DNA of 64,000 nucleotides from Lactobacillus sp. PV012. GTDB lineage: Bacteria; Bacillota; Bacilli; Lactobacillales; Lactobacillaceae. This document shows, in pieces, positions 1 through 64,000 of the stretch. The position numbers and the translations under genes were made by a program. Where the stretch lies: the NCBI RefSeq assembly GCF_014522325.1, contig NZ_CP041983.1, forward strand, positions 62,001 to 126,000. The letters run 5' to 3'. Within the stretch, counting starts at the first letter, position 1. Every line of letters starts with the position of its first letter. The notes below the pieces were generated by a model, which had not been told where the DNA came from, made no database searches, and saw nothing but the letters and a program-made list of their open reading frames with translations.

Positions 1-162
1 AAAGAAGAAAGTATCATTTCTTCTGGGGGACAGGCCAAATGGTACTTAAAAGATAATCCCGTCAAGTTGAATGATAAGTTAGAAGATCGGCGAGGAAAAA
101 AGTTATACCCTGGTGATCGTCTAGTTGTGGAAAACCAAACATATAATTTTATTGCAGGCTAG
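1..162 (+). CDS. yaaA: S4-domain RNA-binding protein YaaA, 3' end (partial)
   Basis: The first 53 codons of the window are an open frame ending in TAG at 160-162. They contain an ISSGGQAKWYL stretch followed by a small basic segment (DRRGKKLYPGDRL), as in the S4-like YaaA/RlbA proteins that normally sit between dnaN and recF. The 5' end is outside the window. recF starts three bases after the stop, so the two are probably co-transcribed. Identification rests on the motif and on the conserved yaaA-recF-gyrB order. Confidence 0.8.
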   Translation, partial: KEESIISSGGQAKWYLKDNPVKLNDKLEDRRGKKLYPGDRLVVENQTYNFIAG

Positions 163-165
163 AAG

Positions 166-1296
166 ATGTACCTAGAAAATTTAGCACTGAAGAATTTTCG
201 TAATTTTTCCCAGGAAATTGTTTCATTTAGCCCTGATGTGAACATTTTTTTAGGAGCAAATGCGCAAGGCAAAACTAACTTGCTAGAAGCAATTTATTTT
301 TTGGGACTAACTCGGTCTCATCGCACAAGTAACGACAAGGAATTAATTAAATTTGATGAAAAATTTGCAGTACTAAATGGGAATCTCAGAAAAAATTCTG
401 GCCAAATTTTGACAAATTTACGGCTTAATCTTTCCTCAAAAGGTAAGACAGCATTTATTAATCGCCTTGAACAAAAGAAGCTTTCGCGATATGTGGGAGA
501 AATGAATGCAATTTTATTTTCTCCGGAAGACCTATCATTGGTAAAGGGCGGACCAGGGTTAAGACGCAAATTTATGGACTTAGAATTTAGTCAGATTAAT
601 CGCGAATACTTGTATTTTTCAACTCAGTATCAAAAAGTATTACATCAAAAAAATAATTACTTAAAACAGCTAGCTCTTGGGAAAACTAAAGATAAGGTTT
701 TCCTCAATGTTTTATCAGAGCAATTAGCAACTATTGCCGGGGAAATAATTTGGCGCAGAATAAATTATTTGAAAAGGTTAAACAGTTATGCACAGGTTGC
801 TCATCAGGCAATTAGTAATGCACAAGAAAAGCTAGAAATTGTCTATCAGCCATCAATTAATGAAATTTTAGATGATGATTCTGTGGAAAACATTGTGGAT
901 AAAGTAAAGGCTCAGTTTAAAAAGCTTGAACAAAGTGAACTAAAATCAGGTTTAACTCAAGTTGGTCCCCATCGTGATGATATTTATTTTTTGATAAATG
1001 GTAAAAATGCCCGTGAGTATGGGTCACAAGGGCAGCAAAGAACAGTTGCCTTAAGTTTAAAGTTGGCAGAAATCCAATTTATTTATGAACTAACAGGAGA
1101 ATATCCAATTTTATTATTAGATGATGTAATGAGTGAGTTAGATCATACAAGGCAAAGTAAATTATTAAATTATATTCATGGTAAAACCCAAACTTTTATT
1201 ACCACAACGGATTTAGAAGGTATTTCCTGGGAAAAGATAAAACAACCTCGAATTTTTAAACTTAACTCTGGAAAAATTAGTAAAGAGGAGAATTAA
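166..1296 (+). CDS. recF: DNA replication and repair protein RecF
   Basis: RecF is an SMC-like ATPase that works with RecO and RecR to load RecA on gapped DNA. The 376-aa protein has the usual family length. A Walker A motif (GANAQGKTN, residues 30-38) is near the N-terminus, the RecF-type VGPHRDD motif lies around residue 270, and the signature/Walker B region [12 protein letters not shown] starts near residue 315. The start ATG follows the yaaA stop by three bases with no strong Shine-Dalgarno, which suggests translational coupling. Its stop abuts the gyrB start directly (GAGGAGAATTAAATG). Confidence 0.97.
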
Positions 1297-3258
<1,962 letters not shown>

Positions 3259-3267
3259 GAGGTTTAG

Positions 3268-5730
3268 ATGGATAACGAGAATCAAACTCAAGATCGACGC
3301 ATAAGGAATGTTGATCTTACACAAACCATGCGTAGCTCTTTCTTAGATTATGCAATGTCAGTTATTGTAGCTCGTGCATTACCAGATGTAAGAGATGGAA
3401 TGAAGCCCGTACAACGACGTATTCTTTATGGAATGAATGAATTAGGTGTCTCACCAGATAAGCCTTACAAAAAGAGTGCGAGAATTGTTGGGGAAGTAAT
3501 GGGTAAATTTCACCCCCACGGTGATTCTTCAATTTATTTAGCCATGGCGCATATGGCCCAGGACTTTAGTTATCGTTATCTTTTGGTAGATGGACACGGA
3601 AACTTTGGTTCTGTCGATGGTGATGAACCAGCTGCCATGCGTTATACGGAAGCTAGAATGAGTAAAATCGCCGTTGAAATGCTTCGTGATATTAACAAAG
3701 AAACCATTGATTGGCAACGTAACTATGATGACACTGAAAATGAACCAGTAGTTTTGCCAGCAAGAATTCCAAATTTATTAGTTAACGGTGCTAACGGAAT
3801 TGCAGTAGGGATGACTACAAATATCCCTCCACATAATCTTTCCGAAGTTATTGCAGGATTACATATGTTAATGAAAAATCCAGATGTAACTACTAAGGAT
3901 TTAATGCAGGCTATTCCTGGACCTGATTTTCCAACTGGTGGAATTGTAATGGGACGTAGTGGGATCTATCGTGCCTATGAAACTGGTAAAGGAAATATAA
4001 TTGTTCGAGCAAAAACTAGTATTGAAGCACAAAAAAATGGTAAAGAACAAATTATCATTACTGAATTACCCTTTATGGTAAATAAAGCAGAACTTGTTAA
4101 AAAGATTGCTGATCTTGCACGTAACAAAGTGATTGATGGAATTACAGGTGTAAGGGATGAATCCGATCAAACAGGGATGCGGGTTACCATTGATGTTCGG
4201 CGTGATGCTAGTGCAAGTGTTGTCTTAAATAATCTTTTTAAAGAAACACAAATGCAAGCTAACTTTGGGATGAATATGGTAGCGATTGTAAATGGTGCGC
4301 CACACTTTTTGACATTAAAGCAAATGTTGCAGTACTACCTTGATCACCAAGAAGATGTAGTACGTAGGAGAGTTCAGTTTGATTTAAAGAAAGCTCAAAA
4401 TCGTGCTCATATCCTTGAAGGATTAAGAATTGCGCTTGATCACATTGATGAAATCATTAAAATTATTCGTTCTTCAAAAACTAGTGACATTGCTAAAGCA
4501 CAATTAATTCAAAATTACGGTTTAGATGATCGTCAATCACAAGCAATTTTGGATATGCGTTTAGTGCGTTTGACTGGATTAGAACGTGATAAGATTGAAT
4601 CAGAATATAACGATTTACAAGCAAAGATTGCTGATTATAAAGATATTTTAGCCAAGCAAGAACGTTTAGATGATTTGATTTATAACGAATTAATCGAAAT
4701 TCAAAAACGCTTTGGTGATGATAGAAGAACAGAAATTGCAGCTGGGGAAGTTGTTTCTATTGAAGATGAAGATCTTATTGAACAACAAGATGTACTATTA
4801 ACTATTACTCATAATGGTTATGTAAAAAGAATGCCAGCTAGTGAATTTAAAGTACAAAATCGTGGTGGACGAGGAATTAAAGGAATGGGAATCCAAGATG
4901 ACGACTTCATTAACCATTTAATTTTTACTAGCACCCATGATTACCTCTTATTCTTTACCAATAAGGGTAAGGTATATTCAAAGAAAGCTTATGAGATTCC
5001 TGAATTTGGCCGTAATGCTAAGGGACTTCCAATTATTAACCTTTTGCAACTAGAAAAAGGTGAAAACGTTCAAGCAGTAATTAATGTAGCAGCAGATGCA
5101 GATGATAATTATCTATTCTTTGTTACAAAATATGGTACAGTTAAGAGAACTAAAGTTAGTGAATTTGAAAACATTAGACGTAGTGGATTAATTGCTTTAA
5201 CACTAAAAGATAACGATGAGTTAATCAATGTGTTAACTACTGATGGACAACAAAATATCTTAATTGGAACGCATTTAGGTTATGCAGTAACTTTTAATGA
5301 AAATGATGTCCGTGCTATGGGACGAAGTGCTGCTGGAGTTCGCGGAATTAATTTAAGAGAAAATGACTATGTCGTAGGAGCAGAAGTTTTACAACCAGAT
5401 GATGAAGTTCTAGTAATTTCTGAAAAAGGGTATGGAAAGAGAACAGCTGCTAGCGAATATCCAGTAAAGGGACGTGGCGGAAAAGGTATTAAAACAGCTA
5501 ATATCACTGAAAAGAACGGCCCACTTGCTGGAGTAACAGTAGTAAAAGGAAATGAAGATATCATGGCAATTACTGATGCAGGAGTCATGATTCGTTTCCA
5601 ACTTTCTGATGTTTCTCAAACAGGACGTAGTACTTTGGGAGTAAGATTAATCAAGGTAGACGATGATGCAAAAGTTGCTAGTTTAACCAAAGTGATTGAT
5701 CAAGATGACGAAGAAAATAGTGAAGAATAA
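3268..5730 (+). CDS. gyrA: DNA gyrase subunit A
   Basis: Breakage-reunion subunit of gyrase. Catalytic Tyr126 lies in [10 protein letters not shown]. The C-terminal wrapping domain has a GyrA box (QNRGGRG, the usual QRGGKG-like motif). The 820-aa length fits the family and an AGGAGG Shine-Dalgarno precedes the ATG. The quinolone region reads [12 protein letters not shown]: Ser87 (E. coli Ser83) is kept, but Leu91 (bases 3538-3540) replaces the acidic residue usual at the E. coli Asp87 position. It forms an operon with gyrB and is followed by a hairpin terminator. Confidence 0.98.
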
Positions 5731-5733
5731 TTA

Positions 5734-5808
5734 AAAAAATTACCAAATATTTACGTAAGAAATTATGAAAAAATTTCAGGATCACGTGAATTTATTTGGT
5801 AATTTTTT
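5734..5808 (+). terminator. Terminator after gyrA
   Basis: The arms AAAAAATTACCAAAT (5734-5748) and ATTTGGTAATTTTTT (5794-5808) are fully complementary and run into a T tract. The long loop contains further partly paired sequence. It ends the yaaA-recF-gyrBA unit. Confidence 0.8.
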
Positions 5809-5825
5809 ATTTATTATGTTAAAAT
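5797..5825 (+). promoter_or_regulatory. Putative promoter of rpsF-ssb-rpsR
   Basis: TTGGTA (5797-5802) and TAAAAT (5820-5825) are 17 bases apart, about 80 bases upstream of rpsF. The -35 overlaps the 3' arm of the gyrA terminator. Sequence-only prediction. Confidence 0.4.
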
Positions 5826-5905
5826 CAAACAATGTGAGTAATCCAATTACTCCTTGTTCTTGATTAAGACAAGAACCATTGAGTCCAAGAGGAGGTGCAA
5901 TAATA

Positions 5906-6202
5906 ATGGAAAAGACTAAGTACGAAGTTACTTACATCATCAAGCCTGATATTGATGAAGATTCAAAGAAAGCATTAATCGAACGTTTTGATAAGGTTGT
6001 TACCGATAACGGTGCAGAAAACCTTGAATCAAAAGATTGGGGTAAGAAACGTTTCGCTTATGAAATGGATAAATACCGTGAAGGTACTTACCACATCATG
6101 ACTTTTGATGCAGAAAACGCAGATGCTGTGAACGAATTTGGTCGTCTTTCACGTATTGATAACCAAATTTTACGTTCAATGACTGTAAAATTAGACAAGT
6201 AA
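5906..6202 (+). CDS. rpsF: 30S ribosomal protein S6
   Basis: The 98-aa protein begins [17 protein letters not shown] and has the S6 central motif [22 protein letters not shown]; it binds the central domain of 16S rRNA together with S18. I chose the ATG at 5906 because an AAGAGGAGG Shine-Dalgarno sits 10-15 bases before it. An in-frame TTG at 5879 would lie upstream of that ribosome-binding site and add ten uncharacteristic residues. It is first gene of the conserved rpsF-ssb-rpsR operon. Confidence 0.96.
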
Positions 6203-6235
6203 TAATTTTTCGTGAATTAGGAAGGAGCAAACTGT

Positions 6236-6754
6236 ATGATTAATAATGTTGTACTAGTTGGCCGATTAACACGTGACCCTGATTTACGTACTACTGGAAG
6301 TGGAATATCAGTAGCTACGTTTACTTTGGCTGTAGATAGAAATTATACTAATAGTCAGGGTGAACGCCAAACTGACTTTATCAACTGTGTTATTTGGCGT
6401 AAAGCAGCAGAAACTTTTGCTAACTTTACTTCAAAGGGTTCATTAGTTGGTGTTGAAGGTAGTATTCAAACTAGAAGTTATGATGATAAAGATGGAAAAA
6501 GAGTTTATGTTACTGAGGTAATTGTAAGTGATTTTTCATTCTTAGAATCACGCCGTGAACGTGAAAATCGTCAAGCAAATGGTGGTGGGTATCCACAACC
6601 AACTCCAAGCACAAACCAACCAAATACAAATAATTTTGGTGGTAATACTGCTCCGGGAACTGGAAATAATGGAGCATCGGCTCCACAACCACAAGATCCA
6701 TTTGCTGATTCTAATGAATCTATTGATATTTCAGATAATGATCTTCCATTTTAA
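6236..6754 (+). CDS. ssb: Single-stranded DNA-binding protein
   Basis: OB-fold protein that coats single-stranded DNA at forks and repair sites. The first ~110 residues are the DNA-binding domain (MINNVVLVGRLTRDPDLR, later FINCVIWRKAAETFANF). A low-complexity Gln/Asn/Pro/Gly linker follows, and the acidic tail ends DISDNDLPF, the peptide that recruits partner proteins. At 172 aa it is a normal SsbA. AGGAAGGAG precedes the ATG, and the gene lies between rpsF and rpsR as in most Firmicutes. Confidence 0.97.
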   Translation: MINNVVLVGRLTRDPDLRTTGSGISVATFTLAVDRNYTNSQGERQTDFINCVIWRKAAETFANFTSKGSLVGVEGSIQTRSYDDKDGKRVYVTEVIVSDFSFLESRRERENRQANGGGYPQPTPSTNQPNTNNFGGNTAPGTGNNGASAPQPQDPFADSNESIDISDNDLPF

Positions 6755-6777
6755 TTTAAAAAGAAAGGATCTTTGAT

Positions 6778-7014
6778 ATGGCTCAACAAAGAAGAGGTGG
6801 CCGTCGTCGTCGTAAGGTTGACTACATTGCTGCTAACCACATCGATTACATCGACTACAAAGACGTAGATTTGTTGAAACGTTTTATCTCTGAAAGAGGT
6901 AAGATTTTACCACGTCGTGTCACTGGCACTAGCGCAAAGAATCAACGTAAGTTGACTGTTGCTATTAAGAGAGCTCGTGTAATGGGCTTATTGCCATTTG
7001 TCGCAGAAGACTAA
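6778..7014 (+). CDS. rpsR: 30S ribosomal protein S18
   Basis: 78-aa basic protein with the S18 core [37 protein letters not shown] and an Arg-rich N-terminus (RRGGRRRRK). It pairs with S6 on 16S rRNA. An AGAAAGGA ribosome-binding site precedes the ATG. It is the last gene of the rpsF operon, closed by a clear terminator. Confidence 0.97.
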
Positions 7015-7026
7015 TAATCAACAAAT

Positions 7027-7065
7027 AAAAAGCATTAATTTCACCTTGGAATTAATGCTTTTTTT
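7027..7065 (+). terminator. Terminator after rpsR
   Basis: AAAAAGCATTAATT (7027-7040) pairs with AATTAATGCTTTTT (7050-7063) around a 9-base loop, with a run of T on the 3' side. Confidence 0.9.
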
Positions 7066-7118
7066 GTCTTTAAGGTGTGTATAAAGAGAAATACAAGTCA
7101 GTTCAAGGGGGAAAAGCA

Positions 7119-8036
7119 GTGATTATTAAAGAAACTTTACCTGGTCAATATAATTTTGATTATCGTTGGTATGATATTTACAATTTAGATGAAAGAGATA
7201 TTAAGGTATTGCAATCTCAATTTAAATTAACCAATGAGATTATTCAATATATTACTGACTTGCATGAACGTCCTCACTTTGATCATGATTATATTACCAA
7301 TAGTGATTTGTTTGTTTATGATGTGCCGATTTGGCCAACTTCTGATGCAGACCATTTTACTACTTTGCCAATCAAATTTTTAATGGTGGATCATACGCTC
7401 TTTACTATCCATACGCCTGATACCACATATATGATTGAAGAGTTTCGCCAAAAAGGTGACGAGGATATTCATAGCCAAAAAGAACTAGTTTTTGCCATTA
7501 TTTTTTCAGTGACAAAGTATTTTCAACGAGCATTAAATCAATTAAATAGCCAACGAATGGTATTGGATAATCATTTAAGTAAAGCAATTCATAATCGAGA
7601 TTTACAAGAATTATCGCAGGTTGAAAAAAGTTTGGTATATCTTTCAAGTTCTATTAGAACAAACTTATTAATGCTTGAAAGCTTAAAGCACACAAAATCT
7701 GGCCTTCATATGAATAAAGCAGAAGAAGAAATGTGTGATGATATTATTATTGAAGTTCAACAATCTTCTCAAATGGTTAAGATTTATAACGAAGTTACGG
7801 AAGAGATTTCAAAAACTTCCAATAATATGTTGAATAACAATCTAAACAACACAATGCAATTTTTAACTGTTTGGTCGCTTCTTTTAACAGTGCCCACAAT
7901 TGTAACAGGTTTTTTTGGAATGAATGTTGATTTACCTGTTTTTCACAATTCTTTTGATTGGGTCTTAATTATTGTCGGCTCGATTATCATCATGGCAATT
8001 CTGCTCTGGTATTTGAAAAAGCATAATATGATGTAG
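7119..8036 (+). CDS. CorA family divalent-cation transporter
   Basis: The protein belongs to the CorA/2-TM GxN family of magnesium and divalent-cation channels. A long cytoplasmic N-terminal domain rich in helices is followed by two membrane segments near the C-terminus, the first ending in GFFGMNVDLP, which holds the diagnostic GMN pore motif. I prefer the GTG at 7119 (305 aa) because CAAGGGGGA lies 7 bases before it. An in-frame GTG at 7077 would add 14 residues with no ribosome-binding site. Mg2+ as the actual ion is inferred from the family. Confidence 0.88.
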   Translation: MIIKETLPGQYNFDYRWYDIYNLDERDIKVLQSQFKLTNEIIQYITDLHERPHFDHDYITNSDLFVYDVPIWPTSDADHFTTLPIKFLMVDHTLFTIHTPDTTYMIEEFRQKGDEDIHSQKELVFAIIFSVTKYFQRALNQLNSQRMVLDNHLSKAIHNRDLQELSQVEKSLVYLSSSIRTNLLMLESLKHTKSGLHMNKAEEEMCDDIIIEVQQSSQMVKIYNEVTEEISKTSNNMLNNNLNNTMQFLTVWSLLLTVPTIVTGFFGMNVDLPVFHNSFDWVLIIVGSIIIMAILLWYLKKHNMM

Positions 8037-8108
8037 ACACGAGGAAAACAATTCTGCGGTATAATAAAAGATAGATTGTTAGATGTTAATGTTTTGGAAA
8101 GGATCTTT

Positions 8109-10139
8109 ATGAAAAATTGGTTTAGTAAGTTGGAATTGCCTGCTTTTATTAAAGATTCAAGATTGACAGCATCTGTTGTGATAATTAATGTTTTATCATT
8201 AATTGGTGCAATTATTGGTTTTATCTTAAGTCCGTTATATGGATTTGGAATGTTAGCACTATTTTTTTTGATAGCAGGTTTTTGTATCTATGGGACTGCT
8301 GTTTTAGCAAGAAATGCTAATAATTATGCAGCTAATCTTTCCTATCGAATTAAACGTGGTGAGCAAGAAGCCATGATTAAAATGCCCTTGGGAATTCTAC
8401 TTTATGATAAAGATCGGCAAATTCAATGGGTTAATCCTTACTTACAACTTTATTTAAAGAATAAAGATGTCATTGGAATGTCCATTAAAGCGATTGATCC
8501 AGAATTAGCAGAATTAATCAATCAAGCCATTGAAAGTGATGCTAAGAAGAATCAAGTTGTAACTTGGGGTCATCATAAATTTGAAATGGTTGTTCAAAAT
8601 AATCTTGGTGTCGTCTATCTTTTGGATATTACAAAATATGCTAATATCGAAGAAAAATATAAAGAACAACGCTTGGCAATTGGATTAATTTTTATTGATA
8701 ATTATGATGAGCTGAGTCAATCCCTAGGGGATCAACGTGTAACTATGATGAATGGTTATATTCAAAATGCGTTGAGCGAATATACTAAAAAATACAATGT
8801 TTATTTAAAGCGGATTGATGAAGATCACTTCATCTGGTTGATGCACATGCAAGATCTAGATGAAATGGAAAAAGATAAATTCTCTATTTTGGATAAGATT
8901 CGAAAAGAAAGTAATCGTAACAATACTCCACTAACCCTATCAGTAGGAATTGCCTTTGGATCGGAAAGTTTAAATGAAATTGCCAAACAGGCTCAATCAA
9001 ACTTGGACCTAGCTTTAGGGCGAGGAGGAGATCAAGTAGTAGTTAAGCAACCTGGTCAAGAAGCTCGTTTTTATGGTGGAAAATCTAATCCAATGGAAAA
9101 ACGAACCCGTGTACGTGCTCGAATGGTTTCTCAGGCCCTTGAAGAGCTCTTTAAGGGGGTGGACCAGGTATTTATCCAGGGACACCGTAATCCTGATTTA
9201 GATGCAATTGGTTCTGCGATCGGTATTGCCAAAATTGCCCAAGTGCATGGCGTTAAAGCAAATGTGGTCTTAGAAGATAAAAATTTAAATTATGATGTCA
9301 AGAAGTTAATTGCTAAAATGAAAGAGGCACAAATCGATAAAGATTTATTTGTTACTCCAAGTCAAGCAATTGATCAGGCCACAAAGGATTCACTCTTGGT
9401 ATTAACTGATCACTCAAAGTATTCCATTACTTATTCACCTGAAGTTTATGATGCCTTGAAAAATCGCTTAATTATTGTGGATCACCACCGGCGTGGAGAA
9501 GAATTTCCAGAAAATCCAATGTTGGTATATATTGAACCTTATGCCTCTTCAACCTGTGAGTTAGTTACTGAAATGATTGAGTATCAACCACAAGGAGGAG
9601 AAGGTGTGTTGAATCCTTTGGAAGCTTCTGCAATGTTAGCAGGGATTACGGTAGATTCAAAGGAATTTTCATTGCGAACAGGAACACGAACTTTTGATGC
9701 TGCAAGTTATTTGCGATCAATTGGAGCAGATACGAAAGTAGTTTCTGAGATCTTAAAAGAGAGTGTGGAGAGCTTTTTACAAAGAAGTCAATTGATTTCC
9801 ACAATCGAAATGATAAAACCAGATATTGCCGTGATGACTGGTGCAAATGATCGAATTTATGATTCTATTGTCACTGCACAGGCAGCTGATACAGCTTTAT
9901 CACTTGAAAATGTAGAAGCAAGTTTTGCAATTACGCGCAGAAGTAAAGATGTAGTGGGTATTTCGGCTCGTTCCACTGGTAACTTCAATGTACAAGTAAT
10001 TATGGAAAAACTAGGTGGTGGAGGTCATTTATCTAATGCAGCTACACAATTAAATGATGTAACTGTTGAAGAAGCATTTGACAAAACGGTAGCAGCTATT
10101 GAAGAATATATTAAAGAGAATACAGAAGAGGAAGATTAA
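8109..10139 (+). CDS. gdpP: Cyclic-di-AMP phosphodiesterase GdpP (DHH/DHHA1)
   Basis: Membrane-bound enzyme that hydrolyses c-di-AMP. Two N-terminal membrane segments (about residues 20-70) are followed by a PAS-like region, a degenerate GGDEF domain (RIDEDHF where the signature would be), and a DHH domain with [12 protein letters not shown] and IIVDHHRRG. The DHHA1 part contains [10 protein letters not shown]. The ATG at 8109 is chosen because GAAAGGA precedes it by 6 bases; an in-frame ATG at 8076 lacks a ribosome-binding site. It lies directly upstream of rplI and dnaB, the usual Firmicutes arrangement. Confidence 0.95.
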
Positions 10140-10141
10140 TT

Positions 10142-10597
10142 ATGAAAGTCATTTTTACAAAAGATATGAAGGGCAAAGGCAAGCGTGGACAAGTTAAAGA
10201 AGTTCCAACTGGTTATGCTCAAAACTTTTTAATAAAAAATGGATATGCAAAAGAAGCAACTAGCGCAAACTTAAATACCTTAAAACGTGTTGAAAAAGCA
10301 GAAAAAGATGCTTATGAAGCAGAAAAAGCTGAAGCTGAAAGAATTAAGGGAATTCTTGAAAAAGATGAAACTGTTGTTTCATTTAAGTCTAAAGCAGGAA
10401 CTGACTCACGGTTGTTTGGCTCGATTTCAGGTAAAAAGATTGTTGAAGGTTTAGAAAAACAATATGGAATTAAAATCGACAAGCGAAAGCTTGAATTACC
10501 TGAGCCCATTAAATCACTTGGTTATACTAACGTTAAAGTCAAATTATTTAAAGGTGTAGAATCTACAATTAGTGTACATATTACGGAGCAAAATTAA
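10142..10597 (+). CDS. rplI: 50S ribosomal protein L9
   Basis: 151-aa two-domain protein that binds domain V of 23S rRNA. It starts [21 protein letters not shown], with the L9 signature [17 protein letters not shown] at residues ~28-44. A long charged connecting helix and a C-terminal domain ([13 protein letters not shown]) follow. The ATG comes two bases after the gdpP stop, so the two are translationally coupled. Confidence 0.96.
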
Positions 10598-10602
10598 TAT
10601 TT

Positions 10603-11980
10603 ATGGATAATGTTGTATCACAACAAGTTCCTCACGATAGTGTAGCCGAAAAAGCGGTCCTTGGGGCCGCTTTTTTAGACCCTAGTACTTTAGGAGAAGT
10701 TAGTGGGATTATCTCAGCAGACGACTTCTATACAAGGGCAAATCAATTAGTTTTTGCAGCAATGCTTGAATTATTTGAAAATGGTGAGGGAATTGACCCG
10801 ATTACTTTAAAAAATAAATTAGAACAAGAAGATCATTTAGAAGATATTGGTGGGATAAAGTATATCACGGATGTGTTAGTTACAAAGACTACCACAGTTC
10901 ATAGTAACTACTATGCTAAAATTATTAAAAATAAATCCCTCCTGAGAAAGTTGATTGATACTAGCCAAACAATCATTCAAACTGCTATGGATGAAAAAGA
11001 TGAAGTTGGAGATATTTTAGATGAGGCCGAAAGTTCAATCCTTAAAATATCCCAAGAAAAAAGTACCACTGACTTCAAAAAAATTGGTGAAGTAGTTAAA
11101 GAGACAATTACGCAAATTAATGAACTCTCAGAAGCAGAGGGAGGAGTAACAGGACTGCCAACTGGGTTTACAGAACTAGACAGAATGACGACAGGTTTTC
11201 ATAATGATGAATTAATTATTTTGGCGGCTCGTCCAGGGGTAGGTAAAACTGCTTTTGCCTTAAATGTGGCCCAGTATGTTGGGTTGCATGCTAATAAGAC
11301 AGTAGGGATGTTTTCGCTAGAAATGGGTGCTGATCAATTGGTGCAAAGAATGATTGCTTCAACTGGATTGATTGATTCCCAACATTTAAGAACTGGTAAT
11401 TTATCTCAGGAAGAATATCAGAACTTTTTTTTGGCAACTGATAAATTAGCTCAAACGAACATCTACATTGATGATACTCCCGGTATAAAAATTAGTGAAT
11501 TGAGTGCTAAAGCAAGAAATTTAGCTAATAAAAGTAAAGGGAACTTGGGCTTAATCGTCATTGACTATTTACAGTTAATTGAGGGTCCAAGAAGTGAAAG
11601 CCGTCAGCAAGAAGTATCAGCAATTTCGCGTCAATTAAAAAAACTTGCTAAAGAGTTACATATTCCAATTATTGCTCTTTCCCAGTTATCCCGTTCAGTG
11701 GAGCAGCGGCAAGATAAAAGACCGGTTTTGTCAGATATTCGTGAGTCTGGATCAATTGAACAAGATGCAGATATTGTTGCATTTTTATATCGTGACGATT
11801 ATTATCGGGATGAACGAGAAGATGGAGAAAGCGAACCAGCACAAGAAAAAGATAGTGGTGAAGTAGAAGTAATTATTGAAAAAAAACCGTTCTGGTAGTC
11901 GTGGAACGGTTAAGCTGATGTTTTCTAAGCCGTTTAATCGTTTTTCAAATCTAGATACGCATCATCAACTAAATGAATAA
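10603..11980 (+). CDS. dnaB: Replicative DNA helicase DnaB, with apparent 3' frameshift
   Basis: Hexameric 5'-3' helicase of the replication fork. The N-terminal partner domain (residues 1-~150) is followed by a RecA-like ATPase domain with Walker A ARPGVGKTAFA and Walker B LIVIDYLQL, then SQLSRSVEQRQDKRPVLSDIRESGSIEQDAD. The zero-frame reading ends at 11898 as VIIEKKPFW. Reading one base fewer in the eight-A run at 11879-11886 restores the standard ending (EKNRSGSRGTVKLMF...) to a TAA at 11978-11980, about 458 aa, the normal length. So the run has one extra A (true, tolerated by slippage, or a sequencing error). Confidence 0.9.
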
Positions 11981-11984
11981 AGTG

Positions 11985-12013
11985 TTGTAAGCGGTTAAAT
12001 TATAGGATATAAT
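11985..12013 (+). promoter_or_regulatory. scrK promoter overlapped by a cre-like site
   Basis: TTGTAA (11985-11990) and TATAAT (12008-12013) are exactly 17 bases apart. TGTAAGCGGTTAAA (11986-11999) matches the catabolite-responsive element consensus at 13 of 14 positions and covers the -35, a position from which CcpA usually represses. The CcpA role is inference from the consensus. Confidence 0.7.
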
Positions 12014-12051
12014 AATTTTTTAGAAAGAAAAATAAAGCGAGGTACAGGAAA

Positions 12052-12930
12052 ATGGCAGAAGAATTTTTATTAGGAAGCATTGAAGCGGGTGGAACAAAGT
12101 TTATTTTAGCGGTTGCTGATACTGAAGGAAATATTAAGGCACAAAAGCGAATTCCTACCGAAGATCCAGAAACAACTATCAAAAATACAATTGAATTTTT
12201 TAAGCAATACCCAATTAAAGCATTGGGAATTGGAACATTTGGTCCAATAGATATTGATAAAAATTCTAAAACTTATGGTTACATTTTATCGACTCCAAAA
12301 CCTGGTTGGTCAAATTTTGACTTAAAGGGTAGTTTAGAACGTGGCTTAGATGTACCTGCTTATATTACAACTGATGTGAATTCTTCTGCTTATGGTGAGT
12401 ATATCGCTCGTGGAAAAGATAATAACAAAACAATTGTTTATGTAACAATTGGAACAGGTGTAGGTGGTGGAATTATTCAAAATGGCCACTTTATCGGAAA
12501 AAATGCTCACCCAGAAATGGGACATATGATTGTAAAACGTCATCCAAAAGATACTTATGAAGGTTACTGCTTATTCCATGGGAGTGCTTGTGTTGAAGGG
12601 ATGGCAGCTGGTCCAACTTTAAAGGCCCGGACAGGAATTCCTGGCGAAGAGTTGAAGCGGGACAATGAAGTATTCGACTTTGTTGCATATTATGTTGCTC
12701 AAATGCTTTATAACGTATATATGAGTACTAGAGCTGATGTAATGGTTGTTGGAGGCTCTGTTTTAAATGAAGAGGATTTAAAACAAGTAAGAAAATACTT
12801 TAAAGAATTTAATCATGATTATGTTGAAACTCCCGACTTAGAAAAATTAATTGTGCGTCCAGCAGTTGAAAATAATGGTTCAGCTACTTTGGGGAATTTT
12901 GCCTTAGCTAAAAAAGCATTAGAAGACTAA
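12052..12930 (+). CDS. scrK: ROK-family fructokinase
   Basis: Phosphorylates fructose to fructose-6-phosphate with ATP. The N-terminal phosphate loop is GSIEAGGTKF (residues 8-17). The ROK zinc-binding region HPEMGHM...H...CLFHGSACVEG is complete with its Cys and His ligands, and that form is typical of the ScrK/GmuE branch rather than glucokinase. Length 292 aa is normal and a GAGG ribosome-binding site precedes the ATG. It is monocistronic, under a promoter carrying a cre-like box. Fructose specificity is inferred from the subgroup; another hexose is possible. Confidence 0.85.
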   Translation: MAEEFLLGSIEAGGTKFILAVADTEGNIKAQKRIPTEDPETTIKNTIEFFKQYPIKALGIGTFGPIDIDKNSKTYGYILSTPKPGWSNFDLKGSLERGLDVPAYITTDVNSSAYGEYIARGKDNNKTIVYVTIGTGVGGGIIQNGHFIGKNAHPEMGHMIVKRHPKDTYEGYCLFHGSACVEGMAAGPTLKARTGIPGEELKRDNEVFDFVAYYVAQMLYNVYMSTRADVMVVGGSVLNEEDLKQVRKYFKEFNHDYVETPDLEKLIVRPAVENNGSATLGNFALAKKALED

Positions 12931-12936
12931 TAAAAT

Positions 12937-12966
12937 AAGACTCTTGAGAATTCTCAAGAGTCTTTT
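12937..12966. terminator. Bidirectional terminator
   Basis: AAGACTCTTGAGAA (12937-12950) and TTCTCAAGAGTCTT (12951-12964) form a perfect hairpin flanked by T-rich sequence on both sides, shared by scrK (+) and the convergent hydrolase gene (-). Confidence 0.85.
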
Positions 12967-12980
12967 TGTTACACGTGAAA

Positions 12981-14132
12981 CTATGAACCATCATAAGAGT
13001 CAAGAACAATGGGACCATTGGCAGAGTCATTAGATAAAGTTTGTAAAGCTTCAACTTTATGTACAAAGGGAATATGGACACGTGTCCGAGCAATTGCAAC
13101 AACATCAGAAATGATTTTGTTGGCAATTAAACGAATTTTAGGATCTAAGGTTAAATAAGCATGGCTAAATTGAATGGCTCCCCGTAATTTATTAGCGGTT
13201 AATTGATTAAATTCAGTAATGTGTTGATCTTCTAGTGCTGAAAAAAGAGCAAGCCAGAGTGATTCACGTTGCTGACGTGGAATTTGAGTATTCCAACTAA
13301 TAAAACTATGACGAATAACCCGACTAGCGGTTGTTAAGCCAGGAGCTAATACAAAACCATTTCTAGCAATTTCCCAGCGTCTAGGATCATGTTGGCTCAT
13401 CATATGGGCCTTACTTTTAACTACAATCGTTCTTTCAGGGTGATCAAGCATCATACCAAAGATAGATCCTTCTGGAACATAAGTAATCATTTTAGGAATA
13501 ACACGTTGAAATTCAGGCAGAGAGTATGTCTCTTTCATAAATCCAGGCCCATCAAAGCTATAAGCTTTAATTACTCGATCTTGATCTTTAATTGATAGGT
13601 TAGTAATAGAGTAACTAGCAAAATTACCACCTTTTGAGTGACCAGTAGTAATAATTTTACTATTAGGATAAAGGGAAGCGATATGGTTCAGATATTCTCC
13701 AGCAGTAGATTGACCACCGACTTCAGGTTTGTAACTCATATCAATATCTTCTGTAATTCCAATCATACTTCCATCGGTACCGCGGAAGCTGACTAAAATA
13801 ACATGCGGAGCAATACGTAAGGTAGCGGCAGTGAATTGGATAGGTGGATTTTTTTGCATTTTATCTGACCAATCTAGAAAGGTAATATCCTTATAGCGAT
13901 TACTAATTGGAAGAAGTTGCAGTGCTAGGTTATCATTATTACTAAATTGGTAAGGTTTAGCTCTTTTATAGTAGAGACGTTCAGCTGCTTCGCCAAGAGT
14001 GTGACCGGCAACTGATTTATCAAAAGGAAGATAGGCTAGTGTTGCAAAAAAAGCAGCATCAAGGCTATTAAATGGATCTACATCAAAAGAGAGATCCCCA
14101 CGCCAGCGAACGTAGTCTAGTAGTTTTGCCAT
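12981..14132 (-). CDS. DUF2974-family (Mbeg1-like) lipase/alpha-beta hydrolase
   Basis: A 383-aa cytosolic protein of the alpha/beta-hydrolase fold. The nucleophile elbow reads TTGHSKGGNFA, with Ser in GHSKG; VSFRGTDGS upstream fits an oxyanion strand as in class 3-type lipases, and a YSFDGPGF motif typical of DUF2974 follows. There is no signal peptide. The ATG at 14132 is preceded by AAAGGA at 7 bases; a TTG one codon earlier is less likely. The substrate is unknown. It is transcribed alone, convergent with scrK. Confidence 0.8.
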   Translation of the reverse strand: MAKLLDYVRWRGDLSFDVDPFNSLDAAFFATLAYLPFDKSVAGHTLGEAAERLYYKRAKPYQFSNNDNLALQLLPISNRYKDITFLDWSDKMQKNPPIQFTAATLRIAPHVILVSFRGTDGSMIGITEDIDMSYKPEVGGQSTAGEYLNHIASLYPNSKIITTGHSKGGNFASYSITNLSIKDQDRVIKAYSFDGPGFMKETYSLPEFQRVIPKMITYVPEGSIFGMMLDHPERTIVVKSKAHMMSQHDPRRWEIARNGFVLAPGLTTASRVIRHSFISWNTQIPRQQRESLWLALFSALEDQHITEFNQLTANKLRGAIQFSHAYLTLDPKIRLIANKIISDVVAIARTRVHIPFVHKVEALQTLSNDSANGPIVLDSYDGS

Positions 14133-14238
14133 CAAACCATCCTTTCTTTAAATTTAGACTATTTATATTTAGGTCATGTCTTAATTGTATAATGCAATCG
14201 GTTGAAAAAACATCAAAAGGGCTTGTGATTTTCAATAC

Positions 14239-14270
14239 AAAAGACCCATAACAATTGTCATGGATCTTTT
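14239..14270. terminator. Terminator after the MgtC-like gene
   Basis: AAAAGACCCA (14239-14248) pairs with TGGATCTTTT (14261-14270) with one G-T wobble. The hairpin has U-rich flanks in both directions, and it ends the minus-strand gene at 14275. Confidence 0.7.
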
Positions 14271-14274
14271 GAGT

Positions 14275-14976
14275 TTATTTTCCGCCTCGATTATAAGTAA
14301 TTTGTTCAATTGCTGGATTTTGTTCGAGGGCTAAAATGATGTTGTTTTCATCCTTTCGATTCTTAATTACTCCATCAACATGTACTACAATATTTTCTGA
14401 ATTTAAATTAAGAATTTTGATAGAAACTTGTTCGACTTCGTTTTCTTCGAGTTGTTTTTTTAGATCCTCTAAAAATGTCTCGCTGTATTTTGCTTCAATT
14501 TGAACATTGAATCTAACATGAAGAATGATGAAGTTGATGAAATTATCATCGTGAAAAATAATTTGAATTACAAATAAGAAGAATGTAGTTACAACACCTA
14601 GAATATATAATCCAGCACCAATTGCCATTCCGATAGCAGCAGTAGCTAAAATACCAGCTGCTGTGGTCAAACCTGAAACTTGCTGTTTACGAACTAAAAT
14701 TGTTCCGGCACAAATAAATGAGATACCAGTAACAATTTGTGCTGCAATTCTTGAGGGATTTAAGATAATGTTTTGCGTAGAAAGCAAATCATAAAATCCA
14801 TATTTAGATAAAATCATGAATAAAGCAGCAGCTACAGCAACTACAATGTGGGTTCTCATCCCAGCACTTTTTCTTAAAGTGGCACGCTCATAACCAATTG
14901 CGCCTCCACAAAGGGCAGCCACAAGCAAGCGGAGTAACCAGTCTAGCTGTGTGGCCATAGGAATTAATTTATCCAA
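14275..14976 (-). CDS. MgtC/SapB family membrane protein
   Basis: 233 aa. The N-terminal ~140 residues contain four to five membrane segments with the MgtC signature (LLVAALCGGAIGYERATLRKSAGMRTHIVV), a conserved acidic residue in GYER, and TAAGILATAAIGMAIGAG. The soluble C-terminal part resembles an ACT-like domain. MgtC proteins are linked to growth in low Mg2+ and to regulation of the F-type ATPase in other bacteria. Nothing in the context defines the role here. A GGAGTG ribosome-binding site precedes the ATG. Confidence 0.85.
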   Translation of the reverse strand: MDKLIPMATQLDWLLRLLVAALCGGAIGYERATLRKSAGMRTHIVVAVAAALFMILSKYGFYDLLSTQNIILNPSRIAAQIVTGISFICAGTILVRKQQVSGLTTAAGILATAAIGMAIGAGLYILGVVTTFFLFVIQIIFHDDNFINFIILHVRFNVQIEAKYSETFLEDLKKQLEENEVEQVSIKILNLNSENIVVHVDGVIKNRKDENNIILALEQNPAIEQITYNRGGK

Positions 14977-15101
14977 AAAATCTCACTCCTTTTCTTAGAA
15001 TACTCTCTATATTGTATCCTATTTTGGAAAGTAAAAACGATTAAATTTAAAAATGGTTGTTATATAATTAAGATTTTAACAATAAAATTTAAAATTATAT
15101 C

Positions 15102-15130
15102 TTGCAAATAATTTGGCCTTTAGATATAAT
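15102..15130 (+). promoter_or_regulatory. Promoter of tRNA-Thr copy 1
   Basis: TTGCAA (15102-15107) and TATAAT (15125-15130) are 17 bases apart, ending 17 bases before the mature tRNA. Confidence 0.7.
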
Positions 15131-15147
15131 ATTAAATGTAAAATGTT

Positions 15148-15220
15148 GCTGACTTAGCTCAGTTGGCAGAGCACGTCACTAGTAATGATGAGGTCGAAGG
15201 TTCGAATCCTTTAGTCAGCA
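15148..15220 (+). tRNA. tRNA-Thr (anticodon AGU), copy 1
   Basis: The 73 bases fold as a complete cloverleaf. The acceptor arms are GCTGACT/AGTCAGC, the D arm GCTC/GAGC, the anticodon stem CGTCA/TGATG with loop CTAGTAA, and the T arm GAAGG/CCTTT with TTCGAAT. The anticodon AGT reads threonine ACN codons after A-to-I editing. The 3' CCA is not encoded. It is identical base for base to a second copy at 28435. Confidence 0.95.
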
Positions 15221-15231
15221 CTATATAAATT

Positions 15232-15260
15232 AAAACTCAGTCAAATGACTGAGTTTTTTT
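15232..15260 (+). terminator. Terminator after tRNA-Thr copy 1
   Basis: AAAACTCAGTCA (15232-15243) and TGACTGAGTTTT (15246-15257) form a perfect hairpin followed by T residues. Confidence 0.85.
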
Positions 15261-15264
15261 GTAT

Positions 15265-15303
15265 AAAAAAAGAAAAAGTAATCAAAACTACTTTTTCTTT
15301 TTC
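15265..15303 (-). terminator. Terminator after the solo OrfA gene
   Basis: AAAAAGAAAAAGTA and TACTTTTTCTTTTT are complementary around a short loop, immediately after the minus-strand gene at 15318. Confidence 0.6.
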
Positions 15304-15317
15304 TTTTTAGCCTCTGT

Positions 15318-15791
15318 TCATGAAACTAAATTCTTTAAATAATTATTTTCTTGAATTAGAGCATTAATTTGTTTTCTTAACTGTTCCAGTTCAGTTCTTT
15401 CGCTAGAAGAAAGTGATTGGACAGGAGTTTGTTCAAGAGCAGGACGACCACGCTTTTTAGTGGAATTTAATAGTTCTCCCTTATTTAGAAGTCGTTGCCA
15501 TTGATAAATAATTGATGGACTTGAGATACCAAATTTGAGAGCAGTTGCTTCATAAGTAGCTTCATTATCTTTCTTCCATTGAAGTACTTTTAATTTGAAG
15601 TTTTTATTGTAGCCCTTGTGGTTACGCTTTTCTTTTAGAGCACTTGCGCCATGGGCTTTATATTGTTTAACCCAAAATAGTAATTGAGCGTTAGTTCTAA
15701 TATTGAGTTCATCAATTATTTTTTTACTACTTTCTCCATTTAAGTATGATTTAACGGCGCTAAGCTTTTGCTCATAACTAACTTTACTCAA
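15318..15791 (-). CDS. Solo IS3-family OrfA-like helix-turn-helix protein
   Basis: The 157-aa protein has two tandem helix-turn-helix segments (YEQKLSAVKSYLNGESSKKI and KLKVLQWKKDNEATYEATALKFGI) and a C-terminal leucine-rich coiled coil (LEQLRKQINALIQENNYLKNL), the layout of IS3/IS150-group OrfA. No OrfB catalytic gene and no terminal repeats are visible next to it. After the TGA the same frame reads T-E-A and six Lys, a typical OrfA tail, so the stop looks like a late truncation. It may be an IS remnant or a domesticated DNA-binding protein. It lies directly behind a tRNA gene. Confidence 0.65.
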   Translation of the reverse strand: MSKVSYEQKLSAVKSYLNGESSKKIIDELNIRTNAQLLFWVKQYKAHGASALKEKRNHKGYNKNFKLKVLQWKKDNEATYEATALKFGISSPSIIYQWQRLLNKGELLNSTKKRGRPALEQTPVQSLSSSERTELEQLRKQINALIQENNYLKNLVS

Positions 15792-15879
15792 GTTAAAAAT
15801 CCTTTCTAAATATTTGTACTTTCTTTTCTCTATCTCTTTTATTAACTTTGAATTGAAATTGATATTATAACTTCGTTTC

Positions 15880-15908
15880 TTGTATGGAAGTTACTCGATA
15901 TTTATAAT
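15880..15908 (+). promoter_or_regulatory. Promoter of the two-component operon
   Basis: TTGTAT (15880-15885) and TATAAT (15903-15908) are 17 bases apart. TAACTT and AAGTTA form a dyad flanking the -35 region (about 15867-15892), a possible regulator site. Confidence 0.55.
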
Positions 15909-15961
15909 ATAAGGGACAAAGGTAAAATAAACGTAAACTTAGAAAAAATAAAAAATAAATT

Positions 15962-16636
15962 ATGAAGATATTAATAGCAGAAGACGATAAAAATATTCAA
16001 ACACTGTTGAAAGCTTATTTAGAAAATGATTATCAAATTGTACAAGCTATTGATGGTCAAGAAGCTATAAATTACTTGGAAAAGTATCCAGTTAATCTTT
16101 TAATTACAGATATCATGATGCCGAAGGTATATGGTTTTGAATTAGTAAAGAAAGTTCGTCAGGCAGGATATGATTTCCCAATTATGATGTTAACCGCTAA
16201 AGATTCAATTCAAGATAAAACAATTGGTTTTGAAAATGGTGTAGATGACTACATGACTAAGCCGATTAATTATCAAGAATTAAAGTTGCGTTTAGTGGCT
16301 TTAATTCGAAGAGCTAATATTCAACATCCCCAGCAATTAGAAATTAAAGATATAGTGATAAATAAACAAACGTATAAGTTAGTACGTGGAAAAGAAGAAG
16401 TGGAATTTTCTAAAAAGGAATTTAAATTGCTTTATAAGTTGCTTTCCTCGCCAGACCAAATTTTTACTAAGGAACAATTGTTAGACGCAGTTTGGGGAAG
16501 GGATTCATTCAGTACAGAAGATACTGTTAAAACTCACATTAGTAAATTAAGAAAATTATGCGCTTCATATGAAGATGCATTTAAAATAGTTACTGTTAGA
16601 GGATTAGGTTATAAGGGGGAAATCATTGAAAAATAA
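15962..16636 (+). CDS. OmpR/PhoB-family response regulator
   Basis: The 224-aa protein has a receiver domain (residues 1-~118: acidic pocket EDD, phospho-acceptor Asp in LLITDIMMPK, MLTAKDS, TKPIN) and a C-terminal winged-helix DNA-binding domain (FSKKEFKLLYKLL...VKTHISKLRKLC...VTVRGLGYK). No Shine-Dalgarno is visible before the ATG (AAAAATAAAAAATAAATT), unusual in this window. It heads an operon with two tandem histidine kinases, the first of which is broken by an IS. Its regulon cannot be told from sequence. Confidence 0.93.
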   Translation: MKILIAEDDKNIQTLLKAYLENDYQIVQAIDGQEAINYLEKYPVNLLITDIMMPKVYGFELVKKVRQAGYDFPIMMLTAKDSIQDKTIGFENGVDDYMTKPINYQELKLRLVALIRRANIQHPQQLEIKDIVINKQTYKLVRGKEEVEFSKKEFKLLYKLLSSPDQIFTKEQLLDAVWGRDSFSTEDTVKTHISKLRKLCASYEDAFKIVTVRGLGYKGEIIEK

Positions 16637-17219
16637 AAGTACTTCTTTCTCTTTTTTAATAGTTGTTTACTCTGCATTTCTTGCACTGGTAGTAGCACCA
16701 TTATTTGGCGGTGCAGTGGGAGTATCGGTGTATACGGGTAAAAGTCCCCATATTATTGGCTGGTTAATGATTACTCTATTGTTTGTGCTAAGCTTTATTG
16801 TGAATTATCTTGTATTAACATATTTATTTACTTACGTTAATAAACTGACACAAGCAATTAAACAAGTGGCTAATGGTGATTTTAGGATAAGATTAGAAAG
16901 AAATAGATTTAATCCATTTGACTCAACTTTTTCTGACTTTAATCATATGGTTTCTGAATTAGATAGCACAAAAGTTATGAAGGAAGATTTTATTAGTAAG
17001 TTTTCTCATGAATTTAAAACTCCAATTACTTCAATTCATGGTTTTGCAGATTTACTTTTAAATCAAGAATTATCAAAACAAAAGCAAAAAGAATACTTGA
17101 AAATAATTGCAGAAGAATCGAATCGTTTAAGTCAACTTTCAACACAAATAATGAAACTAACGAATTTAGAAAATAAAAAAATAGTAACAAATAAGAAAAA
17201 AATAGAAGTTGACGAATGA
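16626..17219 (+). pseudogene. Sensor histidine kinase 1, N-terminal part (split by IS)
   Basis: The first half of a HisKA kinase: two membrane segments (residues ~8-35 and 45-70), a HAMP linker (LTQAIKQVANGDFRIRL) and the H-box SHEFKTPITSIHGFADLL. Start is TTG at 16626, with AAGGGGGA upstream and an 11-base overlap with the response regulator. The frame runs into the 1,496-bp IS at 17217. The missing half resumes at 18713 as EELRKVLISLF, and joining across one GAA gives VDEELRK, as in the intact paralogue downstream. The truncated protein keeps the H box but has no ATPase domain. Confidence 0.9.
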
Positions 17220-17269
17220 AGTGCCTCATAATTGTTAGACATAGATCTAACGATTGTGAGGTATTTTTT

Positions 17270-17806
17270 ATGACTAAATATTCTAATGGGTTCAAAATTA
17301 AGATTGTTTCTGAATTCTTTAATCATCAAGATTCAATAAAGGGATTAAGTAGAAAGTACAATATTCCTTACTCTATGGTATATAAATGGATTCATCAGGC
17401 TGATGAAAATGGCCTTGAATCTCTTAAAATTAAACATAAGAAGATGAACTATTCTCCTGAGTTTAAGTTAAATGTGGTACGCTATTATTTAAATAATCCT
17501 AATTTAGGAATAACTCCGGTAGCTGCCAAGTTCAATATAAATTCTTCTCAGGTTTACACTTGGGTTAATAAATTTAAAAAAGAAGGTATGGCTGGTTTAC
17601 TTCCTAAGCAGAAAGGACATCCATCCAAAATGCCTAAGAAACCTAAAAAGAAACAAGCTCAAAAGATAAAACTTAGTGAGAAGCAAAAATATGAAGAGAA
17701 GATTATTAAACAAGAAGCGGAAATCGAAAAATTAAAACTGGAGAATCTTGTCTTAAAAAAAGTGGCTGCCCGTTATCCTCGCTATCCAACAAAGAAAAAA
17801 CGCTAA
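17270..17806 (+). CDS. IS3-family transposase OrfA (copy 1)
   Basis: 178-aa DNA-binding subunit with two helix-turn-helix units (KIVSEFFNHQDSIKGLSRKYNIPYSMVYKWI and the segment around FKLNVVRYYLNNPNLGITPVAAKFNI). A basic linker and a leucine-zipper-like coiled coil (KYEEKIIKQEAEIEKLKLENLVLKK) follow. It ends in PTKKKR. The ATG at 17270 is chosen because upstream codons belong to the inverted repeat. An A-rich slippery run (AAAGAAAAAAC) just before the stop would allow -1 frameshifting into OrfB. Confidence 0.88.
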   Translation: MTKYSNGFKIKIVSEFFNHQDSIKGLSRKYNIPYSMVYKWIHQADENGLESLKIKHKKMNYSPEFKLNVVRYYLNNPNLGITPVAAKFNINSSQVYTWVNKFKKEGMAGLLPKQKGHPSKMPKKPKKKQAQKIKLSEKQKYEEKIIKQEAEIEKLKLENLVLKKVAARYPRYPTKKKR

Positions 17807-17829
17807 TTATCAAGGATATTCGGGCTAAA

Positions 17830-18675
17830 GTGCCAACTGTAAAGCTGAATACCTTATTTAGTCTGCTTAAGCTTAATCGAAAAACATATTATGATAACTT
17901 AAAAAATCGAATTAATAAGTGCGATAGATACGCTAAAGTTAAGAAAGAAATTAATCATATTTATTATGATGAAAGTAATGAAACATACGGTTATCGGCGT
18001 ATTTGGGGCGCTTTAAAAGATACTGGTATCAATCTTGCTAAGGAAACTGTTCGTAAAATTATGCGTGATATGGGTATTAAAACCATGATTTATCATAAGA
18101 ATACAGCTAAGTACAGTTCTTATAAAGGTAGCGTTGGCAAAAAGGCTCCTAATATTCTTAATCAGATCTTTGATGAGACTATCCCTTATAAGGTCTTGCA
18201 TACCGATGTAACAGAATACAAATTAACTAATGGCAAAAAAGTCTATATTTCACCAATAGTTGATGAAGCATCTCTGGAAATACTGGCTTGTGCAGTTAGT
18301 TACTCTCCTGAGATGAAGACTATTTATAGGATGCTTGATGAACTTGAAGTAAATTTACCAAAAGATGCACGACCAATTTTACATTCTGATCAAGGTTTTC
18401 AATATCAAAATGCTGGTTATCAAGCCCGTCTTAAAGAAATGAATATTACACAAAGCATGTCTAGAAAAGGAAATTGTCATGATAATGCGCCAGGTGAAAC
18501 TATATTCAACCTAATGAAAAGAGAATGCCTAAATCGACTTAAGATTGGCTCTCTTGAAGAGATGAAGCAAGTGTTAAGTAAGTATGTCACTTGGTTTAAT
18601 AATATTCGTCGTTCCAATAAATTAAAATACACGACTCCTGTAAAATACAGAAATCGTGTATTATCAAGTATTTAA
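17830..18675 (+). CDS. IS3-family transposase OrfB, DDE integrase (copy 1)
   Basis: 281-aa catalytic part with an HTH_21-like region (YYDESNETYGYRRIWGAL) and an rve integrase core. The catalytic Asp residues lie in LHTDVTEYK and HSDQGFQYQ and the Glu in PGETIFNLMKRE. The open frame extends upstream of the listed GTG to the A-rich run in OrfA, so the natural product is probably an OrfAB fusion made by -1 frameshifting. This copy looks intact. Confidence 0.9.
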   Translation: MPTVKLNTLFSLLKLNRKTYYDNLKNRINKCDRYAKVKKEINHIYYDESNETYGYRRIWGALKDTGINLAKETVRKIMRDMGIKTMIYHKNTAKYSSYKGSVGKKAPNILNQIFDETIPYKVLHTDVTEYKLTNGKKVYISPIVDEASLEILACAVSYSPEMKTIYRMLDELEVNLPKDARPILHSDQGFQYQNAGYQARLKEMNITQSMSRKGNCHDNAPGETIFNLMKRECLNRLKIGSLEEMKQVLSKYVTWFNNIRRSNKLKYTTPVKYRNRVLSSI

Positions 18676-18712
18676 AATTTTATAAAGTGTCTAACTTTCT
18701 TATGGCACTTCA

Positions 18713-19138
18713 GAAGAGTTGCGAAAAGTCCTCATTTCTTTATTTGCGACTATTGAAAAAAAGAAACTTAAGTATAAGGTAAATTTAGAAAAAGTAACTT
18801 ATTTTACAGATCCAGAATTGTTAAAGGGTGTCTGGGTTAATTTGTTAAATAATGCAATTAAATTTGCTCCTGAAAAAGGAACTATCTTTGTAAGTTGCTA
18901 TAAAAGAGATAAGCAAGTTGAAGTAATTATTGGTAATAACGGGGAAAAGATTAATGATAAAGAAAAAGAAAAGATATTTGAAAAGTTTTATCAAGGTGAT
19001 CACCCTAAGCAATCTCTTGGTTTAGGATTAGGTTTAACAGTAGTCAAGCAACTCCTAGAGATTCTAGGGGGGGAGATAGGTGTCATGTCAACATATGATG
19101 GTATAGAAGGAACATTTTTTAAGGTTAGGTTAGGATAA
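18713..19138 (+). pseudogene. Sensor histidine kinase 1, C-terminal part
   Basis: The second half of the split kinase: remaining dimerisation helix then the HATPase domain with the N box (NLLNNAIKFAPEKGTIFV), G1 (IIGNNGEKI) and G2 (LGLGLGLTVVKQLLEILGG) motifs, ending ...FFKVRLG. It begins directly at the GAA target duplication. There is no credible own start, so it is unlikely to be made as an active kinase. Confidence 0.88.
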
Positions 19139-19145
19139 TGATAAA

Positions 19146-20207
19146 GTGAAAAATAAGAAAAAATTGTATTCAAGATCAGCAATAGGATACTCAGTAATAA
19201 TTGCTTTTATAGCAGTAATCATCATTGATCTACTACTATTTTTCTGGGTACTTCATGCGCCCTATGGCTTGATGCCTCCTGGTACAGCACCATTTGTAGT
19301 TGGAGCGGTGGCAACCCTTCTTTTGCTTATAGTTATTTTTATTGCAGTTTATTTAGTGCTAAATCCCCTTATTAAGGCTTTAAATAAGTTAATTAAGAGT
19401 ATGCAAGAAGTAGCTGACGGTAATCTTTCAACTCGTTTAGAAACTAATTCTACTAATTTATTAAACAAGGCTTTTGAAAACTTTAATAAAATGGTAGCTG
19501 ACTTAAATGGGCTAGAATTATTAAAAGAAGATTTTATTAGTAAATTTTCTCATGAATTTAAAACACCAATTGCATCAATTAATGGCTTTGCTCAATTATT
19601 AACAGATCCAAATATTCCAGTTAACAAAAAAGAAGAATATAGTAAAATTATTGCTGAAGAATCAGAGAGGTTAAGTAAATTATCTGGGCAAATAATGTTG
19701 CTTACTAACTTGGAAAATAAAACAATTATTAGTGAAAAAGAAAATGTAGAAATTGATGAGGAGCTAAGAAAGGCAGTTATTTCGCTGTTACCAAGTTTAG
19801 AAGCTAAAGAACTATCTTATGAATTAAAAGAACTATCTTATGAATTAGATGTACAAAAAGCTACTTTTTATTCGAACGCAGAATTATTAAGAGAGATATG
19901 GATTAATTTGTTAAACAATTCTATTAAATTTACGCCTAAAGGAGGAACGATTTTTATAAGTTGTAAAGAAAAAAGAGGAGGAAAAGTTAGTGTAATAATC
20001 GGTAATAATGGACCGATAATAGCTGAAAAAGAAAAAAATAAGATTTTTCAAAAGTTCTATCAAGGTAATCATGATCAGAAAAATCAAGGCTTAGGACTAG
20101 GTTTAAGTATTGTTAAACAAATTTTAGACTTAGTAGGTGGCAAAATTACCGTTAAAACTAGTTATAAAAATATCTCAGGAACTTTCTTTGAAGTAATTTT
20201 GTACTAA
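19146..20207 (+). CDS. Sensor histidine kinase 2 (paralogue of the split kinase)
   Basis: 353-aa membrane kinase with two N-terminal membrane segments, HAMP, H box SHEFKTPIASINGFAQLL, N box NLLNNSIKFTPKGGTIFI and G box LGLGLGLSIVKQILDLVGG. GTG start eight bases after the previous reading frame ends; the ribosome-binding site is weak (AGGATAA). It closely resembles histidine kinase 1, pointing to tandem duplication behind one response regulator. A perfect 21-bp tandem duplication at 19806-19847 gives KELSYEL twice in the linker before the ATPase domain. The upstream IS may be polar on it. Confidence 0.9.
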   Translation: MKNKKKLYSRSAIGYSVIIAFIAVIIIDLLLFFWVLHAPYGLMPPGTAPFVVGAVATLLLLIVIFIAVYLVLNPLIKALNKLIKSMQEVADGNLSTRLETNSTNLLNKAFENFNKMVADLNGLELLKEDFISKFSHEFKTPIASINGFAQLLTDPNIPVNKKEEYSKIIAEESERLSKLSGQIMLLTNLENKTIISEKENVEIDEELRKAVISLLPSLEAKELSYELKELSYELDVQKATFYSNAELLREIWINLLNNSIKFTPKGGTIFISCKEKRGGKVSVIIGNNGPIIAEKEKNKIFQKFYQGNHDQKNQGLGLGLSIVKQILDLVGGKITVKTSYKNISGTFFEVILY

Positions 20208-20301
20208 CCATGCGAGAACTAAAAAATACAAGTCTATTTTTTAAAGTTAAAATTGCTAAAATATCCTTATAATATTTCAAAATTAAGAGAGGATTTTAAC
20301 A

Positions 20302-20625
20302 ATGGGATATTTGGAATTAGCAATTGCGATTGTAGCAGAAGTAATTGGGACAAACTTCATGAAAGCGTCAGCCGGATTTACTAAATTATGGCCTTCAGTT
20401 ATTACTGTTATATCGTATTTGATATGTTTCTATGCCTTAAGTCTTTCTTTGAAAACTTTAAACCTAAGCGTAGCTTATGCGACATGGGGTGGAGTTGGAA
20501 TAATTTTAACTACAATTATTGGGATTATGTTTTGGCATCAAAACATTTCTTTAGCTCAGGTAGTAGGAATTACCCTGATAGTGATTGGGGTAGTAATTAC
20601 TAATCTATTTTCCACTGGACATTAA
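20302..20625 (+). CDS. Small multidrug resistance (SMR) family transporter
   Basis: A 107-aa protein with four membrane helices. Glu13, the proton/substrate-binding residue of EmrE-type pumps, is present in AIVAEVIGTNFMKAS, and the family motif LSVAYATWGGVGI lies in helix 3. SMR proteins export quaternary amines or guanidinium. It stands alone, with no second SMR subunit next to it, so it would act as a homodimer. AGAGAGGA precedes the ATG. Confidence 0.92.
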   Translation: MGYLELAIAIVAEVIGTNFMKASAGFTKLWPSVITVISYLICFYALSLSLKTLNLSVAYATWGGVGIILTTIIGIMFWHQNISLAQVVGITLIVIGVVITNLFSTGH

Positions 20626-20659
20626 AAGCTTTAGCTTGAAAGTAAGCTAAAGCTTTTTT
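20624..20659. terminator. Bidirectional terminator (SMR / APC genes)
   Basis: AAAAGCTTTAGCTT (20624-20637) and AAGCTAAAGCTTTT (20644-20657) form a 14-bp perfect hairpin between two convergent genes, T-rich at both ends. Confidence 0.88.
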
Positions 20660-20671
20660 CATCTATTCATT

Positions 20672-22006
20672 TTAATTAACTGTATTTTTTGAATAGTATC
20701 TTTTTACTAAATATAAAATAGGGAGACCAATAATAACCATTCCTAGGAATAAACCAACGCCAGCTGGATCGTTGATAATTTCACTTACTATGATATAAAG
20801 ACCACCAAGAATAGCAATAATTGGAACAAGAGGATAAAGAGGTGTACTAAAAGGTCGATGATTGTGTTTCTTTCTTAAAATGAAAATCCCAAAAAATGCT
20901 AATATGTAAAAGCAGTAGATAGTAAAGACACATAAATCTGAAAGATGATCTGGATCGAAAAAAATCATCATTAAAGTAGCTAGTCCGACAATCAAAGCAG
21001 TAGCTGTTAAGGGAGATTTACCCTTTGGAGTTAAGTAGGAAAGAAATTTTGAAAAAGGGATGTCTTTTCTTTCAGCCATGGCATAAACAATTCTAGGGAA
21101 GGTGATAATTTTTCCATTTAAAGTTCCCATCATTGAAACGATAATTCCTGCAGTTAGAAGTTTACCTCCAATTTCACCAAAAGCTTTGGTAGCAAGATAA
21201 GCAGTCGTATTTTCACCAAGTCTGTGGATCATATCAACAGGAATAAATCGCAAAATCCCCGCAGTAATTAATGTATAAACAATTAATACAGCGGTAATTC
21301 CCAAAATAATAGCTTTAGGTAAAACCTTTTGAGGATTTTTCATTTCACCACCCAATGTGGCAATTAAAATCCAACCATCATAACCAAAGAGAGTTGCTAA
21401 GACTGCTACCCCAAAGCCACCGCTGGTATGGTTGATTTGGCTAAGTGTTTGCCCAAAGGCGTCTTGTTTACCCCAAAAGATACCAAAAATAATGATTGCT
21501 GCAATTGGAATCATTTTCCCGATTGTCGTAATCACAGAAAAAGCAGATCCAACTTTGTTATCAAAAAAGTTAAGAATTCCAATAAAAATAATAGTAATGA
21601 GAGCTAAAGGAATACGCCAAGCACTTGAGAGACCAAAAAAGTTAGCCATTAAGATACTCATAAAACCAGCAACTGAAGCAATAATCGCAGGACCGTAGAC
21701 AATCACTTGCATCCACCCTGCTAAAAATCCAGCAATACGACCGTAGAGACGCTCGATATAAACGTAAAGTCCCCCAGTGTAAGGCATTTGAGCTCCAATT
21801 TCTGCAATAGTGAGTCCGCCAGTTAAAGTAATAATTCCTCCCAAGACCCAGGCGAAGATTGTCATTGTAGAAGTTTTAGCACTATCTAAAACAGATGCTT
21901 GTTTAAAAAAGATTCCTGATCCAATAATTGTTCCAATTACAATTGATAAGGCTGACCAAAAGCCAATTGAACGCTTAAGCTTATCAGCAGGTGGTTGATT
22001 ATTCAT
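20672..22006 (-). CDS. APC-family amino-acid permease, probably serine/threonine exchanger (SteT-like)
   Basis: 444-aa transporter of the LAT/SteT branch with 12 predicted membrane segments. The APC consensus IGTIIGSGIFFKQASVL is in TM1, and GGLYVYIERLYGRIAGFLAGW spans TM3. The start ATG at 22006 is fixed by AGGGGGA six bases before it; an in-frame ATG at 22027 lies upstream of that site. The 5' leader encodes a 21-aa peptide with seven Ser codons in eight and an attenuator-like terminator, which supports serine (or a related amino acid) as substrate. Substrate remains inference. Confidence 0.85.
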   Translation of the reverse strand: MNNQPPADKLKRSIGFWSALSIVIGTIIGSGIFFKQASVLDSAKTSTMTIFAWVLGGIITLTGGLTIAEIGAQMPYTGGLYVYIERLYGRIAGFLAGWMQVIVYGPAIIASVAGFMSILMANFFGLSSAWRIPLALITIIFIGILNFFDNKVGSAFSVITTIGKMIPIAAIIIFGIFWGKQDAFGQTLSQINHTSGGFGVAVLATLFGYDGWILIATLGGEMKNPQKVLPKAIILGITAVLIVYTLITAGILRFIPVDMIHRLGENTTAYLATKAFGEIGGKLLTAGIIVSMMGTLNGKIITFPRIVYAMAERKDIPFSKFLSYLTPKGKSPLTATALIVGLATLMMIFFDPDHLSDLCVFTIYCFYILAFFGIFILRKKHNHRPFSTPLYPLVPIIAILGGLYIIVSEIINDPAGVGLFLGMVIIGLPILYLVKRYYSKNTVN

Positions 22007-22020
22007 TTCGATTCCCCCTA

Positions 22021-22081
22021 AAAACAAAAGAAAAAGCCCAATTCACTACTTCACTTAAAGTGATGAGAGTGAGTTGGACTT
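22021..22081 (-). terminator. Leader terminator of the APC gene (attenuator)
   Basis: On the minus strand AAGTCCAACTCACT (22081-22068) pairs with AGTGAATTGGGCTT (22047-22034) with one mismatch and one G-U. An inner hairpin TCACTT/AAGTGA (22051-22063) extends it, and TTTTTCTTTTGTTTT follows. It lies between the leader peptide and the transporter's ribosome-binding site, so it can stop transcription before the gene. Confidence 0.8.
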
Positions 22082-22137
22082 AAAAAGTTATTATTTTCAG
22101 CACACCAAATCACTCAATCCCATTAGAGGAGATTGAG
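22067..22137 (-). promoter_or_regulatory. Alternative RNA pairings of the serine attenuator
   Basis: In minus-strand order, region 1 CTCAATCTC (22137-22129, inside the Ser codons) pairs with region 2 GGGATTGAG (22121-22113). Region 2 GAGTGATTTGG (22115-22105) can instead pair 10 of 11 bases with region 3 CCAACTCACTC (22077-22067), the 5' arm of the terminator. Thus 1:2 permits termination and 2:3 prevents it, the classic leader-peptide attenuation geometry. Confidence 0.7.
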
Positions 22138-22175
22138 GAGGAAGATGAATTTACATGATTTATTGTGTAATTCAT
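22110..22175 (-). CDS. Serine-rich leader peptide (21 aa)
   Basis: A 22-codon frame, ATG to TGA, begins 7 bases after AGAGG. Codons 10-17 read SSSSSISS (TCA TCT TCC TCC TCA ATC TCC TCT). The Ser codons coincide with the 5' arm of the first leader hairpin, and the stop lies in its 3' flank. This is what is expected of a control peptide whose translation senses charged tRNA-Ser. No homologue is known to me. Confidence 0.7.
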   Translation of the reverse strand: MNYTINHVNSSSSSISSNGIE

Positions 22176-22211
22176 AAGTGTACCTCTTTAATTTAAAAAT
22201 CTTATAAGAAA

Positions 22212-22240
22212 AGAATAGCATGGATGAAATTAGATTGCAA
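22212..22240 (-). promoter_or_regulatory. Promoter of the leader peptide-APC unit
   Basis: Minus strand TTGCAA (22240-22235), 17 bases, then TATTCT (22217-22212) with an extended -10 TGC in front. The predicted start is about 30 bases before the leader-peptide ATG. Confidence 0.6.
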
Positions 22241-22320
22241 TTAACAAGTTGATCTTGCTAAAAGCCCCCCACTTGTTTAAAATAAAAATACTATATAAAG
22301 GAGAAGACTAACAGGAAAGA

Positions 22321-22635
22321 ATGAAAATACAAGAATTAATTATTAGTATAGTTGGAGCAGTAGCAGTTATAGTAGGATTAAAATCCCATGCGGCTACATA
22401 TTATGACCGCATTAATCCATTTGCGGTACAAACAGTTAGCTATGCAAAAGTAGAAAAAGGCACACAAAAATATCATAATGTTCGTATTATTGATCCTGTC
22501 ACTAAAAAGGTTCGTTCTTACAGTTTAAGTAATGTTGGTGGTTATGATCCAGATGAACAATACATTAAGATTAATCATAAAGGCCAATATGTAAAGGAAA
22601 TTCGTTACATTTCTAAAAAAGAATTTGAAAAATAA
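22321..22635 (+). CDS. YxeA-family (DUF1093) secreted small protein
   Basis: 104 aa with an N-terminal hydrophobic segment (ELIISIVGAVAVIVGL) acting as signal or anchor. A small beta-rich domain follows (VQTVSYAKVEKG...RIIDPVTKKVRSYSLSNVGGYDPDEQYIKINHKGQYVKEIRYI) resembling the YxeA family of extracellular OB-like proteins. Function unknown. AGGAAAGA precedes the ATG. It is transcribed alone and has its own terminator. Confidence 0.75.
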   Translation: MKIQELIISIVGAVAVIVGLKSHAATYYDRINPFAVQTVSYAKVEKGTQKYHNVRIIDPVTKKVRSYSLSNVGGYDPDEQYIKINHKGQYVKEIRYISKKEFEK

Positions 22636-22640
22636 TTATG

Positions 22641-22670
22641 AAGTCTCACTTTCATCAAAGTGAGACTTTT
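22641..22670 (+). terminator. Terminator after the YxeA-like gene
   Basis: AAGTCTCACTTT (22641-22652) and AAAGTGAGACTT (22657-22668) with following T residues. Confidence 0.85.
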
Positions 22671-22685
22671 GATTTGTAAAATGAT

Positions 22686-22763
22686 AAGATATAAAAGAAA
22701 AGCGAAGATATAAATAGATATAAAAAGATATAAAAGAAAAACAAAGATATAAATAGATATAAA
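22686..22763 (+). repeat. Two 39-bp tandem units built of GATATAAA repeats
   Basis: Units 22686-22724 and 22725-22763 differ at only two or three positions. Each contains three GATATAAA-type motifs. The array ends at the ribosome-binding site (AAAGGAGAT) of the ATPase gene, so it forms that gene's promoter/leader region and might vary in copy number. Confidence 0.85.
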
Positions 22764-22773
22764 GGAGATACTA

Positions 22774-23874
22774 GTGCATAATCCATTTAATCCTAGTTTT
22801 GGGAAAATTCCCCCAGTTTTATTAGGAAGAAAGGAAATTCAAGAAGACTATTTGGAAGAGTTAGATAATCCGAATACACCGTATCAAACAGCAATTGTTT
22901 ATGGAATGAGGGGGGTAGGAAAAACAACTTTTTTAACGGAAGTAAGTCAAAAATTATCTAAAAAAGAAGATTGGTTAGTAGTAGATTTAGCAATGGGTAA
23001 TAACTTGTTAGAGAACTTAATTGATGATTTGTATCGAAAATCTACTAATAAAATAAAAAAGATTTTGGATACATTAAAAGGAATTAGTTTTTCAGCTGTA
23101 GGATTACAAATTTCTGCTTCTTTAGGTAAGCCGACAGTTTCAACTTATCAAGGTATCTTGCAAAGCATACTTATGACTTTAACTAATCAGGGAATACACG
23201 TATTGATTACAATTGATGAAGTGAAAGCTACAAAAGAATTACGGTCTTTTGTCGCATTTTATCAGTTATTAATTAGGAAAAATCTTTTTGTAAATTTGTT
23301 AATGACAGGCTTACCAGAAAATGTTTCTGAATTACAAAACGAAGATGTACTAACCTTTTTATTAAGAAGTCCCAGAATAGGACTTTCAGCACTAAGTCTT
23401 TTTGAAATTAATTTGGCTTATAAAAAAGTTTTTTCACAATCTGGAATTGAGTTAAGTGATGAAGTGGCAGAGATGATGACTAAAATGACTAAAGGATATT
23501 CATATGCATTTCAATTGCTTGGTTATTTGGCATGGAAAAAAGGAAAAAAAATAGGGAAAGTGACGGCTGACGTGCTGAGTGATCTTCTTCCAACTTACAT
23601 AGCTGAATTAGAAAAAAATTCTTATACAAAGATTTATCAGGAGCTCTCGGAAAAAGATCAAGAATTTTTGCAAGCAATGGCAATGATGGATGAAAATGTT
23701 GTTTCAGTAACAGAAATTAGAAATAAGCTAGGAAAAAGTAGCGGTTATATTTCCATGTATCGTAGACGTTTGTTAGATGCGCAAGTAATTGAAACGAGAG
23801 GATACGGGAAAATTACCTTTACCTTGCCGTACTTTAAAGAATTTGTAAATGAGATGGAAAAATTTAAATGGTAA
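22774..23874 (+). CDS. ATP-binding protein of the archaeal-ATPase/AAA-16 (STAND-like) type
   Basis: 366 aa. Walker A is VYGMRGVGKTTF (residues ~43-54), Walker B is VLITIDEVKA (~145-154), then a helical region and a C-terminal winged-helix-like domain (VTEIRNKLGKSSGYISMYRRRLLDAQVIETRGYGKITFTLPYF). Such proteins occur as stand-alone P-loop ATPases with a C-terminal DNA-binding-like domain; roles vary and none is known here. GTG start with GGAG upstream. It is preceded by the GATATAAA array and has no operon partner. Confidence 0.7.
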   Translation: MHNPFNPSFGKIPPVLLGRKEIQEDYLEELDNPNTPYQTAIVYGMRGVGKTTFLTEVSQKLSKKEDWLVVDLAMGNNLLENLIDDLYRKSTNKIKKILDTLKGISFSAVGLQISASLGKPTVSTYQGILQSILMTLTNQGIHVLITIDEVKATKELRSFVAFYQLLIRKNLFVNLLMTGLPENVSELQNEDVLTFLLRSPRIGLSALSLFEINLAYKKVFSQSGIELSDEVAEMMTKMTKGYSYAFQLLGYLAWKKGKKIGKVTADVLSDLLPTYIAELEKNSYTKIYQELSEKDQEFLQAMAMMDENVVSVTEIRNKLGKSSGYISMYRRRLLDAQVIETRGYGKITFTLPYFKEFVNEMEKFKW

Positions 23875-23976
23875 TAGGAATAAAACTACTTACAATTCAT
23901 AAGCAAAAAATTATCTTTTTTTATCATTGATGCGTTAAAGTAGTAATGTAAGATTTTACGCAAAGAAGGTAATAAA

Positions 23977-24624
23977 ATGATTAAAGTCGGAATTATTGGT
24001 GCTTCTGGAATGGCAGGAAGTGCAATTTATAAATTAGCAAGTAAGCAAGAAAATCTTGAAGTAACTGGAATTGTTCGTAATAAGGACAAAGCAGTAAAGG
24101 TATTAGGAGCAGAAGCCAATTTATTAATTGGGGATGTATTATCAATGGATGCTGCGCTTTTACAGGATTTTGACGTATTAGTAGATGCATTTGGAACTGC
24201 CCCAGCTGATGCAGGGGAGCAAGTTACGCTTGCTAAGAAGCTGGTAGATTTAGCCAAGGATCATGATGAACGAGTAATTTTCATCTTAGGTGCAGGAAGT
24301 TTACAAACAGGCGACGATCACCACTTGCTGGTAGAAGACATTGAAAAGATGCCTGGAAGTCAAGAATGGGTAAATACACCAAAGCAACAATTAAAGGAAT
24401 TAGAATACTTACGTGGTGTAAAAGATGTAGATTGGGTAGGAATTTCACCATCAATGGAATTTGAAGCTGGTGCTGAAACCAAGTTTAAGCTTGGACATGA
24501 TGAATTATTATTTAACGATGCCAAAGAGTCCAAGGTAACTTCTGGAACGATGGCACGAGTAGTAGTAAATGAAATTTTAGATCCTAAGCATCATCAAGAA
24601 AGAATTACTGTAGTAAATGAATAA
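23977..24624 (+). CDS. NAD(P)-binding Rossmann-fold oxidoreductase (NmrA/BVR-B-like)
   Basis: 215-aa atypical short-chain dehydrogenase. It has an N-terminal dinucleotide-binding motif GIIGASGMAGSAI (residues 5-17), LIGDVL and DVLVDAFGT in place of the catalytic YxxxK arrangement, and no membrane segments. Homologues are annotated as NAD(P)H-binding or biliverdin-reductase-B-like proteins with unclear substrates. AGAAGG precedes the ATG. It is monocistronic, with a terminator directly after the stop. Confidence 0.8.
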   Translation: MIKVGIIGASGMAGSAIYKLASKQENLEVTGIVRNKDKAVKVLGAEANLLIGDVLSMDAALLQDFDVLVDAFGTAPADAGEQVTLAKKLVDLAKDHDERVIFILGAGSLQTGDDHHLLVEDIEKMPGSQEWVNTPKQQLKELEYLRGVKDVDWVGISPSMEFEAGAETKFKLGHDELLFNDAKESKVTSGTMARVVVNEILDPKHHQERITVVNE

Positions 24625-24627
24625 TGG

Positions 24628-24655
24628 AAAAAGAAGCTGAGAGGCTTCTTTTTTA
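24628..24655 (+). terminator. Terminator after the NAD(P)-binding gene
   Basis: AAAAAGAAGC (24628-24637) and GCTTCTTTTT (24643-24652) around a 5-base loop. Confidence 0.8.
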
Positions 24656-24692
24656 GTAGGAAAAGTAATAAAAGTATATATTAATAGTTTTA

Positions 24693-24730
24693 TGTAAGCG
24701 GTTGCATAAAATGCGAAAAAGGAATATATT
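24693..24730 (+). promoter_or_regulatory. Maltodextrin operon promoter with cre site
   Basis: TGTAAGCGGTTGCA (24693-24706) matches the cre consensus except for one G in the AT-only part. It covers the -35 TTGCAT (24702-24707), which is 17 bases from TATATT (24725-24730). CcpA repression by preferred sugars is therefore likely. Confidence 0.7.
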
Positions 24731-24773
24731 ATAGTTGTCAAAGGGAAATAATTATAATATAGAGGTTTTAAGA

Positions 24774-26117
24774 ATGAATAATAAAGGGAAAAAAGCATTA
24801 CCAACACTAGCTTTTTCGTTGTTAATGTTAATGACATTTGGTAATTTAGGAACTTCGATGGCATTTGCCCTTCAAAGTTCAAACATGGGACGTATTTTTC
24901 AGACATTGGGAGCCGACCCAACAAAATTAGGGTATTTTTTCATTTTACCACCGCTTGCTGGGATGATTGTTCAGCCATTGGTAGGCTATTTTTCTGATAG
25001 AACTTGGATTCCTAAACTAGGTCGTCGTTTGCCTTATTTGATTATTGGTACAGTAGTTGCAGTGATTGTGATGTGCTTATTACCAAATTCTGGTTCTTTT
25101 GGTTTTAAAACAAGTACTGCTTTGTGGTTTGGTGCAGTATCAATTTTGTTCATGGACCTTTCTTCAAATATGTCTATGCAACCATATAAAATGATGATTT
25201 CTGATATGGTTAATGATAAGCAAAAAGATACAGCTTGGTCATGGCAAACAATTTGGGGAAATATTGGCTCAGTTGCGGCAGATTTATTCCCATTTTTCTT
25301 AACATGGGTTGGGGTAAGCAATATTGCTGCTAAAGGAGCACTTCCAAACTCAGTTAAAATTTCATTTTACTTGGGAGCATTTATTTTAGTTATTTCATCT
25401 GTCTTCACAATTATGAAAGTTGATGAGTATGATCCAGAGACTTATGCAAAATACCATGGTTTAAGCAAGGATGATAAAATTAACGAAAACTTTTTCACAA
25501 TTGTTAAAAAGGCCCCAAAGGTATTTTGGACTTTAGGTGTGGTAGAATTCTTTGCTTGGGCAGCTTTCCAATACTTAACTACTTATGGTACAGGTGCAAT
25601 TGCACAAAATATTTGGCATGCTTCTAATCCAGCAAGTGCTGGTTACCAAGCAGCTGGTAACTGGTTTGGTGTATTATCAGCAATTGAAGTTGGAGTAGCA
25701 ATTATTTGGGGACTAGTTTTAACTAAGTTAAATGATAAGATCCGCAAGCCAGCTTATTCATTTGGAATGTTAATGGGGGCATTAGGCTTTTGGGGGTTAT
25801 CAGTTGCACCAACTAAATTTTTATCTGTTGTTGCATTTATTGGAATTGGAATTTTCTGGGTTACTATTAACTCTATTCCTTTCACCATTTTAACTAATGC
25901 CTTAGATGGGAAGCATGATGGAACTTACTTAGGCTTATTTAACTGCTGGATTTGTTTACCTCAAATTGTAGCATCTGTAGTATCATCTTTACTATTTCAA
26001 GTATTTGGTAATAGTTTTTCTCACATGATCTTAGTTTCAGGTATCCTTTGCTTAATTGGTGCCTTTGCAGTTTATATTGTAAAAGAAACTTCAGTAGAAA
26101 AAGGAGATATTGAGTAA
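24774..26117 (+). CDS. MFS (SLC45/GPH-like) sugar transporter, probably maltose/maltodextrin
   Basis: 447-aa major-facilitator protein with about 12 membrane segments. Characteristic sequences are NLGTSMAFALQSSNMGRIFQ near the start, and PLVGYFSDRTWIPKLGRRLPY, the loop 2-3 RxGRR motif. The ATG at 24774 is chosen because AGAGG precedes it; an in-frame TTG at 24735 lies within the 5' leader. Its stop overlaps the start of the GH13 gene by one base (TAATG), so uptake and hydrolysis of the same oligosaccharide are coupled. Substrate is inferred from that neighbour. Confidence 0.85.
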   Translation: MNNKGKKALPTLAFSLLMLMTFGNLGTSMAFALQSSNMGRIFQTLGADPTKLGYFFILPPLAGMIVQPLVGYFSDRTWIPKLGRRLPYLIIGTVVAVIVMCLLPNSGSFGFKTSTALWFGAVSILFMDLSSNMSMQPYKMMISDMVNDKQKDTAWSWQTIWGNIGSVAADLFPFFLTWVGVSNIAAKGALPNSVKISFYLGAFILVISSVFTIMKVDEYDPETYAKYHGLSKDDKINENFFTIVKKAPKVFWTLGVVEFFAWAAFQYLTTYGTGAIAQNIWHASNPASAGYQAAGNWFGVLSAIEVGVAIIWGLVLTKLNDKIRKPAYSFGMLMGALGFWGLSVAPTKFLSVVAFIGIGIFWVTINSIPFTILTNALDGKHDGTYLGLFNCWICLPQIVASVVSSLLFQVFGNSFSHMILVSGILCLIGAFAVYIVKETSVEKGDIE

Positions 26118-27889
26118 TGGAGTTAGCTGGAATTTATCATCGTCCAGAAAGTGAAATGGCATTTTTGTACGCACCTAAAAAGATGCGCATTAGATTAAGG
26201 ACGAGTAAAGATGATATCAAAAATGTTGAATTAATTCATGGAGATCCTTATAGTTTGAGAAGTTTGGCAGGTATTGAGCCACCTTTTTATCAAAGTACTT
26301 CACGAATGAAAAAGATCTTAAGTGATGAGCTGTATGATTACTGGCAAATTGAAGTAACAGAACCTAAAAAGCGACTGGCCTATGCTTTTAAAGTTACAGA
26401 TACTGCTGGTAGTGAGTTAGTTTATACCGATCGAGGATTTATCAAAATTGATGATAAAGAGCAACTTGATGATATGAATACTTATTTTAGAATGCCATTT
26501 TTTCAAGAAATAGATATGGCTAAGGAACCAGAATGGGTTCGTAAAACTATTTGGTACCAAATTTTTCCTGAACGATTTGCGAATGGGGATGTAACTAATG
26601 ATCCTCAAGATACTAAAAAATGGGATCCAAATATTAATCCAGGGCGCCAGGATTTTTATGGAGGAGATTTACAAGGAGTTTTGGACCATCTTGATTATCT
26701 TAAAGAATTAGGGATAAATGGAATTTACTTTAATCCAATTTTTAAAGCTCCATCAAATCATAAATATGACACTGAAGATTATTATCAAATTGATCCCCAT
26801 TTTGGAGATAAAAAGTTATTCAAAGAACTAGTCAAGCAAGCACATAAGCGAGGAATTCGGGTAATGCTTGATGCAGTTTTTAACCATATTGGTGACAAAT
26901 CTCCGCAGTGGCAAGATGTGTTAAAAAATGGTGAAAATTCTAAATATAAAGATTGGTTTCATATTAATAAATTTCCGGCTACTTATACTCCAACTAATAA
27001 TTTTGAGTTTGCTTTAGATGCGACTTATGATACGTTTGACTATACACCTCATATGCCAAAATTAAATACCGCTAATCCGGAAGTACAAGAGTACTTGTTA
27101 GATATTGGGGAATACTGGGTAAAAGAATTTGATATTGATGCCTGGCGATTAGATGTAGCTAATGAAATTGATCACCATTTTTGGAGAGAATTCCATAATA
27201 AAATGATTAAATTGAAACCTGATTTCTATATTTTAGGTGAAATTTGGCATACTTCACAAGCTTGGCTTAATGGGGATGAATTTAATGGCGTGATGAATTA
27301 TGCGTATACCACAGCAATTTTGCAACATTTCATTGAAAAGAAATTAACTACTACTGAATTAGTAGAGCAGTTAAGCACTCAGTTAATGAAGTATCGTGAT
27401 CAAACTAATCAAATGATGTTTAATGTTTTGGATTCACATGATACAGCACGTATTAAAACTTTGGCCCATAATAATATGGATCTTGTTAGACAAATATTTA
27501 CTTTTACTTTTTTACAATCGGGAACACCATCGATTTACTATGGCACAGAATACGGGATGACAGGAGAAAATGATCCAGATAGTCGTAAGCCTATGAATTG
27601 GTGGCCTAACGAAGAAGAAAAGGATATTTTCAAATTTTTTCAATTATTAATTGAGTTTCGTAAGAAAAATTGGCAACTAATTTCTGAAGGAGAAATAAAG
27701 TTTACAGTACTAGATAATGGCTTATTAAAGATAGAAAGAGTACTTAGGAATAAAAAAATTACCGGGTTATTTAATACTACAAGTAAAGAGATTAAATTGA
27801 TGAAAAAAGAGAAACCAATTATCAGTCAAAATTATCAAGGTAATGCGCTTAAAAGGGATGGATTTGTTATAAGTAAAAGAAAGAGCTAG
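26117..27889 (+). CDS. GH13 cyclomaltodextrinase / neopullulanase / maltogenic amylase
   Basis: 590-aa cytosolic enzyme that cleaves imported maltodextrins. An N-terminal CBM34-like beta domain (~1-120) precedes a TIM barrel with the four GH13 regions: DAVFNHIG, DIDAWRLDVANEID (nucleophile Asp), ILGEIWH (acid/base Glu) and NVLDSHDTAR (transition-state Asp). There is no signal peptide. The ATG overlaps the transporter stop codon. The gene ends with a short terminator hairpin overlapping its last codons. Confidence 0.92.
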   Translation: MELAGIYHRPESEMAFLYAPKKMRIRLRTSKDDIKNVELIHGDPYSLRSLAGIEPPFYQSTSRMKKILSDELYDYWQIEVTEPKKRLAYAFKVTDTAGSELVYTDRGFIKIDDKEQLDDMNTYFRMPFFQEIDMAKEPEWVRKTIWYQIFPERFANGDVTNDPQDTKKWDPNINPGRQDFYGGDLQGVLDHLDYLKELGINGIYFNPIFKAPSNHKYDTEDYYQIDPHFGDKKLFKELVKQAHKRGIRVMLDAVFNHIGDKSPQWQDVLKNGENSKYKDWFHINKFPATYTPTNNFEFALDATYDTFDYTPHMPKLNTANPEVQEYLLDIGEYWVKEFDIDAWRLDVANEIDHHFWREFHNKMIKLKPDFYILGEIWHTSQAWLNGDEFNGVMNYAYTTAILQHFIEKKLTTTELVEQLSTQLMKYRDQTNQMMFNVLDSHDTARIKTLAHNNMDLVRQIFTFTFLQSGTPSIYYGTEYGMTGENDPDSRKPMNWWPNEEEKDIFKFFQLLIEFRKKNWQLISEGEIKFTVLDNGLLKIERVLRNKKITGLFNTTSKEIKLMKKEKPIISQNYQGNALKRDGFVISKRKS

Positions 27890-27903
27890 TTGGCTCTTTT
27901 TAA
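27880..27903 (+). terminator. Terminator after the GH13 gene
   Basis: AAAGAGC (27880-27886) and GCTCTTT (27893-27899) with T residues following; the 5' arm overlaps the stop codon. Confidence 0.65.
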
Positions 27904-28016
27904 TCTTATTTTAATAAAAAACAAAATAATTGAGAGAGAGCAAAAGAAAGTTAAAATTAAGTCAGAAAATCAATGGAAATATACAGGTTGGAGATACCAA
28001 CATTAGGTAAGAAGTT

Positions 28017-28340
28017 ATGAAAAAGTTTTGGCAGAGATATACAATAGATGCAGCAAAGCAAGTAGAGAGTAAGTATTATAAGCCGTTAGTAATCTCTTTG
28101 ATTATTTCTTTTATTTTGTTTATGATTTTCACTTGTATGCCTGGAAAAATAGCGAACATGCTTGCGTGGGGATTTGATGGCTGGGTGATCTTTATGTTTG
28201 AATATACGATGACTTCATGGTTATGCAGTAAAAGGGTCGTCTTTTGGTTAAGTGCAATAATCTCATTTATCTTAATGATTATTATTGGATTACTTTCGAT
28301 TGTGTGGATGGTTATTGCAGGAGGATACATAATGAATTAA
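28017..28340 (+). CDS. Hypothetical three-helix membrane protein
   Basis: 107 aa with a short basic N-terminus and hydrophobic segments at about residues 24-42, 50-70 and 78-104. No family is recognised. The ribosome-binding site is weak (TAAGAAG). It is followed by a hairpin terminator and then by tRNA-Thr copy 2. Coding status is supported by the uninterrupted hydrophobic periodicity and the adjacent terminator, not by homology. Confidence 0.55.
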   Translation: MKKFWQRYTIDAAKQVESKYYKPLVISLIISFILFMIFTCMPGKIANMLAWGFDGWVIFMFEYTMTSWLCSKRVVFWLSAIISFILMIIIGLLSIVWMVIAGGYIMN

Positions 28341-28346
28341 GTTTTA

Positions 28347-28378
28347 GAAGAGAGACAGATAAGTTTCTCTTTTTTTTT
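28347..28378 (+). terminator. Terminator after the small membrane protein gene
   Basis: AAGAGAGAC and GTTTCTCTT pair (one G-U) and are followed by eight or more T. Confidence 0.75.
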
Positions 28379-28387
28379 AATTTATTC

Positions 28388-28416
28388 TTGGCAAATAAAA
28401 AATATTTTGATATACT
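28388..28416 (+). promoter_or_regulatory. Promoter of tRNA-Thr copy 2
   Basis: TTGGCA (28388-28393) and TATACT (28411-28416), 17 bases apart, 18 bases before the tRNA. Confidence 0.65.
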
Positions 28417-28434
28417 ATTATTTGTTGAAAAAAT

Positions 28435-28507
28435 GCTGACTTAGCTCAGTTGGCAGAGCACGTCACTAGTAATGATGAGGTCGAAGGTTCGAATCCTTTA
28501 GTCAGCA
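28435..28507 (+). tRNA. tRNA-Thr (anticodon AGU), copy 2
   Basis: 73 bases identical to the copy at 15148-15220, with the same cloverleaf and AGT anticodon and no encoded CCA. It has its own promoter and terminator. The two identical copies in direct orientation 13.3 kb apart could recombine. Confidence 0.95.
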
Positions 28508-28529
28508 TTAAATAGAATATAAACTAGGA

Positions 28530-28580
28530 TTAACCTTTATTTGTCGATAGTTTACTAAGATAAATAAAGGTTAATTTTTT
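28530..28580 (+). terminator. Terminator after tRNA-Thr copy 2
   Basis: TTAACCTTTATTT (28530-28542) is complementary to AAATAAAGGTTAA (28562-28574), followed by six T. Confidence 0.85.
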
Positions 28581-28677
28581 GTATATATTAAAACTACAGA
28601 CAATTATTGCTTAGACTTTTTGTCATAGTTTTGTCTAATTTGATGATAAGGCATCAGTTGAAAAGAAAAGAGAAAGC

Positions 28678-29223
28678 ATGGTATTAACTAATCGTCAAAA
28701 AAGAACACAATTAGATTTAATTAGGACAATGGAAAGTTTATTAAATCGAAAAAAATTTGAGGATATTACAATCAATGATATCTGTTCAAATGCCTTAATA
28801 ACACGAGGAACGTTTTATCGCTATTTTAAAGATAAATATGAATTAACTCAAGCTGTACTAGAATATATTGGTGAAAGAGATCTAAAAGATAATACAGAAG
28901 AAATATTTTTTAAAAATCTAGAAGTATTTACACAAAAAAATAGTCGCCTGATTAAAAACATCAATCCCTCGAACCAGAATCGACTAAATTTTTATAATGA
29001 ATTTTTTAAAATTATTGAACAAGTAATTATAAGTTATGCAAATCAAGAAGAAAAAAGTAAGAAAGCTTTCTTAAAACCTGCCTTGAATAATACTACTAAT
29101 CAAGAAAAGTTAATTAAATTTATTTCGGGAGGAATAGCGTCTTTATTAATCACTACATCAATAGCTGATGAAAAAGAAAATCTTGAATTTATAATGGATT
29201 TGATGAAAAAATTATCCAAATAA
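28678..29223 (+). CDS. TetR/AcrR-family transcriptional regulator
   Basis: 181 aa. The N-terminal helix-turn-helix (KFEDITINDICSNALITRGTFYRYFKDKYEL, residues ~22-52) is typical of TetR. The C-terminal ligand-binding domain is diverged. The gene lies 120 bases upstream of, and in the same orientation as, a large MMPL/RND transporter, so it very likely represses it. GAGAAAG precedes the ATG. The palindrome between the two genes is a candidate operator. Confidence 0.9.
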   Translation: MVLTNRQKRTQLDLIRTMESLLNRKKFEDITINDICSNALITRGTFYRYFKDKYELTQAVLEYIGERDLKDNTEEIFFKNLEVFTQKNSRLIKNINPSNQNRLNFYNEFFKIIEQVIISYANQEEKSKKAFLKPALNNTTNQEKLIKFISGGIASLLITTSIADEKENLEFIMDLMKKLSK

Positions 29224-29250
29224 TACATTTTAAGACAAATGTATTATTTT
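29222..29250 (+). promoter_or_regulatory. Palindrome after tetR: terminator and/or operator
   Basis: AATACATTT (29222-29230) and AAATGTATT (29237-29245) are perfect inverted arms around TAAGAC, followed by ATTTTTAT. It could terminate tetR transcription or bind TetR upstream of the transporter promoter; sequence alone does not decide. Confidence 0.6.
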
Positions 29251-29278
29251 TATACAAAGACATATTTTGGAGCTGTAA

Positions 29279-29308
29279 TTGACAATTTTTCTATATTAAA
29301 ATTAAAAT
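29279..29308 (+). promoter_or_regulatory. Promoter of the MMPL transporter gene
   Basis: Consensus TTGACA (29279-29284) and TAAAAT (29303-29308), 18 bases apart. Confidence 0.6.
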
Positions 29309-29342
29309 CAATATTTTAAGAAAGGAAAGTTGAAAATTATAG

Positions 29343-31919
29343 ATGAATAGAATATTCAGTAAATGGGCAAAAAATATCTTTAAACATTCCAAGTTATATA
29401 TTGGTATTATTGGAGCCTTAACAGTTATTTTTGGGATTGGATTAAGTAGAATTCAAATGAAAATGGGAAATGATGTTTTTGTTAGCCCTAAGTCAGCTAT
29501 TTACAAAAATACTCAGACCTATCAGAAAAACTTTGGTGGGGATGCTGCCTATGTAATGTTAAGCGGTAAGCAAAAGAGAATTATTTCTCATAATACTATG
29601 CAAAAGGTAGCTACTTTTAGTAAAAATGCTAGTAAAATCAAAAATGTGAAATCCACTACTAGTGTTGTTAGCTTACTAAATGACTTAATTCAGAAATCTG
29701 ATTTTTCTACTATGATGTCACAAAGTGATTCAGCTAGTAATGAAAAGCTTCAAAAAGACTTATTTGCAAATTTAAGTGATAAGCAGAAAAATGAGTTACA
29801 AAAAAATTTACAATCATCTTTGTCGAAAGCGCAACTTGCTAAAGTTCAAGCTTATACTCAGAGTCTTTTAACAACTCCACAGCAAGCTAAAATAGGTGAG
29901 CTTGTTCAAGCAGGAACTAATCAAAATCAGGCGTTGCAAGAAACTTTAACTGCTAAGCAAAATCAACAATTGCAAGCATATACGTTATCCTTATTAACTT
30001 CAAAACAAAAAAATATTATTGTGGCTAAAGTAGTTAAAATGCTACCTAGCGTGGAAAAAATGTCTACACCATTATTACGAGACATTATGCTAGATAATAA
30101 TGGGAAAGTGCGTAAGGAGTTTGACCAATTATTACCTAAAAATGGTAAAAACCTTTTAATAATGGTTAACACCACTGATAAAACCAGTGATATGTCGACT
30201 AATGTACAACTTAGACAAGATCTTAAAAAGGCTCTCAAAAACACTCACTTTAATTTGGCTTATGAAGTAAATCTTGCTGGTCAACCAATCATTATGGGTG
30301 AAATTAAAACCAGTGTAATGTCAACAATGGTTAAAATGGTTATAATTGCTGTTATCTTGATGATTGCGGTTCTTACTATTTTATTTGCAGTCCGCCGTCG
30401 ATTATTTTCTCTTTTCTTTGTGTTAATTGGAATGATTTGGACGTTTGGAATCATGGGATGGCTTAATATTCCAATTACTTTAGCCACTATGGCTACACTC
30501 CCAATTATTATTGGTTTAGGAACTGATTTCGGGGTGCAGTTCCATAATCGTTATGAAGAAGAGTTTCGAAAAGAACAAATTTCTGACCAAGCATCACAAA
30601 CATCTGCTAAAAATATTGGGCCTGCGGTCGGTACAGCTGTAATTATGATGGCTTTAAGCTTTTTGACGATGTTGTTATCTAAAGCACCAATGATGCAGCA
30701 ATTTGGGATTACTTTAGCTATTGGGGTAGTGTGTGTTTACTTAGTAGGATTTATTCTTATCTTTGCTGTCTTACCTCTTTTAGATACTAAGACAAAAGTT
30801 AAAAAGGTTAAAACTGAAAGACCTAATAAAATTGGTCAATTACTAGGTCGTTATGCCAATTTTATTATGAATCATGCTGGAGTTACATTAATTATTGGAG
30901 TCATCATTGCAATTTTCGGGTTTGCAGTTGAAGGAAAGATAACTACAGAAACCAATATGACTAAGTTGATTCCTGAAAATCTTCCCTCTTTAGTTCAAAC
31001 GAAAAAGCTTCAAAAGAAAGTCGGATCAACTACATACCTAACTTATTTAGCTAAAGCTGATAATATTAAGGATAAAAACACTCTTAAGGAAATTCAAAGT
31101 ATTGGAAATAAAGTAAAGAAAGACAATAAAGATGTTGAAAGTGTTCAAAGCATTTCAACAGCTTATACACAATTTGGAGGAAAATATACTACTTCTCAGG
31201 AAAACATTAATAGAATCATTAATAATTTACCTGCTTCAATGAAGGATACTTTTATTAGTCCAAACAATCATTATGCAGCAATTCAGTTTAAGATTAAAAA
31301 TAATCTTTCTTCTGATGAGCAGTCGAAATTAATGAATCGAATTAATAAAGAAATTAATGGCCAGCATAAATATGTTAATATCTCAGCAGCTGGAGCTACT
31401 ATGATGCAATTAGTTGGAATTAAGAATATGACTTCGAATCATTATCTAATTATCGGAGCAGGTTTAGCAATTATCTTTATAGTTTTACTTGTGGTATATA
31501 GAAACTGGAAAGTTGCACTTTACCCACTTGTTCCAATCATTATCGTTCTTGGGGCTTCACCTTTAACTTTATGGGCAAGAGGAGGACAATATAATCCAGT
31601 AACTGTAACGTTAAGTTCATTAATTTTAGGTGTTGGAATTGAATTCACGATTTTGATTTTAGAGCGCTACCAAGAGGAAATTAAAACACATGATACCAAG
31701 GAAGCTATCATAACAGCAATTTCTTCAGTGGGAGCAGCAATTACGGTATCTGGATTAACAGTAATCGTTGGATTTTCAGCAATAATTTTTGCAGATTTTC
31801 CTGCTTTAAGTGCCTTTGGGGCAAGCACAGTAACAGATACAGCCTATTCTTTAATTGCAGCTCTTACTTTCATGCCAGCAATTATCTATCTTTTTGGTAA
31901 ATCTAAAAGTAAGCAGTGA
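29343..31919 (+). CDS. MMPL/RND-superfamily transporter
   Basis: 858-aa membrane protein with two internally repeated halves. Each half has one N-terminal membrane helix, a large extracytoplasmic domain (the first rich in Gln/Lys/Ser coiled-coil-like sequence, ~100-300) and a group of five helices. MMPL motifs such as LPIIIGLGTDFGVQFHNRYEEE and LILGVGIEFTILILERYQEE, with their acidic proton-relay residues, are present. Such proteins export lipids, peptides or drugs. It is paired with a TetR regulator. AGAAAGGAAAG precedes the start. Confidence 0.9.
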   Translation: MNRIFSKWAKNIFKHSKLYIGIIGALTVIFGIGLSRIQMKMGNDVFVSPKSAIYKNTQTYQKNFGGDAAYVMLSGKQKRIISHNTMQKVATFSKNASKIKNVKSTTSVVSLLNDLIQKSDFSTMMSQSDSASNEKLQKDLFANLSDKQKNELQKNLQSSLSKAQLAKVQAYTQSLLTTPQQAKIGELVQAGTNQNQALQETLTAKQNQQLQAYTLSLLTSKQKNIIVAKVVKMLPSVEKMSTPLLRDIMLDNNGKVRKEFDQLLPKNGKNLLIMVNTTDKTSDMSTNVQLRQDLKKALKNTHFNLAYEVNLAGQPIIMGEIKTSVMSTMVKMVIIAVILMIAVLTILFAVRRRLFSLFFVLIGMIWTFGIMGWLNIPITLATMATLPIIIGLGTDFGVQFHNRYEEEFRKEQISDQASQTSAKNIGPAVGTAVIMMALSFLTMLLSKAPMMQQFGITLAIGVVCVYLVGFILIFAVLPLLDTKTKVKKVKTERPNKIGQLLGRYANFIMNHAGVTLIIGVIIAIFGFAVEGKITTETNMTKLIPENLPSLVQTKKLQKKVGSTTYLTYLAKADNIKDKNTLKEIQSIGNKVKKDNKDVESVQSISTAYTQFGGKYTTSQENINRIINNLPASMKDTFISPNNHYAAIQFKIKNNLSSDEQSKLMNRINKEINGQHKYVNISAAGATMMQLVGIKNMTSNHYLIIGAGLAIIFIVLLVVYRNWKVALYPLVPIIIVLGASPLTLWARGGQYNPVTVTLSSLILGVGIEFTILILERYQEEIKTHDTKEAIITAISSVGAAITVSGLTVIVGFSAIIFADFPALSAFGASTVTDTAYSLIAALTFMPAIIYLFGKSKSKQ

Positions 31920-31961
31920 TACAATAAACTAATAAGTTTTATAGAGAAGAGGTACAGTAAT

Positions 31962-32288
31962 TTGAGTTTAACCATCAATCTTTACTATACTGGAAAAAAT
32001 GGTAGTGCACGTAAGTTTGTAAAGGAAATGGAAGAAAGCGGGTTGGCTGATAAGATTCGACATGAACCAGGTAACGAACGCTATGAATATTTCTACCCAG
32101 CAGATGATTTAGATACAGTACTTTTAATTGATAGTTGGATTAACCAAGAAGCTATTGATAAACACCATAAAAGTCCCATGATGGCTGAATTGGCAAAATT
32201 ACGTGAAAAGTACGATCTTCACATGAAAGTTGAAAGATTTATTCCAGCTCCAAAAATTAAAAGTGATGAAAAATTTATCAGAAAGTAG
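31962..32288 (+). CDS. Antibiotic-biosynthesis-monooxygenase (ABM)/YgiN-like protein
   Basis: 108 aa of the dimeric alpha+beta barrel fold: beta strand LTINLYYTGK, helix ARKFVKEMEES, strand NERYEYFYPADD...VLLIDSW, and helix QEAIDKHHKSPMMAELAKLREKYDLHM, where the His-His pair and the ExIDxHHxSP pattern are typical. Homologues are quinol monooxygenases or small-molecule-handling proteins. Start is TTG at 31962 with AGAGG upstream. Function here unknown. Confidence 0.8.
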   Translation: MSLTINLYYTGKNGSARKFVKEMEESGLADKIRHEPGNERYEYFYPADDLDTVLLIDSWINQEAIDKHHKSPMMAELAKLREKYDLHMKVERFIPAPKIKSDEKFIRK

Positions 32289-32305
32289 CTAAAGCGAAAA
32301 GAAAT

Positions 32306-32345
32306 AAAATAAGACAAGTCCCGTAAATGACTTGTCTTATTTTTT
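32306..32345 (+). terminator. Terminator after the ABM gene
   Basis: AAAATAAGACAAGTC (32306-32320) pairs with GACTTGTCTTATTTT (32329-32343) then T. Confidence 0.88.
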
Positions 32346-32445
32346 ACCAAATATTACCGTATATGTACTTTGTGTACGCTTTCAGTATATTATGATATAA
32401 GAAAATTATAAAGTAAAACGACTTACAAGATTTCAGTTTTTTACA

Positions 32446-32473
32446 TTGACTTATTAAAAGTAAGTAGTATTAT
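32446..32473 (+). promoter_or_regulatory. trxB promoter
   Basis: TTGACT (32446-32451) and TATTAT (32468-32473) with 16-base spacing, 60 bases before the gene. Confidence 0.5.
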
Positions 32474-32535
32474 ATAAATATAAATTAAAAGCAGAAGATG
32501 TATTAAATACAGTGTAATTTAATAGGAGAAGACAA

Positions 32536-33465
32536 ATGAAAAAATATGATGTAGCAGTTATTGGAGCAGGTCCTGGTGGAATGACTGCAGCATTATATGC
32601 TGCTAGGGCCAACTTAAAGGTTGCAATGATTGATCGAGGAGTTTATGGCGGTCAAATGAATAATACAGCTGAGGTTGAAAATTACCCTGGTTTTCCTTCA
32701 ATTATGGGCCCCGAATTGGGAGAAAAAATGTACCAAAGCACTGTAAAGCAAAATGTAGAATTTGTTTATGGTGATGTAAAGGGACTTAAACTTGATGGGC
32801 AGAAGCGCATTGTTCAGATGGATCCAGAAGATATTGAAGCCACTGTGGTAATCATTGCAACAGGTTCTAATAACCGAAAATTAGAAATTCCTGGAGAACA
32901 AGAATATAGTGGCCGTGGGGTTTCTTACTGCGCAGTATGTGATGGAGCTTTCTTCAAAGATGAAGATGTAGTTGTAGTTGGCGGTGGAGACTCAGCAGTT
33001 TCTGAAGGTCTTTACTTAGCTAATGTAACTGATGATGTAAATCTAATTCATAGACGTGATCAGTTAAGAGCAGAAAAGATTCTCCAAGATCGTGCTTTTA
33101 AAAATGATAAAATGCACTTTACTTGGGATAGTGAAGTTAAAGAAATCATTGGTGATGGTGAAAAAATGACTGGTGTCAAAGTCCATAATAACCAAACTAA
33201 TGAAGATACAGTGGTAAAGGCATCTGGAGCATTTATTTATATTGGAAATGTACCAAATACTGAACCATTTAAAGACTTGGACATCACTGATAAAGATGGC
33301 TGGATCATTACTAATGATCGAATGGAAACTTCTATTCCTGGTATTTATGCAATTGGAGATGTACGTCAAAAAGAACTCCGTCAAATCATTACTGCTGTTG
33401 GTGATGGTGGAGTTGCAGGACAAAATGCATTTGAATATATTGAAACCCTAAAAGTAGCCGAATAA
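32536..33465 (+). CDS. trxB: Thioredoxin reductase (NADPH)
   Basis: 309-aa flavoprotein that reduces thioredoxin. The FAD-binding GAGPGGMTAALYAARA (residues ~10-25), redox-active CAVC (~135-138, SYCAVCDGAFF), NADPH-binding VVGGGDSAVSEGLYLA and C-terminal FAD motif GIYAIGDVRQKELRQI are all present at the expected spacing. Length is normal. AGGAGAAG precedes the ATG. It is monocistronic. Confidence 0.96.
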   Translation: MKKYDVAVIGAGPGGMTAALYAARANLKVAMIDRGVYGGQMNNTAEVENYPGFPSIMGPELGEKMYQSTVKQNVEFVYGDVKGLKLDGQKRIVQMDPEDIEATVVIIATGSNNRKLEIPGEQEYSGRGVSYCAVCDGAFFKDEDVVVVGGGDSAVSEGLYLANVTDDVNLIHRRDQLRAEKILQDRAFKNDKMHFTWDSEVKEIIGDGEKMTGVKVHNNQTNEDTVVKASGAFIYIGNVPNTEPFKDLDITDKDGWIITNDRMETSIPGIYAIGDVRQKELRQIITAVGDGGVAGQNAFEYIETLKVAE

Positions 33466-33519
33466 TAATTTTCGATAATATTTCTAATATCCCCCCTTAT
33501 TGGAAATAACATGCTTACT

Positions 33520-33554
33520 AAAAGAACTTAACGATAAAGTTAAGTTCTTTTTTG
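33520..33554 (+). terminator. trxB terminator
   Basis: AAAAGAACTTAAC (33520-33532) and GTTAAGTTCTTTT (33539-33551) followed by T. Confidence 0.88.
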
Positions 33555-33568
33555 TTATAAAAAGGTTA

Positions 33569-33597
33569 TTAATATAACAATGTTATCGTTATATTAA
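33569..33597. promoter_or_regulatory. 29-bp dyad upstream of the cationic peptide gene
   Basis: TTAATATAAC (33569-33578) and GTTATATTAA (33588-33597) are perfect 10-bp inverted arms. There is no T tract and no gene end nearby, so a protein-binding site is more likely than a terminator. Confidence 0.55.
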
Positions 33598-33668
33598 TTC
33601 GGATAAATGTTAATATATCAATACTTTTGGCGAAATAAAGAAAATTATAATTTTTTATATAACAGGTG

Positions 33669-33697
33669 TTGTAATATGTAATTTAAAGTGATATTAT
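33669..33697 (+). promoter_or_regulatory. Promoter of the cationic peptide gene
   Basis: TTGTAA (33669-33674) and TATTAT (33692-33697), 17 bases apart. Confidence 0.55.
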
Positions 33698-33751
33698 AAT
33701 AAGTGAAGTGAGAGAGATAAGTAAATTTAAAAGATTGGAAAGAAGATTATT

Positions 33752-34012
33752 ATGAAATTACGTAAAACAGTTATTAGCTTAGTAAGTTTATTATCAGTTG
33801 GAACTATGGTTGCATCAAACGTAGCAAGTGCTCAAGCTGCAACAGTAGAAGAAAGTTACCCAGCATTAGCAAAGGCAGAAGATGCTCCAACTAACCCAGC
33901 AGCAAGCCAAGCTCCAAAGGGTAAACATGTAACAAAGAAGAGTAAAAAGACTACTAAGAAGCACGCTAAAAAGCATGCTAAGAAGACTGTAAAACGTAAT
34001 GTACGTAAGTAA
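33752..34012 (+). CDS. Secreted Lys/His-rich cationic small protein
   Basis: 86 aa. A clear signal peptide (KLRKTVISLVSLLSVGTMVASNVASAQA) ends near residue 29. A short acidic/Pro-Ala segment follows (EESYPALAKAEDAPTNPAAS), then a C-terminal basic block of about 38 residues made of KK and KH repeats (KKHAKKHAKKTVKRN). The layout (signal, acidic pro-part, basic tail) resembles acid-shock-type or cell-wall-charge-modifying proteins, but no family is firmly recognised. GGAAAGAAG precedes the ATG. It has its own promoter and a strong terminator. Confidence 0.75.
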   Translation: MKLRKTVISLVSLLSVGTMVASNVASAQAATVEESYPALAKAEDAPTNPAASQAPKGKHVTKKSKKTTKKHAKKHAKKTVKRNVRK

Positions 34013-34077
34013 GAAATAATAATATCTGTTGGTATTCGTAAAGAGTACTATGATTCTTAATTTTCAATTTTAAATAT

Positions 34078-34116
34078 AAAAAAGAGGATTTGTTTTAAAA
34101 CAAATCCTCTTTTTAC
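34078..34116. terminator. Strong bidirectional terminator
   Basis: AAAAAGAGGATTTGTTTT and AAAACAAATCCTCTTTTT form an 18-bp perfect hairpin between convergent genes. Confidence 0.92.
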
Positions 34117-34144
34117 ACTAAGAGTTATTTTGAAAGAAGTTTAA

Positions 34145-35008
34145 TTAAAGGTTAGCGTGAATATTGAATTTCTTAGTATTCTTGATGTAACGCTTTGCAA
34201 CACCCATGAAGTGAACGCTAATCTTAGAGTGATCATTTGGTAAATCTGAGAAACTCATGCCAAAGTACTTAGTTGGAGCATCGTAACCCTTAAGAGAACG
34301 ACAACCTAATAAGTCACCTGCGTGTTCCCATTCAGTGTAGTAAGCAGTGTTATCAGCTTGAGATTCAGTACCATAGTAACCACCGAATAACATTTGTTTA
34401 ATATTGAAGTAAACTTGACGCTTTAAAGCATACATAGAACGAGTAGAACCAGAGAATTCAGAAGTAATAGGAAGACCAGATTCATCTTCGTAAACTTGAC
34501 CAGCGTTCTTTAAGCCAGAAGCAACAGCAGCACGAGTAATACCTGCAACGTAGTGATCAGAATCCCAAACGCTACGACCATTGTCATGGTATTGCTTAGC
34601 AACTTTATCAGCAAAATCCATAGCAGATTTGTTTAAAACCCAAGGCTTTTTGTTAAGTTGACTACGAGCTGAGTTAATCAAGCGAAGAGCAAAACGGTTG
34701 ATTTCAAGCTTTTGGCTGGAAGATAACTTAGTTACATCAACCATAACATTTTTGTCAGCATCGTCACCAACAAATTGGTTTTCTTTAACCCCTTTAACAG
34801 AAGCGTTAATTAAAGCTTTTTTGTTTTTAGCAGAAATCTTATTATTATCAACTTGAGCAATACGTTTAGCAGTGTAACCACTAGGTAAAGTAATGGAAGT
34901 TGATTCAGCTTTTACAGAAGTTGAATTAATTGAAGTAGCAACAACTAATCCAATAACAAATAAAATAATAGTAAATACATTTTTTAATAACAACTTAGTG
35001 TTTTTCAT
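34145..35008 (-). CDS. SEC10/PgrA surface-exclusion-domain secreted protein
   Basis: 287 aa with a signal peptide (LLLKNVFTIILFVIGLVVATSINSTSVKA). The rest matches the CAP-like fold of the SEC10/PgrA surface-exclusion domain: EINRFALRLINSARSQLNKKPWVLNKSAMDFADKVA, conserved His in DSDHYVAGI, and a later segment with YTEWEHAGDLLG. No LPxTG or membrane anchor is seen, so it is probably released or bound non-covalently. AGGAG precedes the ATG, and a consensus promoter lies at 35074-35101. Confidence 0.85.
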   Translation of the reverse strand: MKNTKLLLKNVFTIILFVIGLVVATSINSTSVKAESTSITLPSGYTAKRIAQVDNNKISAKNKKALINASVKGVKENQFVGDDADKNVMVDVTKLSSSQKLEINRFALRLINSARSQLNKKPWVLNKSAMDFADKVAKQYHDNGRSVWDSDHYVAGITRAAVASGLKNAGQVYEDESGLPITSEFSGSTRSMYALKRQVYFNIKQMLFGGYYGTESQADNTAYYTEWEHAGDLLGCRSLKGYDAPTKYFGMSFSDLPNDHSKISVHFMGVAKRYIKNTKKFNIHANL

Positions 35009-35073
35009 AATATTTTTACTCCTTTTGGGGTCATATAAATATAATTTTTTCTTTAATTCAATCTACAAATGCT

Positions 35074-35101
35074 ATTATATCAGCATTAAATGACATTGCA
35101 A
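35074..35101 (-). promoter_or_regulatory. Promoter of the SEC10/PgrA-like gene
   Basis: Minus strand TTGCAA (35101-35096), 16 bases, TATAAT (35079-35074) with an extended TG. Of the rest of the 344-base gap (35009-35352), only an AAGCGCTT cre-like core near 35165 stands out. Confidence 0.6.
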
Positions 35102-35352
35102 TTTTAATAACATATTTACGGACATAAAATAACCAGTATTTACCATATTATATTAAATAAAATAAGCGCTTACATGTTATTATAATGGGATAAATAACGC
35201 ATTATTATTTAAATAACATATTATAAGGATAATTTTTTAAAAATAATTTTTGAAGATATTTTTGAACAAGTGTTATTAAATAGAAACTTTACAAACAAAG
35301 AAATAAATAGTAACCTACTAATATCTCTTTGAACTAAAAATGGAGGAATTTG

Positions 35353-35889
35353 ATGTTTTCTAAAAATGCCGTTAAAGCAAAACTTTTGGCAATTATATTG
35401 GCTTTAGTGATAGCTCTAGGAATGAGTTGGCTCGCAAGTCAACGTGTAAATGCAAGTATTAAAGAAACGGCAATGCATGGAAAGATTATTATAAAGTACT
35501 CAGGTAAGGGAAAAGTACATTTACTTAACGAGGATGGAAAGTATATTAAGAAGTATGCTAAAAAAGATTCCAAATGGAAGGTTTATGCTAAAGCAACCAT
35601 TCGAAAACAATTGATGTATCGTATTGGCAAGAATACTTGGATTCCCGCAAAATATACTAAAAAAGCCTCCACTAAAACTGCAGCTAGTGCTCCAGTTCAA
35701 TGGAAGGCAAAAAGTAGTGAAAAAGGTTTTTTAGTAAATACAAGTTCTGTAGGAAAAATAATTGGTAATAAAACAACTAAGAAATTTTATTTACCGGGTA
35801 AAAAAAATCATAAAATTCTATCTTTAAATATGGTATTTTTTTCTTCTAAAAAAGAAGCTGAGGATGCAGGTTATAAGTTAGCAAATTAA
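35353..35889 (+). CDS. Secreted protein with SLAP-like and nuclease-associated C-terminal motif
   Basis: 178 aa. Signal peptide or anchor at residues ~10-36 (LLAIILALVIALGMSWLASQRVNA), a central SH3/SLAP-like basic segment with a YRIGKNTWIPAKY motif, and a C-terminal block GNKTTKKFYLPG...FFSSKKEAEDAGYKLA. That block resembles the short GNxxSKxYHxPG...FxSxxxAxxAGY domain found beside extracellular nucleases. It has no nuclease domain of its own. The ATG at 35353 follows GGAGGA by five bases. Confidence 0.7.
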   Translation: MFSKNAVKAKLLAIILALVIALGMSWLASQRVNASIKETAMHGKIIIKYSGKGKVHLLNEDGKYIKKYAKKDSKWKVYAKATIRKQLMYRIGKNTWIPAKYTKKASTKTAASAPVQWKAKSSEKGFLVNTSSVGKIIGNKTTKKFYLPGKKNHKILSLNMVFFSSKKEAEDAGYKLAN

Positions 35890-35922
35890 AAAGGTCTACC
35901 TTCAAATAAGGTAAACCTTTTT
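35888..35922. terminator. Bidirectional terminator before degV
   Basis: AAAAAGGTCTACCTT and AAGGTAAACCTTTTT pair with one mismatch between convergent genes. Confidence 0.75.
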
Positions 35923-35927
35923 AATTG

Positions 35928-36767
35928 TTATTTGCTTTCGTAACCAATCATTAAACCACCATTTTCGGCATAGTAGCTACATAAACCACCGCATTTTCCA
36001 ATGGTGATTTTTGCATCAGGGAATTTACTTAAAAGTAAATTCTCAATTGCTTCAGCACCGGCTAAATTATCAACATGGTCGATAGCAACTTTTCCGCCAT
36101 TGTAACCATATTCAATCATTTTCTTTACAATTTGACTGTAGGTTTTTTTAGCCCCCCGTGCTTTGCCAATGGATTCAAATTTTCCCTGAACACTAGCGCG
36201 CCCGATAACATTTAATTTAAGCATCCCCATTACCTTAGCAGCAGCGCCAGATACACGCCCACTATTTACAAGATTAGTTAAATCTTGTAAGGCAAAAATT
36301 AAATTAAGATGTTCTTGGTAATCTTCAATTTTTTTGACTATTTCTTTAAAAGAGAGTCCTTCTTTAATAAGCTCACCAGTTTTTTCGGCAAGTAATTTGA
36401 CTTGTGGGCCGGCTGAGTGACTATCAAAAACAAGAATTTTAGCTTTAGGGTGAGTAGTATGATATTCTGTTGCGGCTTGCTTAGCAGCATTGTAGCTTCC
36501 CGATAGTGCCCCTGAAATGGTAAAGACAAAGATTTCATCACTATCGCCAAAAGCAGTTAGCCAATCATGGATATTAGGACAGGAAGTGGTAGTTTTAACA
36601 CTATTTTCACTTAGAGCTTCTTTAAGTAAAGTTGGATCAATGTGACCATCATCGCGCCAAGACTTATTTCCCACTTGAATAGTCAAAGGTACGTTTTCAT
36701 GAGGAGTACCTGAACATTCAGAAGTTAAAAGATTAGCACTGGAGTCTGTAAGAATTTTAGCTGTCAT
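35928..36767 (-). CDS. DegV-family fatty-acid-binding protein
   Basis: 279 aa of the DegV/FakB fold, which binds a fatty acid and presents it to the FakA kinase. N-terminal ILTDSSANLL, central TISGALSGSYNAAKQAA and GRVSGAAAKVMGMLKLNVI, and C-terminal GKCGGLCSYYAENGGLMIGY fit the family. The usual final GPG...G motif is altered to KCGGLCSYYAENGGL. The ATG at 36767 is chosen because GAGG precedes it by six bases; an ATG at 36779 is less likely. The lipid specificity is unknown. Confidence 0.85.
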   Translation of the reverse strand: MTAKILTDSSANLLTSECSGTPHENVPLTIQVGNKSWRDDGHIDPTLLKEALSENSVKTTTSCPNIHDWLTAFGDSDEIFVFTISGALSGSYNAAKQAATEYHTTHPKAKILVFDSHSAGPQVKLLAEKTGELIKEGLSFKEIVKKIEDYQEHLNLIFALQDLTNLVNSGRVSGAAAKVMGMLKLNVIGRASVQGKFESIGKARGAKKTYSQIVKKMIEYGYNGGKVAIDHVDNLAGAEAIENLLLSKFPDAKITIGKCGGLCSYYAENGGLMIGYESK

Positions 36768-36887
36768 GATTATCCTCACTATATTTAATCAAATTATTAT
36801 ACTTTTATTAATATAAGCTTAGGCAAAAAAGTGAATTGTGTCAATTAAAACGAATGTTATACTTTGTAGTAGAAAACACAAAGTAGA

Positions 36888-37943
36888 ATGGGTAGAAAAA
36901 TGAATAATCCTTGGAGTAAACTAAAACAAAATGATCTATTAAGACGTTTTTTTGTACTTTTAATAATTGGAATAATTTTATATGAAGCACGAGCGATGAT
37001 TGATACAATTTTGCTGACATTCATCTTTACATATATTGTGATTCATATAATCAAAAAAGTTCAAAGTATAATTCCTCGCTTCCCGACGAAACTAATTGTG
37101 GGGATCATCTATCTTTTATTATTTGGATTGCTGTATTTTGTAGTCACTATTTATATTCCTTTGTTGGCTAAACAAATTACTAAAATTGTACGCTCAATGA
37201 TTAGTTTTTATCAAAGTCATCAAATGACAGGCATATTAAAAGATATTGAAAAATATATCAACCGAGAAGAAATAGTAAGTTCAGCTCGTCATGGGATGAA
37301 TTTTATTATTCATACAATTACAAATGTGGGTACTTTAACAGTTGCGTTATTGATGTCAGTATTTTTGAGTTTCTTTTATACTTTTGAATTGAAAAAAATG
37401 CATCAATTTTCAAATTTATTTGTAACAGAAGGAAGTTTTAAGTGGTTTTTTGAAGATTTAAAATTTTTAGGACAAAAATTTGCTGATACTTTTGGAGTAG
37501 TACTAGAAGCACAATTTTTTATTGCTATCTGTAATACAATTCTGACAATGATTGGACTAATTATATTGAAAATGCCGCAGATTGTGGCTTTAGGATTGAT
37601 GATCTTTGTTTTAAGTTTAATTCCAGTTGCAGGAGTTATAATTTCACTGATTCCCTTAAGTCTAGTCGCATATTCAGTAGGTGGTATAAAAGATGTAGTT
37701 TATATCTTAATTTTAATTTTGATCATTCATGCTATTGAAGCCTACTTTCTTAATCCAAAATTTATGGCTAGCAAAACTCAATTACCAATTTTTTATACTT
37801 TTTTGATTCTTTTAGTGGCTGAAAAATTCTGGGGAACTTGGGGGTTAATTGTGGGTGTACCACTTTTTACTTTCTTTATTGAATTAATTGGGATTAATCC
37901 GAGAAAAGATAAAAAGAAGAAACGAAAAACAAAAATTTTCTAG
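36888..37943 (+). CDS. AI-2E/PerM-family membrane permease
   Basis: 351 aa with seven to eight membrane segments. The arrangement of the UPF0118/AI-2E family is seen: an N-terminal two-helix group, an extracytoplasmic helical region (~90-150), and a C-terminal group with IVALGLMIFVLSLIPVAGVIISLIPLSLVAY and GTWGLIVGVPLFTF. Some relatives are Na+/H+ antiporters; the AI-2 export claim is weak. The start could also be ATG 36900. Its terminator was split by the nested IS that begins 24 bases after its stop. Confidence 0.82.
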   Translation: MGRKMNNPWSKLKQNDLLRRFFVLLIIGIILYEARAMIDTILLTFIFTYIVIHIIKKVQSIIPRFPTKLIVGIIYLLLFGLLYFVVTIYIPLLAKQITKIVRSMISFYQSHQMTGILKDIEKYINREEIVSSARHGMNFIIHTITNVGTLTVALLMSVFLSFFYTFELKKMHQFSNLFVTEGSFKWFFEDLKFLGQKFADTFGVVLEAQFFIAICNTILTMIGLIILKMPQIVALGLMIFVLSLIPVAGVIISLIPLSLVAYSVGGIKDVVYILILILIIHAIEAYFLNPKFMASKTQLPIFYTFLILLVAEKFWGTWGLIVGVPLFTFFIELIGINPRKDKKKKRKTKIF

Positions 37944-37944
37944 T

Positions 37945-37959
37945 AAAAAAGATATCTGG
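37945..37959 (+). terminator. Left half of an IS-split terminator
   Basis: AAAAAAGATATCTGG here is complementary to CCAGATATCTTTTT at 40941-40954. Removing the nested IS and one CAA copy leaves a 13-14 bp hairpin with a 10-base loop between the permease and the convergent ABC gene. Confidence 0.8.
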
Positions 37960-38037
37960 AAAACAATGAAGTGCCATAAGAAAGTTAGACACTTTATAAA
38001 ATTTTAAATACTTGATAATACACGATTTCTGTATTTT

Positions 38038-39504
38038 GATATGAACCCCGAAATTCGGACAAGAATTTCGAGGTTTTTTATTATGACTAAACTGTCTAAA
38101 CAAGATAAAATTGATATTTATAATAATTGGAAATATTACGGTAAATCTTCTCTTCAATTAGGAAAAGAATATGGAATTACCTCTGATAGTCTTAGATACT
38201 TATTTAAATTAATCGATAAATATGGATTAGAAATCCTAGATAAGCCCTATACTTTTTATTCAATAGAATTTAAAGAAAAGGCAATTAGAAGGGTTCTTTC
38301 AGGAGACGAAACTATGTCCCAAATATCATTAGATCTTGGTTTACGTAGTAGGGCCATGCTTTACAATTGGGTTCGCAAATACAAAGAAAATGGGTATAAT
38401 GTCATTAATCATAAGAAAGGTAGAAGATCTAATGCAGAACAAAGACAAACAGATTCAAGAACTTCAAAAGCAAATCAAGGACCTCAAACAAAAGAATTTA
38501 GAGCTTACTGTCGAGAACGAATTTATAAAAAAATTAGATGCCTTAGTGGCACAAAGAATCAGAAACCAAAAGCACAAGAAATAGTTTCTGCAGTCACACA
38601 GCTAAGGCAAGAACTTCATGTGACTGTGAGTTTTGTGCTTAAAGTGATCAATTCTAAACCTGACCTTCCTCACCTATCTAGGAGTAATTATTACTATGTT
38701 CAAGGACATGATGATAAAGATAGGAAAAACCAAAATATCATGGAAAGGATCAAAGAAGTATATGAAGAGCACAAACATCGCTACGGTTATAGAAGAATTA
38801 CTGCACAACTTCAACGTGAAGGACTTAAAATCAATCATAAGAAAGTAAAACGTCTAATGACTAAAATGCACTTATATGGCATTGCCATTAGACGTAAGCA
38901 TAAATATTCAAGCTATCGTGGAACTGTAGGTAAGATCAAAAGTAACTTGATTAAACGTAATTTCAAGTCTGTAATTCCAAATAAAAAGTGGTATTCAGAT
39001 GTGACGGAATTTCATTTGAATGGTGAAAAGCTTTATCTATCCCCAATTATGGACGGTTGCACACAAGAGATTGTCTCTTATACTCTAAGTCGTCATCCTG
39101 TTTTAAAGCAAGTAATGGATATGTTAAAGCTGGCCTATAAAAAGTATCCGGCCCTTAATGGTTTAGTATTTCATACTGATCAAGGCTGGCAATATCAACA
39201 TCCTCTCTTTCAATCATGGCTTAAAAATCATGGCATAACCCAAAGTATGTCACGTAAAGGTAATTCTTTAGATGATGGCATGATGGAGGGTTTCTTTGGC
39301 ATACTTAAAAGAGAAATGTTTTATGGATTCGAAAATAATTTTAGTAATTTAGATGAGTTAGAAGAAGCCATCAAAGAATATATTGAATATTACAATACTA
39401 AACGAATTAAAACTGTACTAAAAAATCGCACACCGATTGAATATCGGAATGCGATTATGAATCAAAGCTAATTAATAATATGTCCTAATTTTAGGGTTCA
39501 TATC
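38038..39504 (+). mobile_element. Inner IS3-family element (different type)
   Basis: 1,467 bp with perfect 11-bp terminal inverted repeats GATATGAACCC/GGGTTCATATC and a 5-bp target duplication ATTTT (38033-38037, 39505-39509). It lies inside OrfB of IS copy 2. It is unrelated in its ends and protein sequence to the host IS, so insertion came after the copy-2 event. Confidence 0.93.
38083..39471 (+). CDS. IS3-family transposase of the inner element (fused OrfA-OrfB frame)
   Basis: Continuous frame from MTKLSKQDKIDIYNNW. N-terminal helix-turn-helix domains run to about ...VINHKKGRRS (residue ~118). The next ~50 residues look out of frame. The integrase core follows with YGYRRITAQL, SDVTEFHL, HTDQGWQYQ and GMMEGFFGILKRE (DDE set). 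The leucine-rich coiled coil expected after GRRS is found one frame over, at about 38432-38584 (QNKDKQIQELQKQIKDLKQK), so one base appears to have been gained near 38431. The coordinates use ATG 38083. Confidence 0.82.
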   Translation: MTKLSKQDKIDIYNNWKYYGKSSLQLGKEYGITSDSLRYLFKLIDKYGLEILDKPYTFYSIEFKEKAIRRVLSGDETMSQISLDLGLRSRAMLYNWVRKYKENGYNVINHKKGRRSNAEQRQTDSRTSKANQGPQTKEFRAYCRERIYKKIRCLSGTKNQKPKAQEIVSAVTQLRQELHVTVSFVLKVINSKPDLPHLSRSNYYYVQGHDDKDRKNQNIMERIKEVYEEHKHRYGYRRITAQLQREGLKINHKKVKRLMTKMHLYGIAIRRKHKYSSYRGTVGKIKSNLIKRNFKSVIPNKKWYSDVTEFHLNGEKLYLSPIMDGCTQEIVSYTLSRHPVLKQVMDMLKLAYKKYPALNGLVFHTDQGWQYQHPLFQSWLKNHGITQSMSRKGNSLDDGMMEGFFGILKREMFYGFENNFSNLDELEEAIKEYIEYYNTKRIKTVLKNRTPIEYRNAIMNQS

Positions 39505-40344
39505 ATTTTACAGGAGTCGTGTATTTTAATTTATTGGAACGACGAATATTATTAAACCAAGTGACATACTTACTTAACACTTGCTTCATCTCTTCAAGAG
39601 AGCCAATCTTAAGTCGATTTAGGCATTCTCTTTTCATTAGGTTGAATATAGTTTCACCTGGCGCATTATCATGACAATTTCCTTTTCTAGACATGCTTTG
39701 TGTAATATTCATTTCTTTAAGACGGGCTTGATAACCAGCATTTTGATATTGAAAACCTTGATCAGAATGTAAAATTGGTCGTGCATCTTTTGGTAAATTT
39801 ACTTCAAGTTCATCAAGCATCCTATAAATAGTCTTCATCTCAGGAGAGTAACTAACTGCACAAGCCAGTATTTCCAGAGATGCTTCATCAACTATTGGTG
39901 AAATATAGACTTTTTTGCCATTAGTTAATTTGTATTCTGTTACATCGGTATGCAAGACCTTATAAGGGATAGTCTCATCAAAGATCTGATTAAGAATATT
40001 AGGAGCCTTTTTGCCAACGCTACCTTTATAAGAACTGTACTTAGCTGTATTCTTATGATAAATCATGGTTTTAATACCCATATCACGCATAATTTTACGA
40101 ACAGTTTCCTTAGCAAGATTGATACCAGTATCTTTTAAAGCGCCCCAAATACGCCGATAACCGTATGTTTCATTACTTTCATCATAATAAATATGATTAA
40201 TTTCTTTCTTAACTTTAGCGTATCTATCGCACTTATTAATTCGATTTTTTAAGTTATCATAATATGTTTTTCGATTAAGCTTAAGCAGACTAAATAAGGT
40301 ATTCAGCTTTACAGTTGGCACTTTAGCCCGAATATCCTTGATAA

Positions 40345-40881
40345 TTAGCGTTTTTTCTTTGTTGGATAGCGAGGATAACGGGCAGCCACTTTTTTTAAGA
40401 CAAGATTCTCCAGTTTTAATTTTTCGATTTCCGCTTCTTGTTTAATAATCTTCTCTTCATATTTTTGCTTCTCACTAAGTTTTATCTTTTGAGCTTGTTT
40501 CTTTTTAGGTTTCTTAGGCATTTTGGATGGATGTCCTTTCTGCTTAGGAAGTAAACCAGCCATACCTTCTTTTTTAAATTTATTAACCCAAGTGTAAACC
40601 TGAGAAGAATTTATATTGAACTTGGCAGCTACCGGAGTTATTCCTAAATTAGGATTATTTAAATAATAGCGTACCACATTTAACTTAAACTCAGGAGAAT
40701 AGTTCATCTTCTTATGTTTAATTTTAAGAGATTCAAGGCCATTTTCATCAGCCTGATGAATCCATTTATATACCATAGAGTAAGGAATATTGTACTTTCT
40801 ACTTAATCCCTTTATTGAATCTTGATGATTAAAGAATTCAGAAACAATCTTAATTTTGAACCCATTAGAATATTTAGTCAT
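40345..40881 (-). CDS. IS3-family transposase OrfA (copy 2)
   Basis: Encodes the same 178 residues as OrfA of copy 1 at 17270, with two helix-turn-helix units and a C-terminal coiled coil. It is intact, though its partner OrfB is broken. Such an OrfA alone can act as an inhibitor of transposition in IS3-family elements (family knowledge, not shown here). Confidence 0.88.
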   Translation of the reverse strand: MTKYSNGFKIKIVSEFFNHQDSIKGLSRKYNIPYSMVYKWIHQADENGLESLKIKHKKMNYSPEFKLNVVRYYLNNPNLGITPVAAKFNINSSQVYTWVNKFKKEGMAGLLPKQKGHPSKMPKKPKKKQAQKIKLSEKQKYEEKIIKQEAEIEKLKLENLVLKKVAARYPRYPTKKKR

Positions 40882-40940
40882 AAAAAATACCTCACAATCG
40901 TTAGATCTATGTCTAACAATTATGAGGCACTTCACAACGA

Positions 40941-40954
40941 CCAGATATCTTTTT
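40941..40954 (-). terminator. Right half of the IS-split terminator
   Basis: CCAGATATCTTTTT is the partner of 37945-37959 and overlaps the stop codon of the ABC ATPase gene. Without the other arm nearby it no longer forms the original hairpin. Confidence 0.78.
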
Positions 40955-41717
40955 AGTTAGCAAAATATTTTAAAATCTTTTCTTCGGTTAAATTATTTCT
41001 TTCTTGTCCTGTAACATCTAAAACAACTTGTCCGTCCTTTAAAATTAGGGTGCGATTACCATATAATAAAGCATCTTTAAGTTGATGAGTGATCATAATA
41101 CAAGTTAAATTATCTTTTTTAACTACTTTATCTGTCAATTCTAATAATCCGCGACTTGTATTGGGATCTAAAGCAGCAGTATGCTCATCGAGCAAGAGCA
41201 CATCTGGCCGAGTAATAGTAGCCATTAAAAAACTAAGTGTTTGACGTTGCCCACCAGATAAATTACCTGCAAAGGTATTTAACCGATCCTGTAACCCATT
41301 AGGAAGTTGGGCGGTTTTTTCTTTGAAGAAGTCCAGCTGTTGGTCAAGTTTTCTTAACTTTAAGGTGCGGCGTTGGCCACGCTTAGTAGCTAGTAATAAG
41401 TTTTCAGCTACTGTCATTCTAGGTGCGGTTCCCATTTTCGGGTCTTGAAAAACTTGAGCAATATATTTTGTTCTTTTGACATCGTTTAAGCGAGTAATAT
41501 TTTTTCCTTTAAGAAAAACTTCACCACTAGCTGGCATTAAGGAGCCATTGATAACATTTAATAAAGTAGATTTTCCTGCCCCATTAGTTCCGAGTAAGGT
41601 CACAAAGTCTCCTTGATGAAGAGTAAGATTTAAATTTTTTAGGATCTTTTTTTCATCACTGCTGCCCGCATTAACAACGGTGTTAATATTTTTAAGTTTT
41701 AAAATCTCTTGGTTCAT
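40953..41717 (-). CDS. ABC transporter ATP-binding protein (TrpXYZ-like importer)
   Basis: 254 aa. Walker A LLGTNGAGKSTLL, signature LSGGQRQTLSFLM, Walker B DVLLLDEHTAALDP and the switch His in IMITHQ are all intact. It is third gene of a three-gene operon: its ATG overlaps the permease stop by four bases (ATGA). It energises uptake of the substrate bound by the lipid-anchored or secreted binding protein encoded first. Its terminator is destroyed by the nested IS. Confidence 0.9.
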   Translation of the reverse strand: MNQEILKLKNINTVVNAGSSDEKKILKNLNLTLHQGDFVTLLGTNGAGKSTLLNVINGSLMPASGEVFLKGKNITRLNDVKRTKYIAQVFQDPKMGTAPRMTVAENLLLATKRGQRRTLKLRKLDQQLDFFKEKTAQLPNGLQDRLNTFAGNLSGGQRQTLSFLMATITRPDVLLLDEHTAALDPNTSRGLLELTDKVVKKDNLTCIMITHQLKDALLYGNRTLILKDGQVVLDVTGQERNNLTEEKILKYFAN

Positions 41718-42610
41718 GGCTTTTCTACTCCTTTCTTAATTGATTTACGTAAATGAAATTTATTTTCAAAAAGTGGCAACATTAAGCAAATTGCTAAAAT
41801 GATTGCTGAGAGTAATTTAAAGTCATTAGTACTAAATCCGAGTTGTAAAACAATTAATAAAACAAAGCGATAAAGAATGCTACCGACGACAACAGCAATT
41901 AAACGTGCTGTTAACGAAAGATTGCGATAAAAAACTTCTCCGATGATAATTGCAGCTAGTCCAATAACAATTGTCCCGATTCCTTGGTTAACATCAGCGT
42001 AACCACTATTTTGGGCGATGAGGCCACCACTTAGCCCAATTAAACCATTTGAAATCATGAGGCCTAAAATCTTCATGTTATCAGTATTAATTCCTAGAGA
42101 ACGAGCCATTTTTTCATTGTCACCAGTTGCAATAAAACTTTGTCCCAATTCTGTATTAAGAAACAAAGCAACCAAAATTACAATTACTACTGCAGCGATT
42201 AAACCAACTGTTACACTGGCAAACCCATCTGGCAAATTAGCTAAAAACTTTCCACTAAAAAGTGTGGCATGGTTTAAAAGTCCAACATTAGCTTTACCTA
42301 AAATGTGGAGGTTAACTGAGTAAATTCCTGTCATGGTCAAAATTCCTGCTAGTAAAACTGGAATTTTCCCTTTGGTATAAAGTAAACCAGTGACTGCTCC
42401 AGTGATTAAACCAGCAATAAAAGAAAGCAGGGTAGCAACCCAAGGATTAACGCCGTGGACTAAAGAACTCACACAAACAGCTGCACCAAAAGGAAAAGTT
42501 CCTTCAACAGTCATATCAGCAATATCTAAAATTCGAAAACTTAAGTAAAGACCTAAAGCTAAAATTGCCCAAATTAATCCTTGACCAATGGTTGAGGTAA
42601 TTAAACTCAT
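41714..42610 (-). CDS. ABC transporter permease (TrpXYZ-like importer)
   Basis: 298 aa with eight to nine membrane segments in the branched-chain-amino-acid/COG4120 permease fold (LGLYLSFRILDIADMTVEGTFPFGAAVCV near the start; GLMISNGLIGLSGGLIAQNSGYADVNQGIGTIVIGLAAIIIGE). It overlaps the binding-protein stop and the ATPase start by ATGA, so the three proteins are translationally coupled. Confidence 0.88.
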   Translation of the reverse strand: MSLITSTIGQGLIWAILALGLYLSFRILDIADMTVEGTFPFGAAVCVSSLVHGVNPWVATLLSFIAGLITGAVTGLLYTKGKIPVLLAGILTMTGIYSVNLHILGKANVGLLNHATLFSGKFLANLPDGFASVTVGLIAAVVIVILVALFLNTELGQSFIATGDNEKMARSLGINTDNMKILGLMISNGLIGLSGGLIAQNSGYADVNQGIGTIVIGLAAIIIGEVFYRNLSLTARLIAVVVGSILYRFVLLIVLQLGFSTNDFKLLSAIILAICLMLPLFENKFHLRKSIKKGVEKP

Positions 42611-43605
42611 TTAATAATACTTCCTTTCTTTTGTGCTTGTTTAATAATTGCGGTTGGAATTTGAAGATGCAACTCATTTGCAGCTTTTTCGTTGATGATT
42701 GTGGAATAGCTGTGGATAACTTTAACTGGAATTTCGCTAGGATTTTTTCCTTTTAAAACTTCAGCAGCAATTTTTCCAGTAGCTTTTCCCATATCAAATT
42801 GGCTAACATAAGTTGCAGCAACCCCACCACTTTTTACCATTGCATCAACGGCCGGGAAAACGGGTAGGTGAGCTTGATTAGTGATTTTAATTAAGCTCGA
42901 AAATCCTGAAGCTACTGTATTATCAGTTGGGACATAAACTGCTTGAACTTGGCCAGCCATGGTTTGAGCTACTTGCTGGATATCATTGGTTGAAGTAATA
43001 GTATAGGGATGCACACGTAGCTTACGTTGCTGGGCAAGTCTTTTGAATTCTTTGAATTCTGAGGTAGAAGAATCATCACTTGAAGTATAAAGAACGCCAA
43101 TGTCTTTTAATTTAGGAAGAAAAGCTTGAATTAAATCGAGTTGTTGCTTAATTGGTTGCATATCTTTAACTCCAGTAACTTTTCCACCGGGATGTTCTAG
43201 ACTATGGACAAGTCCACTACCAATTGGATCACTGATTGCTCCCATAATAACTGGTGTTTTTCCTGGCTCATTAGCTAGTGCTTGAGCAGCTGGAGTAGCA
43301 ATACCAATAGTAACTTTAGCGTTTTTTTGAATAAAACGGTCACTCATTGATTTTAAGTTGCTTTGATCTCCTTGGGCATTTTCAAAATCAATAGTAATGT
43401 TTTTGTGGTTAACGTACCCATCTTCTTTAAGTCCAGCAATAATTCCACGATGGATTTCATCTAAAGAGGGATGGCTAACAGTTTGTAAAATTCCCACTAT
43501 TGGTTTACTAGCAGAATTATTAGTAGCATTATCGTTGGATTCAACAAAAAATGCTGTTATTAAAAATATAAATAAAAGTATGATAGTTGTGACTAATTTT
43601 TTCAT
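42607..43605 (-). CDS. ABC transporter substrate-binding protein (ABC_sub_bind, TrpX-like)
   Basis: 332-aa extracytoplasmic receptor with an N-terminal hydrophobic signal (KKLVTTIILLFIFLITAFFVE, no lipobox Cys). The COG2984 fold follows: VGILQTVSHPSLDEIHRGIIAGLKEDGY, then TIGIATPAAQALA and MGAISDPIGSGLV. The ATG at 43605 is fixed by GGAG eight bases upstream. This family includes tryptophan/tyrosine importers, and the leader here encodes a Trp-containing peptide, which supports tryptophan. Substrate is inference. Confidence 0.85.
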   Translation of the reverse strand: MKKLVTTIILLFIFLITAFFVESNDNATNNSASKPIVGILQTVSHPSLDEIHRGIIAGLKEDGYVNHKNITIDFENAQGDQSNLKSMSDRFIQKNAKVTIGIATPAAQALANEPGKTPVIMGAISDPIGSGLVHSLEHPGGKVTGVKDMQPIKQQLDLIQAFLPKLKDIGVLYTSSDDSSTSEFKEFKRLAQQRKLRVHPYTITSTNDIQQVAQTMAGQVQAVYVPTDNTVASGFSSLIKITNQAHLPVFPAVDAMVKSGGVAATYVSQFDMGKATGKIAAEVLKGKNPSEIPVKVIHSYSTIINEKAANELHLQIPTAIIKQAQKKGSIIK

Positions 43606-43621
43606 ATAAATAGCTCCAAGT

Positions 43622-43656
43622 AAAAAAGCATCCCCTGCTAATAAAACAGGAGATGC
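43622..43656 (-). terminator. Leader terminator 2 of the Trp-type ABC operon
   Basis: Minus strand GCATCTCCTG (43656-43647) pairs with CAGGGGATGC (43637-43628), followed by TTTTTTAC. It ends 17 bases before the ATG of the binding-protein gene. Confidence 0.82.
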
Positions 43657-43666
43657 AGTAAAAGCA

Positions 43667-43705
43667 AAACCCGCAGCAGGGTAAAAAGATACTCTGTGCG
43701 GGTTT
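43667..43705 (-). terminator. Leader hairpin/terminator 1 of the Trp-type ABC operon
   Basis: AAACCCGCA (43705-43697) and TGCGGGTTT (43675-43667) form a perfect 9-bp stem followed by TGCTTTTAC. Its 5' arm is partly shared with a possible pairing to the upstream hairpin. Confidence 0.65.
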
Positions 43706-43727
43706 AAATTATAAAAGAAAATTACCA

Positions 43728-43761
43728 GCACAGATACGAAACCTACTTGGGTCGTATCTGT
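43728..43761 (-). promoter_or_regulatory. Upstream leader hairpin of the Trp-type ABC operon
   Basis: ACAGATACGA (43761-43752) and TCGTATCTGT (43739-43730) are perfect 10-bp arms. The 3' arm plus GC (GTATCTGTGC) can also pair seven bases and three more after a bulge with GCACAGAGTAT (43699-43689), which includes the end of terminator 1's 5' arm. Confidence 0.6.
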
Positions 43762-43776
43762 TTACCAGAAACAACC

Positions 43777-43818
43777 CTAATGCTGGAATTGCCAACGAAG
43801 ATTTGTTTGAGCTTGCAT
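43777..43818 (-). CDS. Trp-containing leader peptide (13 aa)
   Basis: ATG CAA ... TGG CAA TTC CAG CAT TAG encodes MQAQTNLRWQFQH. AAAGGA lies eight bases before the ATG. The Trp codon is ninth, shortly before the stop, and hairpins follow. A control peptide sensing Trp-tRNA is the simplest reading; there is no T-box sequence in the leader. Confidence 0.6.
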   Translation of the reverse strand: MQAQTNLRWQFQH

Positions 43819-43860
43819 AGTAATTTTCCTTTCTAAGAAATTGATTTAATATTTGATTTT

Positions 43861-43888
43861 ATTATATCAATTATTTTTTTTAATTCAA
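43861..43888 (-). promoter_or_regulatory. Promoter of the Trp-type ABC operon
   Basis: Minus strand TTGAAT (43888-43883), 16 bases, TATAAT (43866-43861) with extended TGA; predicted start about 35 bases before the leader peptide. Confidence 0.65.
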
Positions 43889-43895
43889 ATATATT

Positions 43896-45236
43896 TTAGA
43901 CTTTAAAGCCCATCTGTTTTCTCAAACTAGCATACAGTGGACGCCCACCTAAGGTTGAAAGAACTACTGAAGCAATAAAGACAGCCATAATCATAGGTAA
44001 CACTTGCTCTACGGTTCCTACGATTTCTGTCAAAAGCATGATTGCAGTAAAGGGAGCATGAAGACAGGCCCCTAGGTAGGCAGCCATCGATACAATAATA
44101 ATGTTAGTATAATTTGCACTGGGAATTAAGTGAAGGTGGATTAAAATAGTAGAAAAAATTAATCCTAAAAGCGAGCCTAAAACTAAATTGGGCATAAAAA
44201 TCCCACCTGGTAAGGAACTGGCATAACAAATCATTGAAAAAATAAAACGTAAAATGAAGAAAATAATTGGAATTAATAACCAGGTCAGATCACCTAAACG
44301 TTCTTGTTTAACAATGATGGGATTGTGGTAGAGAATATCGATTAAAGAATGGGATCCTCCTAAGGTCCGAGGAAAAATTAATCCGATGGGGATAACTAAA
44401 AGAAAAGGAATAATACTATGATATTGACGTGGAATGATTTTTAATTTGCTAAAAATCCATTTAGCATTGAGCAAACTCCACTGGTATGAATAAGCCAGAA
44501 GACCAGCCCCAATTCCTACTAATACTAATGACCAATAAGAAGAAACAGGTAATTTATGGGCGATGGGCAAATAGAGTACGGGGCGATTTCCAAAGAAAAT
44601 CAAAGTAACTAAATCAGCAGAGGCAGCCGCAGCTAGTGCAGTCAGTACTTCTTTGGGTTTAAACGAAGAAGAAATTTCTTCAACTAAGAAGAAAACACCT
44701 GCAAAAGGAGCACTAACAGCTGCACTTAAACCAGCTGCAATTCCAGCATATTGCAGAATTTTAGTATCTTGCGGCGGATTAGTATAAAAGAAATCATTTG
44801 CATAACCAGTCGCAATCATTGCTCCCATTTCAATACAAGGACCTTCACGACCTAAGAATAATCCAGGTGCAAGGGCTAAAAGAGTCCCAATAAATTTGCG
44901 CCAAAGAATTGTAAACCAAGGCATGGAATTTTCATCTAAGAGCATGGCTTGAAGTTGGGGAATTCCTGAACCAGCCAAATTATTAATTTGTGGCTTAATA
45001 ATTTGTCCCACTACAAAACAGAGCAAGATGGTAAAGATAATGAATGGAAGTATCCAAACTGGGTGGGAAGATAAATAAGGATACAAAACATACAATAATT
45101 TGATACTGTGATCTAATAGAATTCTAAAAATGCTGACAACAAGTCCAATACTCAAACCTATGAAAATACCTTGGCCTAATATTCTTAATATAGTAGAGGT
45201 AAAAGGCTTAGCGAGAATTTTTTTCGCAGGTAACAC
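43896..45236 (-). CDS. ClC-family chloride channel/exchanger
   Basis: 446-aa membrane protein with the ClC selectivity-filter motifs GSGIPQ, GREGPCIEMGA and the GGIFMP-type segment (LPGGIFMPNLVLGSLLG). GREGP contains the gating Glu found in both exchangers and channels, and there is no cytoplasmic CBS domain. I use the GTG at 45236 because AGAGG lies six bases upstream. The longer frame to 45293 would run through the predicted -10 (TATAAT, 45275-45270). Whether it carries Cl- or F- is not decided by the sequence; the standard GSGIP/GREGP motifs favour Cl-. Confidence 0.88.
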   Translation of the reverse strand: MLPAKKILAKPFTSTILRILGQGIFIGLSIGLVVSIFRILLDHSIKLLYVLYPYLSSHPVWILPFIIFTILLCFVVGQIIKPQINNLAGSGIPQLQAMLLDENSMPWFTILWRKFIGTLLALAPGLFLGREGPCIEMGAMIATGYANDFFYTNPPQDTKILQYAGIAAGLSAAVSAPFAGVFFLVEEISSSFKPKEVLTALAAAASADLVTLIFFGNRPVLYLPIAHKLPVSSYWSLVLVGIGAGLLAYSYQWSLLNAKWIFSKLKIIPRQYHSIIPFLLVIPIGLIFPRTLGGSHSLIDILYHNPIIVKQERLGDLTWLLIPIIFFILRFIFSMICYASSLPGGIFMPNLVLGSLLGLIFSTILIHLHLIPSANYTNIIIVSMAAYLGACLHAPFTAIMLLTEIVGTVEQVLPMIMAVFIASVVLSTLGGRPLYASLRKQMGFKV

Positions 45237-45269
45237 AAAATTCCTCTTTTCTAATGAAATACTTAGAAT

Positions 45270-45300
45270 ATTATATAGCGACACCTGTTTCATATGAAAC
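45270..45300 (-). promoter_or_regulatory. clc promoter with palindromic operator
   Basis: TATAAT (45275-45270) and TTCATA (45298-45293) at 17-base spacing. GTTTCATATGAAAC (45287-45300) is a perfect 14-bp palindrome covering the -35, a likely repressor site. The remaining gap to 45494 shows no gene or repeat. Confidence 0.55.
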
Positions 45301-45494
45301 TATTTTTTAAAATAATACTTATTATTTTATTTTTTCAAGTAAGGGTGGTATTGTAAAGATGAAGGCAGAAAGATAAACCTTTTTCCTTCCTATTACAAGC
45401 TAGTAATAGTTCATATTTAGATAGAATCCAACTATCTTATTCATATTATTTTCCCCCAAAAAATTACTTTCCTAGTTATACTTAATTAACTATG

Positions 45495-45532
45495 AAAAAA
45501 GGTACTATCAAATCAGATTGATAGTGCCTTTT
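45495..45532 (-). terminator. Terminator of the 62-aa membrane protein gene
   Basis: Minus strand AAAAGGCACTATCA (45532-45519) and TGATAGTACCTTTT (45510-45497), one G-U, then T residues. Confidence 0.8.
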
Positions 45533-45541
45533 CATTTGAAA

Positions 45542-45730
45542 TTATAAAATTAATTTTCCCAGTAAGAAGATTACTAAAATAATAAGTAGGGGAACTAAAA
45601 TATAAGCTGCTATAGAAAAAATTATAATCGCAGCAATTATAAAAAAGACAATTTTAATGATACCAATTCCCAGCTTAAGCAAGAGCCAGATGATCAAAAT
45701 TGCAAGTAAAAATGATAAAAGAGAAATCAT
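45542..45730 (-). CDS. Small hydrophobic membrane protein
   Basis: 62 aa, almost entirely hydrophobic, forming two membrane helices (SLLSFLLAILIIWLLLKLGIGI and IVFFIIAAIIIFSIAAYILVPLLIILVIFLL) with few charges. AGAAGGAG six bases before the ATG and a dedicated terminator support real expression. No family recognised; similar tiny proteins are seen in envelope-stress operons. Confidence 0.7.
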   Translation of the reverse strand: MISLLSFLLAILIIWLLLKLGIGIIKIVFFIIAAIIIFSIAAYILVPLLIILVIFLLGKLIL

Positions 45731-45974
45731 GAATAACTCCTTCTAAATAATGATTTTAAGTTTATTATACAAAAATAGATAGAAAAAAGTTTTAGAAAAA
45801 GAAAATTTAGGGCTTTTTAAATATATATCCATAAAAGCATCTCATATATTTTTAATAGATTAAGGAATTCGTAAGAAGCTATAATTAAATGCATATAAAT
45901 TCCTTAGTTGACTAGAATTAGGTAATATTAAGATACAGACAAACAGAAAAAGAAATATGGAAGGAAAATAATTT

Positions 45975-46127
45975 ATGAATAAAGATTCGGGCTTAAAAGA
46001 CAAATTAAAAGGCAAAGCAAAAGAAGTTGAAGGAAAGGCACAACAACTTAAAGGGAAAGCAAAAGAAAAAGCAGAGAAGCTTAAAGCAGATTTAGAAAAG
46101 AAAAAAGCAGAATTGGAAGAGAAATAA
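45975..46127 (+). CDS. CsbD-like small stress protein
   Basis: 50 aa, highly charged and helical (Lys/Glu/Ala repeats: KDKLKGKAKEVEGKAQQLKGKAKEKAEKLK). This matches the pattern of short CsbD-type general-stress proteins in lactobacilli. GGAAGG precedes the ATG. It lies 38 bases upstream of a GlsB-type gene, a common stress pairing. Confidence 0.75.
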   Translation: MNKDSGLKDKLKGKAKEVEGKAQQLKGKAKEKAEKLKADLEKKKAELEEK

Positions 46128-46165
46128 TAGATAATTTAAAATTAAAAATTTAAAGGAGGTTCACT

Positions 46166-46417
46166 ATGTTACATTGGATTTGGGTACTAATTGTTGGAGG
46201 TCTGATTGGAGTAATTGCAGGAGCAATTACTCACAAAGGTGGCTCAATGAATTGGATTTTGAATATTATTGCTGGTTTAATTGGGTCTTCGGTAGGTGAA
46301 TGGTTACTTGGTGCATGGGGACCTCAATTAGCAGGAATGGCAATTATTCCTTCGATATTAGGAGCAGTAATTTTGGTAATAGTTGTATCATGGATTTTGA
46401 ATATAGCTAGAAAGTAG
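46166..46417 (+). CDS. GlsB/YeaQ/YmgE-family membrane stress protein
   Basis: 83 aa with three membrane helices rich in Gly (WVLIVGGLIGVIAGAIT, NIIAGLIGSSVGEWLLG, SILGAVILVIVVSWILN), the signature of the transglycosylase-associated/GlsB family. A consensus AAAGGAGG ribosome-binding site precedes it. It is likely co-transcribed with the CsbD-like gene. The enzymatic implication of the old family name is not supported. Confidence 0.88.
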   Translation: MLHWIWVLIVGGLIGVIAGAITHKGGSMNWILNIIAGLIGSSVGEWLLGAWGPQLAGMAIIPSILGAVILVIVVSWILNIARK

Positions 46418-46532
46418 CTGAAAGGCTGCTTTTTAATTTGGAGAAAAAGAATTTCTATTTTTCTATTCTGCGCTAAGAAAAAATAACGAGTATAATATTT
46501 TTGAAAGAATTGAAATAAAGTAGGTAAAAATA

Positions 46533-47360
46533 ATGATTTTAATTTCATGGAATATTGATTCTCTAAATGCTGCATTAACCAGTGATTCAGATAGAGCTAA
46601 AGAAACACGTAAAGTTTTACAAACTATTACTGCTAATAATCCCGATGTAATTGCAATTCAAGAAACAAAATTACGTTCTACTGGTCCTACAAAAAAACAT
46701 CAAGAAATTTTGGGACAAATGTTTCCAGAATATAATTATGTCTGGCGCTCATCGGAAGAACCAGCTAGAAAAGGTTATGCTGGAACAATGTTTTTATATA
46801 AAAATACTTATACACCGCAAGCCTCTTATCCAGTAATTGATGCGCCAGATACAATGGATTATGAAGGAAGAATTTTAACTTTAGAATTTGAAAAGTTTTT
46901 TGTGACGCAAGTGTATACTCCTAATTCTGGTAATGAATTAAAACGCTTAGAGGATCGACAAATTTGGGATCGGCAATATACTGAGTATTTAAAAAAACTT
47001 GATGCTCAAAAGCCGGTTATTGCAAGTGGTGACTATAATGTGGCCCATGAAGAGATTGATTTGAAGCATCCCGCAAACAATCATCATAATGCTGGCTTTA
47101 CTGATGAAGAACGTTCAGGCTTTCATAAATTATTGGAAGCTGGCTTTACTGATACCTTTAGAAAAGTTAATGGAAAAGTGGAAGGACAGTATACTTGGTG
47201 GGCACAAAGAGTTCGTACTAGTAAACAAAATAATTCAGGGTGGCGGATTGATTATTACCTCGTTTCTAACCGAATTGCTGATAATATTAAACGCTCAGAA
47301 ATGATTGACAGTGGTGAAAGAAAAGATCACTGTCCAATTTTATTAGAAATTGAAATATAA
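46533..47360 (+). CDS. Exodeoxyribonuclease III / AP endonuclease (XthA/ExoA family)
   Basis: 275-aa metal-dependent nuclease of base-excision repair. Catalytic motifs are visible: SWNIDSL (Asn), IQETKL (metal-binding Glu), SGDYNVAHEEIDL (Asp and Asn) and RIDYYLVS...DHCPILLEIEI (Asp-His pair at the C-terminus). Length is typical. GTAGG precedes the ATG. The following amidohydrolase gene starts 12 bases after its stop. Confidence 0.92.
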   Translation: MILISWNIDSLNAALTSDSDRAKETRKVLQTITANNPDVIAIQETKLRSTGPTKKHQEILGQMFPEYNYVWRSSEEPARKGYAGTMFLYKNTYTPQASYPVIDAPDTMDYEGRILTLEFEKFFVTQVYTPNSGNELKRLEDRQIWDRQYTEYLKKLDAQKPVIASGDYNVAHEEIDLKHPANNHHNAGFTDEERSGFHKLLEAGFTDTFRKVNGKVEGQYTWWAQRVRTSKQNNSGWRIDYYLVSNRIADNIKRSEMIDSGERKDHCPILLEIEI

Positions 47361-47372
47361 GGGAGTAATAAA

Positions 47373-48287
47373 ATGAAAAAAATTGATAGTTTTGCCCATA
47401 TTTTACCTAAAAATTATTATCAAGAGATGCTAAAAATTGATAAAACGATTCCTCAGAAGTTCCCTTTTATTAATATTCCAGCACTAGTCGATTTAGATGA
47501 AAGAATAAAAACATGGCCAGCTAAAGATATAAAACAGGTACTTTCTTTTGCAAATATTAATGCTGAAGATTTTACAGAACCTAATGAAGCAGCACAGTTA
47601 GCTCAAGCAGGTAATCGAGAACTGGCAAAGATTATTGAAAAATTTCCGGATTATTTTGAAAGTGGAGTAGGAATGTTGGCCTTAAATAATGTAAAGGCTA
47701 GTTGTGACATTTTAGAAGAGATTGCACATTCCTCTTCTTTGGTGGGAGCTCAAATTTTCACTCGTCATTTAGGTAAAAGTATTGCTGCACCTGAATATGA
47801 GCCAATTTTTGCAACTGCTGCTAAATTAAATGTGCCACTTTGGCTACATCCAGTATTTGACGTGCGTAAACCAGATAATAATTTAGTATTTTCTTGGGAA
47901 TATGAATTATCGCAAGCAATGCTGCAATTGGTACAGGCAAATATTTTTGAAAAATATCCCACAATAAAAATTATTATCCATCATGCTGGAGCAATGGTAC
48001 CATTTTTTGCTGGAAGAATTAATCATATTTTGCCTCAAGAGCAGGCAGTAGATTTTAAAAAATTCTATGTTGATACTGCTATTTTGGGTAATGCGCCAGC
48101 TCTTAAATTAGCATTAGATTACTATGGAAGTGATCATGTACTGTTTGGGACTGATGCCCCATTTGGGGTAAAACCAGCAGGTGCAACTAAGATTATTGTA
48201 GATGCACTTGAAGAGTTAAACTTACCAGTTACCAAGATGGAGGATATTTTTTATAAAAATTATCAAAAGCTGGTTAGTGGTGAATAG
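47373..48287 (+). CDS. Amidohydrolase-family (ACMSD-like) protein
   Basis: 304 aa, TIM-barrel metal hydrolase/decarboxylase fold. Visible elements: LHPVFDV, the metal-binding-like IIIHHAGAMVPFFAGR, and FGTDAPFG with the catalytic Asp. The usual N-terminal His-x-His is replaced: the start reads KIDSFAHILP, with Phe where the first His belongs. Metal binding may thus be altered. It forms an operon with exoIII upstream and the lipoprotein hydrolase two bases downstream. Substrate unknown. Confidence 0.8.
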   Translation: MKKIDSFAHILPKNYYQEMLKIDKTIPQKFPFINIPALVDLDERIKTWPAKDIKQVLSFANINAEDFTEPNEAAQLAQAGNRELAKIIEKFPDYFESGVGMLALNNVKASCDILEEIAHSSSLVGAQIFTRHLGKSIAAPEYEPIFATAAKLNVPLWLHPVFDVRKPDNNLVFSWEYELSQAMLQLVQANIFEKYPTIKIIIHHAGAMVPFFAGRINHILPQEQAVDFKKFYVDTAILGNAPALKLALDYYGSDHVLFGTDAPFGVKPAGATKIIVDALEELNLPVTKMEDIFYKNYQKLVSGE

Positions 48288-48289
48288 TA

Positions 48290-49141
48290 ATGAAGAAAAA
48301 AATATTTTTGCTTAGTTTACTAACTACTATATTAGCTATTTTAACAACTGGTTGTGGAAATCAAAATTTATCAGCTAAAACTACCAAAGTTACTGCAACA
48401 CCAACATTATTTTTTCATGGTGGAGGTAGCTCTTATCATGCTGAAGAGCAGATGGTTCAAGCTGCAGAAAAAGCGGGAGTTACTCATTCAGTAATTCGAG
48501 CAAATGTTGATAAAAAGGGCAAAGTCTCTTTAATTGGTACTTGGTCAAAAAATGCAAAAAATCCGATTGTCGAAGTAAATTATGAAAATAACCGCAATAT
48601 GAATTTTAAAGTGTACGGACAATATGCTACAAATGTGGTAAAGACATTACAAAAGACATATGGTATTAAAAAGATGAATATGGTTGGACATTCTGCAGGA
48701 AATATTTCAATTATCTACTATATGTTACAAAATGGTCAAAATAAAAAAATGCCGCAGCTACAAAAACAAGTAGATATTGCAGGACATTTTGCAGGACTTG
48801 ATTTTGCTCGGGCTCCTAAGAGTATTCGTCAACCAGCTAACTTGAAGCTAAATAGTGCAGGTAAACCAAATAAGATGAATGCATCGTATAAAGAAATGAC
48901 AAAAGTTAGAAAAATTTATCCTAAAAACCAGGTTGCCGTTTTGAATATTATTGGTGATATTGGTGGAAAAACAGATGGAACTGTACCTAATGTATCTTCT
49001 TTATCATTAAAGTATTTAGTAGCAACTAGAGCAAAATCATATAAAGTTGTTAAGTTTACAGGAAAAAACGCCCAACATTCAAAATTACATGAAAATAAAC
49101 AAGTCGATAAAGTATTGATAAAATTTTTATGGAATAAATAA
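48290..49141 (+). CDS. DUF915-type alpha/beta-hydrolase lipoprotein
   Basis: 283 aa. A lipoprotein signal with lipobox ILTTGC (Cys at residue ~22) puts it on the outer face of the membrane. The hydrolase domain has an oxyanion motif FFHGGGSSYHAEEQM, nucleophile Ser in MVGHSAGNISI and a C-terminal His in NAQHSKLHEN, the DUF915 pattern of Firmicutes surface hydrolases. AGTG/TGGTG translation is coupled to the previous gene. Ester or peptide substrate unknown. Confidence 0.85.
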   Translation: MKKKIFLLSLLTTILAILTTGCGNQNLSAKTTKVTATPTLFFHGGGSSYHAEEQMVQAAEKAGVTHSVIRANVDKKGKVSLIGTWSKNAKNPIVEVNYENNRNMNFKVYGQYATNVVKTLQKTYGIKKMNMVGHSAGNISIIYYMLQNGQNKKMPQLQKQVDIAGHFAGLDFARAPKSIRQPANLKLNSAGKPNKMNASYKEMTKVRKIYPKNQVAVLNIIGDIGGKTDGTVPNVSSLSLKYLVATRAKSYKVVKFTGKNAQHSKLHENKQVDKVLIKFLWNK

Positions 49142-49145
49142 AGTG

Positions 49146-49181
49146 AAATCTCAACTACAGAAAAAGTAGTTGAGGTTTTTT
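49146..49181 (+). terminator. Terminator after the lipoprotein hydrolase
   Basis: AAATCTCAACTAC (49146-49158) and GTAGTTGAGGTTT (49166-49178) with one G-U, followed by T. Confidence 0.82.
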
Positions 49182-49197
49182 AGAAAGAGACAAGGCT

Positions 49198-51966
49198 ATG
49201 GGACAAAAAGATGAATTACTATTAAATACTAACAAGCAAAACATTTGGACTCGTATCAAAGAAGAGCTAAAAGCGGCTAGTTCATTTACTTGGGTAGTAG
49301 CATTTATTAGTGAAAATATGCTGACACCACTTAAGGTAATCTTGGAAGATTTAGCCGAAAATAACGTAACAGGCACACTGATTACTGGTAGTTATTTAAA
49401 TTTCAATAGTCCTAAAGTATTTGAAGAATTACAAAAAATTCCCAATTTAACTGTAAAAATTGCTCAAGAAGATGGTTTTCACGCAAAAGGCTACTTATTT
49501 GATCATCCGAATCGACAAACCATAATTATTGGCAGTGCCAACTTTACGCGCAGCGCCTTACTAAAAAATTATGAATGGTCACTAAAAGTAGATTCGTTAG
49601 AAAACGAAGTGCTAACCCAGCAACTAAAACAGGAAATACTAAATCTATCGCAAACTTCTATTCCCCTAACAACTAAATGGCTTAAAGAGTATGCACGTAA
49701 TTGGCAACCGATAAAACAAGTAGCTTTGTCTAAACATACTGAAAAAATTACTCCTAATGCTATGCAACAAGCAGCCTTAGAAAAATTAACTGAGTTAATG
49801 AAACAAAAGAAAAATAAAGCTTTGATTGTTTCAGCTACAGGAACAGGGAAAACATATCTAGGAGCTTTTGCAGTCAAAAAATTTCAACCACAAAAATTTT
49901 TATACCTTGTTCATCGCCAACAAATTGCAGAAAAATCTCTAACTAGTTTTGAAAAAGTGCTGGATGAAACTAAAGAAAAATTTGGGATTTTTAGCGGAAC
50001 TAGTCATGATTTAAGTAAAAAATATACTTTTGCGACTGTGCAAAGTATGAGCCAAGATGAAATCTTAGCAAAAATTCCTCCTGAAACGTATGACTATATT
50101 TTAATTGATGAAGCGCATCGGACGGCGGCGCCGAGCTACCAAAAAATTATGCGGCATTTTAAACCGAAATTTTGGTTAGGGATGACAGCAACTCCTGAAC
50201 GAATGGATGAACAAAATATTTTTGAAATATTTGATTATAATTTAGCTTTTGAAATTAGATTAGCAGATGCTTTAAAGCAAGGAATGTTAACTCCATTTCA
50301 TTATGTGGGAGTACAGGATTATGAGGCTAATGATGAAGTAATTACTGAAACTAGTAATTTGCGTAAGTTAACTTCAGAGGCGCGAGTAAATTATCTATTA
50401 AAGGAAATTCAATACTATGGCTATTCAGGAGAAAAAGCAAGAGGTCTAGTTTTTTGTAGTAAGCTTGACGAAGCAGCAGAGTTAGCAAAACTTTTTACAC
50501 AAAATGGTCACCCAGCATTCGCTTTAACAAATGCTGATAGCAACAAAAGACGTCAAGAGGTTGTTAACCAACTAAAATCAGGAGCGATAGAATATATTTT
50601 TACGGTGGATTTGTTTAATGAAGGAATCGATATTCCAGAATTAAATCAAATTATTATGCTCCGCAACACGCAGTCGAGCATCGTTTTTTTGCAACAGCTT
50701 GGAAGAGGATTACGTAAATACCCCAAAAAAGATTTTGTAACGGTAATTGACTTTATTGGAAATTATAAAAATAATTATCTAATTCCGATGACATTTAATG
50801 AAAAAGCGCAGTTGGATAAAGATCGATTGCGTAATAAGGTGCGTTTTCCAGAAACAATTGATGTCTCGACGATTAACTTTACGCAAATAGCAAGTCAAAA
50901 AATTTTAAACTCTTTAGCAAAAATTAAACTAGATTCAATTGCAAATTTACGCCAGCAATATTTAGAAGTTAAAAATCGCCTTGGGCGGGTGCCATATTTG
51001 CAGGATCTCTATCAAGTGCAACCATCCCTGCCAATGTTATATGCAAATAATAAATTGTTAAACCACTACGGAGACTTTTTACAAAAAATGGGTGAAGAAG
51101 TACTACTAACTGATTGGCAGAATCAGGTATTAACTTTTCTAACTAAAGAATTACTAAATGGAAAAAGAATTCATGAGTTATTGTTGTTAAAAATGCTATT
51201 GAAAAATAAGATGGTCGAGTTGGCGGAATTCAAAGCTGAACTTAAAAAAGCCCCAGCTTACTACAATGAAGAAATTTTATCGTCGATAATACACATCTTG
51301 TCGCTTAATTTTTTTGATGTCAAACAAGGCAAAACTACTAAAAAACAACAGTATGGCAATCAAAGCTTGATAGAGTTTAGTAAAAATAACTTCTCTTTAA
51401 ACAAGGAATTAAATGCCAGTTTAAAAAATCCAGAATTTAAAAAATTATTTCAGGATGTAGTAGAAACAGGACTACTATTGAGTAAGGATTATCACCAAAC
51501 TCAACAATTTACTTTATATCAAAAATATTCACGCAAAGATGTTTGTCGCTTGCTAAATTGGCCAAAAGATGTTTCTGCACCAATGTATGGCTATCGTGTA
51601 GATGAAAAAGAGACCCCAATTTTTGTTACTTATCAAAAACAAGATGAGACTAAGAGAAATGCTGTTTATAAAAATAATTTAAGTGATGGCAAAAGATTGC
51701 GTTGGTATACTCGCAGTCCGCGGCATTTAAATTCACCAGAGGTTGATAAATTGCTGAATACGCCTAATATGAAAATTCATGTTTTTATTAAAGAAAGTGA
51801 TGCTTGGGGAAAGCAATTTAGTTATTTGGGACAAGCCACAATAGATAGAGAAACGATCAAAGAAGAAGTAATTGGGCCAAAGAAAAAATCAGTGGTAGGA
51901 ATGGACTTACTATTAGCGACTCCTTTAACCGAAAGCAAAAAAGAAGAAGTATTGGGAGAAAATTAA
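49198..51966 (+). CDS. PLD-nuclease / SF2 helicase / DUF3427 multidomain protein
   Basis: 922 aa. Residues ~1-160 form a phospholipase-D-like domain with one HxK...N motif (FHAKGYLFD...IIIGSANFTRSAL). A superfamily 2 helicase follows: Walker A SATGTGKTYLG, DEAH in LIDEAHRTAA, MTATPER, and motif VI QQLGRGLRK. The C-terminal ~400 residues match the DUF3427 module (SRKDVCRLLNWPKDVSAPMYGYRVDEKETPIFVTY...). This architecture recurs as stand-alone proteins thought to act on foreign DNA. No methylase or partner is adjacent. GAAAGAGAC precedes the ATG. Confidence 0.85.
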   Translation: MGQKDELLLNTNKQNIWTRIKEELKAASSFTWVVAFISENMLTPLKVILEDLAENNVTGTLITGSYLNFNSPKVFEELQKIPNLTVKIAQEDGFHAKGYLFDHPNRQTIIIGSANFTRSALLKNYEWSLKVDSLENEVLTQQLKQEILNLSQTSIPLTTKWLKEYARNWQPIKQVALSKHTEKITPNAMQQAALEKLTELMKQKKNKALIVSATGTGKTYLGAFAVKKFQPQKFLYLVHRQQIAEKSLTSFEKVLDETKEKFGIFSGTSHDLSKKYTFATVQSMSQDEILAKIPPETYDYILIDEAHRTAAPSYQKIMRHFKPKFWLGMTATPERMDEQNIFEIFDYNLAFEIRLADALKQGMLTPFHYVGVQDYEANDEVITETSNLRKLTSEARVNYLLKEIQYYGYSGEKARGLVFCSKLDEAAELAKLFTQNGHPAFALTNADSNKRRQEVVNQLKSGAIEYIFTVDLFNEGIDIPELNQIIMLRNTQSSIVFLQQLGRGLRKYPKKDFVTVIDFIGNYKNNYLIPMTFNEKAQLDKDRLRNKVRFPETIDVSTINFTQIASQKILNSLAKIKLDSIANLRQQYLEVKNRLGRVPYLQDLYQVQPSLPMLYANNKLLNHYGDFLQKMGEEVLLTDWQNQVLTFLTKELLNGKRIHELLLLKMLLKNKMVELAEFKAELKKAPAYYNEEILSSIIHILSLNFFDVKQGKTTKKQQYGNQSLIEFSKNNFSLNKELNASLKNPEFKKLFQDVVETGLLLSKDYHQTQQFTLYQKYSRKDVCRLLNWPKDVSAPMYGYRVDEKETPIFVTYQKQDETKRNAVYKNNLSDGKRLRWYTRSPRHLNSPEVDKLLNTPNMKIHVFIKESDAWGKQFSYLGQATIDRETIKEEVIGPKKKSVVGMDLLLATPLTESKKEEVLGEN

Positions 51967-51972
51967 TAATTT

Positions 51973-52003
51973 AAAAACACTAACTAAAAATTAGTGTTTT
52001 TTA
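51973..52003 (+). terminator. Terminator after the helicase gene
   Basis: AAAAACACTAA and TTAGTGTTTTT form an 11-bp hairpin followed by T. Confidence 0.82.
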
Positions 52004-52029
52004 TTGCAAAAAAGGTAAAATTATTGAAT

Positions 52030-52052
52030 AATGTATCTATAATTGATACATT
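52030..52052. promoter_or_regulatory. Operator of the Rrf2-type regulator
   Basis: AATGTATC (52030-52037) and GATACATT (52045-52052) are perfect inverted arms enclosing TATAATT, so the -10 hexamer TATAAT (52038-52043) sits inside the operator. Autorepression is the obvious reading. Confidence 0.75.
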
Positions 52053-52071
52053 TAAATTGGAAAGAAATAAT

Positions 52072-52509
52072 ATGAATGATATTAAATTCTCAGTAGCTAT
52101 TCACATTTTAGTGATGGTAGCTACAAGCTCTAAACCATTAAATTCAGAAGATTTAGCTAAAAGTATTGGGACTAATGCAAGTTATGTTAGAAAAGTTTTA
52201 GCCTTATTAAAAAAGGGAGAACTTGTTGAAAGTCACCGGGGGAAGTCTGGAATTAATTTAATAAAGAATCCAGCTGAAATATCACTTTTGGAAATTTATG
52301 AAACAGTGGAGCAAAAGAAACCAACATTCTTTGAAATTCACCAAAATTCTAATCCTGAGTGTATAGTTGGAAAAAATATTAAAGAAGTAGTTTTCCCAAT
52401 TGAAAGTAATTTGGAAAAACAAATTGCCCAAAGTTTAGCTGCAGAAAACTTAGTTGATGTAATAAATCGTTTAAAAGTAATAGTAAAGGATGAAAAAAAT
52501 GGAAACTAA
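52072..52509 (+). CDS. Rrf2-family transcriptional regulator
   Basis: 145 aa. The N-terminal winged helix reads KFSVAIHILVMVATSSKPLNSEDLAKSIGTNASYVRKVLALLKKGELVESHRGKSG, with an Rrf2 wing. There are no three-Cys cluster residues (one Cys only), so it is the YwnA-like redox/electrophile type rather than an Fe-S IscR. The ATG at 52072 follows GGAAAG; longer frames run into the operator. It overlaps the oxidoreductase gene downstream, which it probably controls. Confidence 0.88.
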   Translation: MNDIKFSVAIHILVMVATSSKPLNSEDLAKSIGTNASYVRKVLALLKKGELVESHRGKSGINLIKNPAEISLLEIYETVEQKKPTFFEIHQNSNPECIVGKNIKEVVFPIESNLEKQIAQSLAAENLVDVINRLKVIVKDEKNGN

Positions 52510-53512
52510 AGCCGCAAAATTATTTAAAGTTAGTAAAACCAACCCAATTATCAAAATAGTTGAAACACAAGTAAAACCAGTTCAAGCAGATGAAGTCTTA
52601 GTGAAAGTACTTAATGCTGGTGTAAATCCAGTTGATAATTTGATTGCTCATGATATTAGTATGAAGATCGCCATGCCTTACAAGTTACCCCAAACTTTGG
52701 GTAATGAGTTCGTGGGTGAAATAGAGCAAGTTGGTAGTCAAGTAACAGATTTTAAAGTTGGTGATCGAATTTTTGCTCGTAATCCTTTGGATGATATTGG
52801 GGCCTTTACGCAAAAATTAGTTATTAAGCAAAACGCTATTGCAAAAGTTCCAGAATATTTAACCAATTCTGAAGCTGCTGCCGTTCCATTAACCGCGTTG
52901 ACTGCAATGCAAGCATTAGAATTAATGGATGTTAAACCGGGTCAAAGTTTATTTATTGCTGGTGGAACAGGAAGTTTTGGCGCAATGGCAATTCCACTTG
53001 CAGTAGCAAAAGGCTTAAAAGTAATTGTTAATGGTAGTAGCGCTAAAAAAGCAGAAGTTGAAAAGCTTGGTGTAAGTCAATTTATTGATTATAAAAAAGA
53101 AAATTATTGGGATGTATTATCCAATGTTGATTTTGTAATTGATGCCTTAGGTGGAGATAATATTGAAAAAGAAATGAGTATTATGAAACCAGGTGGAGTA
53201 TTAGTTTCGCTCATTGGAACACCGAATAAGGCTTTTGCTAAGTCAATGGGGATTGGGAAAATTAAGACTTTCTTGTTAGGAGCTGCTGGAGCAAAAATGG
53301 ATCGCTTGGCTAAAAAATATGGTGTTAGTTATCGCTTTATTTTAGTGCGTGCCAATGGTAAGCAACTACAAGAAGCAGCAGAAATTCTTGCGCAAAAGCA
53401 GATTCGTCCGGCTTTGGGTGATCATTATCCTTTAGATCAAGCTCAACAAGCTATGCAAAGAGTAGCGCAGGGCCACAATAAGGGAAAAGTAATTTTAGAT
53501 ATTAATGAGTAA
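52499..53512 (+). CDS. Zinc-independent MDR alcohol dehydrogenase / quinone oxidoreductase
   Basis: 337 aa of the medium-chain reductase family. Visible: GNEFVGEIEQVGSQVTDFKVGDRIFA, the QOR-type AAAVPLTALTAMQAL, and NADPH-binding GGTGSFGAMAIPLA; the zinc ligands of true ADHs are absent. It probably reduces quinones or reactive carbonyls. I chose ATG 52499 since AAAGGA lies eight bases upstream; ATG 52490 overlaps that site. It overlaps the Rrf2 gene by 11 bases, an operon typical for electrophile stress. Confidence 0.87.
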   Translation: METKAAKLFKVSKTNPIIKIVETQVKPVQADEVLVKVLNAGVNPVDNLIAHDISMKIAMPYKLPQTLGNEFVGEIEQVGSQVTDFKVGDRIFARNPLDDIGAFTQKLVIKQNAIAKVPEYLTNSEAAAVPLTALTAMQALELMDVKPGQSLFIAGGTGSFGAMAIPLAVAKGLKVIVNGSSAKKAEVEKLGVSQFIDYKKENYWDVLSNVDFVIDALGGDNIEKEMSIMKPGGVLVSLIGTPNKAFAKSMGIGKIKTFLLGAAGAKMDRLAKKYGVSYRFILVRANGKQLQEAAEILAQKQIRPALGDHYPLDQAQQAMQRVAQGHNKGKVILDINE

Positions 53513-53524
53513 ATTTAGTAAATA

Positions 53525-53555
53525 GAAAAAAGTCTGGAAAATTCCAGACTTTTTT
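53525..53555. terminator. Bidirectional terminator
   Basis: AAAAAAGTCTGGAA and TTCCAGACTTTTTT form a near-perfect palindrome between the oxidoreductase (+) and repressor (-) genes. Confidence 0.85.
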
Positions 53556-53910
53556 AGTTTAATTTTTTCTTTTTCAATTCGGGATGCTCTTCTAAGTAGA
53601 CTTTAGCGAAGGTTTGCATAGTATTTTTGAAATCATCGGGAATTATTCCACCATATGGCATACCAAAATCTGCCCAAGTTAGGTCTTTGTTAGAGTTCAT
53701 TCCACTAGGACGTGGATCATCAGTAGCACCTGTTAAGTAATCAAGGGAAGTATTTAATATTTTGGCAACTGCCGCTAAGGCATGAGAACCAGGCTTTTTG
53801 GTTTTCCAGTTGTAGATAGAGTTGGTTCCAAATCCTGCGCGAGTGTTTAATTCTCTAAGAGTAATATTTCTTAATTTTGCTAATTCTTTTGTGCGTTCAA
53901 ATTCAATCAT
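53554..53910 (-). CDS. XRE (Cro/C1)-type repressor of the bacteriocin cluster
   Basis: 118 aa. The N-terminal helix-turn-helix (LAKLRNITLRELNTRAGFGTNSIYNWKTKKPGSHALAAVAKILNTSLDYLTG, residues ~10-62) is phage-repressor-like. The C-terminal ~55 residues are short and not a LexA-type peptidase. It diverges from the promoter at 53950, whose ACTAAA/TTTAGT half-sites recur before the second bacteriocin cassette, so one repressor may serve both. An ImmA/IrrE-type protease, the usual partner that cleaves such repressors, sits 6 kb away at 59671. Confidence 0.85.
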   Translation of the reverse strand: MIEFERTKELAKLRNITLRELNTRAGFGTNSIYNWKTKKPGSHALAAVAKILNTSLDYLTGATDDPRPSGMNSNKDLTWADFGMPYGGIIPDDFKNTMQTFAKVYLEEHPELKKKKLN

Positions 53911-53930
53911 ATCAATCTTTCTAAAAAATA

Positions 53931-53978
53931 ACTAAAAAAACTAAAATAATTGTTGACAATTTAGTCTAAAGATATAAT
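53931..53978 (+). promoter_or_regulatory. Promoter/operator of bacteriocin cassette 1
   Basis: TTGTTG (53950-53955) and TATAAT (53973-53978) have 17-base spacing. ACTAAA (53931 and 53940) and TTTAGT (53960-53965) flank or overlap the -35 as inverted half-sites, and ATTGT/ACAAT forms an inner dyad. The block is nearly identical to the one at 60335-60385. Confidence 0.65.
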
Positions 53979-54183
53979 AATAGATGATGTCAACGGGATA
54001 AATAAAAGTTCTCTTTAATAAAGTACGCAATAAATGTCTAAAAATTACAGTGAGCTTAGATAATTTATGCTTATTTATTATACTTTTATTGTAGTTTTTT
54101 TACTTAATAAAGTCAATGCTTTAGTTTATTGCGTTGAAGAAATGATGCATCAAAATTTAGAAAAAGAAGGTAATAAAACTGTA
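53979..54183 (+). promoter_or_regulatory. Conserved long leader of cassette 1
   Basis: About 200 non-coding bases match the cassette 2 leader (60386-60591) at most positions, though the holin gene after it has decayed. An ACGCAATAAA (54027-54036) and TTTATTGCGT (54125-54134) pair spans it. No open frame of useful length. A structured untranslated leader or small RNA is possible. Confidence 0.4.
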
Positions 54184-54375
54184 ATGAAAATTAAGGATTA
54201 CATTGAGTTGGTTTCAGCAATTCTATGAATTTAAGTTTAGTAGAGTGGGAACTTTAAGTGGGTGACACTTTAAACATAAGAAGTTGTAGATAAGATTTCT
54301 CTTCAATTGCAAAGGATAGGAATGAGATTACAAGTGAAGAGATTAAAGAAATTTTCTTAAAGTAGAAAAAGTAGT
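54184..54375 (+). pseudogene. Remnant of a holin-like gene (cassette 1)
   Basis: Starts like the intact gene at 60592 (ATG AAA ATT AAG GAT TAC ATT GAG, MKIKDYIELVSAIL) but a lost G turns CTATGG into CTATGA and the frame stops after 14 codons. Further matches (CACTTTAAACATAAGAAGTT, then the tail GAGATTAAAGAAATTTTC) show the gene was once complete, with a large internal deletion. Confidence 0.75.
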
Positions 54376-54403
54376 TAATTTAAAGAAAGAATGAGGTAAT
54401 TAA

Positions 54404-55429
54404 ATGAGAACAATTACTAATGCAACAGCAACAAAATTATATGATTTGAATGGGGTTAATCAAGTTGTAGTGCAAAAAGGTAATGTCGGCAGTAAGTACA
54501 TTTATGCTTTGCAACTTTTGCATAATCAAATTGATACTGTAGTATATCGAGCAAGACCTGGTCAGAATTTCGTAAAATTGTCAGGTAGTAATCCAAGTGC
54601 AACAGATGTAGCAAGAGTTGGTTGTCTATACTTAAAAGGAATAACAAATTCTAATGGAAAACAAGCCGCAGGAGGTCATACCCAAACTTGGGAATATGCG
54701 GGAACTTCAAACGAAAATAATAACGGTGGCTGGTTTATTGGAACAAAGCCTAAAGTAACTGATGGTATTAAATGGGATACGCAGATTGCACGTGTGCCTT
54801 TTCATGCAGCGTATTATACACGTAATACTGAGTTGCCAAGAATTTCAAATTTGAACGCTGCAGGTAGAAATTGGGATATTAATTATTCTGGTGATAACTT
54901 AGTACGTGCAGAAGCAGCAGTAGCTCCAGGAATGTCAGGCAAGGAATACCAATGGCTATTAATAGCAACAGTAGATAAAGCTGGTACAGGATACTTTTCA
55001 TTATATGATTTAGCTGAAATGAATGCGGCTATAAATACAGCGGGAACGTCAGATGTAAATCTTGCTAAAGATGCAATTGGTGGAAGAGCAAAAAAAGCCT
55101 TTAAAATTCCAGGATTTGTAGACAAGGTAGGATCAATTCAGGGGTATGATATTGATAAGAATCTAAATATTTATGTGTCAAGTCAGTATGCTCCTAAGGG
55201 TAGTGCGACTGCTAGAAGTATTGTTAAAATTCCATGGGGGTCAATCGATAGTGATTCTTGGACTAAGATAGATCTTCGGGATAATAATAGCCTTGATATT
55301 AACGGCTTTTACACTGAGTTTGAAGGAATTCAAGTAATTAGTGAAAATAGCCTATATTTAACTGTTGCGTATCATGATGCCAATAGTGGTACTACTAAAA
55401 AGAATAGAATCTATCGAGTAAATTGGTAG
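54404..55429 (+). CDS. Helveticin J-like bacteriocin 1 (class III bacteriolysin)
   Basis: 341 aa of the helveticin J family, heat-labile proteins that kill related lactobacilli. Recognisable blocks: VVVQKGNVGSKYIYALQL near residue 20, GGHTQTWEYAG, GWFIGTKPK, and the C-terminal SIQGYDID...NIYVSSQYAPKG...ITEF/YTEFEGIQVISENSLYLTVAYH. There is no signal peptide, so release needs a helper or lysis. GAGG precedes the ATG. It follows the repressor-controlled promoter and the dead holin-like gene and is followed by a terminator and a secreted SLAP protein. Confidence 0.85.
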   Translation: MRTITNATATKLYDLNGVNQVVVQKGNVGSKYIYALQLLHNQIDTVVYRARPGQNFVKLSGSNPSATDVARVGCLYLKGITNSNGKQAAGGHTQTWEYAGTSNENNNGGWFIGTKPKVTDGIKWDTQIARVPFHAAYYTRNTELPRISNLNAAGRNWDINYSGDNLVRAEAAVAPGMSGKEYQWLLIATVDKAGTGYFSLYDLAEMNAAINTAGTSDVNLAKDAIGGRAKKAFKIPGFVDKVGSIQGYDIDKNLNIYVSSQYAPKGSATARSIVKIPWGSIDSDSWTKIDLRDNNSLDINGFYTEFEGIQVISENSLYLTVAYHDANSGTTKKNRIYRVNW

Positions 55430-55433
55430 AACT

Positions 55434-55476
55434 AAAAGGGATTAAGTGATTAAAAATATCACCTAACCCTTTTTTT
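55434..55476 (+). terminator. Terminator after helveticin 1
   Basis: AAAAGGGATTAAGTGAT and ATCACCTAACCCTTTTT pair with few mismatches, then T. The same hairpin recurs after the helveticin fragment (57542-57577). Confidence 0.8.
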
Positions 55477-55512
55477 GCTATAATGCTAGTAGTAGAAAAA
55501 GGAGATAGAAAA

Positions 55513-56463
55513 ATGAAAAGTAAAAAAATAACTTTGGTATTTTTAATAGGCTTATTTTTCTTATTAGTAAGTCCTAAAAAAGTTAATGCTGCCAGCAATA
55601 CTCTAAAGCTAAATCATAATTCTTATATATACAATAGTAAGGGGAAGCGAGTAGGAAAAACGGTAATAAAGAAAAATAAAAAGATTAATCCAGTAAAAAA
55701 AGTTGAAAAAGTAAATAAAGAAAAAAGATACTTTATTTTTATAAATAAAATAGGTGTTGGAGTCTTTGATAAACAATCTTTATATTGGTTACCATATAAA
55801 AAAATCAAAAATAATTATTACTACCAAATTGGTGAAAATAAGTATATTAAGTGTGCTAATGTTGAAACGATTGGTAAGTCCTATGTTTATACTAGCGAAG
55901 CAAGGATAAAAATAAAATTGTCTAATTATGCCTATAATGATAAAGATAAAAAGACTAATTATAAGGTAAAAGAAAATAAAACGTATATAGTTGATAGAAA
56001 AAGGATATTCTCTCATGATATTCTAAGTTCATATCGTATTAAAGGAACAAATTATTGGATTAATCAAGGATTTGTTGAAGATAATCCACGTCAGTTATTA
56101 CTAAGCGCTGATATATCAAAGACTCCTTACGCAAAATTTTCTGTTTCTAAAACAACTCCAATATATGATATACAAGGAAAACCTGAACAAGGATTAATGG
56201 TATCCCCCGGTCCTAGTCCGGTGTATACAACAAAAAAACAACTATATATTTGGAATCCAATTGATAATCAGGGAGAACTATATTATCAAGTTTTGAATGA
56301 AGAAATTTATGTTAAGAAGAGTAATGGAGACACTGATTACCTCTTAATTAAAGAAGGATATATTAAAGCATCAAGTGGAAAAATAGTAGCTGGTAGTGAA
56401 TTATCACCGTCCAACACACCGGAACAAGCTAAAGCAGCTTATGAAGCATCCCTAGCAAAATAG
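55513..56463 (+). CDS. Secreted SLAP-domain protein 1
   Basis: 316 aa. A signal peptide (KKITLVFLIGLFFLLVSPKKVNA) is followed by SLAP-type segments (LNHNSYIYNSKGKRVGKTV..., then YYYQIGENKYIKCANVE) that bind the cell wall non-covalently, a variable middle, and the shared tail SNTPEQAKAAYEASLAK. AAGGAGAT precedes the ATG at 55513. Its first ~190 bases are nearly identical to SLAP 2 and 3, and bases ~55745-55865 match SLAP 3. It follows helveticin 1 directly; role (immunity, adhesion or wall protection) is unknown. Confidence 0.8.
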   Translation: MKSKKITLVFLIGLFFLLVSPKKVNAASNTLKLNHNSYIYNSKGKRVGKTVIKKNKKINPVKKVEKVNKEKRYFIFINKIGVGVFDKQSLYWLPYKKIKNNYYYQIGENKYIKCANVETIGKSYVYTSEARIKIKLSNYAYNDKDKKTNYKVKENKTYIVDRKRIFSHDILSSYRIKGTNYWINQGFVEDNPRQLLLSADISKTPYAKFSVSKTTPIYDIQGKPEQGLMVSPGPSPVYTTKKQLYIWNPIDNQGELYYQVLNEEIYVKKSNGDTDYLLIKEGYIKASSGKIVAGSELSPSNTPEQAKAAYEASLAK

Positions 56464-56597
56464 AAAGAGTCTGGGAAAAACTCTTAAATAAAGAAAGTGC
56501 TGATAATCTTCGTTTTTTAAACGTTGATATATCAGCACTTTTGTTTTATCTATTTATATAATTTAGGCTAAAAGATTAGTTTTTTACCAGACACTTT
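56464..56597. mobile_element. MITE-like palindromic element 1
   Basis: 134 bp bounded by AAAGAGTCTGGGAAAA (56464-56479) and TTTTACCAGACACTTT (56582-56597), imperfect inverted repeats. An inner hairpin AAAGTGCTGATA (56494-56505)/TATCAGCACTTT (56530-56541) encloses ATCTTCGTT...AAACGTTGAT. The inner palindrome recurs, inverted, in the element at 61894. It encodes nothing. Confidence 0.6.
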
Positions 56598-56662
56598 TTG
56601 TTCAAAATTAACATAAGGTAGAATCGAGATTATACCTTGAAAAAAGTTTTCAAGTCAATGAT

Positions 56663-56839
56663 TTAGCTCTGTTTTCTTTGTCTAATATAATTTTCGATTT
56701 TTGCAATATCTTCTGCTGTTGCATCTTTTAGAATGAAATTTTTGGTAACTGATCTTCTATTTAGATATTGCTTTCTACTTTTATTATTATTATCCCACTT
56801 TTTATTTGCTTTAATTCTAGCTTCACTTAAACTATTCAA
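56663..56839 (-). CDS. Small basic 58-aa protein
   Basis: The frame begins with TTG, preceded by GAGGTGG at ten bases, and ends at TAA 56663. The sequence (SEARIKANKKWDNNNKSRKQ..., then RRSVTKNFILKDATAEDIAK and an IENYIRQ helix) resembles a widespread Firmicutes family of ~60-residue proteins with a KW...N..R..YL..RS...FI....A..ED pattern. These are sometimes phage- or toxin-antitoxin-associated. It starts one base after the stop of a 35-aa membrane peptide, suggesting a two-gene unit. Function unknown. Confidence 0.6.
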   Translation of the reverse strand: MNSLSEARIKANKKWDNNNKSRKQYLNRRSVTKNFILKDATAEDIAKIENYIRQRKQS

Positions 56840-56840
56840 T

Positions 56841-56948
56841 TTATTTTATCCACCTCACTACAAACAATATTAGTGCAATTAACGCTATAACTAATGCTAC
56901 TGTATTAATATTATTAGTAACTCTATTATATTTTTTTTCTTCATCCAT
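56841..56948 (-). CDS. 35-aa single-span membrane peptide
   Basis: MDEEKKYNRVTNNINT followed by one hydrophobic helix (VALVIALIALILFVV) and a basic end RWIK. AAGAAGG lies nine bases before the ATG. Size and layout fit small membrane toxins or phage/immunity peptides. It is coupled to the 58-aa gene. Confidence 0.55.
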   Translation of the reverse strand: MDEEKKYNRVTNNINTVALVIALIALILFVVRWIK

Positions 56949-56980
56949 TTTTATAGACCTTCTTAGATAATTTATAGTAT

Positions 56981-57016
56981 AATAAAACACACAAGGAAGT
57001 TAAGCCTTGTGTGTTG
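56981..57016 (-). terminator. Terminator after the 39-aa peptide gene
   Basis: ACACACAAGG (57014-57005 on the minus strand) pairs with CCTTGTGTGT (56996-56987), followed by TTTTATT. Confidence 0.82.
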
Positions 57017-57019
57017 GAT

Positions 57020-57139
57020 TTAGTGGATTAATCCAACTAGTGAAGCAATAAACATAATTACCGCTGTTATCAAATTGATAATGGCGGTTTTTCTGTTATA
57101 ACGAGCTTCTCTTGAAACTCGTTTGTACTGCTTTTTCAC
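57020..57139 (-). CDS. 39-aa single-span membrane peptide
   Basis: GTG start with GGTGGTG upstream. A very basic N-terminus (KKQYKRVSREARYNRK) precedes one hydrophobic helix (TAIINLITAVIMFIASLVGLI). It has its own terminator. The layout of a short basic head and one helix resembles type I toxins and holin-like peptides; no homologue identified. Confidence 0.55.
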   Translation of the reverse strand: MKKQYKRVSREARYNRKTAIINLITAVIMFIASLVGLIH

Positions 57140-57272
57140 TTGGCATCACCACCTTGTAAGAATTATGAGTAAAATCTCATTACTTCTTACAATGCATATA
57201 ATACACTAATATGAGTACAAATACAACAAAAATTATTTGAAATCTATTTTTACTTAGTAGATTTTGTGATTT

Positions 57273-57537
57273 TAAACATTTATGTGTCAAGTCAGTATGC
57301 TCCTAAAGGTAGTGCGACTGCTAGAAGTATTGTTAAAATTCCATGGGGTCAATCGATAGTAATTCTTGGACTAAGATAAATCTTCATGATACTAATAGCC
57401 TTGATATTAATGGCTTTTATACTGAACTTGAAGGAATTCAAGTAATTAGTGAAAATAGCCTATATTTAACTATTGCATATCATGATGTAAAGAGTGGCAC
57501 CACTAAAAAGAATAGAATCTATCGAGTAAATTGGTAG
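57273..57537 (+). pseudogene. Helveticin J-like C-terminal fragment
   Basis: Matches bases ~55165-55429 of helveticin 1 almost exactly (IYVSSQYAPKGSATARSIVK..., then LDINGFYTELEGIQ). The upstream two-thirds of the gene is absent, and a run of five G in the intact copy has four G here (~57346-57349), a frameshift. A part-length ATG frame from 57343 encodes 64 residues. It marks a second, decayed helveticin-SLAP unit. Confidence 0.88.
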
Positions 57538-57541
57538 AACT

Positions 57542-57577
57542 AAAAAGGATTAAGTGATTAAAAATATCACCTAACCC
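57542..57577 (+). terminator. Terminator after the helveticin fragment
   Basis: Copy of the hairpin at 55434 (GGATTAAGTGAT...ATCACCTAACCC) followed by T. Confidence 0.75.
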
Positions 57578-57619
57578 TTTTTTTGCTACAATACTAGTGG
57601 TATAAAAAGGAGATACAAA

Positions 57620-58585
57620 ATGAAAAGTAAAAAAATAACTTTGATATTTTTAATAGGCTTATTTTTCTTATTAGTAAGTCCTAAAAAAGTTAATGCTGCC
57701 AGCAATACTCTAAAGTTAAATCATAATAGTTATGTATATAATAACAAGGGCAAGCGAGTTGGAAAGACAGTAATAAAAAGAAATAAAAAGGTTAATCCAG
57801 TAAAAAAAGTTGAAAAAGTAAATAAAGAAAAAAGATACTTTATTTTTAGAAGTGAAGTAGGAAAAGAGCCTGTGAGAAATATTCCCTCATTGTATTGGCT
57901 ACCATATAAAAAAATAAAAAATAATTATTATTATGAGATTGGAAAAAATAAATATATCAAATGTGCTAATGTGGAGCGTATTGGGTCGTCATACTTATTT
58001 GTAAGCGAAGTAAAGATAAAAATAGATTTAAGTTATGCTGCTGGATCTCCCTATGCTATTACTTCTAATGGAGCAACAACAAATTATAAGTTAATAAATG
58101 GAAAAGACTATATTGTTGATTATTTTAGACATTTACCTTACGGAAATTTAGTCTCATACCATATTAAGGGAACAAAATATTGGATTTATAGTACATCTAC
58201 TGCAGCTAATCCAGGACAATTTCGCCAATCTTTATTAAATGAAAAGTTAGTAAGATATCCTTTTTGCTTTATTAAAACTATAATAGATGAAGTTCCTGTA
58301 TATAATCGAAGCGGTCAAATAACAAATAATAAACCGCTTGATAAAAACTGGTCCTATAAATCTAAAAAAATATTATATATTTGGAATAACAAAGAAAATA
58401 AAGCAGAATTATACTATCAATTGTTAAATCAGAATGTTTATTCTAATTTTACTGATACTGGGAGCTATATTTTAAAGGAGGGGTATGTGAAAGCAAGTGA
58501 TGTACTAGTTAATGGTAATAAATTAATCCCTTCCAACACACCGGAACAAGCTAAAGCAGCTTATGAAGCATCCCTAGCAAAGTAG
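57620..58585 (+). CDS. Secreted SLAP-domain protein 2
   Basis: 321 aa with the same signal peptide and first SLAP segment as protein 1 (LNHNSYVYNNKGKRVGKTVIKRNKK), a different middle (SEVGKEPVRNIPSLYWLPYK...SYAAGSPYAITSNGATTNYK) and the same C-terminal tail SNTPEQAKAAYEASLAK. AAAAGGAGAT precedes the ATG. It follows a broken helveticin gene, so it has become an orphan of its original cassette. Confidence 0.8.
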   Translation: MKSKKITLIFLIGLFFLLVSPKKVNAASNTLKLNHNSYVYNNKGKRVGKTVIKRNKKVNPVKKVEKVNKEKRYFIFRSEVGKEPVRNIPSLYWLPYKKIKNNYYYEIGKNKYIKCANVERIGSSYLFVSEVKIKIDLSYAAGSPYAITSNGATTNYKLINGKDYIVDYFRHLPYGNLVSYHIKGTKYWIYSTSTAANPGQFRQSLLNEKLVRYPFCFIKTIIDEVPVYNRSGQITNNKPLDKNWSYKSKKILYIWNNKENKAELYYQLLNQNVYSNFTDTGSYILKEGYVKASDVLVNGNKLIPSNTPEQAKAAYEASLAK

Positions 58586-58616
58586 AAAAGATGTAGTCGT
58601 TCGACTACATCTTTTT
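58586..58616 (+). terminator. Terminator after SLAP 2
   Basis: AAAAGATGTAGTCG and CGACTACATCTTTT form a perfect 14-bp hairpin with a two-base loop. The same terminator follows SLAP 3. Confidence 0.9.
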
Positions 58617-58675
58617 AAGTATACTAATAGTAAGGAATTCAGAAATCATAGTATGGGAGAAAAAGGAGATACAAA

Positions 58676-59641
58676 ATGAAAAGTAAAAAAATAACTTTGG
58701 TATTTTTAATAGGCTTATTTTTCTTATTAGTAAGTCCTAAAAAAGTTAATGCTGCCAGCAATACTCTAAAGTTAAATCATAATAGTTATGTATATAATAA
58801 CAAGGGCAAGCGAATTGGAAAGACAGTAATAAAAAGAAATAAAAAGGTTAAATCGGTTAAAAAATTAGAAAAGATAAGTAAGGAAAAAAGATATTTTATT
58901 TTTTTAAATAAAATAGGTAGTGGAGTCTTTGATAAACAATCTTTATATTGGTTACCATATAAAAAAATCAAAAATAATTATTACTACCAAATTGGTGAAA
59001 ATAAGTATATTAAGTGTGCTAATGTTAAAACTATTGGTGAGTCTTATGTTTACACTAGTGAAACAAGAATAAAAATAAAAAAAGGGTGGTCTATTTATAC
59101 CGATGATAGCAAAGGCAAAGAAATTAACTATAAAGTAAAAGAGAACGAAGAATATACAGTCGATAGAGAAAAGGTTTTGCCTCATCAAATTTTAAGTTCA
59201 TATCGTATTAAAGGAACAAATTACTGGATAAATGTAGCTTATATTGAAAGTAAGCCACGACAATGGTTATTACCTTTTAGCATAAGCAAATCTCCCTATG
59301 CCTTCATTACAATTTCAAAAGATAATACTTTGATATATGATGCATCTAGAAATCCACAACTAAATATTATTTTACCAAGTGATCCGCTGGTAGATTATAG
59401 GACACAAAAGAAGGTATATATTTGGAATTCAGTAAGTAATAAGGCAGAATTATATTATCAATTATTGAATACAAAAGTTGAAGGAAGAGATAATATAAAT
59501 AAGGATAACAGTAAAAATGTTTTTGTTAAAGAAGGATATATTAAGGTCTCGAATGTAAAAATAGAAGCTGGTAGTGAATTATCACCGTCCAACACACCAG
59601 AACAAGCCAAAGCAGCTTATGAAGCATCCCTAGCAAAATAG
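58676..59641 (+). CDS. Secreted SLAP-domain protein 3
   Basis: 321 aa. Shared signal peptide and N-terminal SLAP segment; from IGSGVFDKQSLYWLPYKKIKNNYYYQIGENKYIKCANV it matches protein 1 rather than 2. It then diverges and ends in the common tail SNTPEQAKAAYEASLAK. AAAAGGAGAT precedes the ATG. The mosaic of shared and private blocks points to recombination among these tandem genes. Confidence 0.8.
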   Translation: MKSKKITLVFLIGLFFLLVSPKKVNAASNTLKLNHNSYVYNNKGKRIGKTVIKRNKKVKSVKKLEKISKEKRYFIFLNKIGSGVFDKQSLYWLPYKKIKNNYYYQIGENKYIKCANVKTIGESYVYTSETRIKIKKGWSIYTDDSKGKEINYKVKENEEYTVDREKVLPHQILSSYRIKGTNYWINVAYIESKPRQWLLPFSISKSPYAFITISKDNTLIYDASRNPQLNIILPSDPLVDYRTQKKVYIWNSVSNKAELYYQLLNTKVEGRDNINKDNSKNVFVKEGYIKVSNVKIEAGSELSPSNTPEQAKAAYEASLAK

Positions 59642-59672
59642 AAAAGATGTAGTCGTTCGACTACATCTTTTT
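59642..59672. terminator. Terminator between SLAP 3 and the metalloprotease gene
   Basis: Exact copy of the hairpin at 58586; it also lies at the end of the minus-strand gene 59671. Confidence 0.88.
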
Positions 59673-60180
59673 AGTATATTGAGTTAAAATGCTTAACTTC
59701 TGTTAATAAATAATAGTATTTATTTGGAATATTAAAGCATTGAGCAAATTGATAGATAGAAGAATAATGGTAATTTCTTTCAGAAGCATAAGAATCAATA
59801 AGATTGATTGCAAAAAGATTTGCTTGGCGTTCTTCTTGTGAAATTCCATTGTGTAAATAGATGAAATTATCAGGATTGCCCTCTAAAATATGCCCAATTT
59901 CATGTGCAACCATAAACGGAATCTCTAATGGTTTGTAATATTCCAAATTGATAAAAATACAAGGAAACCCATATATTGTATTTGGAAAAGAAAATGAAGG
60001 TACCTGAGAAGTATCGGATACGGAATTAGAAATATGTCCAAGTGTATTTTTAATTTCTTGATTAGTGAAGTTAACTACCCTAATGTGATGTTTTGTACAA
60101 AAATTATATAAATACTCTAACATTTCATCATAATTTTGTTTATTTGTCCAACTTAAATTCAACTTAATCACTCTTTTCAT
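59671..60180 (-). CDS. ImmA/IrrE-type HEIGH metallopeptidase
   Basis: 169 aa. The zinc-protease motif PFMVAHEIGHILEGN (HExxH) is followed by QEERQANLFAINLI, which supplies the third ligand as in ImmA/IrrE. This family cleaves Cro/C1-type repressors in mobile elements and phages. It diverges from bacteriocin cassette 2, where cassette 1 carries the XRE repressor, suggesting the repressor and protease were separated by duplication and loss. No clear ribosome-binding site upstream of the ATG. Confidence 0.8.
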   Translation of the reverse strand: MKRVIKLNLSWTNKQNYDEMLEYLYNFCTKHHIRVVNFTNQEIKNTLGHISNSVSDTSQVPSFSFPNTIYGFPCIFINLEYYKPLEIPFMVAHEIGHILEGNPDNFIYLHNGISQEERQANLFAINLIDSYASERNYHYSSIYQFAQCFNIPNKYYYLLTEVKHFNSIY

Positions 60181-60300
60181 AGAAATAATCTTGCGTTAAG
60201 ATCGTATGTTCTATTGTATTGAGTATAGTATATCAGTCTTTAGAATTACTTTCAAATTATTATTTAGTTTTAAGAGAAATAATTATTTGAAAATTTAGGT

Positions 60301-60385
60301 ACTCAAATTCAATTAAGTTGAGTGTTCTAAAAAAATAACTAAAAAAACTAAAATAATTATTGACAATTTAGTCTAAAGGTATAAT
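60301..60385 (+). promoter_or_regulatory. Promoter/operator of bacteriocin cassette 2
   Basis: TTATTG (60357-60362) and TATAAT (60380-60385), 17 bases apart, with the same ACTAAA/TTTAGT half-sites and spacing as cassette 1. Just upstream ACTCAA...TTGAGT (60301-60323) is another dyad. The stretch 60181-60300 shows nothing else. Confidence 0.62.
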
Positions 60386-60591
60386 AATAGATAATGTCAA
60401 TGGGATAAATGAAATCTCTCTTTAATAAACTACGCAATAAATATCTAAGAATTAGAGTGAACTTAGACAATTTATGCTTATTTTCTATACTTTTGCTGTA
60501 GTTTTTTTACTTAATAAAGTAAATGATTTAGTTTATTACATTGAATAAATGATGCATCAAAATTTAAAAAAAGAAGGTGATAAAAACTGTA
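60386..60591 (+). promoter_or_regulatory. Conserved long leader of cassette 2
   Basis: About 200 bases strongly similar to 53979-54183 and without coding capacity. The long-range pairing seen in cassette 1 is not kept (TTTATTACAT in place of TTTATTGCGT), so the conserved part may be primary sequence or a different fold. Confidence 0.4.
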
Positions 60592-60906
60592 ATGAGAATT
60601 AATGATTACATTGACTTAGTTTCAGTAATTCTATGGATTTTAAGTTTATTTGGAGTTGCAATCTTAAGTCGGTTGCACTTTAAACATAAAAAGTTAGAGA
60701 AAATTCGTTTGGTAACTACTAACCTCTTAACTAGCTATTTATATCTATATGATACAAACGTGCTAAATAATCAGCAACAGTTAAATGAAGCTGCTAAAGA
60801 AGTAGCTGATTACCTGCAAAATAAAGGGATTAAGATCACAGACGAAGAGGTAAAGAAGATTTTTCTGGAAATAGAAGAATCAGTAACAGATTTAAAGAAA
60901 GATTGA
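60592..60906 (+). CDS. Holin-like (LLH-type) small membrane protein
   Basis: 104 aa. One N-terminal membrane helix (LVSVILWILSLFGVAIL) is followed by a short basic stretch (RLHFKHKK) and a helical cytoplasmic tail whose end (EAAKEVADYLQNKGIKITDEEVKKIFLEIEE) resembles the C-terminus of the phage LL-H holin superfamily. The ATG at 60592 is used; a GTG at 60577 would add five residues. It ends five bases before the helveticin 2 frame, so the two are one unit. It could release the leaderless bacteriocin; this is inference. Confidence 0.6.
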   Translation: MRINDYIDLVSVILWILSLFGVAILSRLHFKHKKLEKIRLVTTNLLTSYLYLYDTNVLNNQQQLNEAAKEVADYLQNKGIKITDEEVKKIFLEIEESVTDLKKD

Positions 60907-60911
60907 GGTAA

Positions 60912-61889
60912 ATGACAAAAATGAGAGAAGCTACTAACGTTTCAATTAGTCATACTGCTGATTTAAATACAAATTATATGGCGGTAGCACAAAAAGGAAA
61001 TGTAGGTTCAAAGTATATTTATGCAGAACAATTAAGAAATAACCAAACAGAAAACCATATCTTGCGTGGTTACGCTGGTAATGTTACTACTCCGGTATTA
61101 ACTTTATATGGAAGTGCTGGTGGACATAGCCAAACTTGGGAATATTCTGGCAGAAGTGGTAAGTGGTTTGTGGGTACTAAACCTAGAACAGATACTAAAA
61201 CTCTTTGGGATAAGCAAATTGCTCGTGTAGATATTAGATATAATGGGGGTTCGCATTATTCAAACACTGACTTTCCACGTTTAGCATATTTAGATCGTGC
61301 AGGAGCAGATAGAGATCATTGTGGAAGTCCAGAGGATATGGAACGTTCAGAAGCCGCTGTTTCACCATCATATACTAAATTCTTAATTGCTACTGTTGAA
61401 ACAGATGGAACAGGTCACTTTATTATTTATGATATGGATACCATTAACAATTTGTTAGATGATGCGGAATCAAGTAATGATTATGTGGATTTACGTAATG
61501 TTTCATATTTAGAAAGTTTTACTGTCAGGAATTTCACAGGTGATGGGGCAATTATTAACTCTGTTCAAGGATATGATTTAGATGATGCAGGAAATATTTA
61601 TGTTTCAAGTCAGTTGGCACCAGATTTTGATAAAAATACGGGTAAATATACAGCACACCATAAGCAAATTGTTAAAATTCCTGTAAATAATCGACAAGAT
61701 GTTTCTCAATGGGAAACAGTTAACTTAAGCTCAGATGGACGTTTAGATATTACGGGACAACATACTGAATTGGAAGGTATTCAAATCCTCAATGAAAACC
61801 ACTGCTACTTAACAGTTGCTTATCATGCAAATGTTAGTGGCAAAAACAAAACTGTTTCTAATAAGATTTTTGAAATCTCTTGGAATTAA
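60912..61889 (+). CDS. Helveticin J-like bacteriocin 2
   Basis: 325 aa, same family as helveticin 1 (VAQKGNVGSKYIYAEQL, GGHSQTWEYSGRSGKWFVGTKPR, HTELEGIQILNENHCYLTVAYH) but clearly diverged in sequence, so not a recent copy. No signal peptide. The listed ATG precedes TKMREATNVS; an ATG six bases later is possible, and the AGGT just upstream (GATTGAGGTAA) serves either. It lies directly behind the intact holin-like gene. Confidence 0.85.
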   Translation: MTKMREATNVSISHTADLNTNYMAVAQKGNVGSKYIYAEQLRNNQTENHILRGYAGNVTTPVLTLYGSAGGHSQTWEYSGRSGKWFVGTKPRTDTKTLWDKQIARVDIRYNGGSHYSNTDFPRLAYLDRAGADRDHCGSPEDMERSEAAVSPSYTKFLIATVETDGTGHFIIYDMDTINNLLDDAESSNDYVDLRNVSYLESFTVRNFTGDGAIINSVQGYDLDDAGNIYVSSQLAPDFDKNTGKYTAHHKQIVKIPVNNRQDVSQWETVNLSSDGRLDITGQHTELEGIQILNENHCYLTVAYHANVSGKNKTVSNKIFEISWN

Positions 61890-61893
61890 GTGA

Positions 61894-62063
61894 AAAGTGT
61901 CTGGAAAACATTAATTTTGTATAATTTTTGAATAGACGAGTAAATAAAAATGCTGGCATATCAACGTTTGATAATATGAACGAAGATTGTCAGCATTTTT
62001 TAGTTTTAAAATTTTCTTTAGACGTTTTCTATGTTAAGCCTCTAGTTTTATTCCAGCCACTTT
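61894..62063. mobile_element. MITE-like palindromic element 2
   Basis: Bounded by AAAGTGTCTGGAAAA (61894-61908) and an imperfect partner TTTTATTCCAGCCACTTTT (62046-62064). Its inner palindrome AAAAATGCTGGCA...TGTCAGCATTTTT (61946-62000) contains ATCAACGTTTGAT and GAACGAAGAT, the inverted form of the core in element 1. It lies at the end of helveticin 2 and may also serve as terminator. Confidence 0.55.
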
Positions 62064-62136
62064 TGTATTGACAAAAGTTTTTTAAGGCTGATAATTAAGT
62101 TAAAACTTAGTGGATTTAGGAATGGAGAAATCAATT

Positions 62137-63801
62137 ATGAAAATAAATAAATTAGTGCTTTTTTCGGGAGTAGCCCTTTTAAGTGCAGGAATATTAAGTG
62201 CAAAAAGTGTACAAGCAGATACTACTAATAACCTAGTTACAAAGACAGTAATGCATACCTCTCTTATTTATGATAAAAATGGAAAGAGTACAGGTAAACT
62301 TTACAAGGCATATCAACATGTTAAAGTAACCAGTCCAGTTGAGATTAATGGTGCAAAGTACTATAAAATTGGTGACAATCAATATATCAAAGTTTCTAAT
62401 GTTGATGGAGTTAGTCGAAAAATAACTCATAATGCTTATATTTATGCTACAAGTACTAAACGTGCTAATAAAGTATTACTAAAAAAAGGACAAATAATTA
62501 GCACTTATGGTGGATCTTTTAAATTTAAGAATGGTAAGAGCTACTACAGAATTGGTGGACCAACTAAGTTATATGTAAAGGCTTATAACTTGAGTGGAAT
62601 TGTTGCTCAAAAAGACTCTACTTCTTCAAATGAAGAAAAAAGTAATGCTAATAAAAATACCATTACTACAAATTCTCAAACTTCAACAGGAACTATAATT
62701 ACTAAAAGCGCCTTAATTTATAACGAGAATGGCAAACCTTTTATGGGAGAAATTAGTGATAGTTCTTCAATAAGTGGAGCCGAAGGGAATAAATTCTTTC
62801 GATCTGGAACAAAACTGAGTTTCGAGGGTACAAAAAATATTTCTGGTCAAATTTACTATAATGTTGGTAATGGAATGTACATTAAAAAATCTGAAATTCG
62901 AGAAATTGTTGGTCAGGTTTTATTGAAACTAAAAAAAGGTAGTAAAATCTATGATAAAGCTGGAAGTGTAGTTTCAACAAAATTACCAGAAGGAAATGTA
63001 ATCAATTACACAGGTAAAGTAAATAATATTGATAAAGCTACAAAATATTACTTTATTAATAACGAAGGACAACCACAAGAAATTCCATATGTTTCTATTA
63101 AAGGAATTGATTATTATAATCTTGGAAAGTCTCAATATGTCAAAGTATCAGATGTTAATACAGTTAATGGTAATCAGATTTTGACGGATTATCTTACTGT
63201 AACTACTACTAAACAAGCTCCTTTGTATAATATGAAGGGTGAAAAAACTAAAGACACTATAGCAAAGAATAAGAAGATTCAAGTAGAAGACGAAGTAACC
63301 AATCCACAAAATTTGGAAGACATTGATGATACAGGTTGGACTTATTACTTCTATAAATTAAAAGGAGAAGATAAATTAATTAATGTTGGGGATGTGGATA
63401 GGGATAAGCAAAATCCACCATTTCCAGTAATGTATTTTGATGAAAATTCACCAATAGATTTATCAGTAAGTTTTCCAAAAGATACAATTGTTTATAATGA
63501 ACAAGGAGAAGTGAAGTATAAAGGTTGGGTTCTTCCTCATACTAATGGTGGATCATATCATGTTGTTAAATTAATGTACATTTATATTCCAAGTGAACAA
63601 AAAGCAGAACTTTTCTATGAAATGGCATCACATCACTTACGATTAGAAAATCCTGCTGACCATACCGTTATGGCAGGTGAAGATACAGGTACTGTCTATG
63701 TAAAAGCAAGTGATACAAACTACTCTGCTGGAATTGCTATCAAGCCATCCAACACACCAGAACAAGCCAAAGCAGCTTATGGAGTAAGTTTAAATAAATA
63801 G
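62137..63801 (+). CDS. Large secreted multi-SLAP-domain protein
   Basis: 554 aa. Signal peptide (KLVLFSGVALLSAGILSAKSVQA) ends at residue ~28. Four to five SLAP-like repeats of ~60-70 residues follow, recognisable by SLIYDKNGKSTGKLYKAY, YKIGDNQYIKVSNVD, YRIGGPTKLYVKAYN, YNVGNGMYIKKSEI, YNLGKSQYVKVSDV. The end (PSNTPEQAKAAYGVSLNK) shares the tail of SLAP 1-3. Start ATG 62137 with GGAG eight bases upstream. It completes cassette 2. It probably binds the cell surface; the purpose beside a bacteriocin is unknown. Confidence 0.8.
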   Translation: MKINKLVLFSGVALLSAGILSAKSVQADTTNNLVTKTVMHTSLIYDKNGKSTGKLYKAYQHVKVTSPVEINGAKYYKIGDNQYIKVSNVDGVSRKITHNAYIYATSTKRANKVLLKKGQIISTYGGSFKFKNGKSYYRIGGPTKLYVKAYNLSGIVAQKDSTSSNEEKSNANKNTITTNSQTSTGTIITKSALIYNENGKPFMGEISDSSSISGAEGNKFFRSGTKLSFEGTKNISGQIYYNVGNGMYIKKSEIREIVGQVLLKLKKGSKIYDKAGSVVSTKLPEGNVINYTGKVNNIDKATKYYFINNEGQPQEIPYVSIKGIDYYNLGKSQYVKVSDVNTVNGNQILTDYLTVTTTKQAPLYNMKGEKTKDTIAKNKKIQVEDEVTNPQNLEDIDDTGWTYYFYKLKGEDKLINVGDVDRDKQNPPFPVMYFDENSPIDLSVSFPKDTIVYNEQGEVKYKGWVLPHTNGGSYHVVKLMYIYIPSEQKAELFYEMASHHLRLENPADHTVMAGEDTGTVYVKASDTNYSAGIAIKPSNTPEQAKAAYGVSLNK

Positions 63802-63822
63802 AATGTAATATGTATGATTTGA

Positions 63823-63906
63823 ATGTTAGCAGAAGTGCGCCCTTATAAGGCTGGTAGAGTTTATAAAATTCGTAGTTGGCGTTATGCTGGCTGGCGTTAT
63901 CAATAA
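63823..63906 (+). other. Short basic reading frame of uncertain status
   Basis: ATG at 63823 opens a 27-codon frame rich in Arg, Tyr and Trp (RPYKAGRVYKIRSWRYAGWRYQ). There is no ribosome-binding site. It may be the remnant tail of a longer gene or chance. Not called as a gene. Confidence 0.25.
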
Positions 63907-63921
63907 AAGGAAGGTTTTGAC

Positions 63922-64000
63922 ATGCGTCATGCAATACTCGATGATAATGCATATAAAGTAGTAAAGTATGGTTTGATTATTGCTACACTGATTATTTTAG
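63922..64000 (+). CDS. Start of a protein cut by the window end
   Basis: AAGGAAGG precedes an ATG by seven bases. The 26 visible codons encode MRHAILDDNAYKVVKYGL followed by a hydrophobic stretch IIATLIIL, suggesting an N-terminal membrane helix. The rest is outside the window, so no function can be given. Confidence 0.5.
   Translation, partial: MRHAILDDNAYKVVKYGLIIATLIIL

Follow-up and report, generated by a model that had tools for sequence, protein, structure and literature searches.

The gene for an amino-acid transporter in Lactobacillus sp. PV012 is preceded by a short serine-rich reading frame and a terminator, which raises the question of whether the supply of serine controls its transcription and, if so, by what mechanism. 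We analyzed this locus within a stretch of 64,000 nucleotides (the window; contig NZ_CP041983.1, positions 62,001 to 126,000 of the forward strand), to which all coordinates below refer. Very probably, the leader senses charged tRNA-Ser by ribosome-mediated attenuation of transcription, in the manner of trp and his leaders, and thereby controls a BasC-like transporter that probably imports serine. With other Lactobacillaceae attenuators, reading Ser, Thr/Ser or Asn, it seems to form a wider and apparently undescribed set. The elements of the locus, and the basis on which each was assigned, are as follows.

22212..22240, minus strand: promoter, with -35 TTGCAA (22240-22235), a 17-nt spacer and an extended -10 TGcTATTCT (hexamer 22217-22212); sequence reading.
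22183..22189, minus strand: RBS of the leader ORF, AAAGAGG, 7 nt 5' of the ATG; sequence reading.
22177..22184, minus strand: 5' arm of P0, an additional pairing with 22106-22099, between the leader RBS and ATG; secondary and less certain; partner permutation.
22110..22175, minus strand: leader ORF, 21 codons and TGA, MNYTINHVNSSSSSISSNGIE; sequence and orthologous leaders.
22125..22148, minus strand: regulatory Ser codons, codons 10-17, seven of the eight Ser; sequence and orthologous leaders.
22129..22137, minus strand: region 1, the 5' arm of hairpin 1:2, within the Ser codons; folding and covariation.
22105..22121, minus strand: region 2, of which 22121-22113 pairs with region 1 and 22115-22105 with region 3, with the leader stop inside; folding and permutation.
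22099..22106, minus strand: 3' arm of P0, which takes in the last bases of region 2 and runs on beyond it; secondary and less certain; partner permutation.
22067..22077, minus strand: region 3, the 3' arm of antiterminator 2:3 and also part of the terminator 5' arm; folding and permutation.
22034..22081, minus strand: intrinsic terminator hairpin 3:4; folding and permutation.
22026..22035, minus strand: U tract of the terminator; sequence reading.
22014..22019, minus strand: RBS of the transporter, AGGGGG; sequence reading.
20672..22006, minus strand: regulated gene, an APC / LAT-type amino-acid transporter of 444 aa, closest solved relative BasC; homology.

The initial annotation had placed a promoter, an RBS, a 21-aa Ser-rich frame and a terminator ahead of the transporter ATG (22006), and our re-check located each of them, as well as the 1:2 (22137-22129 with 22121-22113) and 2:3 pairings, exactly where it had put them. 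Serine occupies codons 10-14, 16 and 17 of the frame, and 10 of 11 bases are paired between region 2 (22115-22105) and region 3 (22077-22067). The locus shows these sequence features of a trp-type attenuator: a leader ORF that begins at an ATG behind a separate RBS (its translation is predicted), a Ser run, mutually exclusive pairings and a stop codon placed within region 2.

The annotation had named orthologues without the Ser run or the competing pairings as evidence against an attenuator. We found the leader ahead of all 22 transporter copies of at least 71% identity in genomes of the genus, and at 33 of 37 loci of at least 72% identity in a wider, overlapping set of genome contigs. In one of the 22 leader-bearing copies (L017), the transporter frame is interrupted by a stop codon. 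The leader was absent from the other four close orthologues (L055, L060, L062 and L063), from 3/3 tandem first copies (67% identity) and from 9/9 more distant paralogue loci. Our main set comprised 43 distinct leaders of transporter orthologues in Lactobacillus and Limosilactobacillus. Every one of them carries a Ser run, with four to nine Ser each, while the flanking residues vary. The runs use TCC (95), TCT (84), TCA (62), AGT (27) and AGC (19), so serine has been retained across the TCN and AGY codon types, which differ by at least two bases. A -10-like hexamer was matched by pattern in 40 of the 43, with the TG extension in 38. Two Lactobacillus leaders are weak: L020 has four Ser and a 2:3 energy of -6.9, and L018 a 2:3 energy of -10.5. 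A further orthologue with 79% identity (L080) has the leader MLVFNNQLQQSSSSASSSIRG and lies outside the 43-leader counts of conservation, pairing and occlusion.

If the pairings are functional, their arms should match within a leader better than between leaders. Exchanging partners among the 43 leaders, a permutation that leaves part of their kinship in, gave mean duplex energies of -10.50 (sd 0.38) for 1:2, -13.10 (sd 0.32) for 2:3 and -16.71 (sd 0.84) for 3:4, compared with real energies of -13.66, -15.30 and -29.88, which none of 3000 permutations reached. The support for 1:2 and 2:3 persisted within the 23 Limosilactobacillus leaders and within the other 20, a split assigned by hand. RNAalifold on 38 leaders showed changes on both sides at 12 of 16 pairs. 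The trp-type logic of 1:2, 2:3 and 3:4 proposed in the annotation is therefore backed by compensatory change among orthologous leaders, and the alignment recommended there revealed both conserved Ser codons and covariation. P0 also exceeded its permutations in the 41 of 43 leaders that have the anchor string (all except L054 and L059; real -10.31 vs permuted -8.34, sd 0.30; 0/5000). In several leaders, however, the best duplex lay plainly at another site, so we retain P0 as a secondary element only; it may sequester the leader RBS.

We infer the following order of events in vivo. A ribosome trailing RNA polymerase would begin to translate the leader ORF. With ample Ser-tRNA it would reach the UGA inside region 2 and cover that region, allowing terminator 3:4 to halt transcription. 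With scarce Ser-tRNA it would stall on the Ser codons and open 1:2, leaving region 2 free; as region 3 emerged, 2:3 would form and pre-empt 3:4, and the transporter would be made. The geometry that the annotation had proposed to examine by folding the leader with and without a ribosome agrees with this order in all 43 leaders: at least 80% of the 2:3 energy remains when the A site lies on the first or the middle Ser codon, and at most 40% when the ribosome is at the stop codon. Only 14 of 43 retain 80% once the A site has moved to the final Ser codon of the run. In each of the full-length folds of the window leader, 3:4 exceeded 2:3 in stability, and 2:3 must therefore win kinetically. In a partial transcript of the window leader without a ribosome, the minimum-energy fold also favours 2:3, which makes basal termination of untranslated RNA uncertain.

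The transporter itself has as its best solved relative BasC of Carnobacterium sp. AT7 (PDB 6F2G; 2e-90, residues 16-439), and its full-length homology to BasC and PF13520 places it with the BasC / SteT-type LAT proteins of the APC superfamily. BasC is an Ala-Ser-Cys exchanger (PMC6472337) and B. subtilis SteT is stated to be a Ser/Thr exchanger (PMC2494555); the window protein is only moderately related to BasC, and serine exchange by it is a prediction. The genome of Lactobacillus sp. PV012 contains no match to serC, so serine uptake would be an obvious need. Together with the BasC match and the Ser-rich leaders found before serC in other genera (see below), this lends support to serine import, which the transporter probably performs. 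A real attenuator could nonetheless use serine scarcity as a proxy signal for a protein that mainly exchanges Ala, Cys or Thr or exports serine. The substrates of BasC and SteT would accommodate this, and sequence cannot tell one substrate from another, but the leaders carry Ser rather than Ala or Cys and the missing serC match also points the other way; we regard the proxy reading as unlikely.

We built two covariance models, R1 from 38 of the 43 distinct leaders (near copies L014, L044, L046, L052 and L067 left out) and R2 from 27 of 30 Thr/Ser-type leaders (L133, L140 and L147 left out). At E <=0.01, R1 matched 65 of 397 Lactobacillaceae genomes, some of the weakest matches being chance, and R2 matched 58 of 397, a set overlapping that of R1. 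Inspection of R1 matches left out G539, G611 and 17 further weak rows, and for R2 it covered 20 of the rows. Six of 40 fetched R1 regions (L152 and L155-L159), as well as L251, had no RBS-preceded leader by eye and were taken as chance. The annotation had called leader-peptide attenuators rare in Lactobacillales; given the matches to 65 and 58 of 397 genomes, they are not so rare in Lactobacillaceae.

Covariance models and homology searches placed Thr/Ser leaders ahead of ThrP-like and SteT-like permeases in other Lactobacillaceae; ThrP was the best NCBIfam model, below its cut-off, for 3/3 of the permeases tested. Ser-rich leaders precede serC in 6 of the 11 serC-bearing Lactobacillaceae genomes read, in a survey that left out five serC genes of genus Lactobacillus and in which the serC start was located by reading rather than by pattern at 6 of 20 loci. 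Asn-rich leaders precede another BasC-like permease in Weissella. The residues enriched in these leaders agree with what the downstream genes do, Thr/Ser leaders standing before permeases with ThrP as best model and Ser-rich ones before serC. Alternatively, the leader could respond to slow translation in general, under antibiotics or stringent conditions, similar to erm, bmrC or vmlR leaders, with a Ser run that is incidental or merely slows the ribosome. Firmicutes do have such stalling leaders (PMC4191407, PMC9226507), and whatever stalled a ribosome over the Ser codons would free region 2. A general sensor would not, however, account for serine being kept across both codon types amid varying flanks, for amino-acid permeases and serC as the downstream genes that we read, or for the replacement of Ser by Thr or Asn ahead of other permeases, and we consider it very unlikely.

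A T-box, a riboswitch or a protein-controlled terminator could instead regulate the gene, with the short ORF as a bystander. T-boxes are common in this genome (17 matches, five over the cut-off, and one, below it, ahead of serS), and in the Bacillus cereus group a Thr T-box precedes the related ykbA/SteT gene (PMC2494555). At gathering score, however, the window contained two tRNAs only, with T-box (RF00230) not among the matches, and at E up to 1 the interval 21980-22320 matched only snoZ101 and StyR-143 (E about 0.5, well short of their cut-offs). None of the leader families (Trp, His, Leu, Thr, Phe) matched at gathering score in a search with all 4227 families of the Rfam library. The conserved features are moreover the ORF, the Ser run and the stop position. 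We therefore dropped a T-box or riboswitch, and judge regulation by any of the three, a protein-controlled terminator included, highly improbable.

As background controls, covering the window and the fetched loci, we searched the 330 nt upstream of each ORF for a short frame (14-30 codons, with an RBS and an ATG start) in which some stretch of 9 codons holds at least 4 Ser. Such a frame precedes 1 of 46 window ORFs of at least 150 aa, the transporter itself, and 2 of 241 fetched ORFs without a permease or SerC start motif, one of which (L069) is a missed copy of the same transporter. A single genome would be insufficient to dismiss a chance pairing of an AT-rich intergenic terminator with a random Ser-rich ORF, and one unrelated fetched ORF (in L055) does satisfy the Ser criterion by chance. 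Such a pairing is refuted by the coevolution of the arms across 43 distinct orthologous leaders together with these counts, and we give it virtually no credence.

These findings favour the serine-reading attenuator, and we think it likely that Lactobacillaceae use an undescribed, evolvable attenuator set beside their T-boxes, reading Ser (BasC-like transporters and serC), Thr/Ser (ThrP-like and SteT-like permeases) and Asn (the Weissella BasC-like permease). Ser codon TCC and Thr codon ACC are one base apart within the same pairing frame, so specificity could switch by point mutation. If this is correct, serine and, by extension, asparagine would join the specificities of classic attenuation, and an attenuator set would exist in a family where T-boxes are normally held responsible for control by tRNA charging. 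The leaders also suggest substrates (Ser, Thr/Ser, Asn) for transporters that family models leave unnamed, which matters for lactobacilli reliant on imported amino acids. Bacilli such as B. subtilis have been described with runaway transcription (PMC13323073, a text in which the term Lactobacill- is absent). Trp-type attenuation, in contrast, requires a ribosome close behind RNA polymerase, as the proposed set implies, and the debated coupling would become testable in Lactobacillaceae.

The enterobacterial leaders trpL, hisL and thrL combine a run of cognate codons, exclusive 1:2 / 2:3 / 3:4 pairings, a stop codon in region 2 and an intrinsic terminator. The window leader resembles them in its Ser-codon run and in each of the other three features. 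It differs in sensing serine (asparagine in similar leaders), in its occurrence in Lactobacillaceae, in controlling a transporter rather than a biosynthetic operon, and in having P0, which pairs the start region with bases after region 2. A Listeria BCAA leader reportedly also works by ribosome-mediated attenuation. The leucine-rich ilv leader of Staphylococcus aureus acts in this way (PMC5794164); both concern branched-chain amino acids and a biosynthetic operon (PMC5794164, PMC5864092), whereas the window leader concerns serine and a transporter.

His leader attenuators have been predicted in Firmicutes by comparative genomics, for hisZ and hisS* in bacilli and for the his operon in the B. 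cereus group, Eubacteriales and Erysipelotrichales (PMC2965389, PMC9413887). They share the mechanism of the window leader and differ in amino acid, genes and lineage. For Lactobacillales the available parts of these two papers give T-boxes, not leader peptides, and do not mention a Ser leader. The literature searched, with most subscription journals and preprints outside its coverage, likewise yielded no Ser leader peptide. The Thr T-box of ykbA/SteT resembles the window system in that tRNA charging governs a related transporter, here a LAT-type one for Ser/Thr, but the T-box reads the tRNA directly without a ribosome, and reads Thr rather than Ser. Set against these systems, the mechanism is of the trp type; what seems new is specificity for serine and for asparagine, and the set in Lactobacillaceae.

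The element positions of the initial annotation, from promoter to transporter ATG, were all borne out on the minus strand:

22240-22212, minus strand, promoter
22189-22183, minus strand, ribosome-binding site (RBS) of the leader
22175-22110, minus strand, leader ORF, encoding MNYTINHVNSSSSSISSNGIE and a stop codon
22137-22129 with 22121-22113, minus strand, arms of hairpin 1:2
22115-22105 with 22077-22067, minus strand, antiterminator pairing 2:3 (10 of 11 bases)
22081-22034, minus strand, terminator (3:4), with its U tract at 22035-22026
22006, minus strand, transporter ATG

We scored as Ser-rich any RBS-preceded ATG ORF of 14–30 codons with at least 4 Ser within 9 codons, lying no more than 330 nt upstream. 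Such an ORF preceded one of the 46 window ORFs of at least 150 aa, the BasC-like transporter, and 51 of 403 ORFs of that size in the fetched loci. Of these 51, 49 came from the 162 ORFs that bear a permease or SerC start motif and 2 from the 241 that do not; these two were a transporter copy that the motif missed (locus L069) and a chance case (L055).

The transporter product (444 aa) is an APC permease (PF13520 match), with 6f2g/6f2w and 9h76 as its closest solved structures (about 2e-90, residues 16-439). 6F2G is BasC, described in PMC6472337 as a bacterial Ala-Ser-Cys exchanger. NCBIfam returned LAT and APC models alone, all below cut-off. At E ≤1e-30, serC had no match in the window's genome and matched in only 5 of 75 genus genomes, and serine is therefore probably imported. 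Elsewhere in the window, an IS3-family transposase pair on the plus strand (17216-17806, under its cut-off, and 17830-18675) separates two histidine kinase pieces (16626-17219 and 18719-19138) that read as one ORF and adjoin a second kinase (19146-20207); the insertion probably broke this kinase gene (16626-19138, plus strand).

The leader was found upstream of all 22 transporter copies of at least 71% identity, carried by 21 of the 75 genus genomes and including one transporter with an in-frame stop (L017); a 23rd copy, truncated by a contig end (L035), lies outside this count. A second sample of 54 loci from wider genome contigs, overlapping the 75-genome set, had the leader at 33 loci, all among the 37 at ≥72% identity; none of the 17 at ≤64% had it. 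The four close orthologues lacking it (L055, L060, L062, L063) belong to Limosilactobacillus gorillae, [Lactobacillus] timonensis, Candidatus L. merdipullorum and L. gastricus. By the same criterion, none was found at three first tandem copies or at nine more distant paralogue loci. Where three Lactobacillus genomes carry the transporter in tandem (L032, L033, L034), the leader stands before the second copy only. A 92% identical transporter with a Lactobacillus-type Ser leader also occurs in L036 (JAAVEO010000003.1), labelled a Bacteroides sp. MAG; this bin label is probably wrong.

The Ser run, which the initial annotation proposed to look for in orthologous leaders, was present in 43 distinct leaders (identical sequences taken out; L080 not in the set). 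Ser makes up 32% of their residues after Met, encoded by TCC (95), TCT (84), TCA (62), AGT (27), AGC (19) and TCG (0). The core codons are very often TCC TCC TCA, containing CCTCC, an anti-Shine-Dalgarno-like string; it could pair with the leader or transporter RBS.

Each pairing was stronger than expected from permuting partners among the 43 leaders, with none of 3000 permutations reaching the real duplex energy: -13.66 versus -10.50 (sd 0.38) for 1:2, -15.30 versus -13.10 (sd 0.32) for 2:3 and -29.88 versus -16.71 (sd 0.84) for 3:4. For 1:2 and 2:3 the same held (0/3000) in subsets split by hand, in which partner permutation leaves some relatedness: 23 Limosilactobacillus leaders (1:2, -16.06 versus -14.76; 2:3, -15.76 versus -14.23) and the other 20 (-10.89 versus -8.76; -14.76 versus -13.15). 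RNAalifold on 38 leaders gave 16 pairs, 12 with double-sided change, mostly within 3:4. Region 2 is almost invariant (GAGTGATTT), so much of the 2:3 variation affects one strand of the pairing (G-C to G-U), while both strands change towards the ends of 2:3; all 43 leaders have at least 9 predicted 2:3 pairs (median 15, bulges allowed). The bases after region 2 (TTTGGTGT-type) appear to pair in addition with the leader start region (-10.31 versus -8.34, sd 0.30, 0/5000; 41 leaders, the best duplex reported being at another site in several). The position of their 5' partner varies: in most Limosilactobacillus it covers the RBS or precedes it, in the window it falls between RBS and ATG, and in other Lactobacillus it is on early codons. 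We suggest that this pairing may limit re-initiation on the leader.

For the window leader we modelled occlusion at the point where RNA polymerase has just cleared region 3, assuming a ribosome footprint of 13 nt downstream: 9-10 pairs of 2:3 remain with the A site at codons 10-17, 6 at codon 18, 4 at codon 19 and none at codons 20-22. Across the 43 leaders, mean 2:3 energy was -15.3 both without a ribosome and with one at the first or middle Ser; it weakened to -10.3 with the ribosome at the run's last Ser and to -1.0 at the stop codon. At least 80% of it was kept in 43/43 leaders at the first and middle Ser and in 14/43 at the last, and at most 40% in 43/43 at the stop. For the window leader, 3:4 was more stable than 2:3 in every full-length fold computed, and the minimum-energy fold of the partial transcript is 2:3 also without a ribosome. 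This argues against a simple equilibrium; which of the two prevails must depend on which folds first as the RNA is made, as is accepted for E. coli trp attenuation.

R1, a covariance model built from 38 Ser-type leaders, had matches at E ≤0.01 in 65 of the 397 genomes from Lactobacillaceae, spread over 15 of 40 genera, and at E ≤0.001 in 12 of 295 genomes of the order, three of them weakly and outside the family; no leader was seen at the extra-family match inspected (L251). Of 40 weaker R1 regions fetched, 34 read as leaders and six look like chance. The 34 comprise three Ser leaders before orthologues of the window transporter, one before serC (product 442 against the NF003764 cut-off of 253), 22 Thr/Ser leaders (e.g. 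LTSTSTTTTT) before permeases with a ThrP-like start, GQM[EQ]MIA, and eight (e.g. TSSDST) before SteT-like permeases. Three ThrP-like permeases tested had ThrP, bifunctional for Thr and Ser, as best NCBIfam model (557-586 bits, under the 850 cut-off); a SteT-like product (L135) likewise has BasC as its best solved relative (2e-83). R2, built from 27 of 30 Thr/Ser-type leaders, matched 58 of these 397 genomes, spread over 8 of the 40 genera and partly re-finding Ser leaders, and all 20 further regions fetched held a Thr/Ser-type leader, with a permease start located in 19. Its 27 leaders again exceeded permutation (0/3000 each): 1:2, -14.99 versus -13.84; 2:3, -14.91 versus -12.71; 3:4, -25.06 versus -14.22.

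Among 41 genomes around genome G080, 20 carry serC (E ≤1e-60), 11 of them Lactobacillaceae. By eye, a putative Ser-rich, RBS-preceded short ORF and a terminator-like hairpin precede serC in six of these 11, from five genera (L160, L161, L163-L166; FSSSP twice, VSSWSTVSS, SSFGSTRYS, SWASSS, SSSWST), and in neither the other five nor the nine genomes of other families. In Weissella, BasC-like permeases that share 51-54% identity with the window transporter are preceded by a leader that is Asn-rich at L085 (VNNNNNNNDN) and of the Asp/Asn kind at L083 and L086. The 13 loci closest to the L085 permease family-wide (L252-L264; genus g19, presumably Weissella) gave six Asn-rich leaders (e.g. INNNNNNRLN), one Asp/Asn and six with neither. 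Competing 2:3 and terminator pairings accompany the Asn-rich or Asp/Asn leaders of L083, L085, L086, L252 and L256-L261. In the seven Asn leaders tested (L085, L252, L256-L259, L261), a ribosome placed in the middle of the Asn run leaves 2:3 (-11.3 to -16.8) intact, and one at the stop abolishes it. Judged from the leader alone, asparagine would be a substrate of these permeases.

The observation in the initial annotation is borne out, and its trp-type serine attenuator is the best reading and very probable. It is one kind of regulation alongside T-boxes in the same genome, which has 17 T-box matches at E ≤0.001, five above cut-off; that before serS (NCBIfam, 540 bits against 302) falls below, at 79 of 93 bits. 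No title or abstract opening in the literature searched, mostly non-subscription, described a Ser leader peptide, which leaves absence in print unproven. PMC2965389 describes His leaders in bacilli and a hisS T-box in Lactobacillales, with no occurrence of the word serine; PMC9413887, three lineages of Firmicutes with His attenuators; PMC2494555, a Thr T-box before ykbA/SteT in the B. cereus group; PMC8632094, a Cys uORF in Rhodobacterales, with neither serine nor Lactobacillus as a term; and PMC3766115, RNA regulons, without the term leader peptide. PMC1183508, PMC4833913 and PMC13323073 were also consulted. The attenuation mechanism is already known. What appears new is its specificity for serine, the set of such leaders in Lactobacillaceae, together with relatives or look-alikes for Thr and Asn, and the leaders before serC.
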